A DNA stretch of 64,000 nucleotides from Pseudobacter ginsenosidimutans. GTDB taxonomy: Bacteria; Bacteroidota; Bacteroidia; Chitinophagales; Chitinophagaceae. The DNA lies in assembly GCF_007970185.1 (NCBI RefSeq), contig NZ_CP042431.1, forward strand, positions 2,728,001 to 2,792,000, given 5' to 3'. Of this stretch, positions 1 to 64,000 are shown piece after piece. The translations under genes and the position numbers were made by a program. A model generated the notes under the pieces. That model saw only the letters and a program-made list of their open reading frames with translations, searched no databases and had not been told where the DNA came from. How positions within the stretch are numbered: position 1 is the first letter of the stretch; each line of letters begins with the position of its first letter.

Positions 1-686
1 TACTTGTTGAGATTGTCTGATTCAGAGAGGAGATTACTGGTAGAGTCGAATGGAATATTGTCCAGATAAGGGTAGTATTGGCTATTGTTGTTCAAGATAG
101 CAGTGTCCGTAATATGCTCGGATAAATCAACAGCAGGGTCGTCAGGATGATAGATAATCCAGCCTTTTCCTGCGTACCTGCCTTTGTATCCTGCATTCAT
201 GAAATTGATGATGCAGGAGTCTATCCAGTCTGTAGCTAGTGGCGGTGCAGGGTTGAGGGATTGTTTCGATTCGCCAGGTATCGCTGATTGTTTTCCGGGC
301 TCAAGAGAAGGTGTGGGAATACTTACATAGAATGGTTACTTCTCGGATGCTTTGGAAGAACGGGATGGTTTGATGCAGATCATACCGCCACTGGAAAGCG
401 GTTTGCCATCACTGATAGTTGGAAGGCCTGCTTTTACAATGTCTTCCATGCTGCAGGCCTCCTTCACTTCCAGTTCCACCTGTTTTTCTTTTCCTGCATC
501 GATAGCGCCTGCAGGGATCAGGATAGTAGCGCCTTTTGAAGTGCGGAGCTTTGTTCCTTGGTTACATCAACAGTAAATGTCTGAACGGTAATTTTACCGG
601 TATTGAAAACCGGGTTGGGTTGATTGGATGAGTTGCATGCCAGTGCTGTTACCAAATAGACCGGTAGCCAGGAGCATTATTTTCAT
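1..686 (-). pseudogene. Decayed secreted lipoprotein, cut by the window edge
   Basis: The minus strand reads as one protein only if the frame changes. It starts at the ATG at 684-686 with a hydrophobic stretch. Removing one base from the AAA run at 654-656 gives a lipobox ending LVTALAC followed by NSSNQPNP. A second shift at the TTTT run at 534-537 restores KGATILIPAGAID, which resembles the beta-sandwich start of Bacteroidota surface lipoproteins. An in-frame TAA sits at 336-338, after which the same frame stays open with PFYVSIPTPSLEPG to base 1. Two frameshifts plus a stop suggest a pseudogene. Both shifts lie in homopolymers, so sequencing error is possible. Function is not recognised. 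Confidence 0.6.
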
Positions 687-744
687 AGCAAGGGGTTGTG
701 TTATTGCTTAACACCCCGGGCTGGAAGAATGTTGCTGCAAATGA

Positions 745-1488
745 TTATCCCTCAAAAATAAGCGAGAAAATGATCATTCTTGATTGCAATTTGTCGATGG
801 TGCTGGAATATTTCAGGTTGGCATCCCTGGAATGCACGTTCATCAGGCCATTGCTGATCTTGATCTCCGGCGAGAGGATGAATACAGGGAAATAGAAATT
901 GAAGCCGATACCTGCTTCCACACCGAGATCATATTTTTTCAATTTGATCAGGTCTTCGGCGCGGCGGGCAGTGGAATTGGAAGTAAGATCGTATTCGAAC
1001 TTGCCACCAGCGAACATGTATACACGAAAATTATCGATACGGTCTGAGCGGAATTTCAGGTGAACAGGAAATCCGAGCAGGATGGACTCCACTTTCTTGG
1101 TCATCACCTTTTGCTCTTCCTTCATAGGGTCGGGCGTTTTGAGGTGATAGGTGAGGTTCTTGTAAGAGAACAGGAGCTGCGGGAAGATGGCCCTGATCTC
1201 GAAGCGATGATTGAGTCGAAGGGTATGGATGCCTGCCAGTCCGAAACCGCCGGCATTCTCCGGGTCAACAACCTGTACACTGTCCTGCCCCAGGAAACCG
1301 GGATGGTGGCTCAGGTTGAACCGGCTGGTATTGTACATAAGTGCAATACCGAGATAATATTTCTTATCGTCGTGATTGGGGAGGTACAACTCACGTTGAG
1401 CGACACTTCTCAGGGAAGCGATCAACAGAATTGAAACGGATGCCAGGCGTATCAGCCGGCTTTTTTGCTGCCGCAGTAAATTGTGCAT
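745..1488 (-). CDS. porT: PorT-family outer membrane protein
   Basis: A 247-residue protein with an N-terminal signal segment (RLASVSILLIASLRSVAQ, about 13-31) followed by alternating strands typical of a small outer-membrane beta-barrel. Its position directly downstream of ubiE, and its length, match the PorT/SprT proteins of Bacteroidota, which are needed for type IX secretion and gliding. The start overlaps the end of ubiE by 37 bases, so the two are probably co-translated. The rest of the window holds several T9SS cargo proteins and a PorP homologue, which fits. It could instead be another PorT-like barrel with no secretion role. Confidence 0.72.
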   Translation of the reverse strand: MHNLLRQQKSRLIRLASVSILLIASLRSVAQRELYLPNHDDKKYYLGIALMYNTSRFNLSHHPGFLGQDSVQVVDPENAGGFGLAGIHTLRLNHRFEIRAIFPQLLFSYKNLTYHLKTPDPMKEEQKVMTKKVESILLGFPVHLKFRSDRIDNFRVYMFAGGKFEYDLTSNSTARRAEDLIKLKKYDLGVEAGIGFNFYFPVFILSPEIKISNGLMNVHSRDANLKYSSTIDKLQSRMIIFSLIFEG

Positions 1489-2204
1489 ATACCTAAACTC
1501 AACCTTTTTAGCCTGGTGTCAGAAAATCCGGCTTGTTGTAAAATGTGTAGAAATGTTTCGCCTTCGGGGAATGCTTTTACTGAGTTGTTTAAATATTGAT
1601 ACGCGTCTTTATTTTTTGATAGCCATTGTCCTGCTTTTGGGGCAACAACATTCAAATATAAGTTATATAATCCTTTGAATGCAACCTGTTTGGGCTTGGA
1701 AAATTCCAGGATCATGGCTTTCCCGCCTGGCTTCAGTACGCGGTACATTTCGGCCAGACCCTTATCCAGATCCTCAAAATTCCGTACGCCAAAGGCCACT
1801 GTAATGGCATCAAACGTGTTGTCCGGAAAGTTTATTGCCTCGGAATCGCCTTTACGGAGCTCGATCTGGTCATTTAACCCGAGTTTAGCAACCTTGGTCC
1901 TTCCTACGGCCAGCATTTGCTCTGAAATATCTATGCCAATGATCTTTTCCGGCTGTAAATATTTATGGGTCATTATAGCCACATCGGCTGTTCCTGTAGC
2001 TACATCCAGCACCAGCTTTGGATTGATGCTTTTCAGTTCACGGATACCTTTCTTTCTCCAGCCTTTGTCGATCCCGATACTCAGGAACCGGTTGAGCAGA
2101 TCATACCTGCATGCGATCTGATCGAACATTGCTTCCACCTGCTGCTTCTTTCCCGCCTTTGACTGGTCATAGGGAACTATCGTATCGTGCGTAAACTTTG
2201 CCAT
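1452..2204 (-). CDS. ubiE: Demethylmenaquinone methyltransferase UbiE/MenG
   Basis: This enzyme transfers a methyl group from S-adenosylmethionine to demethylmenaquinone, the last step of menaquinone synthesis. The 250 residues have the family signature YDLLNRFLSIGIDKGWR (34-50), the SAM-binding motif VLDVATGTAD (65-74), and RVLKPGGKAMILEFSKP further on. Length is normal for the family. It is transcribed away from engB, with 84 bases between the two starts, and the downstream porT gene overlaps its 3' end. Confidence 0.95.
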   Translation of the reverse strand: MAKFTHDTIVPYDQSKAGKKQQVEAMFDQIACRYDLLNRFLSIGIDKGWRKKGIRELKSINPKLVLDVATGTADVAIMTHKYLQPEKIIGIDISEQMLAVGRTKVAKLGLNDQIELRKGDSEAINFPDNTFDAITVAFGVRNFEDLDKGLAEMYRVLKPGGKAMILEFSKPKQVAFKGLYNLYLNVVAPKAGQWLSKNKDAYQYLNNSVKAFPEGETFLHILQQAGFSDTRLKRLSLGICTIYCGSKKAG

Positions 2205-2288
2205 GAGGCAGCGAAGATACAGTAAGTTTCGGGATCAGGTGTCCGGTGGAACGCAGTATCCGTATCTTGCAGCCTTAATTGCAGTTCC

Positions 2289-2963
2289 ATGTTGATCAAA
2301 AAAGCAAGTTATCTTATCAGTTGTCCGGATATCAAACAATGCCCTGCGGGCGACAGGCCCGAGTATGCCTTTATCGGCCGCAGTAATGTTGGCAAGAGTT
2401 CATTGATCAATATGCTGAGCGGGCATCAGAAACTGGCAAAGACTTCCGGTACGCCGGGAAAGACCCAGCTGATCAATTTTTTTGAAATGGAGAGTCTCAA
2501 AGGTTCTTTGCAGGAAGGGGCCGACCGCGATAAAAAAGGACAGACTGGGCCTGCCAGTAAATGGTTCATTGTTGACCTTCCCGGTTATGGTTTTGCCAAA
2601 GTGAGCCAGAGTCAGCGGAACCAGTGGGAACAAATGATCGAGAATTACCTGCGTAAGCGGGAGAACCTGGTGAATGTATTCCTGCTGATCGATAGCCGCC
2701 ATGAACCGCAGAAGATCGACCTGGAATTTGCCAATAAGCTGGGTGAATGGGAGATCCCTTTCGCCCTCACGTTTACGAAGGCTGATAAGGAAACACAGAA
2801 AGTAGTGGCTAAGAATGTGAAATCATTTCTCGATGCGATGCGCGCCACCTGGCAATTCCTTCCCAGGAATTTTGTAACGAGCGCTGAAAAGAAAATGGGA
2901 CGCGACAAGATCCTCGGATTTATCGAAGAATGCAATGAGGCATTCGAAAATCCAGAGCAATAA
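2289..2963 (+). CDS. engB: Ribosome biogenesis GTPase EngB (YihA/YsxC)
   Basis: A GTPase that assists assembly of the large ribosomal subunit. Motifs are G1 GRSNVGKSS (30-38), switch region TSGTPGKTQ, G3 DLPGYG (96-101) and G4 TKAD. At 224 residues it is slightly long, because about 20 charged residues (EMESLKGSLQEGADRDKKGQ and neighbours, 66-90) are inserted between the switch region and G3, where most homologues have only a short beta-turn. A possible weak -7 box, TATCTTGC at 2273-2280, lies 8 bases before the ATG. A bidirectional hairpin terminator follows. Confidence 0.95.
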   Translation: MLIKKASYLISCPDIKQCPAGDRPEYAFIGRSNVGKSSLINMLSGHQKLAKTSGTPGKTQLINFFEMESLKGSLQEGADRDKKGQTGPASKWFIVDLPGYGFAKVSQSQRNQWEQMIENYLRKRENLVNVFLLIDSRHEPQKIDLEFANKLGEWEIPFALTFTKADKETQKVVAKNVKSFLDAMRATWQFLPRNFVTSAEKKMGRDKILGFIEECNEAFENPEQ

Positions 2964-2994
2964 ATGCACTGTGATGGAAAACATCACTTCGCTA

Positions 2995-3035
2995 AAACTA
3001 AAAACCTCCGCTGACGATGCGGAGGTTTTTAGTTT
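2995..3035. terminator. Bidirectional intrinsic terminator between engB and ykuK-like gene
   Basis: The arms AAACTAAAAACCTCCGC and GCGGAGGTTTTTAGTTT pair perfectly around the loop TGACGAT. There is a T run on both strands, so it can serve engB on the plus strand and the convergent gene on the minus strand. The stop codon of the minus-strand gene (3029-3031) lies inside the stem. Confidence 0.9.
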
Positions 3036-3502
3036 ACTACCTTATTGGCGCAGCTACTGCTGGCAAAGGCTTCCGGTTTGGCTTTGAAGGCGAAACCCAT
3101 CCCAAGGATATAGCCCATCGCTTCCTTCAGTGCGTCGTTACTTTTGAAGTGTGGATTGGTATTGATGTCTGCATGTACCTCCATGTCCACATTGTATTGT
3201 GTGAAGAGATTACAGAGCTCATACGCAATCTCGATGCTTCTGGCCACTTCCACCAGCATACGTTCCTTGATGGTGTATTGCTGCCTTGTTTTTTCGTTGT
3301 GGATGAACATGAAACCTCCATGTCCTTCACGCAGGAAAACGATCACGGTAGCAAATTCAGTCTCGGAACCTTTCACTTGTGAGTCAGTGCCAATGCATAC
3401 TTTCAGGTGATACCCTTTTTCAGATTCACGCCTGATGGCATTTTCAACAGCATCGATGATGGGAAGTTCAATCGGGTCGCCATTAAATTTTCTCCATAGC
3501 AT
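3029..3502 (-). CDS. YkuK family protein (DUF458), RNase H-like fold
   Basis: A 157-residue soluble protein recognised as the YkuK/DUF458 family. This family is predicted to have a ribonuclease H-like fold but its substrate is not established. Features seen are the start WRKFNGDPIELPIIDAVENA, an early acidic strand VCIGTDSQVKG with its Asp, and a later VHADINTNPHFKSND with two more acidic residues, consistent with an RNase H-type metal site. It is a single gene ending in the shared terminator with engB. Confidence 0.8.
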   Translation of the reverse strand: MLWRKFNGDPIELPIIDAVENAIRRESEKGYHLKVCIGTDSQVKGSETEFATVIVFLREGHGGFMFIHNEKTRQQYTIKERMLVEVARSIEIAYELCNLFTQYNVDMEVHADINTNPHFKSNDALKEAMGYILGMGFAFKAKPEAFASSSCANKVVN

Positions 3503-3561
3503 AATAAAACGGGTTTGTGTAATTTACCGAAAAACCCGCTCATTACCAAAAGGGCTATCTA

Positions 3562-5139
3562 TTATTGTTTTATTAATTTCTCGCTATGGACCTCATTTTC
3601 AGCCTGCAAGCGAAGTAAAAGAACACCTCTCTGCGTGCCATAAACCTCAATTCGATTATACCCCGCCGCTACCTTGCCCTGTTGCAGCAGCCTGCCTGTT
3701 GCGTCCATCAGCTGATACGCATATACCTTACCGGTAGTTACTTCGATAGCATTACCGATGAGGTTGCTATGCAGCTTTATGTCTTCGGAAGCGGCAGGTT
3801 GCAAGGTCACAACGTTGGAATAATAGGCGCGTTCATCCGCTACTGTAATGGCTTGCGCACGGTAATACAGTCTGTCTTGAGAAGATGGTGTCCAGCTGAA
3901 TTGTTTTTTGTTTGTGCCTGCATCAACGAGATTACTGAAATGTACGCCATCTGCGGAGTATTGAAGATTGATGGTTTTGATCGGCTCGTCTGTATCATAC
4001 ACCCAATTGAAAAAATGCTGGTTATTACTGATCCTTCCGGTAAGATGGAAACGATAAACTGGCAGCGCCTGCGCAATACTGCCGGTCACTGCATAGTAAC
4101 CAAGACTGGCATAATCACTGAGATTGGTATTGCCCACACCATCCACCACCAGGAAATAATTGCCGGTATTGAGAATGCTGTCAACGCCTGCGTTCAGCAA
4201 TTCGGCAGGATTGTAGCGCCCCACGGTATCGCCGAGATTATCGAGCAGTGAGACTTTGATATCGAGATTGGCGCCTTCATTGGCGGGCCCGATGCTTTGC
4301 GGATTGGCGCGGATGCGGAACCTGGCAGTTGAATGCACACGGAAAGAAAACACATCGCGGTCAGCTTCCGTATTGATGATGCCGGTGGCTGCAAATTCGC
4401 TGCCCATCATAGTGATAGGGGTTGCTTCGTTGAGCGTAGCTGCATGTTCATCATCGCGGAGGCCTATATATTTGGCGATCACTTCAATGTCGTTTTGAAT
4501 GGTAGTGCAACTCTTGGCATTGGTACCGGTATGCCAGGTGCTGAGGTTTTTGTCGTAGCTCACACCCATCAGCGGTCCCCAGCCGATCTGTCCGGTTCCC
4601 TTTCCTTCAGCATATTCCTTCGTTTTTACACAGGCTGCATCCCAAACGCTCTGGTGCTGCAGACCGAGTGTATGACCTGCCTCATGGGAGATACAATCAG
4701 CAACAGATTGCACTCTATTGCCCAGCAGGCTGCTGAATACCCAGGCGGGCGTATCATCGCCCCATTTCATCGAACTCACGTAAGAAATGCCGCCTACTTT
4801 TTTTGCATACCATTCCCAGGTGGGCGTAACGATCACGCGTGTACGCTTGGTGGCGGGAGCAGCAAAGAAAACGGTGGAATCGGTGGTGATATTGATATTG
4901 AAGATGCGATAGTCCTCAGCCACGCGATTGAATATTTCGGTTATAGCTTCAGGTGAGAAACCTGATGAGGCCGCCTGAATAGGGCCGTCCCAATTCCAGG
5001 CGGTGCCCCGAACAGATTGTCCATCGAAATCCAGGAACACCGTTGCTTTCGCTTGCGGATAGCTGTTGAGTATAGGGGTTTGGGAGAAGCTGTGCAAGGT
5101 GATGCCCAGGAAAGCGATTACAGACAAAATGCCTTTCAT
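3562..5139 (-). CDS. Secreted metzincin-type zinc metalloprotease with T9SS type A sorting domain
   Basis: A 525-residue protein with a signal peptide (about 1-19, ending HSFSQ). The catalytic domain carries the extended zinc motif HEAGHTLGLQH, with ligands H152, H156 and H162 and catalytic E153. Residues 230-430 look like beta-sandwich domains (prepeptidase-like, then Ig-like). The last 75 residues, with MDATGRLLQQGKV and a final LLLRLQAENEVHSEKLIKQ, look like a T9SS type A sorting domain, so the enzyme should cross the outer membrane and be attached or released. The gene lies 79 bases downstream of a small secreted protein in the same direction. Two tandem copies of a 14-mer sit just upstream. 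Confidence 0.88.
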   Translation of the reverse strand: MKGILSVIAFLGITLHSFSQTPILNSYPQAKATVFLDFDGQSVRGTAWNWDGPIQAASSGFSPEAITEIFNRVAEDYRIFNINITTDSTVFFAAPATKRTRVIVTPTWEWYAKKVGGISYVSSMKWGDDTPAWVFSSLLGNRVQSVADCISHEAGHTLGLQHQSVWDAACVKTKEYAEGKGTGQIGWGPLMGVSYDKNLSTWHTGTNAKSCTTIQNDIEVIAKYIGLRDDEHAATLNEATPITMMGSEFAATGIINTEADRDVFSFRVHSTARFRIRANPQSIGPANEGANLDIKVSLLDNLGDTVGRYNPAELLNAGVDSILNTGNYFLVVDGVGNTNLSDYASLGYYAVTGSIAQALPVYRFHLTGRISNNQHFFNWVYDTDEPIKTINLQYSADGVHFSNLVDAGTNKKQFSWTPSSQDRLYYRAQAITVADERAYYSNVVTLQPAASEDIKLHSNLIGNAIEVTTGKVYAYQLMDATGRLLQQGKVAAGYNRIEVYGTQRGVLLLRLQAENEVHSEKLIKQ

Positions 5140-5182
5140 AGTTATGCAGGATTGGAATCAGCAAATAGTGTTTTGAACAAGG

Positions 5183-5212
5183 GGTACGATCAACAAATGG
5201 TACGATCAACAA
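5183..5212. repeat. Two tandem 14-mers GGTACGATCAACAA, 16-base period
   Basis: GGTACGATCAACAA occurs at 5183-5196 and again at 5199-5212, 43-73 bases upstream of the metalloprotease start. A third copy with one mismatch lies upstream of the neighbouring gene. The position suggests a binding site for a regulator, but none has been identified. Confidence 0.6.
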
Positions 5213-5218
5213 GGATGA

Positions 5219-5674
5219 CTATTCAGCCAGGAAGAACTGCTGTTCCTCTTTACGGAAGATGTATTTGCTTTCTTCCTGCACCAACACCATCACATCACCT
5301 TTTTTAGGATGGAGGATACGGGCACGGATGGCCTGTTCCACATCGGGAGCTGTATTATGACTGATATGCATCATGGCGCCTTCAAAATGAAGCCCACGGA
5401 TATTAAGTGTATGAAGGTTGGGAGATTGCTGCACTTTGTCTGTAATCACTCCGGAGAAAGCATGTTTTTTGCTCAGCTGGATACGCACGGTATCGCCAAT
5501 GCTGGCCGAAAAGGCTTTCAGGAGTTGCCACTGGTCAACTTCAAAACTGTTTGGGAATTGCTGAAAAACTGCCGGGTGGACAGTACGGTGCTGTTGCACC
5601 TGGATGGCTTGCTGCGCTGTGGCAGATGATAGGGACAATAGGAATACCACTAAGCCAGAGTAGAATAGTTTCAT
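5219..5674 (-). CDS. Small secreted protein of unknown function, next to metalloprotease
   Basis: A 151-residue protein. The start chosen is the ATG at 5672-5674, because it begins a clean signal peptide (MKLFYSGLVVFLLSLSSATA); an in-frame ATG further upstream would add 24 residues with no signal character. The mature part is mixed alpha/beta with one short region, ARILHPKKGDVMVLVQEESKY, and no cysteines. It is not recognised. Because it precedes the protease in the same direction and shares the upstream 14-mer, it may be an inhibitor, chaperone or co-secreted partner. That is inference only. Confidence 0.7.
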   Translation of the reverse strand: MKLFYSGLVVFLLSLSSATAQQAIQVQQHRTVHPAVFQQFPNSFEVDQWQLLKAFSASIGDTVRIQLSKKHAFSGVITDKVQQSPNLHTLNIRGLHFEGAMMHISHNTAPDVEQAIRARILHPKKGDVMVLVQEESKYIFRKEEQQFFLAE

Positions 5675-5719
5675 GCTACTGGTTTTTACGAATGATAATT
5701 GGATACAACTCTTTCTTAG

Positions 5720-5733
5720 GGTACGATCAGCAA
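5720..5733. repeat. Third copy of the 14-mer (GGTACGATCAGCAA)
   Basis: This copy differs at one base from the tandem pair at 5183-5212 and lies 46 bases upstream of the small secreted protein. The same motif therefore precedes both genes. The 220-base gap 5675-5894 that holds it shows no other gene. Confidence 0.5.
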
Positions 5734-5894
5734 GCTTTGGGAACAATGGAGTTTAAACGATCAGATTCTGCCTTGTTGCCCGGATAAGGAATAATAAATA
5801 AAGGGGATACGTATGCGAAAACGGCAATTGTATGTGTTTAGTATGCAGATTATTTTTATTTGATATAAATCAAATGGATATGCGTAATAATGTG

Positions 5895-6263
5895 TTAGAA
5901 TTGCCCGGTGCTCAATAAAACCAGGGTACAGGCTTCCATCGTCTGGATACCTTTCTCTTTGGCTTTTGTTTCCAGCTCTTCATTCTCCGTACCGGGATTG
6001 AAGATGATGCGTTTCGGATTCAGTGAAAGGATATAATCGTAGTATTCTTTTTGTCTGGCGGGATTGAGGTAGAGCGAAACTGTATCTACTTCTTCAAATG
6101 GTTTCTTTTCGGTCTCTACCATAATATCGGCTACCTGTACCGGTTTGAGACCAATGGCCACCACGGGATGACCGGCATTGCGAAGACGGTTCACAGCCAG
6201 AAAACTGTACCGCTCCGGATTATTGGATGCGCCGATCACCAGCGTCTTTTTGGGAGTTTTCAT
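5895..6263 (-). CDS. CoA-binding domain protein (YccU-like)
   Basis: A 122-residue single-domain Rossmann protein of the CoA-binding (YccU-like) family. It starts at the ATG at 6261-6263 (MKTPKKTLVIGASNNPERYS), which gives the Rossmann strand at the right distance. The upstream extension of the frame has no family character. The nucleotide loop VIGASNNPERYS, the NPGTENEE segment and the C-terminal MEACTLVLL are typical. The physiological role of the family is not established. It starts 10 bases after the stop of the oxidoreductase gene upstream and is probably co-transcribed with it. Confidence 0.88.
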   Translation of the reverse strand: MKTPKKTLVIGASNNPERYSFLAVNRLRNAGHPVVAIGLKPVQVADIMVETEKKPFEEVDTVSLYLNPARQKEYYDYILSLNPKRIIFNPGTENEELETKAKEKGIQTMEACTLVLLSTGQF

Positions 6264-6273
6264 AATACCAATA

Positions 6274-7404
6274 TTACAAAATTGCCGCCACCTTTGTTCG
6301 GTGGAAGAGGTGGTAACAGCATTGAGGCGTTTGCTGTACAATGTTTTGTAATGCATCTTCTATATGGTTATAGCGGAACCGGAAACCAGTTTCCAGCAAA
6401 CGGCCGGGATATACCCAACGGCTTTTCAGGATCAGCTCAGTCTCAGTACCGATCAGGGTTGCGCCCAGCTCCAGCATCCAGTCATATGCGGGCAGCCCGA
6501 ACTTATGTCCGGTAAGTTTCCTCAGTGTTGCCATGAAAGCCGTATTGGGAATGGCATTGGGCGCGGAAAGATTGTACACGCCTTCAGTTTCGGGATGATC
6601 ATAACACCATTCGATAGCTGCACAAACATCGTGGATATGCACCCAGCTGAACATTTGGTTGCCATTGCCCTGGCGGCCTCCCAGCCCCCATTTGGCCAGG
6701 TTGAGGAAGGGAACCATTACACCAGCTTTTCCCAATGTGATCGCGGTACGGAAGATAATTTTTCGTGTGTGTGGCACCGTGATTTCATTCATGGCTTTCT
6801 CCCAGGCCAGGCAAACCTGGATGGAGAAATCTTTTTCCAGGTCCCTGTATGCAGTTGAGTTCCTTCGACCGCGGAGTGTCAGCGCGCATTTGTTGAAATT
6901 CCTCCGGCAACGGTCAAGGAAAGAGTATGGCATGTTCATGTCTTTCTCTTCACAGATCTCACCATTGAATTCATCCTGGGGATAGTCCTGCGCATGGCGG
7001 TAGATAGTAGCGGAAGCAGTATTGATCCAGAGTTGTGGAGAACGTGTTACCTGTTTAATGGCTTTGCCCAAAGCACGTGTTGCATCAACGCGGCTGCTGA
7101 TGATCCTTGCACGATTCTTTTTATTGTAACGGCAGTTCACGGATTTACCGGCGAGGTTGATAACAATATCGCTTCCGTCCACTTCATTGGCCCAATGCTT
7201 TTCTACATGCTTTCCATCCCATCTCCAGTAAGTGATATTGTAGCCATCCGCTGCCGTGAGCAGTTTATTGCTGTAACGGTTGTTGCTGCTTTGGACAGAT
7301 TTCCTGGTGAGGATCACCACATGGTTATCCTTCCCGAAATGGCGCGCCAGCTCCTGCCCGATGAACCCTGTTCCGCCAGCCAGGATGATCTTTTTGTTTT
7401 TCAT
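6274..7404 (-). CDS. TIGR01777 family NAD(P)-dependent oxidoreductase (YfcH-like)
   Basis: A 376-residue extended short-chain dehydrogenase/epimerase. The nucleotide motif GGTGFIGQELA lies at residues 10-20 and is followed by VINLAGKSV and FRTAITLGKAG. It is longer than usual in two places: about 35 extra residues rich in Arg and Asn around 170-205, and a 20-residue tail after the normal end (ALQNIV). The gene has its own leader between a terminator (7436-7458) and the start, containing a palindrome like the one beside the GbsR-type regulator gene, so it is probably in the same regulon. The substrate is unknown. Confidence 0.87.
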   Translation of the reverse strand: MKNKKIILAGGTGFIGQELARHFGKDNHVVILTRKSVQSSNNRYSNKLLTAADGYNITYWRWDGKHVEKHWANEVDGSDIVINLAGKSVNCRYNKKNRARIISSRVDATRALGKAIKQVTRSPQLWINTASATIYRHAQDYPQDEFNGEICEEKDMNMPYSFLDRCRRNFNKCALTLRGRRNSTAYRDLEKDFSIQVCLAWEKAMNEITVPHTRKIIFRTAITLGKAGVMVPFLNLAKWGLGGRQGNGNQMFSWVHIHDVCAAIEWCYDHPETEGVYNLSAPNAIPNTAFMATLRKLTGHKFGLPAYDWMLELGATLIGTETELILKSRWVYPGRLLETGFRFRYNHIEDALQNIVQQTPQCCYHLFHRTKVAAIL

Positions 7405-7407
7405 AAT

Positions 7408-7428
7408 TTCAAAAAGTTTTGAAAGTTT
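7408..7428. promoter_or_regulatory. Operator-like palindrome upstream of TIGR01777 oxidoreductase
   Basis: TTCAAAA-AG-TTTTGAA (7408-7423) is a perfect inverted repeat 4 bases before the start codon of the oxidoreductase gene. With the following AGTTT it matches 18 of 24 positions in the element at 8496-8519. It is probably a second site for the GbsR/MarR regulator at 7933-8439 (inference). Confidence 0.5.
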
Positions 7429-7435
7429 ATGTCTT

Positions 7436-7458
7436 AAAAAAAACCGGGAGACCGGTTT
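7436..7458 (-). terminator. Intrinsic terminator of the regulator/membrane protein operon
   Basis: On the minus strand AAACCGG-TCTC-CCGGTTT is followed by a T run. It lies 22 bases after the stop codon of the membrane-protein gene and separates that operon from the oxidoreductase gene. Confidence 0.75.
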
Positions 7459-7479
7459 GAATTGTTCAGTTGTTTTTTA

Positions 7480-7908
7480 TCAGCTTTCCTGCGAGATCAG
7501 ATCGTTGTTACCGGCAGTTGGCTGGTTGTTTGTCTGATCCGGAGCAGTCAGTTTATATTGTTGCAATTCTTTGTAACAGGTGGCCAGATAAAATATGGCC
7601 ATCAGCGGAGAAAAGAACAACAACCCCATTAAGGAATAAATGATGGCTTCTGTGGGAACAGAGATGATCAGTATCACCAGCACGAGCAATAAAGTAACCA
7701 GGTAGATCTTTCTCATGGTGCCAAAGCGAAAACCTTCGCCTACCAGATGTACGATCACACTGAAGATCTGCCAGCCCCCAACGAGGAAATAAGGCACAAA
7801 CATATAATCGCTTTGAATGGAATTGCTGGCTACTGCCAATCCTATTGAGATCCCGATGATGATCAGGATCACTTGTATAGCTACATCTAATCTTGCAAAT
7901 GCTTTCAT
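7480..7908 (-). CDS. Four-helix integral membrane protein, unknown function
   Basis: A 142-residue protein with four predicted membrane helices at about 9-28, 35-56, 66-84 and 86-110, then a polar tail of about 30 residues. No catalytic motif is visible and no family is recognised. It starts 24 bases after the GbsR/MarR regulator gene in the same direction and ends before an intrinsic terminator, so the two form a short operon. A link to envelope physiology or membrane stress is plausible from this context but not shown. Confidence 0.8.
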   Translation of the reverse strand: MKAFARLDVAIQVILIIIGISIGLAVASNSIQSDYMFVPYFLVGGWQIFSVIVHLVGEGFRFGTMRKIYLVTLLLVLVILIISVPTEAIIYSLMGLLFFSPLMAIFYLATCYKELQQYKLTAPDQTNNQPTAGNNDLISQES

Positions 7909-7932
7909 GAAACAGGTTTAAATCGAATTGAG

Positions 7933-8439
7933 CTATTTAAAGAATTTCATCAGGCTGCCGATGAACCAGTTCTCGTCGGCCTTTACCATTACATCCATCA
8001 TCCGGTCTGCCTGTCTGCCGAAACTTTTGATGCTGCCGATGGTTTCAGTGAACTGTTTATGGTTCTTATCTTTTTTATCGCCTTCAATGTTTTCGAGGGA
8101 TTCCACCACTTTCATCATGGGATCGAATTCACGTTTCTTGCGTTCGCGGAGGATCTGTGTGGCCACTTTCCAGATATCTTTCTCGGCAACGAAGAACTCC
8201 CTGCGCTCACCTGAAATGATGATGCGTTCCACCAGTCCCCAGTCGATCAGTTCACGGATATTCATGTTCGCATTGCCGCGGCTTACGTTCAATTGCTCCA
8301 TGATATCATCCTGGCTGAGCGGATCAGCGCTGATGAGGAGGAGCGCATGGACCTGCGCCATGGTGCGGTTGATCCCCCAGTGGGATCCGAATGCGCCCCA
8401 TTTATTGATAAATTCATTGCGTGCGTCTGCGAGTTTCAT
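7933..8439 (-). CDS. GbsR/MarR family transcriptional regulator
   Basis: A 168-residue winged-helix regulator. The helix-turn-helix region is DDIMEQLNVSRGNANMNIRELIDWGLV (about 43-69) and the wing contains ISGERREFF. The start FINKWGAFGSHWGINRTMAQVHALL is characteristic of GbsR-like members. Its promoter is a textbook Bacteroidota TTTG-N19-TAnnTTTG, and the palindrome AACTTT-GTG-AAAGTT touches the -33 box, so it is probably autoregulated. Divergent from it is an SRPBCC protein; downstream are a membrane protein and the TIGR01777 oxidoreductase. Confidence 0.9.
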   Translation of the reverse strand: MKLADARNEFINKWGAFGSHWGINRTMAQVHALLLISADPLSQDDIMEQLNVSRGNANMNIRELIDWGLVERIIISGERREFFVAEKDIWKVATQILRERKKREFDPMMKVVESLENIEGDKKDKNHKQFTETIGSIKSFGRQADRMMDVMVKADENWFIGSLMKFFK

Positions 8440-8471
8440 ATGTTCTGTTTAACGGGTGTAACTGCTTTTAT

Positions 8472-8502
8472 CAAAGTTAATGTCTGTTTCTGAATTTTCA
8501 AA
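8472..8502 (-). promoter_or_regulatory. Bacteroidota-type promoter of the GbsR/MarR gene
   Basis: On the minus strand the -33 box TTTG (complement of 8499-8502), a 19-base spacer, and the -7 box TAACTTTG (complement of 8472-8479) match the consensus TTTG-N19-TAnnTTTG exactly. Transcription would start about 30 bases before the ATG at 8439. Confidence 0.8.
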
Positions 8503-8516
8503 ACTTTGTGAAAGTT
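8502..8516. promoter_or_regulatory. Perfect palindrome AACTTT-GTG-AAAGTT, likely repressor operator
   Basis: A 6-base inverted repeat with a 3-base spacer sits in the divergent region between the GbsR/MarR gene and the SRPBCC gene. It shares one base with the -33 box of the regulator promoter, where a bound repressor would block polymerase. A related palindrome lies at 7408-7428. Confidence 0.65.
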
Positions 8517-8571
8517 CGTTTTGGGAAAGAGGCATAATTTTTTTAGGCTTACATTCAGTAAAATAGCCACT

Positions 8572-9066
8572 ATGACTGATTCCTCTAAAAGAACGGACAA
8601 TGTATCCCTGTTGATCAGGTCATCCCCTGAAACGATCTATGATGCATGTCTGGATCCGGATGCCATTGCTTCCTGGCGGCCGCCTTCAGGCATGAGCTGC
8701 GAAATATTTGAATTCGATCCCAGGGAAGGCGGAAGATACCGGATGGTGTTCCGCTACAATGATGCGCAGCATGCTGCCTCCGGCAAAACTTCAGCCAATG
8801 AGGACGAGTTCACGGGGAAATTCAAACTGCTGGTGCCGAATCAAAAGATCGTGGAAGAAGTGGTATTCAAATCCGATGATCCTGCTTTTGCGGGAAACAT
8901 GATCATCACTACAACACTGAAACAGACTCCCGGCGGAACGCAGGTGAATATAATGGCAGAGCAGGTACCGGAAGGGATCAGTGCTGAAGATCATTATGCA
9001 GGAATGATGTCCAGCCTGAAGAATCTTGCTATGTATACGGAACAGGAGCCGGATATCACGGTATAG
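8572..9066 (+). CDS. SRPBCC (AHSA1-like) domain protein
   Basis: A 164-residue single-domain protein of the START/Bet v1-like fold. The start is the ATG at 8572 (MTDSSKRTDNVSLLIRSSPE); the frame continues upstream only through a TTG with no family match. Typical segments are RSSPETIYDACLDPDAIASW, FDPREGGRYRM, and the C-terminal helix HYAGMMSSLKNLAMY. Such proteins bind hydrophobic ligands or act as Hsp90 co-chaperone-like domains; the ligand here is unknown. It is divergent from the GbsR/MarR gene and may be under its control. Confidence 0.88.
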   Translation: MTDSSKRTDNVSLLIRSSPETIYDACLDPDAIASWRPPSGMSCEIFEFDPREGGRYRMVFRYNDAQHAASGKTSANEDEFTGKFKLLVPNQKIVEEVVFKSDDPAFAGNMIITTTLKQTPGGTQVNIMAEQVPEGISAEDHYAGMMSSLKNLAMYTEQEPDITV

Positions 9067-9076
9067 GGTATGCGAT

Positions 9077-10537
9077 TTACCATACCGGGCAGTCATATTG
9101 CCGCAGCTTTCGGTCTCTCTTCCCTTTCGATACTTCTTTCTTTTTACCCGGCTTGATCACCAGCGCCAAATACCCGCCTCCATTCTGTAAATTATTTTTC
9201 GTAAAGATGTAAGCGAGATTATGCAGGCCGAACAATACAGGGCCTGCTTTCACGGCTGCGCCTATCCAGAATTTCTTTTCATAATTGAACTGGGCCGGCA
9301 GGTAGAATCCGAATTTCCGTGTTTCCCATCTGGGGGTGATGGTGATGAAATTCATCTCTTTGGTATATAGTCTGCGATCGCCAACAAGCGGCGTGAGGTT
9401 GAGCGATATTTCCCCGTTCACATAGAATGCCTGTGTTATGAACCTGTCTACATTCAACACAGCACGTGTTGGATTGATCACCTGGAAAACTCCTGAGGGA
9501 ATGCGCACATTATTGAAAAGGGTAGCAGCACTGTCGTTGAAACCGCGGATGCCGTTAACGGTTCCGAACTTCTGATCGAAGTCGGTGGCTGCAACTCCTG
9601 ATTTGAGTGTGCGCAATATCCTGCTGTTGCTGCTGTACCGGTACTGGTTGTAACCGATATCCAGTACTGACAGGCCGATCTTCCAGGTATAGTCCCAGTA
9701 TTCATCATCACTGTCGTTGAAGGAACGGAGCCCGCCTTCCTTTACAAGAAATTCCAGTCCTGCATCCAGTGAAATGCCGCCCTGCGCATTGCCGATGAAG
9801 TTCCTGATATTGGTGGATTGGGAAAGATCATTGTCCCATTTATCGAAATTGGCTGAATAAGCATAGAAGGCTTCGAGGCCATTTACCTGGTATTGAGGTT
9901 CGGGGCCGCCGGGAATGGGTGTGACGGTGCCGCTGACGAGATTGCTGTAGCCGCCTGCCAATCCGCGTGTAACCTTCACTGTTATACCAGCATTAAGGCG
10001 GCTCTGGTCATTATCCCAGATGGTGCGTGCATAGCTCCCGTAGACTTCGATCCAATTGCTGCTGATCACATCATTGGAGAGCGGGATATTGCCCTGGTTG
10101 ATGGTGAGGAACTGGTCTACGTTATGGAGCGTGTCCAGGTAGGCAAAGCGACTGGTCTTGTTGCGTGTATAGCCGCGGATATTGATGCCTGCTGCCACAG
10201 CATTTTTCCGGTTGATGGAATAGCGGGCATTGAGCAGGTTGATATTGAAATTGACATTTGCATACCGCTCCTCATTCTTTGGATTGATCTGGTACCTCGC
10301 ATCGCCGGGTGGGGTGATGAGTGAATAGTTGCGGACGGTAAAAATATTGGTAGTGGCCTTTGCCTGAACGCCAAAGACGGTGAGGTCCCAGGGCCAGGGC
10401 GTATTCACAATGGAGGCGGGATTGTTGCCGGTGCCTAAACTTCCTGCATAATTTGAGCCATTAACCGCATGATAGTTCTGACCGGTGCCTGCCATGCTGA
10501 TCATACAGCATAAAGCAGACAGCAGATGGTATCGCAT
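9077..10537 (-). CDS. Outer membrane beta-barrel-like protein, DUF5723 type
   Basis: A 486-residue exported protein with a signal peptide (about 1-19, ending MAGTGQ). It opens with NYAGSLGTGNNPASIVNTPWPW, the conserved start of DUF5723-type Bacteroidota proteins, and continues with alternating amphipathic strands suggesting an outer-membrane barrel. A basic tail (KKEVSKGKRDRKLRQ) follows. It begins 5 bases after the FAD oxidoreductase stop, so it appears to be the last gene of the type III PKS operon. A role in placing or exporting the product in the outer membrane would be inference. The family is functionally uncharacterised. Confidence 0.7.
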   Translation of the reverse strand: MRYHLLSALCCMISMAGTGQNYHAVNGSNYAGSLGTGNNPASIVNTPWPWDLTVFGVQAKATTNIFTVRNYSLITPPGDARYQINPKNEERYANVNFNINLLNARYSINRKNAVAAGINIRGYTRNKTSRFAYLDTLHNVDQFLTINQGNIPLSNDVISSNWIEVYGSYARTIWDNDQSRLNAGITVKVTRGLAGGYSNLVSGTVTPIPGGPEPQYQVNGLEAFYAYSANFDKWDNDLSQSTNIRNFIGNAQGGISLDAGLEFLVKEGGLRSFNDSDDEYWDYTWKIGLSVLDIGYNQYRYSSNSRILRTLKSGVAATDFDQKFGTVNGIRGFNDSAATLFNNVRIPSGVFQVINPTRAVLNVDRFITQAFYVNGEISLNLTPLVGDRRLYTKEMNFITITPRWETRKFGFYLPAQFNYEKKFWIGAAVKAGPVLFGLHNLAYIFTKNNLQNGGGYLALVIKPGKKKEVSKGKRDRKLRQYDCPVW

Positions 10538-10542
10538 GTTTT

Positions 10543-11682
10543 TTAGAAGGGTCTTCCGTGAGTTTGTCTGATCAAAAAAGAAACCAGTGACGGAAAAGGT
10601 TTAAGGGATGCAATCAGGTAGTTGCTCAGGATGCCGTTGCCGAAGAACTGCTGCAAAACACGACCAGTCTGAAGCCTGCGGTTGAAATGCTTTTCCCATT
10701 GCTGGGTATACTGCGTTTCCATTTCGTACCGGTTGATCCTGCCTTGCAGAAACTGATCGGCTTCTTCGAAGGCCAGTTTACTGCTATGCAGGGCCATGCT
10801 CATTCCATTACCACAAAGTGGCGTGATCATGCCGGCAGCGTCGCCAAGCATCAGCAGGTGATTTTCCACCTGGGTCTTTCTGTTGAAGGATATGCGGGAT
10901 ACTGTAACAGGTTCTTTGTACAGGAAGCGGGCTGAGGAAAAAATCTTATCGAGAAATGGATTCTTGCGCAGGATCTGCTGTTCCATCTGTTTAATCTCAT
11001 TTCCACTCTTCCTGAGATTGGATGCAGTTGTAAGATAACACAAACAATACTTATTATCCTCAATTTTTGAAATTCCGCAATAACCATTTTCAAAATTGTG
11101 AAGGGCAATAAGATCGTCAGGGAAAAAAGTCTGTATATGATATTTTACACCGATGAGATGATTGAGGGCATTGGGCTTGATGCGCGTGAAATCCCTTTTC
11201 CATTTTGCATCGAGATTGGACCGCTTCCCATAGGAGCCAGCCACTACAGTGGCTTCAATGGCGCCCCTGGTGCTGAATACCACACTGGCGTGATGACGGT
11301 GCACCACATCATTCACACGGGTATCTTCCAGCAAGGTAACGCCTTCCCTTCGGGCGATACCGGCCAGCAGGTGATCGAGTGTAAACCGGCTGATACCGAA
11401 ACCGCCCAGTGGAAGATTGCTTTCCACAAAACGACCGTTGGGGGAACTGATCAATACACGGTTGATGATGGGCAATTGCATATCGCTGAGCGGTACACCG
11501 AGATCCTGGAGAAAGTTCCAGCTCTCGAGGCTTACATATTCTCCACAAACTTTATGAAAGGGATATTGTTCTTTCTCAAAGAGGATGGTCTTGTATCCTG
11601 CCCTTGCAGATTGAATGGACAAGGCAAGGCCGGCCAGTCCACCACCGATAATGGCAACATCATATGTAGCTTCTCTATTCAA
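10543..11682 (-). CDS. FAD-dependent oxidoreductase of the type III PKS operon
   Basis: A 379-residue flavoprotein of the aromatic hydroxylase/geranylgeranyl reductase superfamily. Residues 8-18 form the dinucleotide-binding fold DVAIIGGGLAG, followed by EKEQYPFHKVCGEYVS, which is typical of the reductase-like branch. The second FAD motif is LMLGDAAGMITPLCGNGMSM. In a type III PKS setting such enzymes hydroxylate an alkylresorcinol ring to a hydroquinone, as SrsC does in Streptomyces. Reduction of a prenyl chain is the main alternative, since a UbiA-type gene is in the same operon. Confidence 0.85.
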   Translation of the reverse strand: MNREATYDVAIIGGGLAGLALSIQSARAGYKTILFEKEQYPFHKVCGEYVSLESWNFLQDLGVPLSDMQLPIINRVLISSPNGRFVESNLPLGGFGISRFTLDHLLAGIARREGVTLLEDTRVNDVVHRHHASVVFSTRGAIEATVVAGSYGKRSNLDAKWKRDFTRIKPNALNHLIGVKYHIQTFFPDDLIALHNFENGYCGISKIEDNKYCLCYLTTASNLRKSGNEIKQMEQQILRKNPFLDKIFSSARFLYKEPVTVSRISFNRKTQVENHLLMLGDAAGMITPLCGNGMSMALHSSKLAFEEADQFLQGRINRYEMETQYTQQWEKHFNRRLQTGRVLQQFFGNGILSNYLIASLKPFPSLVSFLIRQTHGRPF

Positions 11683-11724
11683 GAATCTTTCCCATTTACC
11701 GGTACAAATAAGGTTTAATAAAGA

Positions 11725-12423
11725 CTACCCAACTACCACCAACCAGCGAAATGCCCATTTCCAATGTACAGAAAATGTATCGATTCCTGCTTCTTCCATT
11801 ATTAATAACCAGTCAGATTTAACAAAACTTCTTTTTACTGAAAGAGGGGCATCATTTTTTACAAGATAACTGCGGCTGAAAAGCTTTGTCAGTATCTTAA
11901 TGGAATGATAGGCGATGGGGTGACGGTGCAGGTCATTGATGAAAAAGCCGATGCCGGCCCGTTGGTGCATCCATTGGAGCTGTGCAACCAGTTCTTCCCG
12001 GGTAAAATGATGACAGAACAGGGAGGAGAAAATGATATCATATCTTTCGCCGGCTTGTACCAGTTTATAATCAGAAGTAATGAAATTGATGGGAGCGAAG
12101 CTGGCCAGGGAAGGATCCTTTTTCCATTTTTCCATGGCAGTGCTGATACAAAAAGGATTGATGTCGATGCCTGTAAGGGTAACGGAAATCCCGTTCCTGC
12201 GGCACCACCTGGCGATGGCTTCCAGGTTATCACCGCCGCCACAGCCAATTTCGCATATGGATAGCTGTTTATGCTGCTTCACCAGTTTCTTCAAACCAGC
12301 AATGGTGATGGCGTGACCACCCAGCCAATTATTGATAAGGTCCAGCTCCTCCATATTGCGCCGGATATCTTCCTGCGGAATACCGGGCATATCCAGTAAT
12401 TCTTTTTCGGCTGACCGTTGCAT
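11725..12423 (-). CDS. Class I SAM methyltransferase of the type III PKS operon
   Basis: A 232-residue methyltransferase with the SAM motif ICEIGCGGGDNLE (about 56-68), motif II LTGIDINPFCI, and IIFSSLFCHHF in the motif IV position. It starts immediately after the PKS stop codon and is surely co-transcribed. Its likely job is O- or C-methylation of the polyketide-derived ring or acid. Which position is methylated cannot be read from the sequence. Confidence 0.88.
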   Translation of the reverse strand: MQRSAEKELLDMPGIPQEDIRRNMEELDLINNWLGGHAITIAGLKKLVKQHKQLSICEIGCGGGDNLEAIARWCRRNGISVTLTGIDINPFCISTAMEKWKKDPSLASFAPINFITSDYKLVQAGERYDIIFSSLFCHHFTREELVAQLQWMHQRAGIGFFINDLHRHPIAYHSIKILTKLFSRSYLVKNDAPLSVKRSFVKSDWLLIMEEAGIDTFSVHWKWAFRWLVVVG

Positions 12424-13521
12424 TCAGACTGTTTGATATTGTGCAATGAAAGTTTCCATGGTCAATCCGGGCCCGAATGCCGCTCCAAAAATGCGGGCAT
12501 CTGCATGGAGTTGCTGCATCATGTTCTTCAGCACGAACAGGATGGTGGATGAGCTCATATTGCCATATCGATCCAGCACTCCGTAACTGTACTGCAATGC
12601 ATCTTCCGGTAAATGGAGACTGTTGCTGATCACTTCCAGTATCTTTTTCCCGCCGGGGTGGATGCACCAGTGCGTGATCGCTTCTGCAGATAGTCCTGCA
12701 TGTTGCATTGCCCTTCCGGTGAGGGCTTCAAAGTCTTCTGCTATCAGTGAGGGCACGTAGTTGCTGAGTGTCATCTGGAAGCCGGAGGAAGAGAGTTCCC
12801 AGGACATATCTTTTTTCCCTTTCGGGACCACTTCGCTGTAAAAATTTGTGATGGCGAGTCCGCGATGTTCATGTTGATCGTGTACTACCAGTGCGGCGGC
12901 GCTGCCATCAGCAAACAACAGGCTGCTGGCGATATTGTCCGGGGTAGGCTCCCGCTGGAAATGCAGGGTGCAGAGTTCTGTGCAAACCAGCAGCACTTTG
13001 GCAGCGGGATCGCTGTGGCAAATGGCATCTGCCAGTTTAAGTGCATGTATAGCGGCATAGCAGCCCATGAAGTTCACGGAAGTTCTCCAGGTATTGCGGG
13101 GCAGGTCCAGCAGCTCCACCAGTTCAAGATCCAGTCCAGGCGCGCTCATGCCAGTACAGCTGACGGTAATGAGGTGAGTGATGGCTGTATGCTTCAGTGG
13201 GCCCTGCAGGCAGTCGCGCACTGCATCCACAGATAATGGAGCTGCGTGGCGGTTATACCATTGCATGCGGGTCTCCAATGTAGGAAAGGGCTCCAGGTTC
13301 TCAGTCTGCGGGTAGAATTTCCATTCTGCTATCGGCCTGCTGTAATCCGGTATCACGGAGTACCGGGTGCTGATGGCGCTCTGATGATAGAGGAATCTTA
13401 TTTTTCGTGTGTCCGGACCTGTTAGTGAATAGGCCGGAAGCATAAAAGAAAGTATGTCTTCCTGCCTGTGCTTCCAGGCAGGTACTGCTGTTCCTATTGA
13501 AATTATTTTGCTCAAATCCAC
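12424..13521 (-). CDS. Type III polyketide synthase
   Basis: A 365-residue chalcone/stilbene-synthase-like ketosynthase. The Cys-His-Asn triad is present: C154 in FMGCYAAIHA, H288 in WCIHPGG and N321 in DRYGNMSSSTILF. The conserved loop GAAFGPGLTMET is near the C-terminus. Length is normal. Bacterial relatives extend fatty acyl-CoA with malonyl-CoA to give alkylpyrones or alkylresorcinols. The gene overlaps the UbiA-type gene upstream by 10 bases and abuts the methyltransferase gene downstream. Confidence 0.95.
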   Translation of the reverse strand: MDLSKIISIGTAVPAWKHRQEDILSFMLPAYSLTGPDTRKIRFLYHQSAISTRYSVIPDYSRPIAEWKFYPQTENLEPFPTLETRMQWYNRHAAPLSVDAVRDCLQGPLKHTAITHLITVSCTGMSAPGLDLELVELLDLPRNTWRTSVNFMGCYAAIHALKLADAICHSDPAAKVLLVCTELCTLHFQREPTPDNIASSLLFADGSAAALVVHDQHEHRGLAITNFYSEVVPKGKKDMSWELSSSGFQMTLSNYVPSLIAEDFEALTGRAMQHAGLSAEAITHWCIHPGGKKILEVISNSLHLPEDALQYSYGVLDRYGNMSSSTILFVLKNMMQQLHADARIFGAAFGPGLTMETFIAQYQTV

Positions 13522-14426
13522 CTCCCGGTTAAAATGATGAGGAATGCCAGGTTAGAACATAGGGATGCCAACAGGTTCATGCGCATGGTATGGGTAAAGT
13601 CCGCTACAGAAATATTGGACCATACCCCTTTTGCCCATACAAAAAAATATACGAGGGCGGGTAGCATAACGGTTGCTATTACCATTAGTTTCATCGGCTG
13701 TTCCCTTTGAAAAAACAGCCAGCTAAGCGCCAGCATGGCGGCGAGATATAGTATAGCTGTAAAAATAAACGTGCCACGATAGCCCAAAAGCCTGCTGATG
13801 GTGGTAACACCATCTTTTTTATCGGCCTCGTGCTGGTAGATCTGTGTAATAGGATAGAAAGCGCCTATGAGGAGTCCGGCAGCCAGAACGCCTGCCAGTG
13901 GTACATTAGTGGTCTTATCCATACTTCCTCCGTGATACACCAGAAAGAAGGTTGCGCAGCCCTGGAAGAATACTACTGTGCAATAACCCATGATGGGATA
14001 CTGTTTCAACCGTATTCCCCTGTAGCTGTAGGCCCTTGAGGCGAGGATATAGGCTGTAATGCCAATGGCGAATAAATTACTGATGAAGACACTGAGCGCA
14101 ATGGCTGCAATGTCCATCAATACTGTAATGTGGAATAATTGCCTGGTGGGTTGCATAGGGCGGGCCAGGCCCCCGATACTGCCTTCGTCCCTGTCCATAT
14201 ATGAATTGTAACCATTGCTGGCGGGATACACAAGGAGATGAAGGATGAAAAATATCAGCCATGCATCTGTAGAATGGATCACGGGTACCAGCCCCAGCGC
14301 AAAGAGGTAAACCGGTAGCAGGAAGAATGAAAACGGAAAACGCAGCAATTGAATGGTTGACCGTTGCAGCATTGGGATGTTTTGTACCTGTAATTTATGC
14401 TTTTTAAGCAGGATGGCAGTATTCAT
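13512..14426 (-). CDS. UbiA family prenyltransferase of the type III PKS operon
   Basis: A 304-residue membrane protein with about eight helices. The prenyl diphosphate motif NGYNSYMDRD (71-80, with N71, N74, D78 and D80) and the second acidic motif HEADKKDG (199-206) are both present, so it should be catalytically competent with Mg2+. It is the first gene of the operon. UbiA proteins attach an isoprenoid to an aromatic ring, which suggests the polyketide ring made by the next gene is prenylated. An ATG 18 codons downstream (MLQRSTIQ) is an alternative start. Confidence 0.87.
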   Translation of the reverse strand: MNTAILLKKHKLQVQNIPMLQRSTIQLLRFPFSFFLLPVYLFALGLVPVIHSTDAWLIFFILHLLVYPASNGYNSYMDRDEGSIGGLARPMQPTRQLFHITVLMDIAAIALSVFISNLFAIGITAYILASRAYSYRGIRLKQYPIMGYCTVVFFQGCATFFLVYHGGSMDKTTNVPLAGVLAAGLLIGAFYPITQIYQHEADKKDGVTTISRLLGYRGTFIFTAILYLAAMLALSWLFFQREQPMKLMVIATVMLPALVYFFVWAKGVWSNISVADFTHTMRMNLLASLCSNLAFLIILTGRWI

Positions 14427-14458
14427 CGATTGTTGTACCTTGGCATAAACCTGATTGT

Positions 14459-15448
14459 ATGAAGTTGAGTTGCTACTTTGTTACCGGATTTTTGTTTGTG
14501 TTTTCCGTGTTCCCGGCCAAATCGCAGGAAAAGGATTCTGTAGTGTTGAAAACCACTACCGGAGATATTTACGGAACGCTTAATGTGCCGGTTGCAAAAG
14601 GGCCAGTTCCTGTAGCGCTGTTCATTGCCGGTTCCGGTCCAACCGATCGCGATGGCAATAACCCTATGATGAAGAACAATTCGCTCAAATTCCTTGGGGA
14701 TACTTTGAATTCACTGGGCATTGCCACGCTTCGTTACGATAAGCGCGGTATTGCAGCCAGCAAGAATGCCATGAAGATCGAAACGGATATCCGTTTCAAT
14801 ATGCTGGTGGAAGATGCTACGGATCTGATCAGAATGCTGAAAGCTGATAAACGGTTTTCCAAAGTGATCGTAGTGGGGCATAGCGAAGGTTCAACCATCG
14901 GGTTGAAAGCGGCGGCGCAGGGTGGTGCTGATGCGATGGTGTCTATTGCCGGTCCCGGACAGTCTGCAGATAAAGTGTTGAGAAGACAGCTGGATGCAAG
15001 CCTAGATCCGGCAAAAGCTGCCAGTGAGCAGGCAGCTGAACAAATGCGGAATATGAGAGAGATGGCCAATAAATTCATCGACACTCTCTCTAAAGGCGAT
15101 ACACTTCATAATCCACCTGCGAGCATGAATTCATTGTTCCGTCCTTCTGTTCAACCTTATCTGATCAGTTGGTTCAAATATGATCCGCAGCAATTGATCA
15201 AACAATTAAAAGTGCCAGTGCTGATCATACAGGGTAATACAGATCTCCAGGTTACAGAAGCCGATGCCATGATGCTCCTGAAAGCCAACCCTGAAGCGAA
15301 AGTGCTGATCATTGATAGAATGAATCATGTGCTGAAGCACAGTGAGGCGGAGCAGCGCGCCAATCATGCCACTTATATCAATCCTGATCTGCCGGTAGTG
15401 CCTGATCTGGTGACTGCCATTGTTGATTTTGTGAAAGGCTTGAAATGA
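14459..15448 (+). CDS. Secreted alpha/beta hydrolase
   Basis: A 329-residue serine hydrolase with a signal peptide (about 1-22, ending FPAKSQ). The nucleophile elbow is GHSEGS (S142), the acid is probably the Asp in QGNTDLQV, and the His lies in MNHVLKH. An oxyanion-type segment AGSGPTDRDGN is at 57-67, as in YdeN/EstA-like periplasmic hydrolases. It is divergent from the type III PKS operon, with 32 bases between the starts, so the two share a control region. Its substrate is unknown. Confidence 0.9.
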   Translation: MKLSCYFVTGFLFVFSVFPAKSQEKDSVVLKTTTGDIYGTLNVPVAKGPVPVALFIAGSGPTDRDGNNPMMKNNSLKFLGDTLNSLGIATLRYDKRGIAASKNAMKIETDIRFNMLVEDATDLIRMLKADKRFSKVIVVGHSEGSTIGLKAAAQGGADAMVSIAGPGQSADKVLRRQLDASLDPAKAASEQAAEQMRNMREMANKFIDTLSKGDTLHNPPASMNSLFRPSVQPYLISWFKYDPQQLIKQLKVPVLIIQGNTDLQVTEADAMMLLKANPEAKVLIIDRMNHVLKHSEAEQRANHATYINPDLPVVPDLVTAIVDFVKGLK

Positions 15449-15554
15449 TCAGCAGGTCTTTTTTCGAAACTTATACTATCTTTAATCCAGCCATCCGATC
15501 TTGTCCTTCATCTATTTCCAGAACTGATCCCTAATTTCAATCCCCTCCGGATTA

Positions 15555-16130
15555 ATGACTGCATACAGTACATACAAGGACGATGAGTTGGTGGCATTAC
15601 TTCAACAGGATGACCAGCAGGCATTCAATACAATCTACGATCGTTACTGGAATCTCCTCTTTGCCCAGGCTTTCAGAAAACTGGATAATGCACAGGAAGC
15701 AGAAGATCTGGTGCAGCAACTTTTCATCGAAGTGTGGGAGCGGAGATCGCGGATCAATATCACGCGTTCGCTGAATCACTGGCTGGCTGCGGCTGTGAAG
15801 TTAAAAGTGATGACTGTTTATTCAGCCCGTTTCCGAAACCTGCAAACAACCGGAGAGATCAATGAGGAATACCCGGCAGATACACCTTTACCGTATTCCA
15901 TCATTGAACTGCAGCAAATGATGGCGAAGCTGGAAGTGCTGGTAGAAGCGCTTCCTGAGAGACCACGAATGGTATTCAGAATGAGCAGGGAAGGCCAGCT
16001 CTCCAACAAAGAAATTGCAGATCAACTCAATATCTCCGAAAAAACAGTGGAGAACCATATGAACCGGGCACTGGGCTCCCTCCGCAAATCCATGGGCGAT
16101 TCACCCATTTCTGTTATCCTCCTTTTCTAA
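15555..16130 (+). CDS. ECF sigma factor (FecI-like)
   Basis: A 191-residue RNA polymerase sigma-70 factor of the extracytoplasmic class. Region 2 contains AFNTIYDRYWNLLFAQAFRK and EAEDLVQQLFIEVWE. Region 4 contains LSNKEIADQLNISEKTVENH. It is followed by a FecR anti-sigma gene and a SusC gene with an STN domain, the standard trio in which a loaded outer-membrane transporter signals through FecR to free the sigma factor. It heads a long co-directional run. Confidence 0.93.
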   Translation: MTAYSTYKDDELVALLQQDDQQAFNTIYDRYWNLLFAQAFRKLDNAQEAEDLVQQLFIEVWERRSRINITRSLNHWLAAAVKLKVMTVYSARFRNLQTTGEINEEYPADTPLPYSIIELQQMMAKLEVLVEALPERPRMVFRMSREGQLSNKEIADQLNISEKTVENHMNRALGSLRKSMGDSPISVILLF

Positions 16131-16195
16131 CCTTCCAGAAAAAAAAGATTCAAAAAGCTTGGGTGCTGCTTTCATTAAGCAAGACTATTGTGTAT

Positions 16196-17362
16196 ATGGA
16201 CCAACAACGCGCATATGAACTGGCCAATAAGTGGCTGAAGGGTACTATCACTGATGCTGAGATGGCTGCATTCAGTGAGTACTACAACAGCAAAGGTGAT
16301 GATGAAATTATGCTGCCCGAAGATTTTGCGATGCACGAAACCGCACTTGGCAAAAGAATACTAGCCAACGTTAAGGAAGCTACAGGCATGGCTGCTCCCG
16401 TTGTTGACATGCCCGTGCATCGCCACCGTATGCTGCCAAAGATTGCTGTTGCGGCTGCAATAATGGTGTTGGTTTCACTGGGTGCTTACCTTTGGCTCCA
16501 CCAGGATCGCGACAGGCAGCTGGCAATCGAGAACAAAATGTTGCCTGCACAGGTATTGCCCGGAAAAGAAGGAGCCGTGCTGACACTCTCTGACGGACGG
16601 CAGATTGCACTCGACAGTGCAGGCAATGGCCATGTAGCCGATCAGAACGGAGCAAAAGTGATGCTGCAAAACAAGCAGCTCATCTATGATGCATCGGAAA
16701 GCAGCACCGCTGAAATGGCTTTCAACACTATGAGTACACCGGCCGGCAGACAGTTCAGGTTAACACTGCCGGATGGTACCAAAGTGTGGCTGAACGCTGC
16801 CAGCTCCATCCGCTATCCCACCCGGTTTTCAGGAAACGAAAGAAAAGTGATCATAACCGGAGAAGCCTATTTTGAAGTGAAGCGGGATCAGTCGAAACCG
16901 TTTCGGGTATCCGTCAGCGATATGGAAGTGGAAGTGCTGGGCACCAGTTTCAATATCAATAGCTATGCCAATGAGAAGATGCTGAGAACAACGCTGATCG
17001 AAGGTGCAGTACGTGTAAAGAACAATGCAGCGGCCATTTTGCTCAAACCTTCGCAGCAGGCGGTATTGCTGCAAAACCATATTGGCAGATCACTGGAAGT
17101 AAAAGACGGAGCGGATATTCAGCAGGTAATGGCCTGGAAGAACGGAATATTCAATTTCAACGGAGCCGATCTTTTTATGGTGTTGCGGGAACTGGAAAGA
17201 TGGTATGATATTGAAGTGCGCTATGAAGGCAGGATTGTGCCGGGGTTATTCTTCGGAAAAATGAGCAGGAACGTAAACCTGAATGTAGTGCTTGAATGGC
17301 TAAAAGGTTCAGGTGTGAACTACCGGTTTGAAAAAGGAAACAAACTGATCATAATACCATAA
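16196..17362 (+). CDS. FecR family anti-sigma factor
   Basis: A 388-residue inner-membrane protein. The start is the ATG at 16196 (MDQQRAYELANKWLKG); an earlier GTG adds 11 atypical residues. The cytoplasmic anti-sigma part is residues 1-75, one membrane helix spans about 81-98 (KIAVAAAIMVLVSLGAYLWL), and the periplasmic part holds a FecR domain (FNTMSTPAGRQFRLTLPDGT, GEAYFEV) and a C-terminal DUF4974-like domain (YDIEVRYEGRIVPGLFFGKM). It should hold the upstream sigma factor until the SusC protein signals. Confidence 0.93.
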   Translation: MDQQRAYELANKWLKGTITDAEMAAFSEYYNSKGDDEIMLPEDFAMHETALGKRILANVKEATGMAAPVVDMPVHRHRMLPKIAVAAAIMVLVSLGAYLWLHQDRDRQLAIENKMLPAQVLPGKEGAVLTLSDGRQIALDSAGNGHVADQNGAKVMLQNKQLIYDASESSTAEMAFNTMSTPAGRQFRLTLPDGTKVWLNAASSIRYPTRFSGNERKVIITGEAYFEVKRDQSKPFRVSVSDMEVEVLGTSFNINSYANEKMLRTTLIEGAVRVKNNAAAILLKPSQQAVLLQNHIGRSLEVKDGADIQQVMAWKNGIFNFNGADLFMVLRELERWYDIEVRYEGRIVPGLFFGKMSRNVNLNVVLEWLKGSGVNYRFEKGNKLIIIP

Positions 17363-17481
17363 ATCAATTGTTCCCAAAACAAAAGGCCAGCATGCGACAA
17401 CATAACTGGCCAGGCGTTTTGGGTAACAAAAATGCAAAAGTCCGGGAAGACTGTATTCATCACCCAAAACACTGCGAAAGT

Positions 17482-20400
17482 ATGCAAAAAACTGTTTATG
17501 GGCGGGACTGCCCCTTCATGCCTGAAGGTGTGCGGATAGACCGTCGTTTTATCAACCAAACTATGTTAGTAATGAAACTAACAATGGTATTACTGATCAC
17601 TTCGATCCTTACCGTGCATGCGAGAGGGTTTTCACAGCAGGTCACTTTCTCAGGAAAGAATGTTGAATTGCTGAAAGTATTCTCCGCCATCGAAACGCAA
17701 ACAGGCTTCTTCACCGTAGGCAGTCTGGAACTGCTGAAGCAGGCCAGCCCGGTTTCACTCCACGTAAAGGATATGCCGCTCGAGACATTGCTGCAACTGA
17801 TCCTGAAAGATCAGCCCATCGATTTCAAAATATCAGAGAAAACTATTTTCCTGTTCCGCAAACCCGGCCTCCCTGACAATGCTGTAAGACCTTCATCAAC
17901 TGCAGGACCCACCCCTATTTTGGTGAAAGGAGTTGTGCTGGGTGTAAATGACGTTCCTTTATTCGGAGCGAGCGTAAGCGTTGCAGGAACAGCTAACTAC
18001 GAATTCACTGATAACTTTGGAAAGTTTGAAATATCGGTAGAAAAAGGGCAGAAACTCAAAATCTCCTATGTGGGATACCAGCCCGTGGAATGGAAGGCTA
18101 CCAGTGAAAAAGTAACCATCGTAATGAAGCCGGCAGATAATAAGCTGGAAGACGTAGAAGTAGTGATCAATACAGGCTATCAGAAATTCAAACCCAATGA
18201 AATGGTGGGCTCTGTAGAAGTGTTCTCTGAAAAAATGCTGCAGAAGCAGGTTGGTACAAATATTCTGCAAAGACTAAAAGGCTTGTCGGCCGTTCTTCAG
18301 TTCAATAATAAGATCACCACATCCTCAGCTTCCGGCAATCCGCACAGCACTTTGAATATGACTATCAGGGGATGGAGTACCATCAACGGACCAACGGATC
18401 CACTGATCATTGTAGATAATTTTCCTTATCAGGGGAACATCGATAATATCAATCCCAATGATGTTGAATCGATCGTGATACTGAAAGATGCTGCCGCTGC
18501 CAGTATCTGGGGAGCGCGTGCAGGTAATGGGGTGATAGTGATCAACACCAAAAGAGGGAAGTTCGGTGCAAAACCTTCCTTCAGTATAAACTCCACTATC
18601 AACATAACTGAAAAACCTGACCTGTACAAATTGCCGCTGATGGGAAGTGCAGCTTATATAGATCAGGAACTGGCCATAGCCAATCAGAACGGAATACTGC
18701 TCTATCAGGAGAGATATGCACACACGCCGGTAGTGTCTGTACTCATAGACAGAAAAAAAGGATTGATCAGTGCAGAAGACTCCGCGGCAAAGATCGATTA
18801 CCTGAAATCTATCGATAGCCGTGAGCAATGGAATAAATATGTCTACCGGCATGCACTTACGCAGGATTACTCAATGAATGCATCGGGTGGCTCCAGCAAT
18901 ATCGCCTGGACCATCAGGGGCAACTATGTGAAAACATCGGGGAGCACACAAAACAAACAGGAGCGTGCTTCGATAGGGATCGGTAATGATTTTAGGATCA
19001 GTAGCAAACTGGATCTGCAGATCACTGCGGACTACTCACATCTTTCATCAAAGTCAGGCGCTCCGGAATTCAATGCAGTTAAAGCCAGGAATTTTATGGT
19101 GCCGCAAAGCATTCCCTATCTGCAACTGGCAGATGAGAACGGACAACCGGTAAGCCTCCTGAAAAAATACAACAGCCAGGTTTTGGATACGCTGGGAGGC
19201 GGTCGCCTGCTCGATTACAGCTATTACCCGCTTACAGACTGGCGGCATGATTACTCTACCGACAAAAGCAATACTTATTCCCTTGAAGCCATTCTGACCT
19301 ATAAGCCCATCAGCGATCTTCGCCTGCAGCTCTCAGCAAAAACAATGAAAGCGAACGCAACCTTTCGGACAGTGAGAGATAAGGAAAGTTATTATACGCG
19401 CGATGTTATCAACCAGTTTTCACAAATAGACCCGGTTACCAAAGTGGTGAACAGAGTAGTGCCCCCGGGCGATATCGTTTCAGTTGAAAATACTGAACTG
19501 ACCAACTTTGCCATCCGCGCACAGGGCACATACAATAAGCAATGGGGAGCACATGGCATCAATCTGATGGGAGGCCTGGACCTGTCTGATTTCAAAAGAG
19601 AGAAAAGCGGTCAGCTGATGGTAGGCTATAGTGAAGATCCATTGCTGTTCTCCCTTGTAAATATGGTAGACAGGTTCCCTGTTTGGTTTGAGGGAGAAAA
19701 TACAGTGGGCAACGTGTTGCAGGCCCAGTCCATAATGGGTATCAGAACATTCGTTGAGAGATTTGTTTCTACCACTGCCAGCATCTCTTACAATTACGAC
19801 GGCAGGTATGTTTTTTATTCCAACATGAGAAAAGACGGAGCGAATATCCTTGGTGTAAAAACAAACGACCGGTGGAGCCCTTTCTGGTCAGTTGGCGGAA
19901 GCTGGATCATCAATAAAGAAAAATTCTTTAACGCAGCCTGGGTGAATGGACTCACTTTCCGGACCAATGTTGGCATCTCAGGCAATGTGGATGTAACAAG
20001 AAGTTCCAATCCTGTAGGAAATATCAATCAGGGCATGCCCAATACCACTGTGCCTTATCCATATCTGATCATCGCAGATCCTCCGAATCCAAACCTCAGA
20101 TGGGAGAAGATAATACAAGTGAACTGGGCACTGGATTTTTCGTTGCTGAAAGACAGGCTCTCCGGATCTGTGGAGTATTACATCAAAAATGGCAGGGACC
20201 TGTACGGCAGTATACTTGCTGATTATACGCAATCGCCCAATATCAATGTGAAAGCAAATGCGGCTTCCATGGATGGAAGAGGAATTGACATTAGGCTCAA
20301 TGCGAAAATACTGGATGGAAAATTTGGCTGGAGATCCATGATCAACTTTGCAAGGATCACCAACAAGTTAAAGCAATACCACAATCAGGTGGCCATTGCC

Positions 20401-21117
20401 GGAGCCTTCAATCAAACAGTGGGTAGCAACGGAAACAGGATCCACGATAACATGTTATTATTTCCCGGGCAGAGTTTGTTCAGCGTAACCGCCATTCGTA
20501 CCATGGGAGTGAATAGCTCAGGCCAGGTGCTGTACCTGGTGAATGATAAACCTACCACAAATATTCTCGAGGTAATCAAGGATTTTGAGCAGAACGGAGA
20601 TAAGTCAAGCTCCTACGTTTACTTCGGACCAAGCGATCCGAAATTCAATTTCAATTTCAACAATTTTATCAGCTGGAAAAACTGGAGCCTGGCTGTAATT
20701 ACTCAGTTGAAATTTGGTTACTATTTCAAGAAGTTGCTGATAGAAGATGGTGCAACAGCTTCCAATCCTTACTATCACAAAGATTTTGAACAAAGATGGA
20801 AGCAGCCCGGTGATGAATTGCATACGAGGATTCCCAAATCAAATGGTGGATTGCTGAATTATGCCTACTTCAGTTCCGATCTGGTTCACAGGGCAGACAA
20901 TATCCGTATCGAGAATATACAGCTCTCGTATGACTTCGATATTAAGGAGCACCAGGTATTCAGGTCGATGCAGCTTGCGTTGAACATCAGCAATGTCGGC
21001 ATTGTGTGGAGAGCCAATAAAGAAGGGCTTGACCCGGATTATGACAGGTCCGGGAACTTTACGATGCCTAATCGGCCCATCAGAATGTGGAGCCTTAAAC
21101 TGATCGCCGGATTTTAA
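17482..21117 (+). CDS. SusC/RagA TonB-linked outer membrane transporter with STN domain
   Basis: A protein of 1211 residues from the ATG at 17482 (MQKTVYGRDCPF), the usual start of this class; the open frame reaches back to 17368. After a signal segment come an STN domain (about 53-125, QQVTFSGKNVELLKVFSAIE onward), a carboxypeptidase-like beta-sandwich (VKGVVLGVNDVPLFGASVSV), a plug (VEVFSEKMLQKQVG, AAAASIWGARAGNGVIVI) and the barrel. The STN domain lets it signal to FecR. The substrate is not evident: no glycoside hydrolase or polysaccharide gene lies nearby, so a peptide, siderophore or small molecule is as likely as a glycan. Confidence 0.92.
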   Translation: MQKTVYGRDCPFMPEGVRIDRRFINQTMLVMKLTMVLLITSILTVHARGFSQQVTFSGKNVELLKVFSAIETQTGFFTVGSLELLKQASPVSLHVKDMPLETLLQLILKDQPIDFKISEKTIFLFRKPGLPDNAVRPSSTAGPTPILVKGVVLGVNDVPLFGASVSVAGTANYEFTDNFGKFEISVEKGQKLKISYVGYQPVEWKATSEKVTIVMKPADNKLEDVEVVINTGYQKFKPNEMVGSVEVFSEKMLQKQVGTNILQRLKGLSAVLQFNNKITTSSASGNPHSTLNMTIRGWSTINGPTDPLIIVDNFPYQGNIDNINPNDVESIVILKDAAAASIWGARAGNGVIVINTKRGKFGAKPSFSINSTINITEKPDLYKLPLMGSAAYIDQELAIANQNGILLYQERYAHTPVVSVLIDRKKGLISAEDSAAKIDYLKSIDSREQWNKYVYRHALTQDYSMNASGGSSNIAWTIRGNYVKTSGSTQNKQERASIGIGNDFRISSKLDLQITADYSHLSSKSGAPEFNAVKARNFMVPQSIPYLQLADENGQPVSLLKKYNSQVLDTLGGGRLLDYSYYPLTDWRHDYSTDKSNTYSLEAILTYKPISDLRLQLSAKTMKANATFRTVRDKESYYTRDVINQFSQIDPVTKVVNRVVPPGDIVSVENTELTNFAIRAQGTYNKQWGAHGINLMGGLDLSDFKREKSGQLMVGYSEDPLLFSLVNMVDRFPVWFEGENTVGNVLQAQSIMGIRTFVERFVSTTASISYNYDGRYVFYSNMRKDGANILGVKTNDRWSPFWSVGGSWIINKEKFFNAAWVNGLTFRTNVGISGNVDVTRSSNPVGNINQGMPNTTVPYPYLIIADPPNPNLRWEKIIQVNWALDFSLLKDRLSGSVEYYIKNGRDLYGSILADYTQSPNINVKANAASMDGRGIDIRLNAKILDGKFGWRSMINFARITNKLKQYHNQVAIAGAFNQTVGSNGNRIHDNMLLFPGQSLFSVTAIRTMGVNSSGQVLYLVNDKPTTNILEVIKDFEQNGDKSSSYVYFGPSDPKFNFNFNNFISWKNWSLAVITQLKFGYYFKKLLIEDGATASNPYYHKDFEQRWKQPGDELHTRIPKSNGGLLNYAYFSSDLVHRADNIRIENIQLSYDFDIKEHQVFRSMQLALNISNVGIVWRANKEGLDPDYDRSGNFTMPNRPIRMWSLKLIAGF

Positions 21118-21137
21118 ACACCACCTAAAAAAATGAC

Positions 21138-22496
21138 ATGAAACAGCTGTTCATACTTTTTGCAGCATTCATCCTGCCGGGCTGTAACAAATTCCTCGAC
21201 AAGCCGGGAGATCCAACCAGAAAGGTCCCAAAGACTGTGGCGGATGTGCAGATGCTGCTGGATCAGCCTTTGGCCAATGGAAGCACATTCATAGGCGCAG
21301 ATGAATATTATGTGAGTGCTGCGTTTTGGCTATACATGATGGAGGCCAACGCAAACTATTACTTTACCTGGTTGCCCAATAACAATACGGCAATGGTGGG
21401 GAGGGATTTCTGGAAAGAATCCTACAATGCAATATTCAACACCAATGTTGGAATTGAAATACTGAACAAAGTACCGGTAACTGCCGCCAACAAAAAAGAA
21501 TGGGAGTTGGCAAAGGGATCTGCTCATTTCGTCAGGGCCTGGTCTTTTCTCTCCGTTGCCTGGCTTTATGCCAACACCTGGCATGAAGAGAGATCGAAAA
21601 ATGACCTGGGCGCAGTAATTGATCTTGATTCTGATTTCCTCAATAAATTATCACGGTCTACTGTAGCCGAAACATACGATCAGATCCTCAAAGATGCGCA
21701 GGAAGCTGTAAAGTATCTTCCCTTATACCCTGATAATCCGGTAAGGCCATCCAGGCTGGCAGCATATGGTTTGCTGGCAAGAATTTATCTCTCCATGAGA
21801 AAATATGATGAAGCGCTTCAGCAATGCAATCTTTACCTCGCGGAATTGAATGCACTCCTGGATTACAACAATCCTGCAGAAGTGCAGGTGGATAATGATT
21901 ATCCTTTTTCGTTGTTCAATAAAGAGGTGATCTACAATAATGCATCTGTATATTCCGGCAGCACTTTTTATCCGCTGGATTTCAATACCGTGGCTGTAGA
22001 TACGGGCATCATCAAATCCTTTCACAACAATGATCTGCGGAAGAGGGCCTTCTTCAAAGATTATGGAGAGTTCTGGCAGTTTGCAGGAAGCTCGATGTAT
22101 GAAACACCTATGACAGGTATCTGTACAGATGAGTTGTACATCACACGCGCAGAATGTTATGCCAGGCAAGGGGAAACAGGTAAAGCCATGAAAGATCTCA
22201 ATGACCTGCTCATTACCCGGTGGACATCGGGCACATTCGTTCCCTTTACAGCCAGTACAAAAGAAGAAGCGCTGACAATCATTCTGGATGAAAGAAAAAA
22301 GGAGTTGCTTTTCCGCGGACTGCGTTGGATGGACATCAAACGCCTGAATGAAGAAGGAGCGAATATCTCCATCATCAGGAAATCTCCTGATCATACTAAA
22401 ACAGGCGTGCTTCTACCCGGCAGCCCACGCTTTGCCATGCAATTGCCGGAAGATCTTGTAATCAATTTCGGATACCAGCAGAACCCCAAAGAATAA
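21138..22496 (+). CDS. SusD/RagB family outer membrane lipoprotein
   Basis: A 452-residue substrate-binding lipoprotein that caps the SusC barrel. The lipobox is AAFILPGC with Cys at residue 16, followed by NKFLDKPGDP. TPR-like helices run through the first half, and the C-terminal LDERKKELLFRGLRWMDIKR is the classic SusD signature. It starts 20 bases after susC. Downstream, 80 bases away and in the same direction, is an ABC transporter instead of degradative enzymes. Confidence 0.94.
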   Translation: MKQLFILFAAFILPGCNKFLDKPGDPTRKVPKTVADVQMLLDQPLANGSTFIGADEYYVSAAFWLYMMEANANYYFTWLPNNNTAMVGRDFWKESYNAIFNTNVGIEILNKVPVTAANKKEWELAKGSAHFVRAWSFLSVAWLYANTWHEERSKNDLGAVIDLDSDFLNKLSRSTVAETYDQILKDAQEAVKYLPLYPDNPVRPSRLAAYGLLARIYLSMRKYDEALQQCNLYLAELNALLDYNNPAEVQVDNDYPFSLFNKEVIYNNASVYSGSTFYPLDFNTVAVDTGIIKSFHNNDLRKRAFFKDYGEFWQFAGSSMYETPMTGICTDELYITRAECYARQGETGKAMKDLNDLLITRWTSGTFVPFTASTKEEALTIILDERKKELLFRGLRWMDIKRLNEEGANISIIRKSPDHTKTGVLLPGSPRFAMQLPEDLVINFGYQQNPKE

Positions 22497-22575
22497 TCTG
22501 ACATAAGGGAAATCACTTTTTGAATACACGCAGCAGTGCGTGCAGGGGATCATTTTGCCATAAAAATTAACATCA

Positions 22576-23499
22576 ATGGAAACACCAATTGTAAGTGTTC
22601 GGCATCTTTCTCACCGCTACAATGTTCAGTGGGCGGTGAATGATGTAAGCTTTGAATTGTCCGCAAGAGGCGTATACGGTTTGCTGGGCGCCAATGGAGC
22701 CGGCAAGTCTACCATCATGAATATCATGTGTGGTGTGCTCAATCAAACCAAAGGAGACGTATTCATAAAAGGCATCGATATGCTGGCACAGCCGGTGGCT
22801 GCCAAAAAGCTGATCGGCTTTCTTCCCCAGACGCCTCCCTTGCAATCCGAGCTTACTGTAGAAGAGTTTCTGACGCATTGCGCCAGGATCAGGCTGATGC
22901 CTAAGAATACCATCAAAGCCGCAGTGGATGAAGTGATGCAGAAATGCAATGTTGCTCATTTCAGCCGAAGGCTCATCGGAAATCTATCGGGAGGTTATCA
23001 GCAACGTGTTGGTATTGCACAAGCCATTATCCACCGGCCGGAGTTTGTGGTGATGGATGAACCTACCAATGGTCTCGATCCCAATCAGATCATCGAGATC
23101 AGAACGCTGATCAGAGAGATCGCTGAAGACCGGACCGTAGTACTGTCTACGCATATTCTGCAGGAAGTGCAGGCTATCTGCGATCATATCTGGATGATCA
23201 ATGAAGGCAAGTTTGTTTTTTCCGGAACGCTCCATGAATTTGATAACTACATACTGCCATCATCACTGATGGTTACCATGATGAATCCGCCTTCACTAGC
23301 TGAATTACAACAGCTGGAAGGCGTGCAGCAGGCAGAAGCCATCGACCGGAATAAATTCCGCATCCGCTATACAGATGCACAGGAAGTGACCGACCTCCTT
23401 GTTCTGCATAGCGGGCGCAACAACTGGCGTATCAGTGAGCTATCCCTTGAAAAATATTCGCTAGACAATATTTTCTCCGAACTGTCCCGGAAAAAATAA
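22576..23499 (+). CDS. ABC transporter ATP-binding protein (GldA-like)
   Basis: A 307-residue ATPase with Walker A GANGAGKST (38-46), signature LSGGYQQR (137-144) and Walker B FVVMDEPTNGLD (157-168). The C-terminal extension is typical of ABC-2 type exporters and of GldA. It is followed 27 bases later by a fused permease/GldG-like gene, its obvious partner. Similarity to gliding components is by family; the fusion of the partner argues against the dedicated gliding transporter. Confidence 0.92.
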   Translation: METPIVSVRHLSHRYNVQWAVNDVSFELSARGVYGLLGANGAGKSTIMNIMCGVLNQTKGDVFIKGIDMLAQPVAAKKLIGFLPQTPPLQSELTVEEFLTHCARIRLMPKNTIKAAVDEVMQKCNVAHFSRRLIGNLSGGYQQRVGIAQAIIHRPEFVVMDEPTNGLDPNQIIEIRTLIREIAEDRTVVLSTHILQEVQAICDHIWMINEGKFVFSGTLHEFDNYILPSSLMVTMMNPPSLAELQQLEGVQQAEAIDRNKFRIRYTDAQEVTDLLVLHSGRNNWRISELSLEKYSLDNIFSELSRKK

Positions 23500-23525
23500 G
23501 AATCGTTCTGTAAAAAACTATCATT

Positions 23526-25829
23526 ATGAAAGTCATTTTAGATATTACTTCCAACGAATTAAGGAAGTTGTTCTATTCGCCCATCGCCTGGTTTGTGATG
23601 GTAATATTTGCATTCCAGGGAGCCGGCGCATTTGCTGCTTCGTTCGGGTACTATGTTCACCTGAAAAATGCCGGGGCACTGATGTATATCAAGGATGTTA
23701 CCTATGCAGTGTTCTCCAGTGAAATGATGGGGATGTATGGAGCTGTGCCATCCATCATGTATCTTTTTATTCCACTGATAACCATGAATGCCATCAGCCG
23801 CGAAAAAGGAACTGGCGGTATCAAACTTTTGTATTCTTCTCCTGTAAGCAATTCACAGATCATACTCGGAAAGTACCTGGCGCTTGTACTTTTCATCTTA
23901 CTGCTGGTGCTCTTCATTTTCATCTTTGGCCTTTACGGCATGCTCAATATTGCAAATGCAGACAAGGGTCTTATTTTCTGCGGCCTGTTGGGACTGTTTC
24001 TGCTTGGTTGTGTGTATGCCGCGCTGGGATTATTTATGTCGTCCATCACTGTTTACCCGATTGTGGCAGCTATAAGCACCATGTGTCTGCTGGCATTTCT
24101 TCATTTTGCAGATCATTGGGGGCAGGGAACAAAATTCATTCGTGATATTACCTACTGGCTTTCATTGAAAGGACGGGTAAATACATTTATCAAAGGGATG
24201 ATCACCACGGAGGATGTAATTTATTTTATTGCCGTGATCGCTTTTGCGCTGTCACTGGCGGTGATCAAGCTGAATGCAGCCCGTACAAGACGATCCCGCA
24301 GGCAGGTAGCCATGCAATACATCATTGCTTCATTGGCGATGGCAATAACCGGTTATGTAACTTCCATGCCATCTTTCAAATTCTATCACGATGTTACACA
24401 TACGCAGCGAAATACAATTTCTGAAGAAAGCCAGAAAGTGATGCGCAAGGTGGAAGATAATATTCTTATTACTTCCTACACCAATATGCAGGATGCCAAT
24501 ACCCTGGCTACCGCATTGCCGAACAGCTACATGATAGATGTACATCGGTTTGAAGAATATACCCGCTTCAAACCAACCATGCAGCTCGATTATGAATACT
24601 ACTACAAGAAAATGCCTACAGGGTTCTATACCGAAAAATATCCAACCCTGAATGATGAGCAGTTGATGGATACTCTTCGTAAACAAAATGATTTCGATTT
24701 CAAAATTGTTCCACATCAGAACCTCGCAGGTAAAGTTGATCTGTCCGGGGAAGATTACCGGTTTGTAAGAGAGATCAAATTGGGCAATGGAAAGAAAACC
24801 TTCCTGCGGATCTTCAACGATAACAATATTTTTCCGGATGAAGGTCAGATCACTGCTGCATTCAAAAGACTGGTTGACACGCTGCCCCAGGTAGGTTTTG
24901 TAACCGGACACGGAGAACGCAGCTTCGATATTACCAATGAGCGGGGATACAATACATTCACGCAGGAAAAAACTTTCCGCTATTCACTTATCAATAATGG
25001 GTTCGATTTTGAAAAAGTGGAACTGGGCAAACCTGTGCCCGAACATATTTCAATTCTGGTGATAGCAGATCCCCGTCAGGATTTCACTGAAACTGAATTG
25101 AATAATTTTCAAGCCTATGTAAACAAGGGAGGAAACCTGATCATTGCAGGGGAACCAACTCGGCAGGCGATCACCAATAAGCTCGTTGGCCCGCTGGGCG
25201 TGAATATGATGCCCGGGGTTATCTATCAGCCCAAACAGAATGTACTTTCTGAAGTAATGCTGGCAAAACCGGTGATACCGGCTGAATGGAATTCACCCTG
25301 GCTTAAGATGTCGAAAGACAGAAGGCAGCAGATGGTAATGGATCAGGCCTGTCCGCTGGAATTCACCGGCAGTAATGGTTTTGTGGCAACATCCGTTTGC
25401 GTTACCGATACTACACCCGGATGGGTTGAACTGGAGAGCACTGATTTTGAAAATAATCCACCCGTTTTCAATCCTGCTGCAGGTGAAAAGAAAGAACCAT
25501 TCTCTTCAGCGATGGCACTTTCGAGAAAAGTAAATCAGAAGCAACAGAAGATACTGGTAACAGGAGATGCAGACTGGATGAGCAATATGGAACTGCAGAC
25601 CTTTCGAAAAGATACATGGGCAGCCAACTTCGAATTCATCTGTACTGCTTTCTACTGGCTCTCCGATGGCAAAGCGCCCATCAATACCAGCAAACCTGAA
25701 CCGATCGATAATGATATTTCCGTGAACAGGGAACAATGGAAACTGCCTTCCTTCCTGCTCAAATGGGGTGTCTCCTTTCTGTTGCTGGCAGCAGGAGTAA
25801 CAGTTTGGGTACGTCGCAGGAGAAGATAA
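23526..25829 (+). CDS. Fused ABC-2 permease and GldG-like protein
   Basis: A 767-residue membrane protein. The first 260 residues form an ABC-2 permease with about six helices (GldF-like: ISREKGTGGIKLLYSSPVSNSQIILGKYLA). A seventh helix at about 262-280 leads into a GldG/ABC_transp_aux domain (GHGERSFDITNERGYN, ILVIADPRQDF, GGNLIIAGEP), and a last helix lies near 748-762, followed by a basic tail. In F. johnsoniae GldF and GldG are separate, so this is a family relative. With the preceding ATPase it should form a complete transporter of unknown substrate. Confidence 0.88.
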   Translation: MKVILDITSNELRKLFYSPIAWFVMVIFAFQGAGAFAASFGYYVHLKNAGALMYIKDVTYAVFSSEMMGMYGAVPSIMYLFIPLITMNAISREKGTGGIKLLYSSPVSNSQIILGKYLALVLFILLLVLFIFIFGLYGMLNIANADKGLIFCGLLGLFLLGCVYAALGLFMSSITVYPIVAAISTMCLLAFLHFADHWGQGTKFIRDITYWLSLKGRVNTFIKGMITTEDVIYFIAVIAFALSLAVIKLNAARTRRSRRQVAMQYIIASLAMAITGYVTSMPSFKFYHDVTHTQRNTISEESQKVMRKVEDNILITSYTNMQDANTLATALPNSYMIDVHRFEEYTRFKPTMQLDYEYYYKKMPTGFYTEKYPTLNDEQLMDTLRKQNDFDFKIVPHQNLAGKVDLSGEDYRFVREIKLGNGKKTFLRIFNDNNIFPDEGQITAAFKRLVDTLPQVGFVTGHGERSFDITNERGYNTFTQEKTFRYSLINNGFDFEKVELGKPVPEHISILVIADPRQDFTETELNNFQAYVNKGGNLIIAGEPTRQAITNKLVGPLGVNMMPGVIYQPKQNVLSEVMLAKPVIPAEWNSPWLKMSKDRRQQMVMDQACPLEFTGSNGFVATSVCVTDTTPGWVELESTDFENNPPVFNPAAGEKKEPFSSAMALSRKVNQKQQKILVTGDADWMSNMELQTFRKDTWAANFEFICTAFYWLSDGKAPINTSKPEPIDNDISVNREQWKLPSFLLKWGVSFLLLAAGVTVWVRRRRR

Positions 25830-25856
25830 CCGAAGCCTTCATCAAAATAATCCGCT

Positions 25857-27206
25857 TTGCATTTCATAATCGATAGTCAAACCCTTGAAGATCTGAAGAT
25901 CTTCGGCAAAAAAGGACAGGATTCAGTTTACGCGCTGTTTAACCGGACTGTTACCAGTGGCGGAGCGGAGCAGCTTCAGCATATGTTCAGGTTTCCTTTG
26001 TCTGATGCATCAGTGATCAGCAGGAGAGCAGCTGTGATCCGTTTTTTTCAGCAATACCAACTGGCATTGGTTGCAAAGCATAGCGAGTATGAATCGGCAA
26101 TCCTGTATCTCAACATGCGCGATCAGCGAAGCAAGCTGAACCATGATGAACAATTCCTTAGCCGGATGATAAGATCCGTGATGCGGTCCGACATTGAATT
26201 CAGGACCATCAAAAAAGGGATACTGTCTCTTATTCAGCTGATGCGTTCACTGAAAGATTTCCTGAAGAAGATTGAGCCATTGCTCACAGAAAATACAGCT
26301 TTCAGAGAAGAACATGAAGCCATGAACAGGTTGTTGTCAACTCCTGAATGGCAGGTGTTCTTTGAGAAAAAATCTTTGACGCCCTGTTACAGTTCTTTGG
26401 TGTTTTTCGATCAGTTGCTGCGCTTCCGTTTCTACGATGAAGTGCGGCAACTTCTTTCCCTGATCTCTTCCATGGATGTTTATATATCCGTAGCTGCTGT
26501 TGCAGATGCAGCGGGGTTAGTGTTTCCCACTGCATTGCCGCAGGAGAACAACCTGTTGCAGCTGGCTGAAGTATGGCATCCGCATCTCCGAAAGCCGGTT
26601 GCCAACAGTGTTGTATTCTCGGCTGATCAACAGCTGGTTTTTCTTACCGGAGCGAATATGGCAGGCAAATCAACTTTCATGAAATCCGTTGGTATTGCGG
26701 TTTACCTGGCACATATGGGTTTTCCGGTTCCTGCAAAAGAGATGAGGTTCTCTGTGATGGACGGCATGCTCACTATCATCAATCTGCCTGATAATCTCAA
26801 CAGCGGTTACAGCCATTTTTATACGGAAGTACTTCGCGTAAAGAAAGTGGCTATCCAGTTGCAGCAGGGCAAACGGATGATGGTACTGATTGATGAATTG
26901 TTCAGAGGGACCAATGTGAAAGATGCGCTGGAAGCCACCGTTGCAGTAACAGGGAAATTTGCTAAGTACAGGAACAGTGCCTTCATTGTATCGAGCCATA
27001 TCATGGAAGCAGCAGAATTGCTCAGGCAGCACTTTACTCAGATTAATTTTCAATTCCTGCCCACGCTCATGGAAGGCAATCTGCCTGTGTATCCCCGGAA
27101 ACTTGAAACAGGGATTTCGGCAGACCGGCATGGAATGATCATCATACAGAATGAAGGCATTCTCTCCATGTTAAATCAATCGCTCAATGAACCAATACAT
27201 ACCTGA
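25857..27206 (+). CDS. MutS-like ATPase, first of a tandem pair (TTG start)
   Basis: A 449-residue MutS-related protein with only the core/lever region and the ATPase domain. Motifs are Walker A GANMAGKST (265-273), Walker B VLIDELFRGTN (343-353, D346 and E347) and the His loop IVSSHIMEAAE. The mismatch-recognition and connector domains of MutS1 are absent, so classical mismatch repair is unlikely. The start is TTG at 25857; aligning HFIIDSQTLEDL with EFLADKQTLLDL of the next gene places both first codons together. The gap to the neighbour is 11 bases, so they are co-transcribed and may form a heterodimer. Confidence 0.85.
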   Translation: MHFIIDSQTLEDLKIFGKKGQDSVYALFNRTVTSGGAEQLQHMFRFPLSDASVISRRAAVIRFFQQYQLALVAKHSEYESAILYLNMRDQRSKLNHDEQFLSRMIRSVMRSDIEFRTIKKGILSLIQLMRSLKDFLKKIEPLLTENTAFREEHEAMNRLLSTPEWQVFFEKKSLTPCYSSLVFFDQLLRFRFYDEVRQLLSLISSMDVYISVAAVADAAGLVFPTALPQENNLLQLAEVWHPHLRKPVANSVVFSADQQLVFLTGANMAGKSTFMKSVGIAVYLAHMGFPVPAKEMRFSVMDGMLTIINLPDNLNSGYSHFYTEVLRVKKVAIQLQQGKRMMVLIDELFRGTNVKDALEATVAVTGKFAKYRNSAFIVSSHIMEAAELLRQHFTQINFQFLPTLMEGNLPVYPRKLETGISADRHGMIIIQNEGILSMLNQSLNEPIHT

Positions 27207-27217
27207 AATTAATTACG

Positions 27218-28531
27218 ATGGAATTTCTGGCAGACAAACAAACCTTGCTCGACCTGAATGTGCTGGGCAAATACAAAACCGGATCTTTATTCAGCTTATT
27301 CAACCATGTTGTTACTTCAGGCGGTGAGCGATTGCTGGATGAAATGTTCCGTCATCCGCTCACCGATGTAACTGCAATCAATAGCCGTAGCAGCGTGTTC
27401 CATTATTTTCAGCGGATGGAACTGCAGTTGCCATTCGATGAAGCAGCATTTTCAAAAGCCGAACAGTTTTTGCTGAATGGCTGTGATGATAAATGGTTCT
27501 TTTTCCTTTTCAGAACTGGAAGAAGAAAATTATGGTCGTTGATGCGGTTGAACAATGATGCGGAGGAGTTTGATGAGGGACTGCGGGCTGCACTGCAGGT
27601 ACTCGGACAACTGGCCCTGTTCTTTCAAGAAATGCAGCAGGATCAGCGAAACCCGCTCTACGCAAAGGCCAGCGAATACCTTGCAATGCTACATGCAAAC
27701 GGAATTGCTGATCATGAATTAACAAATTCTACCGTAAAAGGGTTGGGTGCTGAACTGAAGTACGATTATCTGTTGCGGGGAAAACTGTACCGGAAAATGC
27801 AGTCTTTACTGGAGTTTGTTTATCTGTTGGATGTGGCAGCTGCAGTGGGAAAAGTGGCTTGTTCAAACAAACTTGTTTTTGCTAGAGCGCTTGGATCGGA
27901 ATCTTCCGTTCTGGAGATCTCAAATTGCCGTCACCCAGCTTTGGAAAAAGCGATCGGTAATGATCTCAATCTGAATGAAGGGCAGAATATATTTTTTCTC
28001 ACGGGAGCGAATATGGCGGGCAAATCTACTTTCATGAAGTCGGTAGGTGCTGCATTTTACCTGGCGCATATGGGATTTCCGGTAGCTGCCGATTCTATGC
28101 GGTTTTCAGTGAAGAAGGGTATCTATTCTTCCATCAATGTGCCTGATGATCTGCAGCAGGGTATCAGTCATTTCTATGCAGAAGTATTGCGGGTAAAGCA
28201 GGTTGCGGGTTCTGTTTGTTCCCGTTTGCCATTGCTGGTGATATTTGATGAACTGTTCAAAGGCACCAATGTGAAAGATGCTTATGATGCTACACTGGCA
28301 GTTACTGCTGCATTTGCCAATTACAGGCAATGCGATTTCATCATATCCACACATATCATTGAGGTAGGGGAAGCGTTGAAGCATGTGCAACCCAATATGC
28401 AGTTTGGATTTATGCCAACGGTGATGAAGGGAAGTATCCCCGGATATACTTATCGCATGAAGGAGGGGATCACGGAAGACAGGCATGGAATGATGATCAT
28501 CCGGAATGAAGGAATTCTCGATATACTGTAA
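27218..28531 (+). CDS. MutS-like ATPase, second of a tandem pair
   Basis: A 437-residue paralogue of the preceding protein with the same domain order. Motifs are Walker A GANMAGKST (263-271), Walker B LLVIFDELFKGTN (339-351, D344 and E345) and IISTHIIEVGEAL. Both ATPase sites look intact. The C-terminal ends match closely (DRHGMMIIRNEGIL versus DRHGMIIIQNEGIL), showing an old tandem duplication. It ends the long plus-strand run and is followed 4 bases later by a strong terminator. The function of such short MutS proteins in Bacteroidota is not known to me. Confidence 0.87.
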   Translation: MEFLADKQTLLDLNVLGKYKTGSLFSLFNHVVTSGGERLLDEMFRHPLTDVTAINSRSSVFHYFQRMELQLPFDEAAFSKAEQFLLNGCDDKWFFFLFRTGRRKLWSLMRLNNDAEEFDEGLRAALQVLGQLALFFQEMQQDQRNPLYAKASEYLAMLHANGIADHELTNSTVKGLGAELKYDYLLRGKLYRKMQSLLEFVYLLDVAAAVGKVACSNKLVFARALGSESSVLEISNCRHPALEKAIGNDLNLNEGQNIFFLTGANMAGKSTFMKSVGAAFYLAHMGFPVAADSMRFSVKKGIYSSINVPDDLQQGISHFYAEVLRVKQVAGSVCSRLPLLVIFDELFKGTNVKDAYDATLAVTAAFANYRQCDFIISTHIIEVGEALKHVQPNMQFGFMPTVMKGSIPGYTYRMKEGITEDRHGMMIIRNEGILDIL

Positions 28532-28534
28532 ATG

Positions 28535-28571
28535 AAACGGGGGCGTCTCAATATTGAGACGCCCCCGTTTT
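28535..28571. terminator. Strong bidirectional terminator after the MutS pair
   Basis: AAACGGGGGCGTCTCA and TGAGACGCCCCCGTTT pair perfectly (16 bp) around the loop ATAT, with T-rich flanks on both strands. It serves the plus-strand MutS run and the convergent pyruvate dehydrogenase E2 gene. Confidence 0.9.
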
Positions 28572-28604
28572 CGTATAAATCAATTATTCGTTTACCTGTG
28601 CGGG

Positions 28605-30284
28605 TTATACCAGCATAGTGAGGGGCTCTTCCAGCAGTCCCTGCAGTGTTTGCAGGAATGCAGCGCCGGAGGCTCCGTCTACAACGCGGTGGTCGCAGCT
28701 CAGGGTTACTTTCATGATATTTCCTACCACGATCTGGCCGTCTTTCACAACAGGCACCTGGTTGATAGCGCCGATAGCGAGGATACAGGCATCGGGTGGG
28801 TTGATGATGGCAGTGAACTCATCAACGCCAAACATGCCGAGGTTGGAGATGGTGAAGGTATTGCCTTCCCAGTCTGCCGGTTGCAGTTTTTTGTCTTTCG
28901 CTTTTTGAGCTGCTACTTTCACTTCAGCCGCGATCTGGCTCAGTGACTTTGTATCTGCAAAACGAACAACGGGAACGAGCAGACCTTCTTCCACTGCAAC
29001 GGCAACGCCGATGTTCACGTGGTGGTTGATGCGGATCTTGTCGCCCAGCCAGCTGCTGTTCACTTTCGGGTGTTTCTTCAATGCGATGGCGCATGCTTTC
29101 AGCACCATATCATTGAAGGATATTTTGGCGGGAGAAACTTCATTGAGTTTTGCCCTGCTTTCTACCGCTTTGTCCATGTTGATGTTCATGGTAACATAGA
29201 AGTGAGGAGCAGAGAATTTGCTTTCAGCGAGACGTTTTGCAATCACTTTGCGCATTTGTGAAACGGGCACTTCTTCGAAGCTTACCTGTCCGGCCGGTGC
29301 AGCAGGTGCACTGGAAGCAGCAGCTGCAGGAGCGCTGGAAGATGCGGCGGCAGGAACATAGTTATCGATATCTTTCTTCACGATACGGCCACCGTCTCCG
29401 CTTCCGGAAACTTTAGCCAGATCGATGCCTTTATCGCTGGCGATCTTTTTAGCGAGGGGAGAGGCTTTCACGCGGCCATCTTCAGAAGTTGAAGCAGCAG
29501 CGGGAGCGGGAGCGCTGGAAGCGGCAGGCTGGGCAGCTTGTTGTGGCTGTTCGGCCTGTTGCGGTTGTGCGGCACCGGCAGCAGCGGGAGCCGGGCCACC
29601 TTTGGCGGCAGCAACGATAGCGTTCACATCTACTTTGCTTTCATCTCCGATGATACAGAGCAGTGCATTCACAGGAACTTTATCTCCTTTCTGTGCGCCG
29701 ATATATAATAATTTTCCTTCTTTATAGCTTTCCAGTTCCATCGTGGCCTTGTCTGTTTCCACATCGGCCAGCAGGTCGCCTTTTTTCACGGCATCACCTA
29801 CTTTCTTGTGCCATTCTGCAATCACACCTTCCGTCATGGTATCGCTGAGGCGTGGCATGAGGATCACTTCAGGAACGGTAGAGAGATCGATAGAACCGCC
29901 GGATGCAGGTGCAGCGGCTGGAGCGGCTTGTTGTTGAGGTTGTGGCTGAGGCTGAGGAGCGGCGGCTTGTTGTGGTGCTGCTGGCTTTTCAGCAGCAGGG
30001 GCGGCTGCGGCAGCGCCACCTTTGATCAGGGAGCTGATGTCTTCGCCGGGTGTTCCTATAATGGCCAGCAGGTCGTTCACCTGGAGTTTTCCGCCTTTGT
30101 CCGTTCCGATATGTAATAAGGTACCGTCTTTATAACTCTCCAACTCCATGGTAGCTTTATCGGTTTCCACTTCTGCCAGGAGATCGCCTTTTTTCACAGG
30201 GTCGCCAACTTTTTTATGCCAGGCCGCAATCACTCCTTCGGTCATCGTATCACTCAGGCGGGGCATTAGGATCACTTCAGCCAT
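28605..30284 (-). CDS. Pyruvate dehydrogenase E2, dihydrolipoamide acetyltransferase
   Basis: A 559-residue E2 that transfers acetyl groups from lipoamide to CoA. It has two lipoyl domains (about 2-78 and 138-214) with lipoyl lysines K43 and K179, each in ETDKATMELESYK. Long Ala/Pro/Gln linkers follow each. An E3-binding domain is at about 271-310 (VKASPLAKKIASDKGIDLAK) and the catalytic domain ends with SCDHRVVDG, with H532 and D536. The two lipoyl domains are very alike, suggesting internal duplication. It stands alone here, without E1 or E3. Confidence 0.95.
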   Translation of the reverse strand: MAEVILMPRLSDTMTEGVIAAWHKKVGDPVKKGDLLAEVETDKATMELESYKDGTLLHIGTDKGGKLQVNDLLAIIGTPGEDISSLIKGGAAAAAPAAEKPAAPQQAAAPQPQPQPQQQAAPAAAPASGGSIDLSTVPEVILMPRLSDTMTEGVIAEWHKKVGDAVKKGDLLADVETDKATMELESYKEGKLLYIGAQKGDKVPVNALLCIIGDESKVDVNAIVAAAKGGPAPAAAGAAQPQQAEQPQQAAQPAASSAPAPAAASTSEDGRVKASPLAKKIASDKGIDLAKVSGSGDGGRIVKKDIDNYVPAAASSSAPAAAASSAPAAPAGQVSFEEVPVSQMRKVIAKRLAESKFSAPHFYVTMNINMDKAVESRAKLNEVSPAKISFNDMVLKACAIALKKHPKVNSSWLGDKIRINHHVNIGVAVAVEEGLLVPVVRFADTKSLSQIAAEVKVAAQKAKDKKLQPADWEGNTFTISNLGMFGVDEFTAIINPPDACILAIGAINQVPVVKDGQIVVGNIMKVTLSCDHRVVDGASGAAFLQTLQGLLEEPLTMLV

Positions 30285-30430
30285 AACTTTATTCCAGTTT
30301 ATAATTTGGGATGTTCAAATTTCTATTGAGTGCCGAAATTACAGCAAAATAGGGAATTGACAATGCGGAACACGCATTGAACTGTATTCAATACATTATG
30401 TAAAATTGGCAAGTTGCCAATCGCAACGTA

Positions 30431-32227
30431 TTAAAGATCAAGTTCCAGTCTCAGTCTGTCTTTCAGCTCCCGGATCAACGGGTATTCTTCAGCTATGGCA
30501 ATGAATTTATCCCGGCTCGACATTGGTTTATCGGTCGGTTCCTGGTAAACCACGTTCTCATCCACTTCAATCACGAAGAGAAGTGCCCGGTTGTTGAACA
30601 CCTTGCAGAGGTATTCACTCAGCGGTCTTCTTTCGCCTTCGATGAACTTTTGTTCCAGGTTATTATTGGTGACAATCGTGAAATGTGCGCTGTTATTGAT
30701 TTGCAGGCGGGCCATCACAAAGGATTGTGAGGCTGGGTTCTTGGTATCGCGCAATTGCTGGGTGAATGCTTCCCAGGCGGCATGCAGTCTGGCTTCTTCC
30801 AGGGGGATCACTTCTCCGGCGGAGGCGAGACCTTTGCCTACAAACTGTTGACGGATACTGGCGAGCCCGCCGATCTTCACTTTGGGTTGATCCGAGACTG
30901 GCTGTTCCTGTTTTACCGGTTGAACGGGCGGCACCACAGCCTGCGATGCAGGTCTGGCGGCAGGTTGATCTTCGATGATCAGTTTGGCCCCGGTTTGTGG
31001 GGCTTCAGCTTTTGGTTTGGCTGCCGCCTGTTTGGGAGCGGCTCCCAGAACGGGTATCTGGCGAAACGCTACTGGTTTGGCTGTGTCAACTAGTTTTTTT
31101 TTCCCGTCGTCTGCGCCGGCGCCCAGTTCGATAGCTTGTTGCAGGTAGCTGAGTTTGATCAGCACCAGCTCTATGTGCAATCGCTTGTTGCGTGCGGCTT
31201 TGAAGCCAATCTCGGCTTCATTCAGAATATTGAGGGCATTGATGAGCCAGGCCACGGAAACCTGCTTGCCCATTGCGATGTAGCGGTCTTTGAAACTTTC
31301 CACCACCTGCAGCAGGTTCGCTACTTTCTGGTCTTTACAAACCAGCAGGTTGCGGACGAATTCAGCAAAGCCATTCAATACCAGATCACCTTCGAAGCCC
31401 TTGCGGTCGATATCATCGTAGAGAAGCATGGCTCCACCAAGATCCTGTGCCAGCATGCTTTCCATGAAACGGAAGTAGTAATCGGCATCCAGGATATTGA
31501 GGTGCTCAAGTGTATTCTGATAACTGACGGTACCATTGGTGAAGCTTACGATCTTGTCCATGATACTGAGCGCATCACGCATACAGCCTTCGCTTTTCTG
31601 AGCGATGAGGTGCAGAGCGGCGCGATCGGCATTCACTTCTTCTTTGGTACAGATCTGTTCAAGGTGGTCAACTGTATCGTTGGTGGTGATGCGTTTGAAA
31701 TCGAAGATCTGGCATCGGCTCAGGATCGTTGGAAGGATCTTGTGCTTTTCGGTGGTGGCCAGAATGAATATAGCGTATCCTGGCGGCTCTTCCAGTGTTT
31801 TCAGGAAGGCGTTGAAGGCCGAGGAGCTGAGCATGTGCACCTCATCGATGATATACACTTTGTAGGTGCCGGCCTGTGGTGCAAAGCGGACCTGTTCCAC
31901 CAGGGTGCGGATATCATCCACGGAGTTGTTGCTGGCAGCATCCAGCTCATGGATGTTGAGCGATGTGCCTTCATTGAATGAAACGCAGCTGTGGCAAACA
32001 TTACAGGCTTCCCCGTCCTCTCCGGGCTTCTCACAGTTGATGGTCTTGGCAAGGATACGTGCACAGGTGGTTTTACCAACGCCCCTGGGGCCGCAGAACA
32101 GGAAGGCGTGCGCCAGTTGCTGGTTCCTGATCGCATTCTTGAGGGTAGTAGTGATATGCCCTTGCCCTACAACTGTGTCGAAGGTCTGGGGCCTGTACTT
32201 TCTTGCCGAAACGATAAACTTTTCCAT
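30431..32227 (-). CDS. dnaX: DNA polymerase III subunit gamma/tau
   Basis: A 598-residue clamp-loader ATPase. Residues 46-53 are Walker A GPRGVGKT; the zinc-binding cysteines are C65, C75, C78 and C81; YIIDEVHMLS is Walker B and TLEEPPGYAIFIL follows. The N-terminal KYRPQTFDTVVGQ is diagnostic. After the collar, residues 370-480 are a Lys/Ala/Gln-rich linker, then a tau-like C-terminal domain. It is divergent from the rRNA methyltransferase, with 92 bases between starts. Confidence 0.95.
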   Translation of the reverse strand: MEKFIVSARKYRPQTFDTVVGQGHITTTLKNAIRNQQLAHAFLFCGPRGVGKTTCARILAKTINCEKPGEDGEACNVCHSCVSFNEGTSLNIHELDAASNNSVDDIRTLVEQVRFAPQAGTYKVYIIDEVHMLSSSAFNAFLKTLEEPPGYAIFILATTEKHKILPTILSRCQIFDFKRITTNDTVDHLEQICTKEEVNADRAALHLIAQKSEGCMRDALSIMDKIVSFTNGTVSYQNTLEHLNILDADYYFRFMESMLAQDLGGAMLLYDDIDRKGFEGDLVLNGFAEFVRNLLVCKDQKVANLLQVVESFKDRYIAMGKQVSVAWLINALNILNEAEIGFKAARNKRLHIELVLIKLSYLQQAIELGAGADDGKKKLVDTAKPVAFRQIPVLGAAPKQAAAKPKAEAPQTGAKLIIEDQPAARPASQAVVPPVQPVKQEQPVSDQPKVKIGGLASIRQQFVGKGLASAGEVIPLEEARLHAAWEAFTQQLRDTKNPASQSFVMARLQINNSAHFTIVTNNNLEQKFIEGERRPLSEYLCKVFNNRALLFVIEVDENVVYQEPTDKPMSSRDKFIAIAEEYPLIRELKDRLRLELDL

Positions 32228-32307
32228 TATGGGTGCAATTTAAGAAACGCCGGATTAATGCCCGGAAGCAAAATTTAAACTTGTGAATAATTTGTAATTA
32301 AGTGAGT

Positions 32308-32315
32308 TACTTTTG
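32308..32315 (+). promoter_or_regulatory. -7 box TACTTTTG, 4 bases before the start codon
   Basis: TACTTTTG fits the Bacteroidota -7 consensus TAnnTTTG. It ends 4 bases before the ATG at 32320, so the transcript would be leaderless or nearly so. No good TTTG box is found 19 bases upstream. Confidence 0.45.
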
Positions 32316-32319
32316 CGCC

Positions 32320-33495
32320 ATGATAAAAGCGATCCTTAAGAAGAAGATCAGTCAGCGTGTAGTGGTGAACGGCCATCCCTGGATCTTTGCCAATGAAGTG
32401 AACCTGGTAGACGGAGAAGTAGAGCCCGGCGATATCGTGGAAGTGTACACACATGATAAAAAATTTGTAGGTAAAGGATATATCAACCCGGCCAGCCAGA
32501 TTTTGGTCAGACTGCTCACGCGCGACAAAAACGAGACCATCAACGAGGATTTCTTTTACAATCGCCTGCTCAAAGCCTGGCATTACCGTCAGCAGATCGG
32601 GTACATCGAGAACTGCCGCCTCATCTTCGGCGAAGCGGATTACCTGCCTCAGCTGATCATCGATAAATTCAATGATTATTTTGTGATCCAGACCCTGGCG
32701 CTGGGGATCGATAAATGGAAGCCTGCCATCGTAAAGGCCCTGGAAAAGATCTTCCAACCCAAAGGCATATACGAAAGGAACGATGTTCCCGTGCGTGAAC
32801 TGGAAGGGTTGAAGCAGCAGAAAGGATTCCTTTCTGCACCCTTCGATACAAAGATCACCATCATGGAAAACGGTTTGAAATTCCTGGTGGATATTGAGAA
32901 CGGACAAAAGACGGGCTACTTCCTGGATCAGCAGGATAACCGCCGCGCCATTCAGCATATCGTGAAAGGAGCTGACGTACTTGGCGCTTTCACCTATACG
33001 GGAACTTTCGAGATCCATGCAGCGGCCTATGGCGCCAAAAGCGTACTGGGACTGGATATCAGCGAGAATGCCGTGGCACAGGCCAATCGTAATGCAGTGC
33101 TGAACGGAGTGGAAAAAATAGTGAAGTTCGAAGCGGAAAATGCTTTCGACAAACTGAAGCTCTGGGCGAAAGAAGGAAGACAATATGATGTAGTGATGCT
33201 GGATCCTCCCAGCTTCACCAAAACAAGAGAGAATATTCAGAAAGCCATCACCGGTTACAAGGAGATCAATCTCCGCGGTATGAAACTGGTGAAGCCCGGC
33301 GGATTCCTGGTCACTTCCAGCTGTACCAATCTGATCCAGCCTGATCTTTTCCTGGAGATCATCCAGATGGCGGCCAAAGATGCCAGAAGGAAGATCCGCC
33401 AGGTTTGTTTCCAGACCCAAAGCGCCGATCACCCGATCGTATGGGGATGGGAGAATACTCAATACCTGAAATTCCTGATCATACAGGTGGATTAA
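32320..33495 (+). CDS. Class I SAM-dependent rRNA methyltransferase (RlmI-like)
   Basis: A 391-residue 23S rRNA cytosine-5 methyltransferase-like protein. The start is the ATG at 32320 (MIKAILKKKISQRVV), which begins the PUA domain directly; an upstream in-frame ATG adds six atypical residues. The PUA domain is about 1-75 (HPWIFANEV). The methyltransferase domain has GYFLDQQDNRRAI, the SAM-binding ADVLGAFTYTGTFEIHAAAYGA, and VMLDPPSFTK. C-terminal TSSCTNLIQPDLF carries a conserved Cys. The exact rRNA target is inferred only from the family. Confidence 0.92.
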   Translation: MIKAILKKKISQRVVVNGHPWIFANEVNLVDGEVEPGDIVEVYTHDKKFVGKGYINPASQILVRLLTRDKNETINEDFFYNRLLKAWHYRQQIGYIENCRLIFGEADYLPQLIIDKFNDYFVIQTLALGIDKWKPAIVKALEKIFQPKGIYERNDVPVRELEGLKQQKGFLSAPFDTKITIMENGLKFLVDIENGQKTGYFLDQQDNRRAIQHIVKGADVLGAFTYTGTFEIHAAAYGAKSVLGLDISENAVAQANRNAVLNGVEKIVKFEAENAFDKLKLWAKEGRQYDVVMLDPPSFTKTRENIQKAITGYKEINLRGMKLVKPGGFLVTSSCTNLIQPDLFLEIIQMAAKDARRKIRQVCFQTQSADHPIVWGWENTQYLKFLIIQVD

Positions 33496-33517
33496 GCGAT
33501 TACTGGTTACCGTTAAA

Positions 33518-33856
33518 TTATTTGGAGACCTGGAACTTTCCGGAGTCGATCAGTTTACCTGATTTGTCTTTCAGTTGGAAGATGTACAATCCGCGGAAGA
33601 AGTCGGAGAGGCTGATCACGTTCCTGGCGGAAACGTTATTGGTTTCGTACACTTTTTTGCCCAGCATATTGAAGATCTGGAAAGTATAATTCTTGTCGGA
33701 TTCTTTTTGAATATCGAAGGTGATATAAGAAGTAGCAGGGTTTGGATAGAACTTAACGATCTTAGTCACCGGTGTCTCCGGTGATGAAGTCCTTGCCTGG
33801 CTGCTTGCCTGAAGGGTAGTGAACAGGATAATGGATAGTGCGTAAAAAATCTTCAT
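33518..33856 (-). CDS. Signal peptide plus T9SS type A sorting domain only
   Basis: A 112-residue protein starting at the ATG at 33854-33856. Residues 1-20 are a signal peptide (ending LQASSQ). A linker of about 15 residues leads straight into a T9SS type A sorting domain: FYPNPATSYITFDI, QIFNMLGKKVY, GLYIFQLKDKSGKL and a final GKFQVSK. There is no cargo domain, which is unusual because sorting domains normally end large secreted proteins. It could be a remnant of a lost exoprotein or a true small surface protein. A structured inverted repeat lies just upstream. Confidence 0.8.
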   Translation of the reverse strand: MKIFYALSIILFTTLQASSQARTSSPETPVTKIVKFYPNPATSYITFDIQKESDKNYTFQIFNMLGKKVYETNNVSARNVISLSDFFRGLYIFQLKDKSGKLIDSGKFQVSK

Positions 33857-33889
33857 GCAGCAAGATATTTTTCTCGTCTGATCCAAAAT

Positions 33890-33968
33890 AGGCCCTTTTA
33901 TTCAAATTTACAACTGATTTCCCAATTCTACCTATATGCCTGACTACAAATCAGTCTTTTAAGGGCCT
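33890..33968. repeat. Nested inverted repeats in the leader of the sorting-domain gene
   Basis: The outer arms AGGCCCTT (33890-33897) and AAGGGCCT (33961-33968) enclose inner arms ACTGATTT (33913-33920) and AAATCAGT (33948-33955), all perfect. They lie 34-112 bases upstream of the start at 33856. A further hairpin at 34004-34028 (AAACTACCTG-GCAGT-CAGGCAGTTT) follows the peroxiredoxin gene and may be its weak terminator. Confidence 0.45.
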
Positions 33969-34072
33969 TTAACAAATCTTTTGCGGCTATCAGCTCAAAA
34001 TTGAAACTACCTGGCAGTCAGGCAGTTTGAGTATAATAATAACGCGAATTTGATTTCGGTCAACTAAAATTA

Positions 34073-34543
34073 TTATTTCAGTGTGGCCAAAACAGCATCG
34101 ATGGCTTTGAAGTCAGGAATGTCTGCGGCATTTTCCAGCACCTGGGCATATCTGACGACCCCTTCGCTATCCACCACAAATGCGGAGCGCTTACTCACGC
34201 CCTTCATATCGAAAACGAAATTCTCGTAAAGGCTGCCATAATCTTCAGATACTTCTTTATTGAAATCGCTGAGCAGGGGGAAGTTGAGCTTTTGTTCTTC
34301 CTTGTATTTGGCCAGTGTAAAAATGGAATCCACGCTGATACCCAAAACCTGTGCATTCACATTATTGTAATCTTCGATATGGTCTCTTACGCTGCACAGT
34401 TCTTTGGTGCAGGTGCCGGTAAATGCCTGGGGGAAGAATAACAGGAGTACGTTTTTGCCTTTGAAGTCGGAAAGCCCTACTTTATTTTTCTCGGAATCAT
34501 ACAAAACAAAATCCGGGGCTTTTTGTCCAGTTTCAATTTTCAT
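34073..34543 (-). CDS. Peroxiredoxin (AhpE/redoxin type)
   Basis: A 156-residue thiol peroxidase starting at the ATG at 34541-34543 (MKIETGQKAPDFVLYD). The active site is FPQAFTGTCTKELC: peroxidatic C45 in the PxxxTxxC motif, and a second Cys at 50 that could resolve it. Later VDSIFTLAKYKEEQKLNFPLLSD is typical of the family. A -7 box lies 27 bases upstream, so it has its own promoter although it follows the PorP gene by 35 bases. Confidence 0.92.
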   Translation of the reverse strand: MKIETGQKAPDFVLYDSEKNKVGLSDFKGKNVLLLFFPQAFTGTCTKELCSVRDHIEDYNNVNAQVLGISVDSIFTLAKYKEEQKLNFPLLSDFNKEVSEDYGSLYENFVFDMKGVSKRSAFVVDSEGVVRYAQVLENAADIPDFKAIDAVLATLK

Positions 34544-34569
34544 GATGCGATATATCCTTTGATGGGTTT

Positions 34570-34577
34570 CAAATGTA
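34570..34577 (-). promoter_or_regulatory. -7 box TACATTTG of the peroxiredoxin gene
   Basis: On the minus strand TACATTTG matches TAnnTTTG exactly and lies in the 35-base gap between the PorP gene and the peroxiredoxin gene. The -33 region, GGTG at 19 bases spacing, matches TTTG poorly. Confidence 0.4.
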
Positions 34578-34578
34578 A

Positions 34579-35607
34579 TCAGAATTTTGGACACAGCACC
34601 TGATCCCTGTCAGGATTGTTGCGGTCCAGAAACCCTATCCAGCAAAGGCTTAATTCAAATCCACCTCTTCCCTGGCTGGCGGTCTTGAGCTGGCTGACGT
34701 TCACATCGTAACTGATGGCAATGGAAAGGGGATGTCTTTCCAGTTTGATCACAGGGATCAATGCATCTTTCAACCGGAGGAAAGCGCCGCCATGGATCAC
34801 GTATTCCGGATTGTCCGGATCATCTCCAAGTTTGTATCCATAGAGGGCGCCGGCAATAGTTTCGTTGAAACTTCCCTGAATGCTCTGGTCTGCCTGTATG
34901 GTGAAAAACGTATAATCATCCACATCGAACTTCACGCCTGCCGAAATCACATATTTCGGTTGTAATTCAACGTTAGGATTCTTGTAGAAGGAGTTCTTTG
35001 GTCTGTTGAGGTGATGATAGGCTGCGCCGAGGAACATGCTGTTCCGTTGGTTTTCACCGAATGTAGTGTTGAAGCTCATGCCTACACTGGCATCCCAGGT
35101 GGTGAAATTGGGTGTATTGAGCGGTTCGCCATTGGGAAGTGTGGGATCGAATCCGCCGGGTCCATACTGATCATCGGTGGTGATCTTGGCAAGGTCAAGG
35201 CTCTTGCGTATCATACCGCCCATGAAACCCAGCGAGAGGTACATCACTTTTTGATTACTGAGGGATTTGTGGTAATTGAGGGCAGGCAGCAGGTGGGTGG
35301 TGGCCAGGCCAACAGTGCCGGCTTTGTCGTACAGCGCCTGCAATCCTACGGTCATGAAATCATCTCCCTTTCCTACGGGCATTTTGTATTCGGCATTGAA
35401 GGAGCCGGTACGATAGGCATTGGTGACGCTGTTCCACTGATCGCGGTAAACGCCCTGCACGCGTATATCTCCGGTGTAGATACCGGCAAGACTGGGATTG
35501 CGCAGCAGTGGCGCTTCAAAGAATTGAGAAAAATGGATGTCCTGTGCCCAGGAGCAACCTGCGGCGCACATCAATGAGATGAGCAAAGCAATTCTCTTCG
35601 GTTTCAT
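34579..35607 (-). CDS. PorP/SprF family type IX secretion outer membrane protein
   Basis: A 342-residue barrel protein starting at MKPKRIALLISL; an ATG four codons earlier is possible. After the signal peptide (ending CSWA) comes QDIHFSQFFEAPLLRNPSLAGIYTGDIR, the family hallmark. The body has alternating strands. PorP/SprF proteins sit in the outer membrane and serve attachment or export of one T9SS type B cargo each, and they are usually encoded just downstream of that cargo. That is the case here, 69 bases after the second giant PKD protein gene. Confidence 0.93.
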   Translation of the reverse strand: MKPKRIALLISLMCAAGCSWAQDIHFSQFFEAPLLRNPSLAGIYTGDIRVQGVYRDQWNSVTNAYRTGSFNAEYKMPVGKGDDFMTVGLQALYDKAGTVGLATTHLLPALNYHKSLSNQKVMYLSLGFMGGMIRKSLDLAKITTDDQYGPGGFDPTLPNGEPLNTPNFTTWDASVGMSFNTTFGENQRNSMFLGAAYHHLNRPKNSFYKNPNVELQPKYVISAGVKFDVDDYTFFTIQADQSIQGSFNETIAGALYGYKLGDDPDNPEYVIHGGAFLRLKDALIPVIKLERHPLSIAISYDVNVSQLKTASQGRGGFELSLCWIGFLDRNNPDRDQVLCPKF

Positions 35608-35676
35608 TCGGGTTCTCATAGAAATTCATTTCAATATTGATTAATGGCATCACAGGATTCGGTTCAGTGTTCAGGT

Positions 35677-38600
35677 TTATTTCAACAGCATCACGTTGCC
35701 GCGGAACGGCACGATCGCTGCATTTTCGCAAATGAATTCGATCACATAGATATACACGTCCGGGTCGGCGGGTTTGCCTTTGGCAGTACCATCCCAACCT
35801 GCAGCCGGATCATTGGCTGCAAAATTCCTTCTCTCGAATAACAGCTCTCCCCAGCGGTTGAAGATCTTCATGCTGTTGATACGCGTGATATTGCTTCCCC
35901 GCGGATAAAAGCGGTCGTTATGTCCATCGTTATTGGGAGAGAAGGTATTGGGGACGAAATAATTCTTGTCGTTACACTGCACATTCACAGTGATGCCCTG
36001 GTTGTTCGTACAGCCGTACTGGTCAGTAACCTGAACAACATATTTGGTAGTGAATTTCGGGCTGGCCACAGGGTTAGGACAATCATTGCAGCTCAGGTCC
36101 TTTGCCGGCACCCAGTTCCAGGAAACGATATCACCGGTATAACTTACCGGAAGCGTAATGCTGCCACCTACAGGTATCACAGGGTCCTGTTGAACTGTAA
36201 TAACAGGCAATGGTGGTACCTGTATCTCCGTGCTGGTGTTTCCGCTGCATCCGAGCAGATTGGTAGCCTGCAATCTGACGGTGTAGGTGCCGCTGGCACC
36301 ATACTTCACCGTGGATGTTTCTCCATTGCCGCCAGGTTCCCATTTCCAGGTGATGGCAGTATCGGGCACCTGCAGTGTTGCGCGCAGTGGAAGCTCACTG
36401 TTGATGCAGACTGTGGGGCCTCCATCGATCAATGGTGCAGGAGTACGGAAAACGCGCACAGTATCCACCATTACGCTGCTGCAACCAGCTCCTGTTACAG
36501 CTGTGAGTGTTGGATAATAAGTGCCTGGTTCAGTATAGCGATGAGAAGGATGATCTTCAGTTGATGTAATTCCATCGCCGAAATTCCATTCACGTGAAAG
36601 GATGGGATCGAAACGCGGACGGGTATAATCGGTGAAGAATATTTGTCCTTCGTCACAGAATCTTTTTCTGTCCATTCCGAAGAGTACTTCTGCACCGAGG
36701 ATCTGTACGGTGCTTGCAAAGCCCCTGGTCACCTGGCACCCCATATTATCTCTCAGGGTAATGGTTGGTCTGTAATTATTCGGTGCAGTGTACATGTGCT
36801 GCAGGTTCTTTGATTGCGTATTGTCACTGGCTCCATCCCCGAAATTGAAAGTGAAGGAAGTGTAATCAGGAGTGGTGATGGTGAAATCTACTACCAATGT
36901 ATCACAGGCCGAAGTTGGACTAAAATTTACATTGGTATTGGCAGCGGGATCTATAACTCTCACGATGCGGCTGACTGAATCCAGGCAACCGCCAATTCCA
37001 ATCACGTAAAGCTTAGCCGTATAAGTTCCAAAACCATTATAGAAATGATCTGGTTCATCGAGGGAGGAAGCGCCGCCATCACCAAAATCCCAATAGAAGG
37101 ATTCGTAATCCTGAGATCTGTTGAAGAATTTTGTTTGCAGGGGCGGGCAAATAGTGGTGGTGTCTTCAATATCGAGGGCCGGTTTGGGCGTTTTCAATAT
37201 CACATAATCGTTTCTTACCACAGAATCTGTACAGCCGTTGGCATCGGTCACTTCCAGTTTTATCCTGAAAGTATTGCCATCGGTTCCCTGGAATGCGTGA
37301 ACAGGGTTTTGCTGAGTGGATGTGCTGCCATCTCCAAAATCCCATCGGTAACGGAGGATATTGGCGGAGGAAGTGTCTGTGAATGTAATATTGGTGCGGG
37401 GGCAAACAGTGGTATAGTCTGATCTGAATCCGATTGTTGGGCCTGATATACGAACAGGTAGCGGGTCTGTGTAAACGCCCTGGCAGCCATTTGCGTCAAC
37501 TGCTGTGAGTTTTACGATATAAGTGCCCGTATCTGCATAACGGTGTGTGAAGGGAGGCGCTGTGAAAGTGGATGTAGTGCCATCCCCGAAATCGAAGATC
37601 CATTGACTGATTGTTACTGCTGAAGTTGTTTGGTTTGTAAAGGTGATCGCATTGTTACGGCAGGTTCCCCGGATGGAAGGAGTGAACCTTGCCCTTGGTC
37701 CATTGATCACTATGGTTTGCGCCGGTGAGGTACGGATACAGTTATGTATGTCGGCAATGCGTAATCGTACATTGTAATTTCCCGGATTAGGCATGTTGAC
37801 CTCATGATTACGATCACCGGTAACGAAGGGGCCGCCATTGATTGACCAGAAATAAAGGTGGATCTTTGCCGGATCGCTATTGATGGTCTCGAGCATTACC
37901 GGACTATTGGTACAGGCCGGTTGTGGAGAGATCCTGAATTCCGGGCTCTCATCTGCGAGCACCAGATTTCTTGTAGCCGTATGTGTGCAGGATCCATTTG
38001 TTACCCGGAGACGGATTTGGTATGGACCGGGACCGGCATAGGTACGTGCAGGAGGGCTTGCTGCGGTGGATGTGTTACCATCTCCAAAATCCCATAAATA
38101 GGAAACGGGAAGGGAGTTATCAACTTTAGAGGTATTAATGAAATTGTATCGATTGTCTACAGAACAATCAGCTGTATACTGAAGGGATGCCAGTGGTGGT
38201 TTGTTATGGATCACTGTAGTAACCGGAAGGCTTGGACATTTTTGATAATAGGCGATCAACTGAACGGTGAAATTACCGGTGTCTCTGTATCGGTGCGATG
38301 GGTTGCGCTCAACGGATGTGTTGCCGTCCCCAAAATCCCAAAGCCATTCATCTGTCCCCGCGTCAGACAGGTTTGCGAACCTGACCTCTGCTGCTGCACA
38401 GATATCTGTTGAATTGGCTCTGAATGCTGCTGTCTTTCTGGTTCCTGTTTCAACTGCATCCGGCAGTGTATAAGTTTGCGTGCAGCCACCATTGGTAACT
38501 ACCGTTAATGTAAGTGCGAATTTTCCTTCTGTTGTATAGTTAGCCACTGGAGTGGGGCCGGTTCCCGTTTGCCCATTCCCAAAATCCCAGGCATAGCTTC

Positions 38601-39990
38601 TCACTCCGTCCGGTGCTGACACATTGGCGCGGGGAGAGAATCTAAAGGGAATACAACCTCCCGCAGGCGTATTAGTGAATCTGATCTGAGGCTGCCTGAT
38701 ACGGACAAATGCGTTTTTCGTAATCGTATTCGAACAGCCATCAGCGTTAGTGATGGAGAGTGTAACATTGAAATCTCCTTCCCGCGTATAGGTATGCGAA
38801 GGATTCTGTGCGGCGGATGTATTGCCGTCTCCGAAGTTCCACAACCAGGTTGCAGCAGCAGGTGCATTGGCCCTGAAATTAACGGTGAATGGTGCCTGGC
38901 AGGCACTTGTAGACGGAGCGGAAAAGTCAACAGCAGGTTTATCTGATACTACTATAGGTTTGGTGATCGAGTCCTTACAGGCTCCATAGGTGTTTACAAT
39001 TTTTATATTGTAGGTGCCTGGTGCTGTATAAGTGGCGGTGGCTGTTGGCTGATCAGAAGTTTCTCCGTTCCCAAGTGACCAGGAGGAACTGATAGCTGTT
39101 TTTGATGATGCATCAGTAAAAGTGACGAGTGTATTAAGACATGCCCCTGCCGGACCTGAAAAATCCGTAACAGGTGTACTGATCGTAACAGGTTTGGTGA
39201 TAGTATTGGAACAACCATACTGACTTCTTGCAGTGAGCGTAACATTGAAAGTGCCGGTAGCTGTATAGATTGCAGTAGGATCTGTTGTTGTGGAGCTGGT
39301 GCTGTTCCCGAAATTCCATTGATAAGTCAGTGTGCCGGGGCCGCTGGTCTGATTACTGAAGTTCACATTGAATGGGGCACGACAGGTAGGCGGCGGCGTG
39401 AAATTGAAATCGGCAGTTACTCCGGGTGTAATCCGGATCATTCTTCCCACAGATCTCGATGCCACACAACCCGAAGCAGAAGTAACTCTCAGTGAGACTG
39501 TATAGAAACCTGGTTCGGTATATGATTTAACCGGATTTTGCTGATTGGAGGTAGTGCCATCCCCAAAATCCCAATACCATTCAGTAATGGGACTGTTGTT
39601 AGGAACACTTCTGTCTGTAAATTGTATAGAAGACGGAGCGCAGGCGATGGTCTGGCTGGCAATAAAATTAGCCTGTGGGGATTCGCTTACTGTAATGTAG
39701 TTAGTTCTTGTAATGGAATGTGTGCCATCACCATTTCTAACGGTGAGAGTTACAGTATAAGTACCGGGCTGGGCATAAGTAACGCTGGGATTTTGCAGAT
39801 TAGAAAATTGTCCATTCCCGAAATCCCAGCTCCAGTATTTTGGACTGTTGGAAGATTCATCCCTGAAAGCCACTCCCAATGGGGCACAACCTGATTGGCG
39901 GTTGGAAGAAAATGCAGCTACAGGAGCCTGTGCCGCAGCCTCCTGCAACAAAGCCAGTAATACTAACGTACAAAGCCAGAGTCTTTTCAA
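35677..39990 (-). CDS. Giant PKD-repeat protein with T9SS type B sorting domain (1437 aa)
   Basis: Signal peptide 1-20 (ending LLQEAAAQA), then about 15 PKD-like repeats of roughly 85 residues. Most carry a WDFGDG-type motif (for example WYWDFGDGTTSNQQNP, WLWDFGDGNTSVERNP). The C-terminal 95 residues form the gliding-motility-associated sorting domain: NYFVPNTFSPNNDGHNDRFYPRG, KIFNRWGELLFER, WDGTAKGKPADPDVYIYVIE. It should be exported by T9SS and displayed on the surface, probably as an adhesin. It is flanked by a paralogue upstream and a PorP/SprF gene downstream, the same order as sprB-sprF. Confidence 0.93.
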   Translation of the reverse strand: MKRLWLCTLVLLALLQEAAAQAPVAAFSSNRQSGCAPLGVAFRDESSNSPKYWSWDFGNGQFSNLQNPSVTYAQPGTYTVTLTVRNGDGTHSITRTNYITVSESPQANFIASQTIACAPSSIQFTDRSVPNNSPITEWYWDFGDGTTSNQQNPVKSYTEPGFYTVSLRVTSASGCVASRSVGRMIRITPGVTADFNFTPPPTCRAPFNVNFSNQTSGPGTLTYQWNFGNSTSSTTTDPTAIYTATGTFNVTLTARSQYGCSNTITKPVTISTPVTDFSGPAGACLNTLVTFTDASSKTAISSSWSLGNGETSDQPTATATYTAPGTYNIKIVNTYGACKDSITKPIVVSDKPAVDFSAPSTSACQAPFTVNFRANAPAAATWLWNFGDGNTSAAQNPSHTYTREGDFNVTLSITNADGCSNTITKNAFVRIRQPQIRFTNTPAGGCIPFRFSPRANVSAPDGVRSYAWDFGNGQTGTGPTPVANYTTEGKFALTLTVVTNGGCTQTYTLPDAVETGTRKTAAFRANSTDICAAAEVRFANLSDAGTDEWLWDFGDGNTSVERNPSHRYRDTGNFTVQLIAYYQKCPSLPVTTVIHNKPPLASLQYTADCSVDNRYNFINTSKVDNSLPVSYLWDFGDGNTSTAASPPARTYAGPGPYQIRLRVTNGSCTHTATRNLVLADESPEFRISPQPACTNSPVMLETINSDPAKIHLYFWSINGGPFVTGDRNHEVNMPNPGNYNVRLRIADIHNCIRTSPAQTIVINGPRARFTPSIRGTCRNNAITFTNQTTSAVTISQWIFDFGDGTTSTFTAPPFTHRYADTGTYIVKLTAVDANGCQGVYTDPLPVRISGPTIGFRSDYTTVCPRTNITFTDTSSANILRYRWDFGDGSTSTQQNPVHAFQGTDGNTFRIKLEVTDANGCTDSVVRNDYVILKTPKPALDIEDTTTICPPLQTKFFNRSQDYESFYWDFGDGGASSLDEPDHFYNGFGTYTAKLYVIGIGGCLDSVSRIVRVIDPAANTNVNFSPTSACDTLVVDFTITTPDYTSFTFNFGDGASDNTQSKNLQHMYTAPNNYRPTITLRDNMGCQVTRGFASTVQILGAEVLFGMDRKRFCDEGQIFFTDYTRPRFDPILSREWNFGDGITSTEDHPSHRYTEPGTYYPTLTAVTGAGCSSVMVDTVRVFRTPAPLIDGGPTVCINSELPLRATLQVPDTAITWKWEPGGNGETSTVKYGASGTYTVRLQATNLLGCSGNTSTEIQVPPLPVITVQQDPVIPVGGSITLPVSYTGDIVSWNWVPAKDLSCNDCPNPVASPKFTTKYVVQVTDQYGCTNNQGITVNVQCNDKNYFVPNTFSPNNDGHNDRFYPRGSNITRINSMKIFNRWGELLFERRNFAANDPAAGWDGTAKGKPADPDVYIYVIEFICENAAIVPFRGNVMLLK

Positions 39991-40068
39991 GCAAGAAGTA
40001 TTATGGTCACAAAAAGGTAACTGAGCCTAACAGGGTTTTCAACAGGGTACGGATTAAAAAACGGGCAA

Positions 40069-43000
40069 CTACCGGATAAGGGTTACGTTACCTTTCTCAT
40101 TGAATATTGTATTGTTGGTACAAACTACTTCCAGGGTATAGATGTATACATCGGGTGACGCGATCTTCCCTTTATGTATTCCGTTCCAGCCGGCGGTAAT
40201 ATCGTTGGGCTGGAAATTGGTCCTTTCAAATACCAGATCTCCCCAGCGGTTGAACACACGGAAGGAGCGGATACTGAACACGCCCTTTCCTCTTGGATAG
40301 AATACGTCATTATGCCCGTCTGAGTTGGGCGAGAACGTATTCGGGATAAACAGGTTGCTATTATCGCAGAATACGTGCAAGCTCACCATATCCCTGCTTA
40401 AACAACCGCCTTCATTACTCGCTTCCAGGGTGTACATGATTGTTTGCCTGGGAGCCGCAACCGGTGTAAGGCAGTCAGTGCAACTCAACCCTGCTGCGGG
40501 CGTCCACCTGAAATAGGTAGCATCGGGCGAGATACTTCCTTTCAGGATAACTGTTGACCCTGTCCCCATTTTCTGATCCTCTCCTGCATTAACCACCGGC
40601 CAGGGATACACGACAACCGGTACATAAGCCGTATCTGTAAAACAATTCCTGTCATCTTTCCCCACCACACGATAGGTCACTGAAGCATCGGGCCTTGCCT
40701 TCGGCCGGTCTGCGTCTGCTCTGTCGAGCCCTGTGGCAGGATACCATTCATAAAGCTCTGCTCCATTCGCAAACAGGTTAACACTTTCTCCCTTGCAGAG
40801 CGTATCTCCCAAATGGGCCTGTACAGTGAATGGTTGTTTTACGGATACACGTATCGTATCAGTGGCTTCACAACCAAACCCGTTGATCCCTCTCACCTGA
40901 TAGGTGGTATTCACCAAAGGTGATGCCAAAGGTGTGGGGCATTGAAGACAATTCAGGGTATTATCGGTTTGCCATTGATAAGTATTGGCTCCGGAAGCGG
41001 TGAGCGAAGCAGTAGCACCGCGACAGATAACCTGGTCAGGACCTGCGTCCAGCGCAGGAAGAGGATAAGCCTGTATATTTTTCAGAACAGTATCTGCGCA
41101 ACCAGTTGAGTTAGTAACGATCAATTGAACAGCATATTGTCCGGCATTGGTAAATGTGATGGAGCCGGGGCTTTGCACTGTTGCGGTATTCCCATTCCGG
41201 AAATCCCATTTCCAGCGAAGGGAAGAAGTATCGGGTTGCAACAGTTTACCTTCAAAGCTCAGCACAGCCGGTATACAGGCGCCTGCAACACCGGAAATAT
41301 CGGCCACGGGAGCCGCCACGATCTTCACCGGAAGCGGAAGTTGCGCTACATCGGTACAACCCATCCTGGTGGTCACTTTCAGGGAAACGGGATAGAGCCC
41401 GGGCTGCTGAAAATAATGGACAGGATTTTTGACACCGGCGCTGCTGCCGTCTCCGAAATTCCAGTCATAGCCAGTGATCTGATCGTTAGACAAAGACTGG
41501 TCATTGAACATTACCCTGCCTGAATCGCAGAGCACCTGAAGATTATTACTAAATGCCGCATCAACGTCATAGATCCTGATGGTGTCTTTGCCGGGAATGG
41601 GAACGCGGCAACCTTGCGGGTCTTCAAGTATCATTTTGGGGAGATAAACTCCCATTGTTGAATATGCGTGGCTGGATATGGCGCCGTCAGTAGTATTGGT
41701 GGTGCCATCATTGAAATCCCAGATGAATTTTGCTGCATTGGCGCTGGTGCCTGTAAATCTGATAGAGGTAGGTGCGCAGCCGGATGTGTTATCATAGGTA
41801 AAACTTCCTGTAGGTCCTTTCACATCCATGGTGGCGAATGCGGAATCCTTACAACCACCTGCACTTGTGATCAGCAGCTTTGCGCGGTAGGTACCGGGAT
41901 AAGTATAAAAATGAGAAGGCGTTGCCAGGTTGGAACCTGTGCCATCGCCAAAATCCCAAACCGCCCTGGTGAAGTACTGGCTCTCATTGGTGAAAGCAGA
42001 AACGAGCGGCGGGCAATTGGTAGTTGTCTTATCTACCGAGAATGCCGCCTTCGGATTACGGATAGCAATATACGAAGTACGGATCAGGGAGTCTGAACAA
42101 CCGATCCTGTCTTTCACTACCAGTTTGATGGTGTATAAGCCTTCCGCCTGGAATGCATGTGAAGGGGCTTTGGCAGCAGAACCTGAGCCGTCGCCAAAAT
42201 CCCAGGTGTATTGCCCCGCATCGGAAGTGGTTTGATCCAGAAAACGTACCGGAGCGCCCACGCAACTTAGTGTGTCGGGAGCGTTGAACTTTACTACCGG
42301 CCTTGAGATGTTCACGGCTTTGGAAAGAGTGCGGCTGTGAGAGCAACCTTTTGAATCGGTAACTGTGAGTTGGATATTATACACTCCCGGAGTGGTATAA
42401 GTGTGCTCAAATGGAGCGGTATTACGTGTTTCAGTGGTGCCATCGCCATAGTTCCATGTCCATTTGCTGATAGGATGGGTTCCATCGGAAACTGACTGGT
42501 CGTTGATGGTAATGGTAGCGCCCGGGCAAACAGCGGGATTAGCCGGAGCGAATGCTGCAGTTGGTCCATTTACCCTGAGCACATCAGTTTTGGTGATGGC
42601 GTCGCCGCAACCGTTTCTATCGGTAATGGTCAGCCGAATGGTATAGTTACCGGATTCGTTGAAGGTAACGCGGGGCTGTTGACCGGTTGGACTGGCATAA
42701 GTTGCCCCGTTGCGGAGGATGGTCCAGTTCCAGGCAGTGATCTGTTGCGGATTGCTGGTGATGGCATTCAGCGTAATGGAACTGCCTTTACAGATATCCG
42801 TATTGCTGATAGTGAAGTCTGCTTTCTCGTTGATCACCACCACCTGCCGTTGACTGATATGCTCGCAGGTGCCGTTGGTAACGGTTAGCCTTACGGTATA
42901 ATTCCCCGGTTGTGCGTAGGTGTGAACAGGATGCTGTGTGGTGGAGGTTTGACCATCGCCGAAATCCCATTTCCATCCTGTTGCGCCTTTGGACTTGTCT

Positions 43001-44868
43001 GTGAAGGAGCGGGTAAGTTTATCGATACAATTGGTGGGAACTGTGAACAGGGAGATCGGAGGGCGAATATGAACGATCCTCTGAATGGTTACAGAGTCTT
43101 TGCATCCATTGCTGGTCACTACCAGTTTTGCGTGAAAGTAGCCGGTGTCTGTAAAATAATGCCCGGGGTTCTGGATATTGGCATATCCGCCATCACTAAA
43201 ATACCAGTCCCATTCATCGATCACCGCGCCGGTACTTTCGTCCCTGAAAAAGATCTGTTGATTGGCGCAGGCATCGGCCGGATTGGCGGAAAATGCGGGA
43301 AGAGGCCTCAGGCCTGCTTTTACAGCATCCCGTACCACAACGGAATCTGTACAACCGCCAGCGGTAGTGTATACTACTTTTACGGTGAAAGTGCCGGCGG
43401 TGGTATAAGTGTGCTGTGCATTCATTTGATTGGCGGTGCCGCCATCGCCGTAATACCATTGCCAGTTTACGATTGGATCGATAGAAGTAACGGAAACGGA
43501 TGGTTGAAATACCAGGGGAACACAACCTTCAACAGGAAGGTTATCGATCTTCACCACAGGCGCACTCACCTGTACCAGTTGTTTTTTCTCGAGTGTATCT
43601 GTGCAGCCGGCAGCGTTGGTCACTACCAGCTTTACATTGTACATACCATTGGACGTATAGGTGTGGGAGGCAGTGGCGCCGGTACCCTTGCTGCCATCTC
43701 CAAAGAACCATTCCCAGCCTACTGCTCCGGTTGTCTGGTCTGTGAAGTTCACGGTATGCGGGGCTTTACAACCAATAGCATTGGTAGCCGTGAATGCTGT
43801 GGCTGGTTTGGCCAGCACCTGTACAGGTTTGGTGATACTGTCTTTACAATTACCAAAATCTGCCACCAGTTTAATGGTGAAATTGCCCGGCTGGCTGAAC
43901 ACTTTTACAGGGTGCAGTGCAGTGGAGCTGCTGCCATCACTGAAAGTCCAGACGGAGCTGACCGGAGCGGGAACAGAAGCATTATTGATAGTGACCGGTT
44001 GACCTGCACAGATCTGGGCGGGTGTATTGAAATCGGCATTGGTATTTCCGATATTGATCGTATTCACTTTTATAAGGGAATCGCTGCAGCCGGTTGCGTT
44101 CTTTACTATCAGCTTTACTGTGTAAGTGCCGTTGGCTGCATAGATGTGCGCTGGATTGAGATCGGTGGATGTTTGTCCATCACCAAAATCCCAGAGATAG
44201 TTCAATGTTCCGGTGCCTGAACTGCGATTGGTAAAGCGGATGGTTGCCGGCGCCTTGCAACTGTTGGGAGAAGAGAAAGTAAAATTGGCTTTTACTCCAT
44301 TTTGCAGGCTGATATAATTTGATCTTGTAAGCGTTTGCTCGCAACCATTGGAGTTCTTCACCCTGAGCGAAATATTGAACTGGCCGGCTGTTGTATAAGT
44401 GTGAGAGGGATGCTGATCAGTGGAAATTGTACCGTCCCCGAAATCCCATTGCCAGCTGGTGATGGTACCGCTCCCGGGATCACTGAGATCTGAAAGCTGT
44501 ACTGGCAGCGGAAAGCAGCCTGTTGTGGAGGAGGCGGAGAAGTTCACGGTTGGTAATGCATCAACTGTGATATAACCAGTGAGTGTAACCGAATCTTTCT
44601 GAGTATCGTTACCTGCAACAAGTTTTACTGTGTAAGTGCCGGGATTGAAATAGGTAGTGGCGGGATGCTGGAGAAAAGAAATGGTGCCGTTACCGAGGTC
44701 CCACCGCCACCAGGTGGGATTGCCTTTGGAGGCATCGTTGAATTGCACTATAACAGGTGCGCATCCTTTTTGGACGCTTGCCGTGAAGGCAGCAGACATT
44801 TGCGCATAAGCCACACTGTTACACATGATAACAGTCAGGCATAGGTTTAGCCAGGCGGTACGTGTCAT
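40069..44868 (-). CDS. Giant PKD-repeat protein with T9SS type B sorting domain (1599 aa)
   Basis: Similar to the next gene downstream but longer. After the signal peptide (ending SVAYA) come about 15 PKD-like repeats (WQWDFGDGTISTDQHP, YTWDFGDGSGSAAKAP and so on). Next are three Ig/PKD-like domains of another type, with DAGPDQVICRGATASL and paired Cys (LNCLQCPTPLASP), and then a type B sorting domain (NLFIPNTFSPNSDGHNDVFYPRG, VFNRWGDLVFER). It probably arose by tandem duplication with the 1437-residue protein; 78 bases separate them. Surface adhesion is inferred from architecture. Confidence 0.93.
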   Translation of the reverse strand: MTRTAWLNLCLTVIMCNSVAYAQMSAAFTASVQKGCAPVIVQFNDASKGNPTWWRWDLGNGTISFLQHPATTYFNPGTYTVKLVAGNDTQKDSVTLTGYITVDALPTVNFSASSTTGCFPLPVQLSDLSDPGSGTITSWQWDFGDGTISTDQHPSHTYTTAGQFNISLRVKNSNGCEQTLTRSNYISLQNGVKANFTFSSPNSCKAPATIRFTNRSSGTGTLNYLWDFGDGQTSTDLNPAHIYAANGTYTVKLIVKNATGCSDSLIKVNTINIGNTNADFNTPAQICAGQPVTINNASVPAPVSSVWTFSDGSSSTALHPVKVFSQPGNFTIKLVADFGNCKDSITKPVQVLAKPATAFTATNAIGCKAPHTVNFTDQTTGAVGWEWFFGDGSKGTGATASHTYTSNGMYNVKLVVTNAAGCTDTLEKKQLVQVSAPVVKIDNLPVEGCVPLVFQPSVSVTSIDPIVNWQWYYGDGGTANQMNAQHTYTTAGTFTVKVVYTTAGGCTDSVVVRDAVKAGLRPLPAFSANPADACANQQIFFRDESTGAVIDEWDWYFSDGGYANIQNPGHYFTDTGYFHAKLVVTSNGCKDSVTIQRIVHIRPPISLFTVPTNCIDKLTRSFTDKSKGATGWKWDFGDGQTSTTQHPVHTYAQPGNYTVRLTVTNGTCEHISQRQVVVINEKADFTISNTDICKGSSITLNAITSNPQQITAWNWTILRNGATYASPTGQQPRVTFNESGNYTIRLTITDRNGCGDAITKTDVLRVNGPTAAFAPANPAVCPGATITINDQSVSDGTHPISKWTWNYGDGTTETRNTAPFEHTYTTPGVYNIQLTVTDSKGCSHSRTLSKAVNISRPVVKFNAPDTLSCVGAPVRFLDQTTSDAGQYTWDFGDGSGSAAKAPSHAFQAEGLYTIKLVVKDRIGCSDSLIRTSYIAIRNPKAAFSVDKTTTNCPPLVSAFTNESQYFTRAVWDFGDGTGSNLATPSHFYTYPGTYRAKLLITSAGGCKDSAFATMDVKGPTGSFTYDNTSGCAPTSIRFTGTSANAAKFIWDFNDGTTNTTDGAISSHAYSTMGVYLPKMILEDPQGCRVPIPGKDTIRIYDVDAAFSNNLQVLCDSGRVMFNDQSLSNDQITGYDWNFGDGSSAGVKNPVHYFQQPGLYPVSLKVTTRMGCTDVAQLPLPVKIVAAPVADISGVAGACIPAVLSFEGKLLQPDTSSLRWKWDFRNGNTATVQSPGSITFTNAGQYAVQLIVTNSTGCADTVLKNIQAYPLPALDAGPDQVICRGATASLTASGANTYQWQTDNTLNCLQCPTPLASPLVNTTYQVRGINGFGCEATDTIRVSVKQPFTVQAHLGDTLCKGESVNLFANGAELYEWYPATGLDRADADRPKARPDASVTYRVVGKDDRNCFTDTAYVPVVVYPWPVVNAGEDQKMGTGSTVILKGSISPDATYFRWTPAAGLSCTDCLTPVAAPRQTIMYTLEASNEGGCLSRDMVSLHVFCDNSNLFIPNTFSPNSDGHNDVFYPRGKGVFSIRSFRVFNRWGDLVFERTNFQPNDITAGWNGIHKGKIASPDVYIYTLEVVCTNNTIFNEKGNVTLIR

Positions 44869-45064
44869 GATGGTGTTCCCTTATAAGATATTTGGATGAT
44901 CCGAGACCGGAAGGTAGGATTTTTCTAAGGGTTTACCTGTAAATACAGCCTGGTATTATAAAAAAATATTTTGAGTAAGATCCTCTACAGGAAAGGATCT
45001 TAGTGAGTTATAAGTGTTTTTATTTATTCGTTTGATTTAAGTCAATTCGATTTTGGAGATCTGA

Positions 45065-45481
45065 TTATTTTTTTCGAAGATGAAGGATGTTCTTACCGCC
45101 CTGAATGCTCATTTCGGCTTCCACATAATCCATGTAGCTGTCCGTTATCTTCCAATGTCCATTCACTTTTTTCAATGGATCGGTAGCCGTTGGAAAAAGG
45201 GCGCTGATGGATGCATTTTCGAGATTACCCTGCCATGTGCCTTTGTCGGGCTCATGGCCGTTACGAAGTCCCTGCACTGTTCCATCGCGCTGGAAGCGGA
45301 ATTCGTAATCGTTGAACGAAGCGGTAATATCGGTTGCGTTCTCCCGGTAATGCTCAACGTACCAGGCGCCGCTGGTGATGGCGTTCATCAATTCGGCCTC
45401 GATCTTTTTTTCGATCATTTTTTTGCAGCCGGTTGTTGCTGCCAGGAGCGGCAGCAGGATAAGGAGTAAAAGTTTTTTCAT
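45065..45481 (-). CDS. Small lipocalin-like lipoprotein
   Basis: A 138-residue lipoprotein. The signal ends LLAATTGC with the lipid-anchored Cys at 19, then KKMIEKKIEAELMNAI. The mature part resembles the lipocalin-like domains common in Bacteroidota (SGAWYVEHYRENATDITASFNDYEFRFQRDGTVQ and a later KGTWQGNLE). It starts 18 bases after the M32 carboxypeptidase stop, in the same direction, so it is likely co-transcribed. Its ligand and function are unknown. Confidence 0.8.
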   Translation of the reverse strand: MKKLLLLILLPLLAATTGCKKMIEKKIEAELMNAITSGAWYVEHYRENATDITASFNDYEFRFQRDGTVQGLRNGHEPDKGTWQGNLENASISALFPTATDPLKKVNGHWKITDSYMDYVEAEMSIQGGKNILHLRKK

Positions 45482-45499
45482 ACAGATATTGGATAATTG

Positions 45500-47008
45500 T
45501 TATGCGTAAATACTCTCGTACTTACGTTGCAGGTACTGCAGAAAATAGCTGATGTTCAGCGTTTCTCCCGTTACCTTTTTGCATAACTCCTCACTGTTGT
45601 ACATCCTGCCGTAACGGTGGATCTGTTCACGCAGCCAGGATAATAACGAATGCGCATCTCCTTTTTGTATCTGTGTATCCAGTCCGGGAATGCTTTTTTC
45701 AGCCATGGTAAAGAATTGTGCTGCATAAAAGCTTCCTAAGCTGTAGGTTGGGAAATATCCGAAACTGCCATGGCTCCAGTGCACATCCTGCAGGCAGCCC
45801 TGCTTATCATCGGGTACTTTCACGTTCATGTATTTCATGTAGCGTTCATTCCAGAAGGTGGGAATATCGGCGGTAGTAATGGCGTTTTCCAGCAAAGCTT
45901 TTTCCAGCTCATAGCGGATCATTACATGGAAATGATAAGTGAGCTCATCGGCCTCGGTGCGGATAAGCGAGGGCGTTACCTGGTTGATGCCTTTGTAAAA
46001 TTGTTCGGCATTCACAGCCTGCAGCTGTTCAGGGAAATACTGTTGTAATACAGGCAGGTAATGCCGGCACCAGGCCATACTTCTGCCTACATGATTTTCC
46101 CAGAGGCGTGATTGGGATTCATGAATGGTGAGTGAAGCGGCTTCGCCGAGCGGCAGGCCATACTGCAGCTCAGGCAGGCCCTGCTCATACATGGCATGAC
46201 CGGCCTCATGGATACAGCTCCATACCATATTGCCGAGATCGTTCACATCGATGCGGGTGGTAACGCGTACATCGAGGCTGTTGAAATTGGTGGTGAAAGG
46301 GTGCTCTGAAATATCCTGACGCCCTGCTTCCATATCGTAGCCGAGCCCGCGGATCAGTTGCATGCCGAAATCCCATTGTTTGTCTTTCGGAAAATGCTGC
46401 TGAAGGAAACTGTTGTTCACCTGCGGGCGGCCCTGTATCTTTTGCAGTAATACTTTGAGTGGCTCGCGGATGGTGTCGAAAGTTTTGTCGAGCAACTGCA
46501 CATTCGAACCTTTATCATAATCGTTGAGCAGGGCATCGTAGCAATGGTGCTGGTAACCGAGGATCTCTGCTTCTTCTTTTTTCAACTTCACCAGTTCTGC
46601 CAGATCGCCTGCAAAAACACTGAAGCTATTGGCCTTGCGGGCTTCAATCCAGCTATGATAACTTTTGTTGATCACTTCTGTGAGATGACGTACAAAAGCG
46701 GCTGTGAATTTTTTGTTCCGGTTGTAATCCTCAAGTGTGAGCGCTACGTTCCGTTGCTGTTCTGCATCCAGGTCATGCCGCGATGAAAGCTCCTGTAACA
46801 GTACTCCCAGTTTGTCTGTGGTGAATTCCTCATGCGCTATTTCGGAAAGTGTGGCCAGTTGCTGACCACGGAAGCCGGCACCTTTGGGAGGAAGATAAGT
46901 TTCCTGGTCCCATTGCAATACGGCGGATGCATAACGAATATCCGCAATGCGACGCATCGCGGACTGGTACTGGTTGTATAGTTCGGCTGAATTGGATGAT
47001 GTGATCAT
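45500..47008 (-). CDS. M32 family carboxypeptidase
   Basis: A 502-residue zinc carboxypeptidase with broad specificity for C-terminal residues. The zinc motif is HEAGH (267-271 from this start, WSCIHEAGHAMYEQGLP). The family signature DVRVTTRID lies just before it and HESQSRLWENHVGRS after. The start chosen is the ATG at 47006-47008 (MITSSNSAELYNQY); another ATG five codons earlier is possible. It is cytoplasmic, with no signal peptide. The gene precedes a small lipoprotein gene. Confidence 0.93.
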   Translation of the reverse strand: MITSSNSAELYNQYQSAMRRIADIRYASAVLQWDQETYLPPKGAGFRGQQLATLSEIAHEEFTTDKLGVLLQELSSRHDLDAEQQRNVALTLEDYNRNKKFTAAFVRHLTEVINKSYHSWIEARKANSFSVFAGDLAELVKLKKEEAEILGYQHHCYDALLNDYDKGSNVQLLDKTFDTIREPLKVLLQKIQGRPQVNNSFLQQHFPKDKQWDFGMQLIRGLGYDMEAGRQDISEHPFTTNFNSLDVRVTTRIDVNDLGNMVWSCIHEAGHAMYEQGLPELQYGLPLGEAASLTIHESQSRLWENHVGRSMAWCRHYLPVLQQYFPEQLQAVNAEQFYKGINQVTPSLIRTEADELTYHFHVMIRYELEKALLENAITTADIPTFWNERYMKYMNVKVPDDKQGCLQDVHWSHGSFGYFPTYSLGSFYAAQFFTMAEKSIPGLDTQIQKGDAHSLLSWLREQIHRYGRMYNSEELCKKVTGETLNISYFLQYLQRKYESIYA

Positions 47009-47155
47009 AGTGCCAAATATCATTATTATTTGCCATAATCATGGAGGCGCAGGAAGGAGCACTGCATAACAACATCTCTTTAACAGACCGGAGGTAAAAA
47101 AAATTGCAGAGTTTCAATGATAAACGCAGTAATTTGTTGCCTAGAAGTGATACTC

Positions 47156-49573
47156 ATGAAACGACTTATTCTTCCTTACCTGGCAATCTTACTGCTGATG
47201 GTGTGCGCCATCCCTTCCCACGCACAAAAAGTGGATTCCATGATCAATGTTTATGGAGAGCGATATCCACAGGAAAAGATCTACGTGCATTTCGACAAGG
47301 GAGTGTACAACCCCGGTGAAACAATCTGGTTCAAAGCCTATATCCAGGCCGGATTCCTGCCTTCGAATATCAGCAGGAATTTCTATGCCGAGCTGATCGA
47401 TCCGTCCAATGGTAAATTACTGCAACGGAAAGTGGTGCCGGTTTACGAATCCTCCACGGCTTCTCATTTCGACCTGCCGCTGAATCTGGACATTCCGGAA
47501 GTGGTGTTCCGCGCCTATACCAACTGGATGATGAACTTCGATTCTGCATTCCTTTATACCAAAACATTGCGTGTTGTTACGAAGAGTGATGCTGGAATGG
47601 CGCAGGCGGCCGCACCTCCCATTCTGAAATTCTTCCCGGAAGGCGGCGACCTTGTTGCAGGCCTCGCCACCAACGTGGCTTTCAAGGGAACAGACAGCCG
47701 CGGCTTTCCCATTAAAGTGCAGGGTGTGGTGAAAGATGCTAAGGGCGCTACAGTGGCCAGCTTCAAAAGCGTGCATGATGGCATGGGTAAATTTGAACTG
47801 GAGCCCGTTGCCGGAGCAGCATACACGGCTGAATGGAAAGATGAAAAAGGAACATCCTATAAAGCGGAACTACCTGCTGTGAAGAACAGCGGAGCGATCC
47901 TGCAGATCAATGGAACCGGCCCTCGTCGCTCCTTTGTAGTAAAACGATCTATGGACGCAGGCCCGGAAATGAACAAAGTGTTCATCGTGGCCAATATCTA
48001 TTCGCAGGTGGTGTACAAGGCAACGGTAGATCTCGGCACTAATTTCATGACCAGCGGACTGATCCCGACAGATAATCTTCCCAGCGGCATCCTGCAGGTG
48101 ACACTGTTCAACAGTAACTGGCAGGCTGTAGCGGAGCGGATCACTTTCGTGAACAATAATGATTATCTCTTTCTTGCAGATATCGTAGACCTCGGCAAGA
48201 ACCTCAGCAAGCGCGGCAAGAATATTATCAGTGTGGAAGTGCCGGACACCCTTCGTTCCAATCTTTCCGTTTCGGTAACAGACCTGGCAGTGAGTGATGA
48301 AGGAAAAGAAGATATCTTCAGCCGTTTCATGCTCACCGATGAACTGAAAGGTTTCATCTATCAACCCGCTTATTATTTTTCTTCTACTGCAGATTCCGTA
48401 CAGCAACACCTGGAACTGGTGATGCTCACACACGGATGGCGCCGTTTCAAATGGGAAGACCTTGCTGCCGGTAAAGTACCGCAGATCAAATATCCAATCG
48501 AGAATTATTTATCACTCAAGGGCGAGCTTGCTGGCCTGAACCCCAGCCAGATCCCACAGGGCACACTGCTGAACCTGTTCATGGAAGCGAAGGATTCTTC
48601 CAGGCAGTTGTTCATGTTGCCTGTAGACAATAAGGGAAGGTTTGAGGAAAAAGGACTTGTATTCTTCGATACCGTAAAACTGTATTATTCTTTCAACAAG
48701 AACCAGAAGCTTACAGAATCTGCTGTAGTGAACTTCAATAATGGATCGATGCCTTCGCCAAAGCTGGTTACTTTCAATCCGCTCTGGCGTATCTATAACC
48801 CGCTGGACTCAAATGCGGTCAAGCGTAGCCGTTATATTGCAACAGAAGCGGAAAGACTAAGGCCGGAAATTGCGAAGCGTGTGAAGACCCTGGAAGCAGT
48901 AACTGTAACGGCCAGGCAGAAATCCAAATCGCAGTTGATGGACGACAGGTATACAAGCGGTATGTTCTCGGGAGGCGATGCCTATTCATTCGATATGGTG
49001 GATGATCCCTTCGCGATGTCTGCCCGTGATGTGTTCACCTTCCTGCAGGGCCGTGTACCTGGTCTGCAGATCACCGGCGCTGGTGGACCTGATGGACCGG
49101 GACTTACCTGGCGCGGACAAACGCCTACGCTCTTCCTGAACGAAATGCAGGTGGATGCGAATATGTTGTCCGGCACGCCGGTGGCAGATATCGCATATGT
49201 GAAAGTGTTCCGTCCTCCGTTCTTTGGTGCGTTTGGTGGAGGCGCCGGCGGCGCTATTGCGGTGTACACCAAGAAGGGTGGGGAAGGAAGATCCAATACG
49301 AATGTGCCTGGTGGTATGGAACGCAGGACCATGGTCGGCTATTCTGCACCCAAGGAGTTTTACGCACCTGATTATTCCAAAGAGAATGCATTGTACGATG
49401 TTCTGGATGTTCGCACTACTTTGTACTGGGCGCCTTACCTGTTAACAGATAAGAGTAACCGAAAAGTGACATTCACTTTCTACAATAACGATATCTCCAA
49501 AAAACTGAAAGTGATCGTGGAGGGAATGAATGAAGAAGGAAGAATGACAAGGATCGAAAAGATACTGGAGTAG
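47156..49573 (+). CDS. Secreted MG2-domain protein with a TonB-plug-like C-terminus
   Basis: An 805-residue protein from the ATG at 47156 (MKRLILPYLAILLL), whose signal peptide ends IPSHAQ. An MG2 (macroglobulin-like) domain is near 34-130 (KIYVHFDKGVYNPGETIWFKAY). More beta-sandwich domains follow. The last 150 residues contain a TonB receptor plug-like unit (FTFLQGRVPGLQIT, GPGLTWRGQTPTLFLNE, GGAGGAIAVYTKKG) without any barrel. Proteins of this layout are common in Bacteroidota but uncharacterised; export assembly or interaction with a TonB partner has been supposed. It is a single gene followed by a terminator. Confidence 0.85.
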   Translation: MKRLILPYLAILLLMVCAIPSHAQKVDSMINVYGERYPQEKIYVHFDKGVYNPGETIWFKAYIQAGFLPSNISRNFYAELIDPSNGKLLQRKVVPVYESSTASHFDLPLNLDIPEVVFRAYTNWMMNFDSAFLYTKTLRVVTKSDAGMAQAAAPPILKFFPEGGDLVAGLATNVAFKGTDSRGFPIKVQGVVKDAKGATVASFKSVHDGMGKFELEPVAGAAYTAEWKDEKGTSYKAELPAVKNSGAILQINGTGPRRSFVVKRSMDAGPEMNKVFIVANIYSQVVYKATVDLGTNFMTSGLIPTDNLPSGILQVTLFNSNWQAVAERITFVNNNDYLFLADIVDLGKNLSKRGKNIISVEVPDTLRSNLSVSVTDLAVSDEGKEDIFSRFMLTDELKGFIYQPAYYFSSTADSVQQHLELVMLTHGWRRFKWEDLAAGKVPQIKYPIENYLSLKGELAGLNPSQIPQGTLLNLFMEAKDSSRQLFMLPVDNKGRFEEKGLVFFDTVKLYYSFNKNQKLTESAVVNFNNGSMPSPKLVTFNPLWRIYNPLDSNAVKRSRYIATEAERLRPEIAKRVKTLEAVTVTARQKSKSQLMDDRYTSGMFSGGDAYSFDMVDDPFAMSARDVFTFLQGRVPGLQITGAGGPDGPGLTWRGQTPTLFLNEMQVDANMLSGTPVADIAYVKVFRPPFFGAFGGGAGGAIAVYTKKGGEGRSNTNVPGGMERRTMVGYSAPKEFYAPDYSKENALYDVLDVRTTLYWAPYLLTDKSNRKVTFTFYNNDISKKLKVIVEGMNEEGRMTRIEKILE

Positions 49574-49594
49574 ATCACAGATATAATTATGAAG

Positions 49595-49619
49595 AGCCCG
49601 GCAATTGCCGGGCTTTTTT
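49595..49619 (+). terminator. Intrinsic terminator of the MG2/TonB-plug gene
   Basis: AGCCCGGCAATTGCCGGGCT is a perfect palindrome followed by a run of T on the plus strand. The minus strand has no T run, so it acts in one direction. Confidence 0.85.
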
Positions 49620-50184
49620 ATTGATCGATGATGGTGATCAGTTTTTCTGCTTTTGACAGGCTGCTGTCTGCGGACTTCAGGGAATCCGGGATGCGTTCAT
49701 TATAACTTAATACGAAGGCGCCGTACATTTTCATCATAGGGCCGCTGAAGTCGAGTTTTCCATTCTGACTGTCCACCACTCCGTTCAATTGCATTGTGCT
49801 GTTGCCGGGATCGGGTTCCAGATCAAGTGTGATACCAAAGGGCTGTCCTTTGGCTGGCTGACTGATCTCGATATCATAGAAGTACCGGTGATCATAATCA
49901 ATATAGAATGTGGCAGACCTGTGTCCGTTGAATGCGCTGAGGGCACTGTCGGGCGGAATGACCTTGAGCGGGGTGGAGTCCTGATTTGTCCAGCCATTAC
50001 CTCTGAAATAAACCTGGGCAGGGTTGTAGGCAACATAGAGGGTTGTTTTCATCCTGATGGAATCAGGAGTATCGCCAAAGGTTATGGTATTATGGACTGT
50101 TGTTTTGTTTGGCTTCTTAGCCAGGTAATACATGATGCCACCGATCAGCAGCATCGATACCAGAATGATCCAGGTAGTACGCAT
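49618..50184 (-). CDS. Membrane-anchored protein of unknown function
   Basis: A 188-residue protein with one N-terminal helix (IILVSMLLIGGIMYYLA, about 5-21) and the rest probably outside the inner membrane. The body is beta-rich (SATFYIDYDHRYFYDIEIS) with no cysteine and no recognised motif. It starts 194 bases from the first small peptide gene in the divergent direction, so they share an intergenic region. It could belong to the peptide system, for example as a protective factor, but nothing in the sequence shows this. Confidence 0.7.
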   Translation of the reverse strand: MRTTWIILVSMLLIGGIMYYLAKKPNKTTVHNTITFGDTPDSIRMKTTLYVAYNPAQVYFRGNGWTNQDSTPLKVIPPDSALSAFNGHRSATFYIDYDHRYFYDIEISQPAKGQPFGITLDLEPDPGNSTMQLNGVVDSQNGKLDFSGPMMKMYGAFVLSYNERIPDSLKSADSSLSKAEKLITIIDQ

Positions 50185-50284
50185 GTGATTTGGAGATTGT
50201 GTGAATAATTTACCACATTTTATGCAATTAGCATGCCCTGATATTACTACAGTAAGTTATCACCATCAAAACAACTACAACTGA

Positions 50285-50317
50285 CAGCTATAATTTAGAA
50301 TTTTCATGGTTAGGTAA
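50285..50317 (+). promoter_or_regulatory. 33-bp block shared with the third peptide gene, copy 1
   Basis: CTATAATTTA, five variable bases and TTCATGGTTAGGTAA lie 61 bases before the first peptide start. This matches 28 of 33 positions with 51144-51176. The 15-mer TTCATGGTTAGGTAA is identical in both. It has no good TTTG/TAnnTTTG match, so it may be an alternative-sigma promoter or a regulator site. Confidence 0.6.
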
Positions 50318-50378
50318 TGCCCATTCAAAGCATCAACTTTATGCCAGAAATCCTCCTCATTTCTAAAAAAAGTATGTT

Positions 50379-50570
50379 ATGAAAAACTGTAATCAATTCA
50401 CTCCCTTGACAGAGAAAGAAGCTCTGGAAATCAATGGCGGTGGTGCTCTTGACGGCATCCTGGATACACTCACCGGTCTGGTAAGTGCTCTTCCGATCGT
50501 AGGACCCATCCTCGGCACTGTATTGAATCTGGTAAAAGGACTGCTGGGAAATCTCCCGCTGCCTGTGTAA
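50379..50570 (+). CDS. Double-glycine leader peptide precursor 1
   Basis: A 63-residue precursor. The leader (1-21) is polar and ends LTEKEALEINGG, the double-glycine form cut by C39 peptidases. The predicted core is 42 residues starting GALDGILD, rich in Leu (12) and Gly (7), with no Cys in the core and a net charge of about -1. It ends LLGNLPLPV. The lack of cysteine rules out disulfide class IIa bacteriocins and lanthipeptides in their usual form. Two similar genes follow, and the matching C39 exporter is on the opposite strand. Function (bacteriocin, signal or assembling peptide) is unknown. Confidence 0.85.
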   Translation: MKNCNQFTPLTEKEALEINGGGALDGILDTLTGLVSALPIVGPILGTVLNLVKGLLGNLPLPV

Positions 50571-50682
50571 CCGGATAGATCACTTGCGGGAGTCCTGCGA
50601 GGGGCTCCCGGCAACTGATCAGCAAGTATCGGGTTTTAATGTATGTAAATGGGAAAGTATAGCCATTAACGTACAGCAAGAA

Positions 50683-50710
50683 GGCCCGTAGACTCCTGCG
50701 GGTCTTTTTT
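50683..50710 (+). terminator. Hairpin terminator or attenuator between peptide genes 1 and 2
   Basis: GGCCCG and CGGGTC pair (one G-T) around a 10-base loop, followed by six T. It sits only 30 bases before the second peptide start, so transcription reaching gene 2 from the first promoter must read through it. An additional GC-rich hairpin (CGGGAG with CTCCCG) lies at about 50586-50610. Confidence 0.6.
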
Positions 50711-50740
50711 GCTCCCGGTAAATCTCAACAATCAATAACC

Positions 50741-50971
50741 ATGAATACAAACTTTCAAACTCTCACTGACCAGGAATGTCAGGAAATCAATGGCGGCCTC
50801 AATGTTACTATCAATTTGCTGGGCATTCCTGTTAACCTCAATATCACCAGTGTGAACAATCTGGCAACCAGCCTGGGCGGATCAATTTTAAGTGTATCCT
50901 CTGCAATTAGCGGTCTGCTGGTAAATATTGGAAATATTGCAGGTAACCTGCTGGGTAACCTTGGCAAATAA
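50741..50971 (+). CDS. Double-glycine leader peptide precursor 2
   Basis: A 76-residue precursor. The leader (1-19) ends LTDQECQEINGG. The predicted core of 57 residues begins LNVTINLL, with ten Asn, many Ile/Leu/Val/Ser, no Cys and one Lys at the very end. It ends NLLGNLGK, close to the end of peptide 1. The core has one internal GG that could be a second cleavage site. Unlike genes 1 and 3 it lacks the 33-bp upstream block and follows an attenuator-like hairpin, so it probably depends on readthrough from gene 1. Confidence 0.85.
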   Translation: MNTNFQTLTDQECQEINGGLNVTINLLGIPVNLNITSVNNLATSLGGSILSVSSAISGLLVNIGNIAGNLLGNLGK

Positions 50972-51101
50972 TTTTAGCCTGCTTGCATCAGGCTAACGGT
51001 GACAAATAACCGGAATTCCACGTCTTCCGGCAATGCTTACCACTGAAACTTTTTGGACGGGGAATATAGTATCTGGCCATGGTTTTCAGATACTGTAAAA
51101 G

Positions 51102-51126
51102 GGCTCCAGGTTCATGGAGCCTTTTT
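51102..51126 (+). terminator. Intrinsic terminator after peptide gene 2
   Basis: GGCTCCA-GGTTCA-TGGAGCC has a perfect 7-bp stem followed by five T. It lies just before the second copy of the shared 33-bp block. A further hairpin AGTATCTG/CAGATACT is at 51068-51094, between the stop codon and this terminator. Confidence 0.75.
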
Positions 51127-51143
51127 CTTTCAAATACAACAGT

Positions 51144-51176
51144 CATCTATAATTTAAACAGTTCATGGTTAGGTAA
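51144..51176 (+). promoter_or_regulatory. 33-bp block shared with the first peptide gene, copy 2
   Basis: CTATAATTTA, five bases and TTCATGGTTAGGTAA match 28 of 33 positions of the copy at 50285-50317. The distance to the start codon is 62 bases here and 61 there, which suggests a functional promoter/leader unit copied with the gene. Confidence 0.6.
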
Positions 51177-51238
51177 ATAAGGGGAATAGGAGCAATTTTA
51201 TTAAGCTAAATCTTCCTTCACTTTTTAAAAATGTAATC

Positions 51239-51469
51239 ATGAAAAGCTTAGATCAATTCAACGCTCTGTCTAATCAGGAGCTCATGGAAATCAATGGCGG
51301 CGCTGGTCTGAATGACCTGCTTGCAACACTGAACAGTGTTCTGACGCCTACAGTAGCTGCAACATCTGCCAGCCTGCTGATCCTGAGCTCAGGAGCATCT
51401 ACAGCCCTGAACACCGTTGCTGGTGGACTGGCTGCATTTCTCTCTAAACTCAGTCTTCCAACTCTGTAA
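51239..51469 (+). CDS. Double-glycine leader peptide precursor 3
   Basis: A 76-residue precursor. The leader (1-21) ends LSNQELMEINGG. The predicted core of 55 residues begins AGLNDLLATL, is rich in Ala, Ser, Thr and Leu, has no Cys and a net charge near zero, and ends LSKLSLPTL. It has its own copy of the shared upstream block and its own terminator, so it is a separate transcription unit. The EINGG coding stretch (GAAATCAATGGCGG) is identical at DNA level in all three genes. Confidence 0.85.
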   Translation: MKSLDQFNALSNQELMEINGGAGLNDLLATLNSVLTPTVAATSASLLILSSGASTALNTVAGGLAAFLSKLSLPTL

Positions 51470-51588
51470 AGAATTTCAATGAACTGGCTGCCTCCCGATA
51501 GGCAAAGGAGCAGCCAAAAGAAACCATCCCGGACATTGGATGGGGTTGTAGTGGAGACACTATAACTGTCAGGCATACGTGTAAAAAA

Positions 51589-51614
51589 GGGCTGGGAATT
51601 CTCCCGGCCCTTTT
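51589..51614 (+). terminator. Intrinsic terminator after peptide gene 3
   Basis: GGGCTGGGA-ATTC-TCCCGGCCC forms a 9-bp stem with one G-T pair, followed by TTTT. It ends the plus-strand peptide cluster before the convergent XRE gene. Confidence 0.8.
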
Positions 51615-51670
51615 GCTTTCGTTCACATAGGAATTTCTTGATAGGTATGTCTGTATGAAATGGTGGTTAG

Positions 51671-51934
51671 TCAATATCTCGCGCGCTGCCATTCCTGTAC
51701 TGCAGCTGCTTCTTCTGATTCCAGCAAAGTAGCCGGATTGGTTTGCAGGATGGTTCCGATCTGGTAGAGTCTGTCGATTGTAATGGGTGTTTTGCCATTT
51801 TCCAATCTGCTGTATGCATTCTGCGAAATATTCAGCAGCAATGCCATATACTCCTGGGAGTACTCCCTGTTTCTTCTCAGCGTACGGATCTTTGTTGCCA
51901 CACGTGCTGTATGTGAAATAGTGGTTTGTAACAT
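51671..51934 (-). CDS. XRE family helix-turn-helix regulator
   Basis: An 87-residue protein consisting of one Cro/C1-type HTH (KIRTLRRNREYSQEYMALLL, then ISQNAYSRLENGKTPITIDRL, about 15-58) plus a short acidic tail. It is the last gene of the minus-strand exporter operon, 64 bases after the transporter stop, and is convergent with the peptide genes. It is a reasonable candidate to control the peptides or the exporter, but no binding site can be assigned. Confidence 0.88.
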   Translation of the reverse strand: MLQTTISHTARVATKIRTLRRNREYSQEYMALLLNISQNAYSRLENGKTPITIDRLYQIGTILQTNPATLLESEEAAAVQEWQRARY

Positions 51935-51998
51935 ATTCAGAGGGTTTCGTACATAGAATGTTGTTTACCAGATTCTGGTTTATATAGATTGTAAAGGA

Positions 51999-54176
51999 TT
52001 ATCCTTCTGCTCCCACCATCATGCCCTGGTGGTGTTGCCATAATTCGGCATAAGTGGTATTGCCTTCCAGCAATTGTGAATGCGATCCCTGCCCCTGCAA
52101 TTGTCCATTCTTCAGTACAACGATCTTGTCTGCATTCATCACAGTACTGAGGCGGTGGGCGATCACGATGATCGTTTTCCCATTCCTTCTTAGCCGCTGC
52201 AATACCAATTGCACCATCTGGTCTGCAATGGGGTCCAGCGATGAAGTGGCTTCGTCCAGGATCAGGATGTCCGGGTCACGGTAAAGCGCACGTGCAATCG
52301 CCAGTCTTTGACGCTGACCGCCGGACAGGTTCACGCCATGCTCGCCCAGCCAGGTATTGAAGCCGCCGGGTAACTGCTCAACAAATTCAAGGATGCCCAG
52401 CTGCCGGCTGATATCGATCACGCGCTGCATATCGGGCTCAAATTCTCCCACGGCAATATTCTCCAGCACAGATCCGGCAAAGAGATCGATCTGCTGGGGC
52501 ACCACGCTTACACGCTGGCGCAGGCTCTCATTATCGAAGTAACGGATATCCGTATCCCCGATAGCGATATGTCCGCCTCTCAATGGGTAGAGATTTTGCA
52601 GCAGGGAGATCATTGTGGATTTGCCGCTGCCGCTTTCGCCAACAATGGCGGTGATACTGTTACGGGGAATTTCGAGGTTGAGGTTTTTGAAAACATCCAC
52701 CCTGGTGCCATAGCGGAAGCTCACCTGGTGAAAACTGATATCGCCTGTTTTGCCGGCTTCCAGTTTGATCTTGTTGGTGCTGTCTTCCTGCTCCAGGTCC
52801 ATGATCTCAAAGAGACGGTCGGCTGCGATCAATGCATCCTGCATGCTCCTGTTGGCGCCGATGATACTCATGGCCGGGCCGGTGAAATAGCCCACCAGCG
52901 CATAGAAGGAAAGCAGCTCGCCTGCGCTGAGCGACCTCCCTACCACCATGTAGGCGCCGGTCCAGAGCAAGGCCACTATCAGCAAACCATTTACGAATGC
53001 AGCGGCATTGCCGAGATGCACATTGAAAACGCCTGTATGGAAAATGCTTTTGAGCAGTTTGATGAAACGGGATTCGGTTTTCAGGTTGGCATGTTCTTCC
53101 AGTCCGAATCTTTTGATGGTAGTGATGGTATTGAGTGATTCCACCAATTGACTGCCGAGCTCGGCATTGTCTTCCATCATCCTTCTTTGCCATTTTTTAT
53201 TGAAGCGATTACTGATGGCATACATGATGAGGTAGAGCGGTATCACAGCCATCACCAGAAAGGCCAGCTTCCACTGATAGATGAACATTACGATGAAAGA
53301 GAAGACCACGATAAAGGCATTCACGATCAATCCCATGGCAGTATCGTTGATGAATACACGAATTTTCACCGCATCTGTGATCCGGCTGGTGATCTCTCCC
53401 ACGCGCATGGTGTCGAAGAAAGTCTGGGGCAGTTTCAGCAGGTGCTTGTAATAGCCCAGGATCAGGCTGGCGTCCAGATGCTGACTGGTCTTGAGGGCAA
53501 AAAGATTTTTCAGGCTGCCGATGAAGAACTGCAGCAGCAGTATCATGATCATGGTCACGCCCATCAGGTTCAGCAGTCTTGTATTGCCGCCGATCAGTAC
53601 ATGGTCTACAATATTCTGAACATAGAGTGAAACTGACAAACCAAGTATCGTGTAAACAGCGGCCCCGAACAATACCTGGAGTGATACTGCCTTATGCGGA
53701 CGCAGCAGTGTCCAGAACCTGCGGAGATGTGATACTTTCCCGTTCCCTTCGCGGAAGGTTTCTGCAGGCAGAAGTAATACCAGCACGGAGGTCCAGGTTT
53801 TCAGGAACTCTTCTTTTTTGATGGTATGGGCCTGTCCGTCTATCGGGTCCATCACCACTACTTCTTCAGGGGTTACCTTATAGATCACTACATAGTGTAC
53901 GATGCGCTGCTGCACTATCACGTGAGCGATGGCGGGCACAGGCATATCCAGCATGGCTTCATAGCTTCCCTTCACGCCCCTGGCTTCAAAGCCGAGTTTC
54001 TGGGCGGCTTCCACCAGCCCAAGGATATTGGTGCCCTTGGTATCGGTGCCGGCCATTTGCCGGATCTGTGCGATGGGTAACTGCAGGTTGTAATGGGCTG
54101 CAATGGATTGAAGACAGGCCGCGCCGCAGTCGGTAATATCGTGTTGCTTTACTTTGGTGTTCTTCTTCAGGTGCAT
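51999..54176 (-). CDS. C39-peptidase ABC exporter (PCAT) for double-glycine peptides
   Basis: A 725-residue bifunctional exporter. The N-terminal C39 peptidase (about 1-140) has Q11 and catalytic C17 in QHDITDCGAACL, H in VHYVVIYKV and D in VVMDPIDGQ, so the triad looks intact. Six membrane helices follow (about 165-440). The ATPase has GESGSGKST, LSGGQRQRLAIARAL and ILDEATSSLD. It should cut the EINGG leaders and export the cores across the inner membrane. It lies 17 bases downstream of the HlyD gene. No outer-membrane channel gene lies beside it, so a TolC encoded elsewhere is probably used. Confidence 0.95.
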   Translation of the reverse strand: MHLKKNTKVKQHDITDCGAACLQSIAAHYNLQLPIAQIRQMAGTDTKGTNILGLVEAAQKLGFEARGVKGSYEAMLDMPVPAIAHVIVQQRIVHYVVIYKVTPEEVVVMDPIDGQAHTIKKEEFLKTWTSVLVLLLPAETFREGNGKVSHLRRFWTLLRPHKAVSLQVLFGAAVYTILGLSVSLYVQNIVDHVLIGGNTRLLNLMGVTMIMILLLQFFIGSLKNLFALKTSQHLDASLILGYYKHLLKLPQTFFDTMRVGEITSRITDAVKIRVFINDTAMGLIVNAFIVVFSFIVMFIYQWKLAFLVMAVIPLYLIMYAISNRFNKKWQRRMMEDNAELGSQLVESLNTITTIKRFGLEEHANLKTESRFIKLLKSIFHTGVFNVHLGNAAAFVNGLLIVALLWTGAYMVVGRSLSAGELLSFYALVGYFTGPAMSIIGANRSMQDALIAADRLFEIMDLEQEDSTNKIKLEAGKTGDISFHQVSFRYGTRVDVFKNLNLEIPRNSITAIVGESGSGKSTMISLLQNLYPLRGGHIAIGDTDIRYFDNESLRQRVSVVPQQIDLFAGSVLENIAVGEFEPDMQRVIDISRQLGILEFVEQLPGGFNTWLGEHGVNLSGGQRQRLAIARALYRDPDILILDEATSSLDPIADQMVQLVLQRLRRNGKTIIVIAHRLSTVMNADKIVVLKNGQLQGQGSHSQLLEGNTTYAELWQHHQGMMVGAEG

Positions 54177-54193
54177 AGGATTTGATTGGATGG

Positions 54194-55357
54194 TTATTTC
54201 ACTGGCACTTCCCTGCCATGTTTGGAATTTGGATTGATCCAGTTGTCTGTTCTTTCATAGAGCAATTGCAATAAGCCTCTTCTTGCCAGGATAAAGCGGC
54301 ATTGGAGGGTCATCCCTTTTTTGAGTTTGCCTTCTACGCCATTGGGGAGTGTGAGGGAGGTATTGTTCAGCGCACATTTCACTTTGAAGAATGGCTGATC
54401 GTTCATGATGGTGAAATCATTATCGATACTGATCACTTTTCCGTTCAGCGTTCCCCAGGAATTATAATTGAATGCGTCTACCTGGAATTTCACGGGCATT
54501 TCCTGGTAGATATAACCGATATCTGCAGGTGAAACGAATGTTTCCGCTATCATCCCTGAATCGGGCGACACATAACCGAGCAGCTCGCCGGTTTGTACAC
54601 TGCCTCCTGCATATCGTCCATTGAACTGTTGTACAGTGCCGCTTACCGGGGCCTTGATCTCCAGAAGGTCACGTTCCCGCTGCAGTTGGTCTTTGCCGGA
54701 ACTGTATTGCTGTGCTTCCACGCGCGCCTGTTCCAGTTCCTGCTGCCAGCGGGCGTTCTGTTCGGCTATTCTTGCCTGATAGTTTGCCTTCGCCTGTTCG
54801 TAGGCGTATTTCTTTTCTACATACTCTTTTTTCGCGATCACCTTCTCATCATAGAGTTTGGTGTACATATTGAAATCCGAGCGGAGTTTTTCAAGTCCCG
54901 CCCTTTGCTCTGAAAGTGATGCCTGGTGCAACAGGTATTGCTGGCGGTATTGTCCTGATTTTACGCGATGGCCTGCGCCGCTGGCCAGTAAGCGGAGATC
55001 ATTGATATAGGACTGTCGCTTGTTGAGCTCATAGCTGGCCTGGTTGAGCTTACTGTTGGTGATATCCTGCTGCATCAATAAAAGCGGTTGTCCCTGCCTG
55101 ACAGTTTCGCCATCTTTCACCAGAACCTTGGCAATGGAACCTGTAGTGAGGCTTCTGAGTTCGGTCTTTTCTGTAATGGGACGAATGATTCCGGGAACAT
55201 TCACACTAACGTCTACTTTGATAAAGATGGCTGCGATCAATGTGATCACAATAGCGCCGAGCACCGTGGTATAGATGATCTGGCTTTTCACTTTGATGCG
55301 GGGTAGCCAGGTATATGCAGACTGCTGCATTACCTCGGCTGGCAGGATCCTGGACAT
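54194..55357 (-). CDS. HlyD family secretion adaptor
   Basis: A 387-residue membrane fusion protein that links the ABC exporter to an outer-membrane channel. One helix lies near 29-48 (IIYTTVLGAIVITLIAAIFI), then a split lipoyl-like domain (VNVPGIIRPITEKTELRSL and KAPVSGTVQQFNGRYAG) around a long coiled coil (about 95-220), and a beta-barrel domain. It is the first gene of the operon with the C39 exporter and the XRE regulator. Confidence 0.93.
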   Translation of the reverse strand: MSRILPAEVMQQSAYTWLPRIKVKSQIIYTTVLGAIVITLIAAIFIKVDVSVNVPGIIRPITEKTELRSLTTGSIAKVLVKDGETVRQGQPLLLMQQDITNSKLNQASYELNKRQSYINDLRLLASGAGHRVKSGQYRQQYLLHQASLSEQRAGLEKLRSDFNMYTKLYDEKVIAKKEYVEKKYAYEQAKANYQARIAEQNARWQQELEQARVEAQQYSSGKDQLQRERDLLEIKAPVSGTVQQFNGRYAGGSVQTGELLGYVSPDSGMIAETFVSPADIGYIYQEMPVKFQVDAFNYNSWGTLNGKVISIDNDFTIMNDQPFFKVKCALNNTSLTLPNGVEGKLKKGMTLQCRFILARRGLLQLLYERTDNWINPNSKHGREVPVK

Positions 55358-55568
55358 GGGATTCGTGTTTTATATACAAACAATAAATCAGGCTTACTTT
55401 ACTAAGCGCCTACGGAAAATATTTTTGGACTGACTGCGGTTGGGGGAGTTAGCAGTTTTCGAAAGGGACGGAAATGATTATACGGGCAAATTACCAGTTC
55501 AGATTTAATTTAATCGCGAAATGGATATTTTGACCTGATGAGGGGTGGTAACTGGAATGATACGGGTA

Positions 55569-56564
55569 TTATGAATGGGATAGCGCTTCAACCTGTGGCA
55601 CTTCTGAAAAGCCACCGGTTTTGGAGAATTTCATGTTGTGGACGAAGTTTTTGAGAGAGTCCGATGGATCGATAAGTTCGAAGTTTATTCTTGAGAAAGT
55701 TTCTGGTACAAAGGCAACAGACAAAATGATCTGCTCCTCCATTTTTCCTGTAGCATTATTCAATAGTTCTGCCTTTGCATTGACAATAACAGATTTCAAA
55801 GGAAGTAAAGCGAAAGTTTCCCTTGCAACCCTGAGCATGCAACTGCTGATATAGTCCTGATACAGCTCATTGAACCGCGTGATACCCATCTCCTTTTTTG
55901 ATAATTTTCCGGTAGATGTTTGTGATAAAACAAACCTGGGGATGATCTGATCTGTGTTTACATGCAGATCCAAAACTCCACGCTCAGCTTGAAATTCTGC
56001 TGTAAGTTTAGATCCCAATTCATTGATCTCACCAAAGGGATTGAACTGTTCAACAGCTTCTTTGTAAGCTTCCAATTGTTTCTTCAGAATCCCGTTAGAG
56101 ATCCTGTTCAGCGTTTTCCAATCCTGTAAATCACTTTCATATTGTTTTTGAGCTGCCTGGAATTCCTGGTTATCTGTCTGTTGGGCTTTGGGGATCGCAT
56201 TGTCAAGTTTCCTGATCTTCCCGGCTTTGAGTCCGAACAGTTTATCGGTCAGGGATGGACGATAGTTGTTGCGTTTGTTGATCGCTGTTTCTTCATTCTT
56301 ATTGGAAAGACCGGGAGCCGGGGGCTCGGGCAAACCAGCCAGCGCCTGCCAGTCCATTTCATCGGAAACATCTTTGTGCACAGATTTCAGCACTTCGATA
56401 TACTCTTCATATTCCTGTACCGCAGCCGTAGCATCTGACAATTCCTGCTCTTTCAATTGTTTCCTGAAGCGGTCTGCTGCTTCCCTGGCTTTTCTTTTTT
56501 GATTCCTTTCTACTCTGTTCAGGGTTGCATTGGTGGAGCGTATGAAACCTTTGATCGTAGTCAT
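55569..56564 (-). CDS. Coiled-coil protein of unknown function (331 aa)
   Basis: No signal peptide or membrane segment. Residues 1-70 are charged coiled coil (NRVERNQKRKAREAADRFRK), with another helical region at about 120-190. The C-terminal 120 residues look like a globular domain (LLPLKSVIVNAKAELLNNATGKMEEQIILSVAF, then ELIDPSDSLKNFVHNMKFSKTGGF). I believe I have seen this C-terminal pattern in other bacterial hypothetical proteins but cannot name the family. It lies 211 bases upstream of the HlyD gene in the same direction. Membership of the peptide system is possible but unproven. Confidence 0.7.
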   Translation of the reverse strand: MTTIKGFIRSTNATLNRVERNQKRKAREAADRFRKQLKEQELSDATAAVQEYEEYIEVLKSVHKDVSDEMDWQALAGLPEPPAPGLSNKNEETAINKRNNYRPSLTDKLFGLKAGKIRKLDNAIPKAQQTDNQEFQAAQKQYESDLQDWKTLNRISNGILKKQLEAYKEAVEQFNPFGEINELGSKLTAEFQAERGVLDLHVNTDQIIPRFVLSQTSTGKLSKKEMGITRFNELYQDYISSCMLRVARETFALLPLKSVIVNAKAELLNNATGKMEEQIILSVAFVPETFSRINFELIDPSDSLKNFVHNMKFSKTGGFSEVPQVEALSHS

Positions 56565-56671
56565 AGTCAGATTTGGCTTAATGGTGAGAAGACGCTAATA
56601 TATGTAAAATGTTTTTTCAGTTGCGCCACCTTTTTATAACGAAAGAATTTGCAGGTAAGTATACGCAAAAC

Positions 56672-56700
56672 AAAAATGGCGGTAAACACCGCCATTTTTT
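56672..56700. terminator. Bidirectional hairpin terminator
   Basis: AAAAATGGCGG-TAAACA-CCGCCATTTTTT has a perfect stem with A/T tails, working in either direction. On the minus strand it lies 35 bases after the stop of the frameshifted remnant at 56735-56999, which suggests a gene was once transcribed there. Confidence 0.7.
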
Positions 56701-56734
56701 AAACCCTTTAAATAATCCTGTCCATTAAACAGGA

Positions 56735-56999
56735 TCAAGGACAACGATCAGATTGGTCTTGATAGGCATTGAATCCAGGGCTCATTGGATATAGATCTGG
56801 ATTGTCTTCAATAGAATGATGGATATTGCCCTTGTGCCCCTGCCCTTTAACCTATGCTATAATTTATAGCGGAAAACGGAACAGTAATTTTTGTGATAGG
56901 ATCTTGGATGTTCTTGTTGGTACGCAAATCTTGCGAAATATCAATTCCTTTCAAAAAAATGGGGGAGGACAAATAGTAGATCAATGGAAAAAAATCCAT
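56735..56999 (-). pseudogene. Possible frameshifted small gene
   Basis: A 50-codon frame starts at the ATG at 56997-56999 (MDFFPLIYYLSS, then ITKITVPFSAINYSIG) and stops at 56847. In another frame, overlapping by a few bases, 38 codons continue (KGQGHKGNIHHS, DNPDLYPMSPGFNAYQDQ) to a TGA at 56735-56737 with no start codon of its own. The two halves together look more protein-like than chance, and a terminator follows. No family is recognised. This could be chance, a decayed gene or a sequencing error. Confidence 0.3.
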
Positions 57000-57226
57000 T
57001 TGAGGTAGGCAATAGGGGGACATGGAATGGGAGAATGCTGATACTTATTGAAAAATATATGATCGAATGTTTGTATCCGTTAGGCGGGTTTTTCTGAATT
57101 ATTACGGTGGGCCGTCTCGATCCCGGCTTAGTGTAGCATATACATTCGTTATAGAGTGGTAGATATACGTAAAAAAAGAAGGTAGGGATTGCTCTGGCCC
57201 CTGTCAAAAATCATTGGTATTGCACA
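57000..57226. other. Gap with nothing recognised
   Basis: The gene-poor stretch 56565-57226 holds the terminator and the small remnant listed separately. In this last 227-base part, just before the TPR/HTH gene stop, I see no coding frame, repeat or clear promoter. Confidence 0.6.
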
Positions 57227-58939
57227 TTACTGTAGTTGCTCGAGGTAAGACCTTAGACTTTCTTCCTCCGTGAGTTTCAGTTTTTTCTTCAACCTGTACC
57301 TGGCTTTTTTCACACTCTCAGGCTCAACCGAAAACACACCAGCGATCTCTTTGTTGTTCATCCCTGCTAAAACGAAGCAGGTTAGCTTCACTTCATTGGG
57401 AGTGAGATCAGGATGTTTTTTTGTGATCTTGTCGATTGTATGCTGATGCAGCAGATTGAAGCTGCGAATGAATTCACCCCAGTAATCATTATCGCCGATA
57501 TTGCTTTTGATCTCTTTTGCAAAACGACGGCAGTCTTCATTATTGCTGGTATACAATTTCTCCTGCAGTTGCTGAAGGTATTCTGTTTTATTGGCCAGCA
57601 GCACGGACGTTGTGGCAATCTGCGCCTGCAGCGTCCTGGCCTCTTCCCTCACTTTTTCCACAAGCCCCCTGGCTTCATGTACAGCGTCTTCTTTTTCTTT
57701 TTCCAGTTGTTCATAAGCTTCGCGGATGGCGATCTGTTTTTCCTGATCAGCTACACGCCTTGCTGTTTCGAGTGCTGCTGCTTTTTCCCGGTTGATATTG
57801 GATTTTATCTTTCTGTACCGGAACCAGATCACCAGGCTCAGGCTGCCGAATACGAACAACAATAATGGAGTCAATCTGCTCTGCCAGTTGTTGAGCCCGC
57901 CGATACTGGTTTTCTTATAAGGAAGCACACCCGGATAGGATACGCTCTGGATGGGCATCATAGCGGCTTTCCCTTTAGCAGACATGCTGTCGCGCAGCAT
58001 TTTTGATTGTCTTTCGTACGACTGGCTCAGTATATTATCATTAAGCTTACGATAACAGGTGGCAAGGCCGTCCAGGATGGCGGGCTTGAGATAATTGAAA
58101 CTGCCTGCACTGTTGATGCCGTTCAGTGCGCGGCGGAGATAATCTGCAGCACGGTTTACACTGTCAAGTGTCAGGTAAATCTCGGCCCTGTCTTTCATGG
58201 CCAGTATCGCATAGTGGTCATTGTTATGCTCCATGAAAAGCTGGATAGCGGCCTCGTTCAGTGGCAATGCTTTTACCCACTCTTTGCGGTGATTCCAGAA
58301 ATACTGCAGTTCATAATTATAGAAGGCAATGAGCGGAAGGTCTTCGGGTTTCTTTGCTGCGCCAAGCAGTGAATCGATCTGTTGAAAGGCTTTGTCTTCC
58401 TGTTCTGCTTCAAAATAGCAGAAAGCCTGGAAGAGCGCTGCTTTGGGACGGATCACATGTTGTTCCGGCGAGCTGGCCAGCGATGCATGCTGTAAATAGG
58501 TGAGGGCTTCCGCGTATCTGTCGAGCCGGCAAAGCGCTACACCAATATGATAGTTCAGTTCAGGAAGGATTTCTGCCATGTCGGATTCTACTGCCGTTTT
58601 CTGTGCTTCCTGGTAAAACAGATGTGCCTGCATGTAATTGCGCTGTTGCTCATACAGTGCTGCCAGTTGCCGGTAGCTGGTCACCAATGAAGCAGTATTG
58701 CTCGTTTTCATTCCGATGTCGATGGCAGACATCATGTATTTTTCAGCTTCATGAATGTTTTCGTAACGGGAGATTTGGTAGAGTTGGTGAAGGATGAAGA
58801 TCTGTTGATCCGGCTTTTTTGTGCGCGAAAGCTTGTTCACCAAAGAGTCGCCCGGATGGGCAATGACTGGCCGGAATGCCAGCAGCATCAGCAAAGTCAG
58901 GAGGAATACAGCAGTAGTCCCGGGTTTCAGGTTCAGCAT
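57227..58939 (-). CDS. TPR-membrane-HTH signalling protein
   Basis: A 570-residue protein with a signal peptide (about 1-27, ending RPVIA), periplasmic TPR repeats (about 35-330), and one membrane helix near 362-379 (LTPLLLFVFGSLSLVIWFRY). A long cytoplasmic coiled coil (385-480) and a C-terminal LuxR-like helix-turn-helix (LTPNEVKLTCFVLAGMNNKE, then KKARYRLKKKLKL, about 508-555) follow. This one-component layout is common in Bacteroidota and lets a periplasmic signal reach DNA directly. Targets are unknown. It is divergent from the Nif3-like gene. Confidence 0.85.
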   Translation of the reverse strand: MLNLKPGTTAVFLLTLLMLLAFRPVIAHPGDSLVNKLSRTKKPDQQIFILHQLYQISRYENIHEAEKYMMSAIDIGMKTSNTASLVTSYRQLAALYEQQRNYMQAHLFYQEAQKTAVESDMAEILPELNYHIGVALCRLDRYAEALTYLQHASLASSPEQHVIRPKAALFQAFCYFEAEQEDKAFQQIDSLLGAAKKPEDLPLIAFYNYELQYFWNHRKEWVKALPLNEAAIQLFMEHNNDHYAILAMKDRAEIYLTLDSVNRAADYLRRALNGINSAGSFNYLKPAILDGLATCYRKLNDNILSQSYERQSKMLRDSMSAKGKAAMMPIQSVSYPGVLPYKKTSIGGLNNWQSRLTPLLLFVFGSLSLVIWFRYRKIKSNINREKAAALETARRVADQEKQIAIREAYEQLEKEKEDAVHEARGLVEKVREEARTLQAQIATTSVLLANKTEYLQQLQEKLYTSNNEDCRRFAKEIKSNIGDNDYWGEFIRSFNLLHQHTIDKITKKHPDLTPNEVKLTCFVLAGMNNKEIAGVFSVEPESVKKARYRLKKKLKLTEEESLRSYLEQLQ

Positions 58940-59071
58940 TTTTTTTCTTAGGATTATAGATACAGGGATCTGGTAAGCGGTTTTCCGGGGAATTGGTGAG
59001 CGAAATAAAGAAAAAAGCGATTAAAACAAGCTTAAAAAGATTATAATATTATTAAAAGCGACCGTGTTGCC

Positions 59072-59079
59072 TACCTTCG
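59072..59079 (+). promoter_or_regulatory. -7 box TACCTTCG before the Nif3-like gene
   Basis: TACCTTCG is one base from TAnnTTTG and lies 4 bases before the ATG at 59084, implying a leaderless or nearly leaderless mRNA as for the methyltransferase at 32320. No TTTG box is found at the right distance. Confidence 0.35.
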
Positions 59080-59083
59080 CAAC

Positions 59084-60181
59084 ATGACCATTCAACAAGT
59101 GATCAGTTATCTTGAAGGGATTGCCCCGCCTGCTTTGCAGGAGAGCTACGATAATGCCGGACTGTTGACCGGACAGGCCGGATGGCAATGTACAGGCGTA
59201 CTCTGTACACTGGATGCCACTGAAGACGTGATACTTGAAGCCATCGACAAGCGCTGCAACCTGGTGGTGGCGCATCATCCCATTATTTTCGGAGGGCTGA
59301 AAAAGATCAATGGAAAAAATTATGTAGAAAAGACCGTTATCACAGCCATCAAGAATGATATTGCCATTTACGCCATACACACTAACCTGGACCATGTGAT
59401 CGATGGTGTGAACGGCCGGATGGCAGACAGGCTGGAGCTGATCAACCGCCGCATCCTGGCTCCCAAAGAAGGGACCCTGAAAAAAATATTCACTTTTGTG
59501 CCGCATGCTCAGGCTGATAAAGTCCGGGATGCCATTTTCAATGCCGGGGCCGGAGAGATCGGCAAATACAGCGAATGCAGTTTCGGGGTGGAGGGCACTG
59601 GTACTTTCAAAGCTGGCGAAGGCACTGATCCTTTTGTGGGTGAACAAGGCAGGCGCCATCAGGAAAAGGAAACCAAACTTGAAGTAATTTTTCCGGCCTG
59701 GCTGCAATCCGCAGTGGTCCAGGCCCTTATCAAATCGCATCCCTATGAGGAAGTGGCTTATGATGTGGTGAGCCTGGCCAATGCCCATCCCGGGCAGGGC
59801 GCCGGATTGATCGGCGAACTGGCTGCTCCCAAAAGTGAACTGGAATTTCTCAGCCTCCTGAAAGAGCGGTTCGACCTTCATGTGATCCGCCATACACCTT
59901 TCACCGGAAAGGCCATCCGGAAGGTGGCGCTTTGCGGAGGCGCTGGTAGCTTCCTGGTTTCCAAAGCATTAGCAGCGGGAGCGGATATTTATATAACCGG
60001 CGATATGAAGTATCACGAATTCTTCGATGCCAACGGAAGGATGATCATCGCAGATATTGGCCATTTTGAAAGCGAACAGTTTACCACAGACCTGCTGGTT
60101 GATATTTTGCGGGAAAAATTCACTACCTTTGCCGTCCTTAAATCGGGTGTTCCAACCAACCCGGTCAATTATTTTTATTGA
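59084..60181 (+). CDS. Nif3-like dinuclear metal center hexameric protein
   Basis: A 365-residue member of the Nif3/DUF34 family (GTP cyclohydrolase I type 2-like). The metal site is AHHP (H64, H65) and NLDH (D103), completed near the C-terminus by IADIGHFESEQF. The middle insert (about 130-230, PHAQADKVRDAIFNAGAGEIGKYSEC and SHPYEEVAYDVV) is the usual PII-like domain of long family members. Its cellular role is debated. It is followed 44 bases later by the zinc-ribbon gene, a pairing often seen in Bacteroidota. Confidence 0.93.
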   Translation: MTIQQVISYLEGIAPPALQESYDNAGLLTGQAGWQCTGVLCTLDATEDVILEAIDKRCNLVVAHHPIIFGGLKKINGKNYVEKTVITAIKNDIAIYAIHTNLDHVIDGVNGRMADRLELINRRILAPKEGTLKKIFTFVPHAQADKVRDAIFNAGAGEIGKYSECSFGVEGTGTFKAGEGTDPFVGEQGRRHQEKETKLEVIFPAWLQSAVVQALIKSHPYEEVAYDVVSLANAHPGQGAGLIGELAAPKSELEFLSLLKERFDLHVIRHTPFTGKAIRKVALCGGAGSFLVSKALAAGADIYITGDMKYHEFFDANGRMIIADIGHFESEQFTTDLLVDILREKFTTFAVLKSGVPTNPVNYFY

Positions 60182-60225
60182 TCCTGGTGGACCCGAAAAA
60201 AACTTTATAATCTTTATCAAACAAT

Positions 60226-60981
60226 ATGGCGAACGTAAAAGAATATTCTGTTGAGGAAAAATTATCCTCACTGGTTTCTCTGCAAAAAGTTGAGTCTAAA
60301 ATAGACGAGATCCAGATCCTGAAAGGAGAGTTGCCAATGGAAGTGAGCGATCTGGAAGATGAAATCCTTGGACTGAATGCCCGCCAGACACGTATTGAGG
60401 AAGAGATCAACGGTATCCAGGAGTTCATCAATTCCAAAAAGAACCTGATCAAGGAAGCAGAAGCCCTGATCAAGAAATACGAAAAGCAAAGCGAGAATGT
60501 AAAGAACAGCCGCGAGTTCGAAGCGATCAACAAAGAGATCGAAATGCAGCAACTGGAAATGAAGCTGGCTGAAAAACATATCCGCGATGCGAACGAAGAG
60601 ATCGCCGACAAAGTGGTGGTACTCGAAAAAGCAAAAAAGAACATCGCTAATAAGGATGGTGTATTGAACACCAAAAAAGCAGAACTGGAAAAGATCATCG
60701 CCGGAACTGAGAAAGAAGAAAAACACTTTGCAAAGCTGGCTTCCGATGCCCGCGAGAAAGTGGAAGAGCGTATGCTGTTTTCTTTCGATCGCATCCGTAA
60801 GAACTACCGCAATGGCCTGGCCGTTGTACCGGTAGAACGTGATGCCTGCGGTGGTTGCTTCAATGCGATCCCCCCTCAACGTCAGAGTGAGATCCGTCAG
60901 CGCAAGAAAGTGATCGTGTGTGAGAACTGCGGACGTATCCTCGTTGACAGAGACCTGTTCGATTCAGTTGATGTGAAGTAA
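60226..60981 (+). CDS. C4-type zinc ribbon coiled-coil protein
   Basis: A 251-residue protein. Residues 10-180 are almost continuous coiled coil (EEEINGIQEFINSKKNLIKE, LEKAKKNIAN). The C-terminus is a zinc ribbon with C208/C211 (CGGC) and C232/C235 (CENC). It belongs to the DUF164/zf-RING_7 type family, some members of which are reported to bind nucleic acid. It is probably co-transcribed with the Nif3-like gene, and a terminator follows at 61036-61066. Confidence 0.9.
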   Translation: MANVKEYSVEEKLSSLVSLQKVESKIDEIQILKGELPMEVSDLEDEILGLNARQTRIEEEINGIQEFINSKKNLIKEAEALIKKYEKQSENVKNSREFEAINKEIEMQQLEMKLAEKHIRDANEEIADKVVVLEKAKKNIANKDGVLNTKKAELEKIIAGTEKEEKHFAKLASDAREKVEERMLFSFDRIRKNYRNGLAVVPVERDACGGCFNAIPPQRQSEIRQRKKVIVCENCGRILVDRDLFDSVDVK

Positions 60982-61035
60982 GGCCTGCGAACAGCACGAT
61001 TCCGTGTTTTTGTACCTTAGTAATATTTTGGCAGT

Positions 61036-61066
61036 AAACTCCTCCCTTATGGGGGGAGTTTTTTTA
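61036..61066 (+). terminator. Intrinsic terminator after the zinc-ribbon gene
   Basis: AAACTCCTCCC-TTAT-GGGGGGAGTTT forms an 11-bp stem with one G-T pair and runs into seven T. It ends 16 bases before the next start codon. Confidence 0.85.
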
Positions 61067-61082
61067 TGTATTATATTGCAGC

Positions 61083-62606
61083 ATGACGAATGTGCTGCTC
61101 TACGCCTCCCATCGCCAACAACTTCGCTTGCTTGCTGCAAGCCTGTTCTTCTGTCTCTTTACCTTTTCCTCCCATGCGCAAAAGGTTTTCGATTTCAATA
61201 ACGAATGCCGTACCGCTTACAAAGAGATACTGAGCCTCAAATTGCAGAATGGACAAAAGATGCTGGATGCCGAAAAACAAAAGCATCCCAATAACCTGGT
61301 GCCTTACCTGCTGGAAAATTATATCGACTTCTTCGTGCTCTTCTTCAATGAAGACCCGAAAGAGTATGAGAAAAGATTTCCGAGCCGCGATCAGCGATTG
61401 GCGCTCTTTGACCAGGGACCAACTGATTCCCCTTTCTTCCTGTACTCCAAAGCTGTGATCCATTTTCAATGGGCTGCCGTCAGGATCAAATTCGGTTATA
61501 GATGGGATGCAGGCTGGGAATTCCGGCGTTCCTTTTTACAGGCGAAAGAAAACCTCGCCAGTTTCCCTTCGTTCTCACCCAATAAATTGTACCATGGCGC
61601 CATGCAGGTAACAGTAGGCACTATCCCCGATGGTTACAAATGGTTGTCAAACCTGCTCGGTATGAAAGGGAATATCAAAGAAGGAATGAAAAGCGTTGAA
61701 CAATTTGTAAGAGGGAACGATGAATGGGAAAATCTCTTCCACGATGAATCCATCTTTTATTACTGCTATCTTCAATTCTATATTCAGAACAATAAAGAAG
61801 GTGTGGCGAAGTTCATAAAGAGTCAGCAGCTGGACCTGGTGAACAATCATCTCTTTGCATACCTCGCCAGTAACCTCGCATTGAATAGCCAGGACAGTGA
61901 ACGTGCGGAAGATATTCTTGAAAAAAGGAATAAAGGATCAGAATATCTTTCCACTTCAATATGGGACCTGGAAATGGGCTATGTGAAATTGCATAAGCTG
62001 GAGCCTGATGCCGCACAATATTTTGATAAGTTCCTGAAAAATTTCAAAGGCAAGTTTTACGTTAAGGATGCATTGCAGAAGCTGAGCTGGCATTATTACC
62101 TGGCGGGAGATCAGAACAAGGCCAGCTGGTACCGGGCTGAAGTACTCAAACGTGGCAACACAGATACGGAAGCAGACAAGCAGGCGCAGAAAGAAGCCAG
62201 GACCGGCAGGTGGCCCAACAAAACTTTATTGCAGGCAAGGTTGTTGAACGATGGAGGCTATTATAAAGAAGCGCTCCGCCTCCTGCACGGGAAATCTGTT
62301 TCCGATTATCATGCAGTGGAAGATCAGTTGGAGCTGTCGTACCGCGTTGGAAGGTTGTATGATGATATGGGAGCAGACACGGCAGCTATTCCATTTTATA
62401 AGGAAGCCATCAAACTGGGCGAATTCCGTAAAGAATATTTTGCCGCCCGTGCGGCATTGCAACTGGGCATGCTCTATGAAGGGAAAGGAGATAAGGCAAC
62501 AGCCATTACCTGGTATGAGCGCTGTATGAAGATGCCCGACCATGATTATAAGAACTCATTGGACCAGCGCGCCAAGGCAGGAGTAGCCAGATGCAAGGGC
62601 AATTGA
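61083..62606 (+). CDS. Secreted TPR-repeat protein
   Basis: A 507-residue protein with a signal peptide (about 1-33, ending TFSSHAQ) and helical repeats throughout. Clear TPR units are near the C-terminus (GRLYDDMGADTAAIPFYKEA, AALQLGMLYEGKGDKATAIT). No catalytic motif is visible. It is likely periplasmic or outer-membrane associated and involved in protein-protein contacts. It sits 49 bases before recN. Its function is unknown. Confidence 0.85.
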   Translation: MTNVLLYASHRQQLRLLAASLFFCLFTFSSHAQKVFDFNNECRTAYKEILSLKLQNGQKMLDAEKQKHPNNLVPYLLENYIDFFVLFFNEDPKEYEKRFPSRDQRLALFDQGPTDSPFFLYSKAVIHFQWAAVRIKFGYRWDAGWEFRRSFLQAKENLASFPSFSPNKLYHGAMQVTVGTIPDGYKWLSNLLGMKGNIKEGMKSVEQFVRGNDEWENLFHDESIFYYCYLQFYIQNNKEGVAKFIKSQQLDLVNNHLFAYLASNLALNSQDSERAEDILEKRNKGSEYLSTSIWDLEMGYVKLHKLEPDAAQYFDKFLKNFKGKFYVKDALQKLSWHYYLAGDQNKASWYRAEVLKRGNTDTEADKQAQKEARTGRWPNKTLLQARLLNDGGYYKEALRLLHGKSVSDYHAVEDQLELSYRVGRLYDDMGADTAAIPFYKEAIKLGEFRKEYFAARAALQLGMLYEGKGDKATAITWYERCMKMPDHDYKNSLDQRAKAGVARCKGN

Positions 62607-62655
62607 TATTGAATTTTTCCGATTCTCAGTTTTTCAAATTAATTTGCCTCCACCT

Positions 62656-64000
62656 ATGCTTAAACGTCTTCACATCCAGAATTACGCTATCATCGATGAG
62701 CTGGAGATCGCATTCTCTGCAAAGCTGAACATCATCACCGGTGAAACAGGCGCTGGTAAATCAATACTCATGGGTGCTTTGTCGCTGATACTCGGCGATC
62801 GTGCAGATCCATCTGTTCTGCTGAATAAGGATAAGAAATGTGTGGTGGAAGGGACCTTTGCTACCGAAGGCAGGAAGGTGATCAAACAATTCCTGCGCGA
62901 GCATGATCTAGATGCCGAAGAGGAACTGGTGATCCGGCGCGAGATCGCAGCCAATGGCAAGAGCCGCGCATTTGTAAATGATACGCCAGTTAACCTGGAG
63001 CAACTGCGTCAACTCAGCAATGTGCTGGTTGACCTGCATCGTCAGTTCGATACACTGGAACTGGGCGAAAGTCTTTTCCAGCGCGAAGTGATCGATGCCA
63101 TGGCCGGCAATGCCGATCAACTGCAGCAATACAAAACTGTATTCCAGCACTGGCATCATACCAAACAGGAGCTGGAAGAATTACTGCAACAGAAAAATCA
63201 ATTCACCAAAGAATTCGATTATAACAAGTTCCTCTTCGATGAACTGCAGGAAGCAGGCCTTCGTGAAAATGAGCTGGAGGAAGCGGAAGCCAATCTAAGA
63301 TTGCTCAGCAATGCGGAAGGCATCAAGAACACACTCAATAAGGTTTCTTTTGAATTGAGTGAGGGCGAGCAGCCGATGGTACAGCAACTCAAGGCGCTCT
63401 GTCATCAATTGCAGTCGTTCTCCGAATTTCACACAGCCATACCCGTTATCCTTCAAAGATTGCAATCTGCGCAGATAGAGATCCAGGATATTGCCGATGA
63501 GATCGAAGGACTGAATGATAAAGTGAATTTCGATCCGCAACAACTGGAACAACTCAATGAAAGGATCTCCACTGGTTACAAACTCCTGAAGAAACATGGG
63601 GTTAAAACCACCAATGAATTATTGGAGATCCGTGATCAGCTCGATAATAAATTACAGGCTGTACTGAATATAGATGAAGCGATCCTGAGCAAGGAAAAAG
63701 CCGCTGCTCAATTGCAGGGCGAAGCTGTTGCGCTTGCATCTAAGCTTACTGCCCAGCGTCAGAAACAAGTGAAGCCCTTGCAGGACACTGTGAACAAACT
63801 GCTGTCGCAGGTGGGTATGCCCAATGCAAGATTGCAGGTGGACATTCAGCCTTATGCCAACCTGCAGGACCACGGAGCAGATAATATTGAATTCCTCTTT
63901 GATGCCAATAAGAGCAATCGATTTGAGCCCATCCGCAAAGTGGCGAGCGGTGGTGAATTGAGCAGGCTGATGCTTTGCATCAAGTCGCTGGTAGCTCAAT
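62656..64000 (+). CDS. recN: DNA repair protein RecN (3' end outside window)
   Basis: The open frame runs from the ATG at 62656 to the window end, 448 residues of an expected 550 or so. It begins MLKRLHIQNYAIIDELEIAF, with Walker A GETGAGKS (29-36) and QFDTLEL following. A long coiled-coil arm is at about 150-350, and the start of the C-terminal ATPase lobe shows PIRKVASGGELSRLMLCIK (ABC signature). RecN is an SMC-like protein that acts in double-strand break repair. Confidence 0.95.
   Translation, partial: MLKRLHIQNYAIIDELEIAFSAKLNIITGETGAGKSILMGALSLILGDRADPSVLLNKDKKCVVEGTFATEGRKVIKQFLREHDLDAEEELVIRREIAANGKSRAFVNDTPVNLEQLRQLSNVLVDLHRQFDTLELGESLFQREVIDAMAGNADQLQQYKTVFQHWHHTKQELEELLQQKNQFTKEFDYNKFLFDELQEAGLRENELEEAEANLRLLSNAEGIKNTLNKVSFELSEGEQPMVQQLKALCHQLQSFSEFHTAIPVILQRLQSAQIEIQDIADEIEGLNDKVNFDPQQLEQLNERISTGYKLLKKHGVKTTNELLEIRDQLDNKLQAVLNIDEAILSKEKAAAQLQGEAVALASKLTAQRQKQVKPLQDTVNKLLSQVGMPNARLQVDIQPYANLQDHGADNIEFLFDANKSNRFEPIRKVASGGELSRLMLCIKSLVAQ

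Follow-up and report, generated by a model that had tools for sequence, protein, structure and literature searches.

A C39 exporter cassette with three GG-leader precursors and candidate 3' RNA elements in Pseudobacter ginsenosidimutans

What does a cluster of small genes with double-glycine (GG) leaders, set opposite a peptide exporter, make in a member of the Bacteroidota, and how is it controlled? C39 exporters bind GG leaders, cleave behind the GG and export the core peptide. We analyzed such a cluster in Pseudobacter ginsenosidimutans, within a stretch of 64,000 nucleotides (contig NZ_CP042431.1, positions 2,728,001 to 2,792,000), referred to here as the window and numbered from its first letter. 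The cassette is most likely a new version of GG-leader peptide export in Bacteroidota that delivers membrane-active multi-peptide bacteriocins. As a peptide-secretion system it is compact: its peptide pair recurs, its exporter can be traced and one promoter element belongs to two genes alone, so that partner, regulator and export are directly testable. The least expected part of the cassette is a set of conserved RNA elements. A search of the open-licence PMC literature on GG-leader peptide systems found nothing describing the cassette and did not turn up a 3' RNA control layer, which these elements, if functional, would add to such systems.

Results

Three precursor genes lie on the plus strand. 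P1 (50379-50570) encodes 63 aa with a 42-aa core, P2 (50741-50971) 76 aa with a 57-aa core, and P3 (51239-51469) 76 aa with a 55-aa core. The leaders, MKNCNQFTPLTEKEALEINGG in P1, are 19-21 aa long and all end in EINGG, and the predicted cores start with GALDG (P1), LNVTI (P2) and AGLND (P3). These genes face a three-gene operon on the minus strand (55357-51671). Its first gene encodes an HlyD-family periplasmic adaptor (54194-55357; PF13437, 58.0 bits, cut-off 22.2), which is followed by a C39 peptidase-ABC exporter of the PCAT type (51999-54176) and by a small XRE/Cro-type regulator as the last gene (51671-51934; HTH PF01381, 46.1 bits, cut-off 23). The exporter scored 535.3 bits against TIGR01193 (curated cut-off 523.85) and 118 bits against PF03412 (curated cut-off 22), and its best PDB match, nearly full-length, was 4ry2, an ABC-type bacteriocin transporter (E 5.1e-169). 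It combines a C39 domain carrying Q11, C17, H94 and D110 with ABC membrane and ATPase domains, as PCAT members do. The window precursors have the features of GG-leader substrates, namely a leader of about 15-30 aa with a GG end, conserved hydrophobic positions and an adjoining PCAT. An earlier note on this DNA had described the EINGG leaders with their core starts, the intact exporter, the HlyD protein and the small XRE regulator, and we recovered all of these at the same positions.

The EINGG codon pattern occurs five times in the 7.8 Mb genome. Three occurrences are at the cassette, and the remaining two are within longer frames and not in leader position. At 40 full-length exporter loci, we counted 34 strict GG-leader small ORFs in 185,600 bases beside the exporter versus 3 in 405,998 bases farther away; 21 of the 40 loci had at least one near the exporter. 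Because of this concentration and the three of five pattern sites found here, the EINGG leaders are beyond chance. The genome has a second C39 exporter (G000:C1:3924794), for which 15 kb were read and no convincing GG-leader ORF was found.

We scanned 11 window proteins (47117 to 60181), three of which are the precursors. No modification gene, thiol oxidoreductase gene, two-component sensor or sensor kinase was recognised among them, and neither Pfam on the window neighbours nor inspection of the loci by eye revealed an immunity gene; one of an unknown family may be present. The earlier note had likewise seen neither a modification enzyme nor a recognisable immunity gene. The gene up188 (49618-50184) was considered as a dedicated immunity partner and rejected: 6 of the 18 genomes that carry it, out of 294, have no P1/P3 relatives, and in G033 it is on a different contig from the cassette. 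Between the HlyD and Nif3 genes, the six genomes of this genus encode a TPR protein (57227-58939) whose match to a LuxR-type HTH is weak.

Of 294 family genomes, 15 carry relatives of P1 or P3. These occupy 31 places, and 28 of the places adjoin an HlyD-C39 operon or part of one. The pattern that the earlier note had named as refuting, with most precursor-like genes away from C39 exporters, did not appear. P3 relatives were restricted to 5 of the 101 genera of the sample, and 21 of the 36 genomes with an HlyD relative had no P1/P3 relative. The order of the cassette genes is retained across genera, and 14 cassettes include a linked XRE gene. Two adjoining precursors were found in L046, L047, L055, L059 and L168, and the exporter-linked loci L056, L058 and L167 have a single precursor. 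The Gly-rich peptide of L168 had no match among 72,556 plasmid records. Co-location in several genera upholds the view of a dedicated cassette. "Complete", as the earlier note had called it, is too strong, since no outer-membrane channel gene is present within the cassette.

The P1 and P3 proteins are under purifying selection. Between P1 and its nearest relative there are 11 synonymous changes and no non-synonymous one, and dN/dS for P1 was 0-0.21 in the four pairs that could be used; another pair was saturated. P2 evolves faster (0.30-0.44, three pairs). The retained gene order and the conserved P1 and P3 resemble a house function more than an arms race.

None of the three window cores contains cysteine, and each has 1-3 charged residues, unlike typical bacteriocins, which are cationic. 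GxxxG motifs number 2 in P1, 2 in P2, 0 in window P3 and 0-11 in seven other long cores, with 8-11 in four Gly-rich cores. Some long precursors carry 11-residue Gly-rich repeats, and this period was reached by 0/500 shuffles each for L039, L055 and L168, 2/500 for L059 and 4/500 for L040. A hydrophobic period of 3.5 was found in P1 (0/500 shuffles) and of 3.65 in P2 (3/500), whereas window P3 had no significant period (111/500) and the best period of the Gly-rich cores L039, L059 and L168 was 2.2-2.25, closer to a strand than to a helix. The P3 core was predicted as a single long helix (residues 21-71); the best of five models had block pLDDT values of 83-91 across residues 21-60, and the remaining four had mean values of 62-74. 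The P1 model was poor (pLDDT 63.8). Two matches of the P3 family to solved structures (E 0.38 and 0.47) were taken as chance.

Matches to bacteriocin families were confined to the leaders and mostly under cut-offs, with none that matters for P1. The P3 leader scored 21.4 bits against ComC PF03047 (cut-off 20.4), a match covering leader residues 3-23 only, and 17.7 bits against TIGR01847 (cut-off 15.7). Four of 12 members had leader matches to TIGR03949, with E values of up to 0.01; window P3 scored 19.4 bits, below the cut-off of 21.5.

P1 and P3 are each preceded by a promoter-like element on the plus strand (50276-50342 and 51135-51201) with the same architecture, TACAAC followed by TATAATTTA-N9-TGGTTAGGTAAT and then CAACTTTAT, the last of which we take to resemble the Bacteroidota -7 box. 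P2 has no copy. For the bipartite core, the P1 and P3 copies are the sole sites with 0 mismatches in the 7.8 Mb genome, the next best having 3. Across 12 genomes, the element is located 87-94 bp upstream of P1 and P3, and no other site occurred in 0.99 Mb of loci, a count that is not independent because the pattern was composed after the sites had been seen. A pattern spaced one base off, an unplanned control, recovered neither the P1 nor the P3 site. All 12 element-bearing genomes pair a short precursor with a longer, hydrophobic one. The earlier note does not mention this pairing, the 5' element that P1 and P3 have and P2 lacks, or the conserved elements 3' of the genes.

Behind each window precursor lies a conserved RNA element on the plus strand that is apparently structured: E1 behind P1 (50615-50686; CTGAYCAGCAAG, then stem-TATAGCC-stem), E2 behind P2 (51053-51096; 41 of its 44 positions are invariant among 6 species) and E3 behind P3 (51523-51583; 51 of 61 invariant in 6 species). 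Plus-strand terminator-like hairpins follow at 50690-50705, 51108-51122 and, in the interval between P3 and the XRE gene, 51585-51614, the last of which by eye could serve the minus strand too. Because each gene has such a hairpin of its own, P1, P2 and P3 are seemingly not one transcription unit. E3 occurs at this cassette only, and its conservation exceeds that of the P3 peptide: by eye on the alignment, it shares about 89-90% identity with L039 and L092, whereas the P3 protein is 33% identical to that of L039 and has no tblastn match in L092. L039 retains E2, and no P2 was found there. E3 and E2 are supported by conservation. In neither did a pair change on both sides, and two such pairs fall in the E3 terminator. 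Structural support comes from E1 and from E4, the 3' element of a second genus. None of 1000 shuffle sets was equally stable for the E1 structure (five genomes, L063 left out) or for the inner hairpin of E4, whose sequence differs among five genomes; both segments had been picked by eye beforehand. Homology between E3 and E4 was not found with either RNA model, the one weak R2 match (18.7 bits, L092) lying off E3. Rfam returned weak matches only, all under gathering scores, for window positions 49500-55600 and for L161, L162 and L092.

Discussion

How might these parts work together? P1 and P3 would be co-produced from their common, private promoter element, most likely controlled by the XRE protein of the exporter operon. 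By the known mechanism of the family, the C39 domain would bind the GG leaders and cut behind EINGG, and the ABC-HlyD pair would export the cores via an outer-membrane channel encoded elsewhere. The cores are Cys-free, nearly uncharged and hydrophobic, and are probably unmodified and helical. Acting in twos or threes, they would most likely attack the membranes of competitors that are probably related bacteria. The 3' RNA elements probably influence in cis how stable the precursor mRNAs are or how they are translated, or else are released as small RNAs.

We give about an even chance to a multi-peptide secretion cassette whose cores act as a membrane-active pair or trio, like a two-peptide bacteriocin. 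The exporter family with its catalytic residues, co-location, the short and long pairing, the common 5' element, the GxxxG counts, the helical periodicity of P1 and P2, the P3 helix model and the bacteriocin-type leader matches argue for bacteriocins. Against them stand the lack of a recognised immunity gene, the few charges, the house-like retention of gene order and of P1 and P3, the single-precursor loci, the HlyD genomes without P1/P3, the strand-like periods, the window P3 without GxxxG, the low-pLDDT models and the restriction of family matches to leaders. The earlier note was fair to doubt a classical bacteriocin, but its basis for doing so is weak: the available part of PMC6671954 shows no immunity gene for the tested bacteroidetocin producers, which are self-inhibiting, so a missing immunity gene is no argument against an antimicrobial here.

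The same absence, the hydrophobic and almost neutral cores, whose period is 11 residues in L039, L055, L168, L059 and L040, the strand-like period in three of these (L039, L059, L168), the kept gene order and the purifying selection would also suit peptides that serve the producer as surface or matrix material, their Gly/Ala/Ser-rich cores assembling outside the cell as a film, fibre, coat or surfactant. We consider this unlikely, as cores in the window are only 42-57 aa long, P3 is modelled as a helix, the leaders resemble bacteriocin leaders and P3 relatives occur in so few genera. Less probable still is a role as pheromones that neighbours sense, the response involving the XRE protein or, within this genus, the TPR/LuxR-like protein. 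P3 exceeds the ComC cut-off, the XRE gene is recurrently linked and the TPR protein is encoded near the cassette, but the ComC match is limited to the leader, the cores are long and very hydrophobic with two or more per locus, the linked two-component sensor of ComC-type pheromones was not seen among the scanned proteins, and the TPR protein did not turn up in the other cassette-bearing loci that were retrieved.

The RNA elements bear on control as well as on product. We give slightly less than even odds to an RNA-controlled secreted-peptide system, in which every precursor mRNA would end in a structured RNA of its own (E1, E2 and E3; E4 in a second genus), from a family not yet described. These RNAs, conserved beyond the peptide, would set peptide timing or amount, and a private promoter element would serve only these genes. 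That the RNAs are the main products and the peptides secondary would fit the higher identity of E3 than of P3 and the retention of E2 without a P2, but is very improbable given the protein-level selection on P1 and P3, the matched leaders and the adjoining exporter.

Among known systems, class IIb two-peptide bacteriocins of Gram-positives have paired GG-leader peptides, both with GxxxG motifs and both required for killing, a C39 exporter with an accessory protein, and an immunity gene in the same locus. The cassette shares with them peptides encoded side by side, GxxxG in part of the family, the exporter with its accessory protein and the TIGR03949 leader matches. It differs in its Gram-negative host, hardly charged cores, lack of a core-level sequence match or a recognised immunity gene, and the seemingly separate P1 and P3 units in the window. 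Bacteroidetocins, as far as PMC6671954 and PMC8546649 describe them in the parts available, are likewise GG-leader peptides of Bacteroidota with a precursor adjoining a C39-ABC exporter and no obvious immunity gene. These sources give them leaders of 15-16 aa, two or more cysteines, a gene for a TM protein, in most cases one for a thiol oxidoreductase and, in the two regions described, one small bacteriocin-like gene. The cassette has longer leaders, cores and scanned neighbours without these cysteines and this oxidoreductase, HlyD and XRE genes, and at least two peptides. The export of colicin V and class II microcins, named in the available part of PMC10352776, resembles the cassette in sending GG-leader peptides out of a Gram-negative cell through a C39-ABC exporter and membrane-fusion protein; the cassette differs in its several related precursors, own promoter element, 3' RNA elements, lineage and lack of a recognised immunity gene. 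The likeness to the PCAT1-type exporter (PDB 4ry2) is one of the exporter protein only.

Organization of the cassette and its exporter

P1 (50379-50570), P2 (50741-50971), and P3 (51239-51469) are small precursor genes on the plus strand, and we confirmed the earlier observation that all three leaders end in EINGG. The EINGG codon pattern was found five times in the genome; three of these sites are at the cassette and the remaining two sit within longer frames. The precursor genes are convergent with a minus-strand operon encoding HlyD (55357-54194), a C39-ABC exporter (54176-51999), and an XRE regulator (51934-51671), with intergenic gaps of 17 and 64 bp. The exporter scored above the TIGR01193 and PF03412 cut-offs. 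Its C39 peptidase is intact, as the earlier note had claimed, with a complete Q11/C17/H94/D110 tetrad. The closest solved structure is 4ry2 and the closest named relative, at 98%, is that of Pseudoflavitalea rhizosphaerae, which suggests that the host belongs to the Chitinophagaceae near this species.

The genome (7.8 Mb, one contig) encodes two C39 proteins. The second C39-ABC (G000:C1:3920910-3926358, locus L093) is neighbored by an ORF that appears ABC-like by eye and by a 387-aa ORF, and no convincing GG-leader gene was found in the 15 kb read there.

Co-location of precursors and exporter

The exporter query returned 54 loci from named genomes. We searched 294 genomes of the family with two profiles, one for the P1 family (A1, 9 rows) and one for the P3 family (A2, 12 rows). 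A1 matched 13 genomes and A2 matched 15, the 13 all being within the 15, and together the matches marked 31 distinct places. The earlier note had proposed co-occurrence with the exporter as a check, and 28 of the 31 places were found to adjoin an HlyD-C39 operon, a count that calls for caution: exporter-linked loci were the source of both profiles, and the sampled genomes are related, with A2 matches confined to 5 of 101 genera. The 28 include genome G002, in which an exporter piece adjoins on the same contig and the operon is split by the contig end. One other place is in G171, and its contig showed no exporter. The last two form a second precursor pair in G001 (L168:8654-9236), distant from the HlyD-C39 operon and on a different contig from the exporter cassette. 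This pair resembles those of Chitinophaga loci L055 and L059, and no related exporter was found in the 18 kb read around it.

An HlyD relative (E 1e-40 or better) was present in all 15 genomes bearing P1/P3 relatives and in 36 of the 294 overall, 21 of which had no P1/P3 relatives. Thirteen Chitinophaga loci (L043-L045, L048-L054, L057, L074, L082) contain an HlyD-C39/ABC pair with an exporter 67-69% identical, and no convincing precursor was found near it. The C39 residues are complete in 12 of these loci, L054 being without the N-terminus. In 11 of the 13, an ORF starting MAKTSAKLTQLA, which resembles a piece of a carboxylase gene, lies nearby.

Conserved gene order

The order MG2/Plug-like gene (a label resting on weak Pfam matches), up188, P1, (P2), P3, XRE, ABC, HlyD, and Nif3 gene was held in L038, L039, L041, L042, L081, L092, L161, and L163. 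L063 has the same order except for different genes after up188. L077 and L086 carry cassette parts on two contigs of one assembly, while in L040 P1 is on the opposite strand and up188 is on a different contig of that genome. The up188 gene (49618-50184), found in 18 of the 294 genomes, encodes a conserved protein of 188 aa that has no Pfam match and in which one hydrophobic stretch can be seen by eye at the N-terminus.

P2 was seen in five genomes (window, L063, L077, L038, L092), and L161 has four precursors. Chitinophaga L046 and L047 have two precursors ahead of HlyD-ABC with an XRE gene in between. A Gly-rich precursor with an 11-residue repeat follows another precursor by 37-50 bp in L055, L059, and L168. 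The six genomes of this genus (window, L063, L086, L038, L039, L092) encode, between HlyD and the Nif3 gene, a TPR protein (57227-58939 in the window) that weakly matches a LuxR-type HTH. It was found in none of the remaining loci searched and is possibly an extra regulator. The 331-aa window ORF 55569-56564 was likewise found in none of the loci searched.

A shared promoter-like element and conserved 3' elements

P1 and P3 share a bipartite upstream element, TATAATTTA-N9-TGGTTAGG. The genome has exactly two 0-mismatch sites for it, and the next best site has 3 mismatches. With the spacing off by one base, the best site had 2 mismatches and neither original site was recovered. Using a looser pattern in 12 genomes, we found the element 87-94 bp ahead of the start codon in 24 of 25 P1, P3, and P4 genes; for the 25th, P1 of L038, the element deviates in its final bases. 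The element was not found upstream of any of the five P2 genes, L161 P5, L058, and the precursor pairs of L046, L047, L055, L059, and L168, and no further site was found in 0.99 Mb of loci scanned. A separate terminator-like hairpin follows each of the three precursors in the window, and the region contains six such sites on both strands versus a shuffle mean of 2.1.

Downstream of P3, the element E3 (51523-51583) is invariant at 51 of 61 positions across six species. It is ~89-90% identical to its counterparts in L039 and L092, while at the protein level P3 has 33% identity in L039 and gave no tblastn match in L092. An E3 covariance model scored 78.7-93.7 bits in 6 of the 294 genomes; these are the six members of this genus, and the match adjoins P3 every time. 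The next match scored 24.7 bits, and the weak tail (118 genomes, E up to 1) was treated as background. A second genus (L161-L165) has a different element, E4, at the same place, whose model matched 5 of the 294 genomes (E up to 0.001), at the cassette. Neither model finds the other element. The inner hairpin of E4 differs in sequence in each of five genomes and pairs in all. The hairpin of E1, after P1, shows the same behavior across five genomes, and for each of the two elements 0 of 1000 shuffle sets reached the same stability. E2, after P2, is invariant at 41 of 44 positions in six species and is kept in L039, where P2 was not found. In the stretches compared with Rfam, no match exceeded the gathering score, and no base-pair covariation was demonstrated inside E3 or E2.

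Selection and peptide cores

We calculated dN/dS with a Nei-Gojobori script written for this analysis. The comparison with the closest relative, L063, gave 11 synonymous changes and no non-synonymous change for P1, and 17 and 6, respectively, for P3 (dN/dS 0.11). Against more distant relatives, values were 0.08, 0.14, and 0.21 for P1 (one more pair was saturated) and 0.15 and 0.22 for P3. P2 gave 0.44, 0.35, and 0.30. P1 and P3 are therefore proteins under constraint, and P2 is looser.

All cores in the window are hydrophobic, with a Kyte-Doolittle mean of 0.9-1.3; each has 1-3 charged residues and no cysteine. In several genomes, the P1 and P3 cores open with xLDG and close with LP followed by V, I, or T (by eye). 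Helical periodicity was found for P1 (3.5; 0/500 shuffles) and P2 (3.65; 3/500), and the period of 4.1 for the window P3 was not significant (111/500). The best of five AlphaFold2 models shows P3 as a single helix at residues 21-71, with block pLDDT 83-91 for residues 21-60; the other models average 62-74, and the P1 model was poor (63.8). Long relatives have an 11-residue period in L039, L055, L168 (0/500 each), L059 (2/500), and L040 (4/500); the best lag is 9 in L163 (2/500) and a non-significant 14 in L041 (86/500). For L041, L055, L163, and L040 the hydrophobic period fits best at 3.55-3.7, and for L039, L059, and L168 at 2.2-2.25, closer to strand than helix.

Putative function

From family knowledge, C39-ABC and HlyD are predicted to mediate cleavage after GG and export. 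The XRE protein may control the cassette, as its linkage suggests. P1 and P3 may act as a pair, the membrane could be their target, and the 3' RNA elements may have a role. We favor the reading that the peptides are probably bacteriocins, because the studied GG-leader peptides of Bacteroidota are antimicrobial and likewise have no obvious immunity gene (PMC6671954). They could instead be a surface material, with which the conserved gene order, the low charge of the cores, the strand-like period in some relatives, and the lack of a recognized immunity gene are consistent.

The cassette would work much like colicin V-type peptide export in Gram-negative bacteria and like bacteroidetocins. Unlike bacteroidetocins, the cassette has no Cys and no oxidoreductase gene, so we did not class it among them; nor did we class it as a class IIb bacteriocin, because no immunity gene was recognized.

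GG-leader genes in other genera

Three and four successive GG-leader genes adjoin the same exporter type in Mucilaginibacter (L062:5668-6556 and L064:5437-6614, respectively). In Algoriphagus, three lie behind the exporter in each of two loci (L066:10488-11278 and L084:10480-11232); their leaders are almost identical, and their cores differ considerably.
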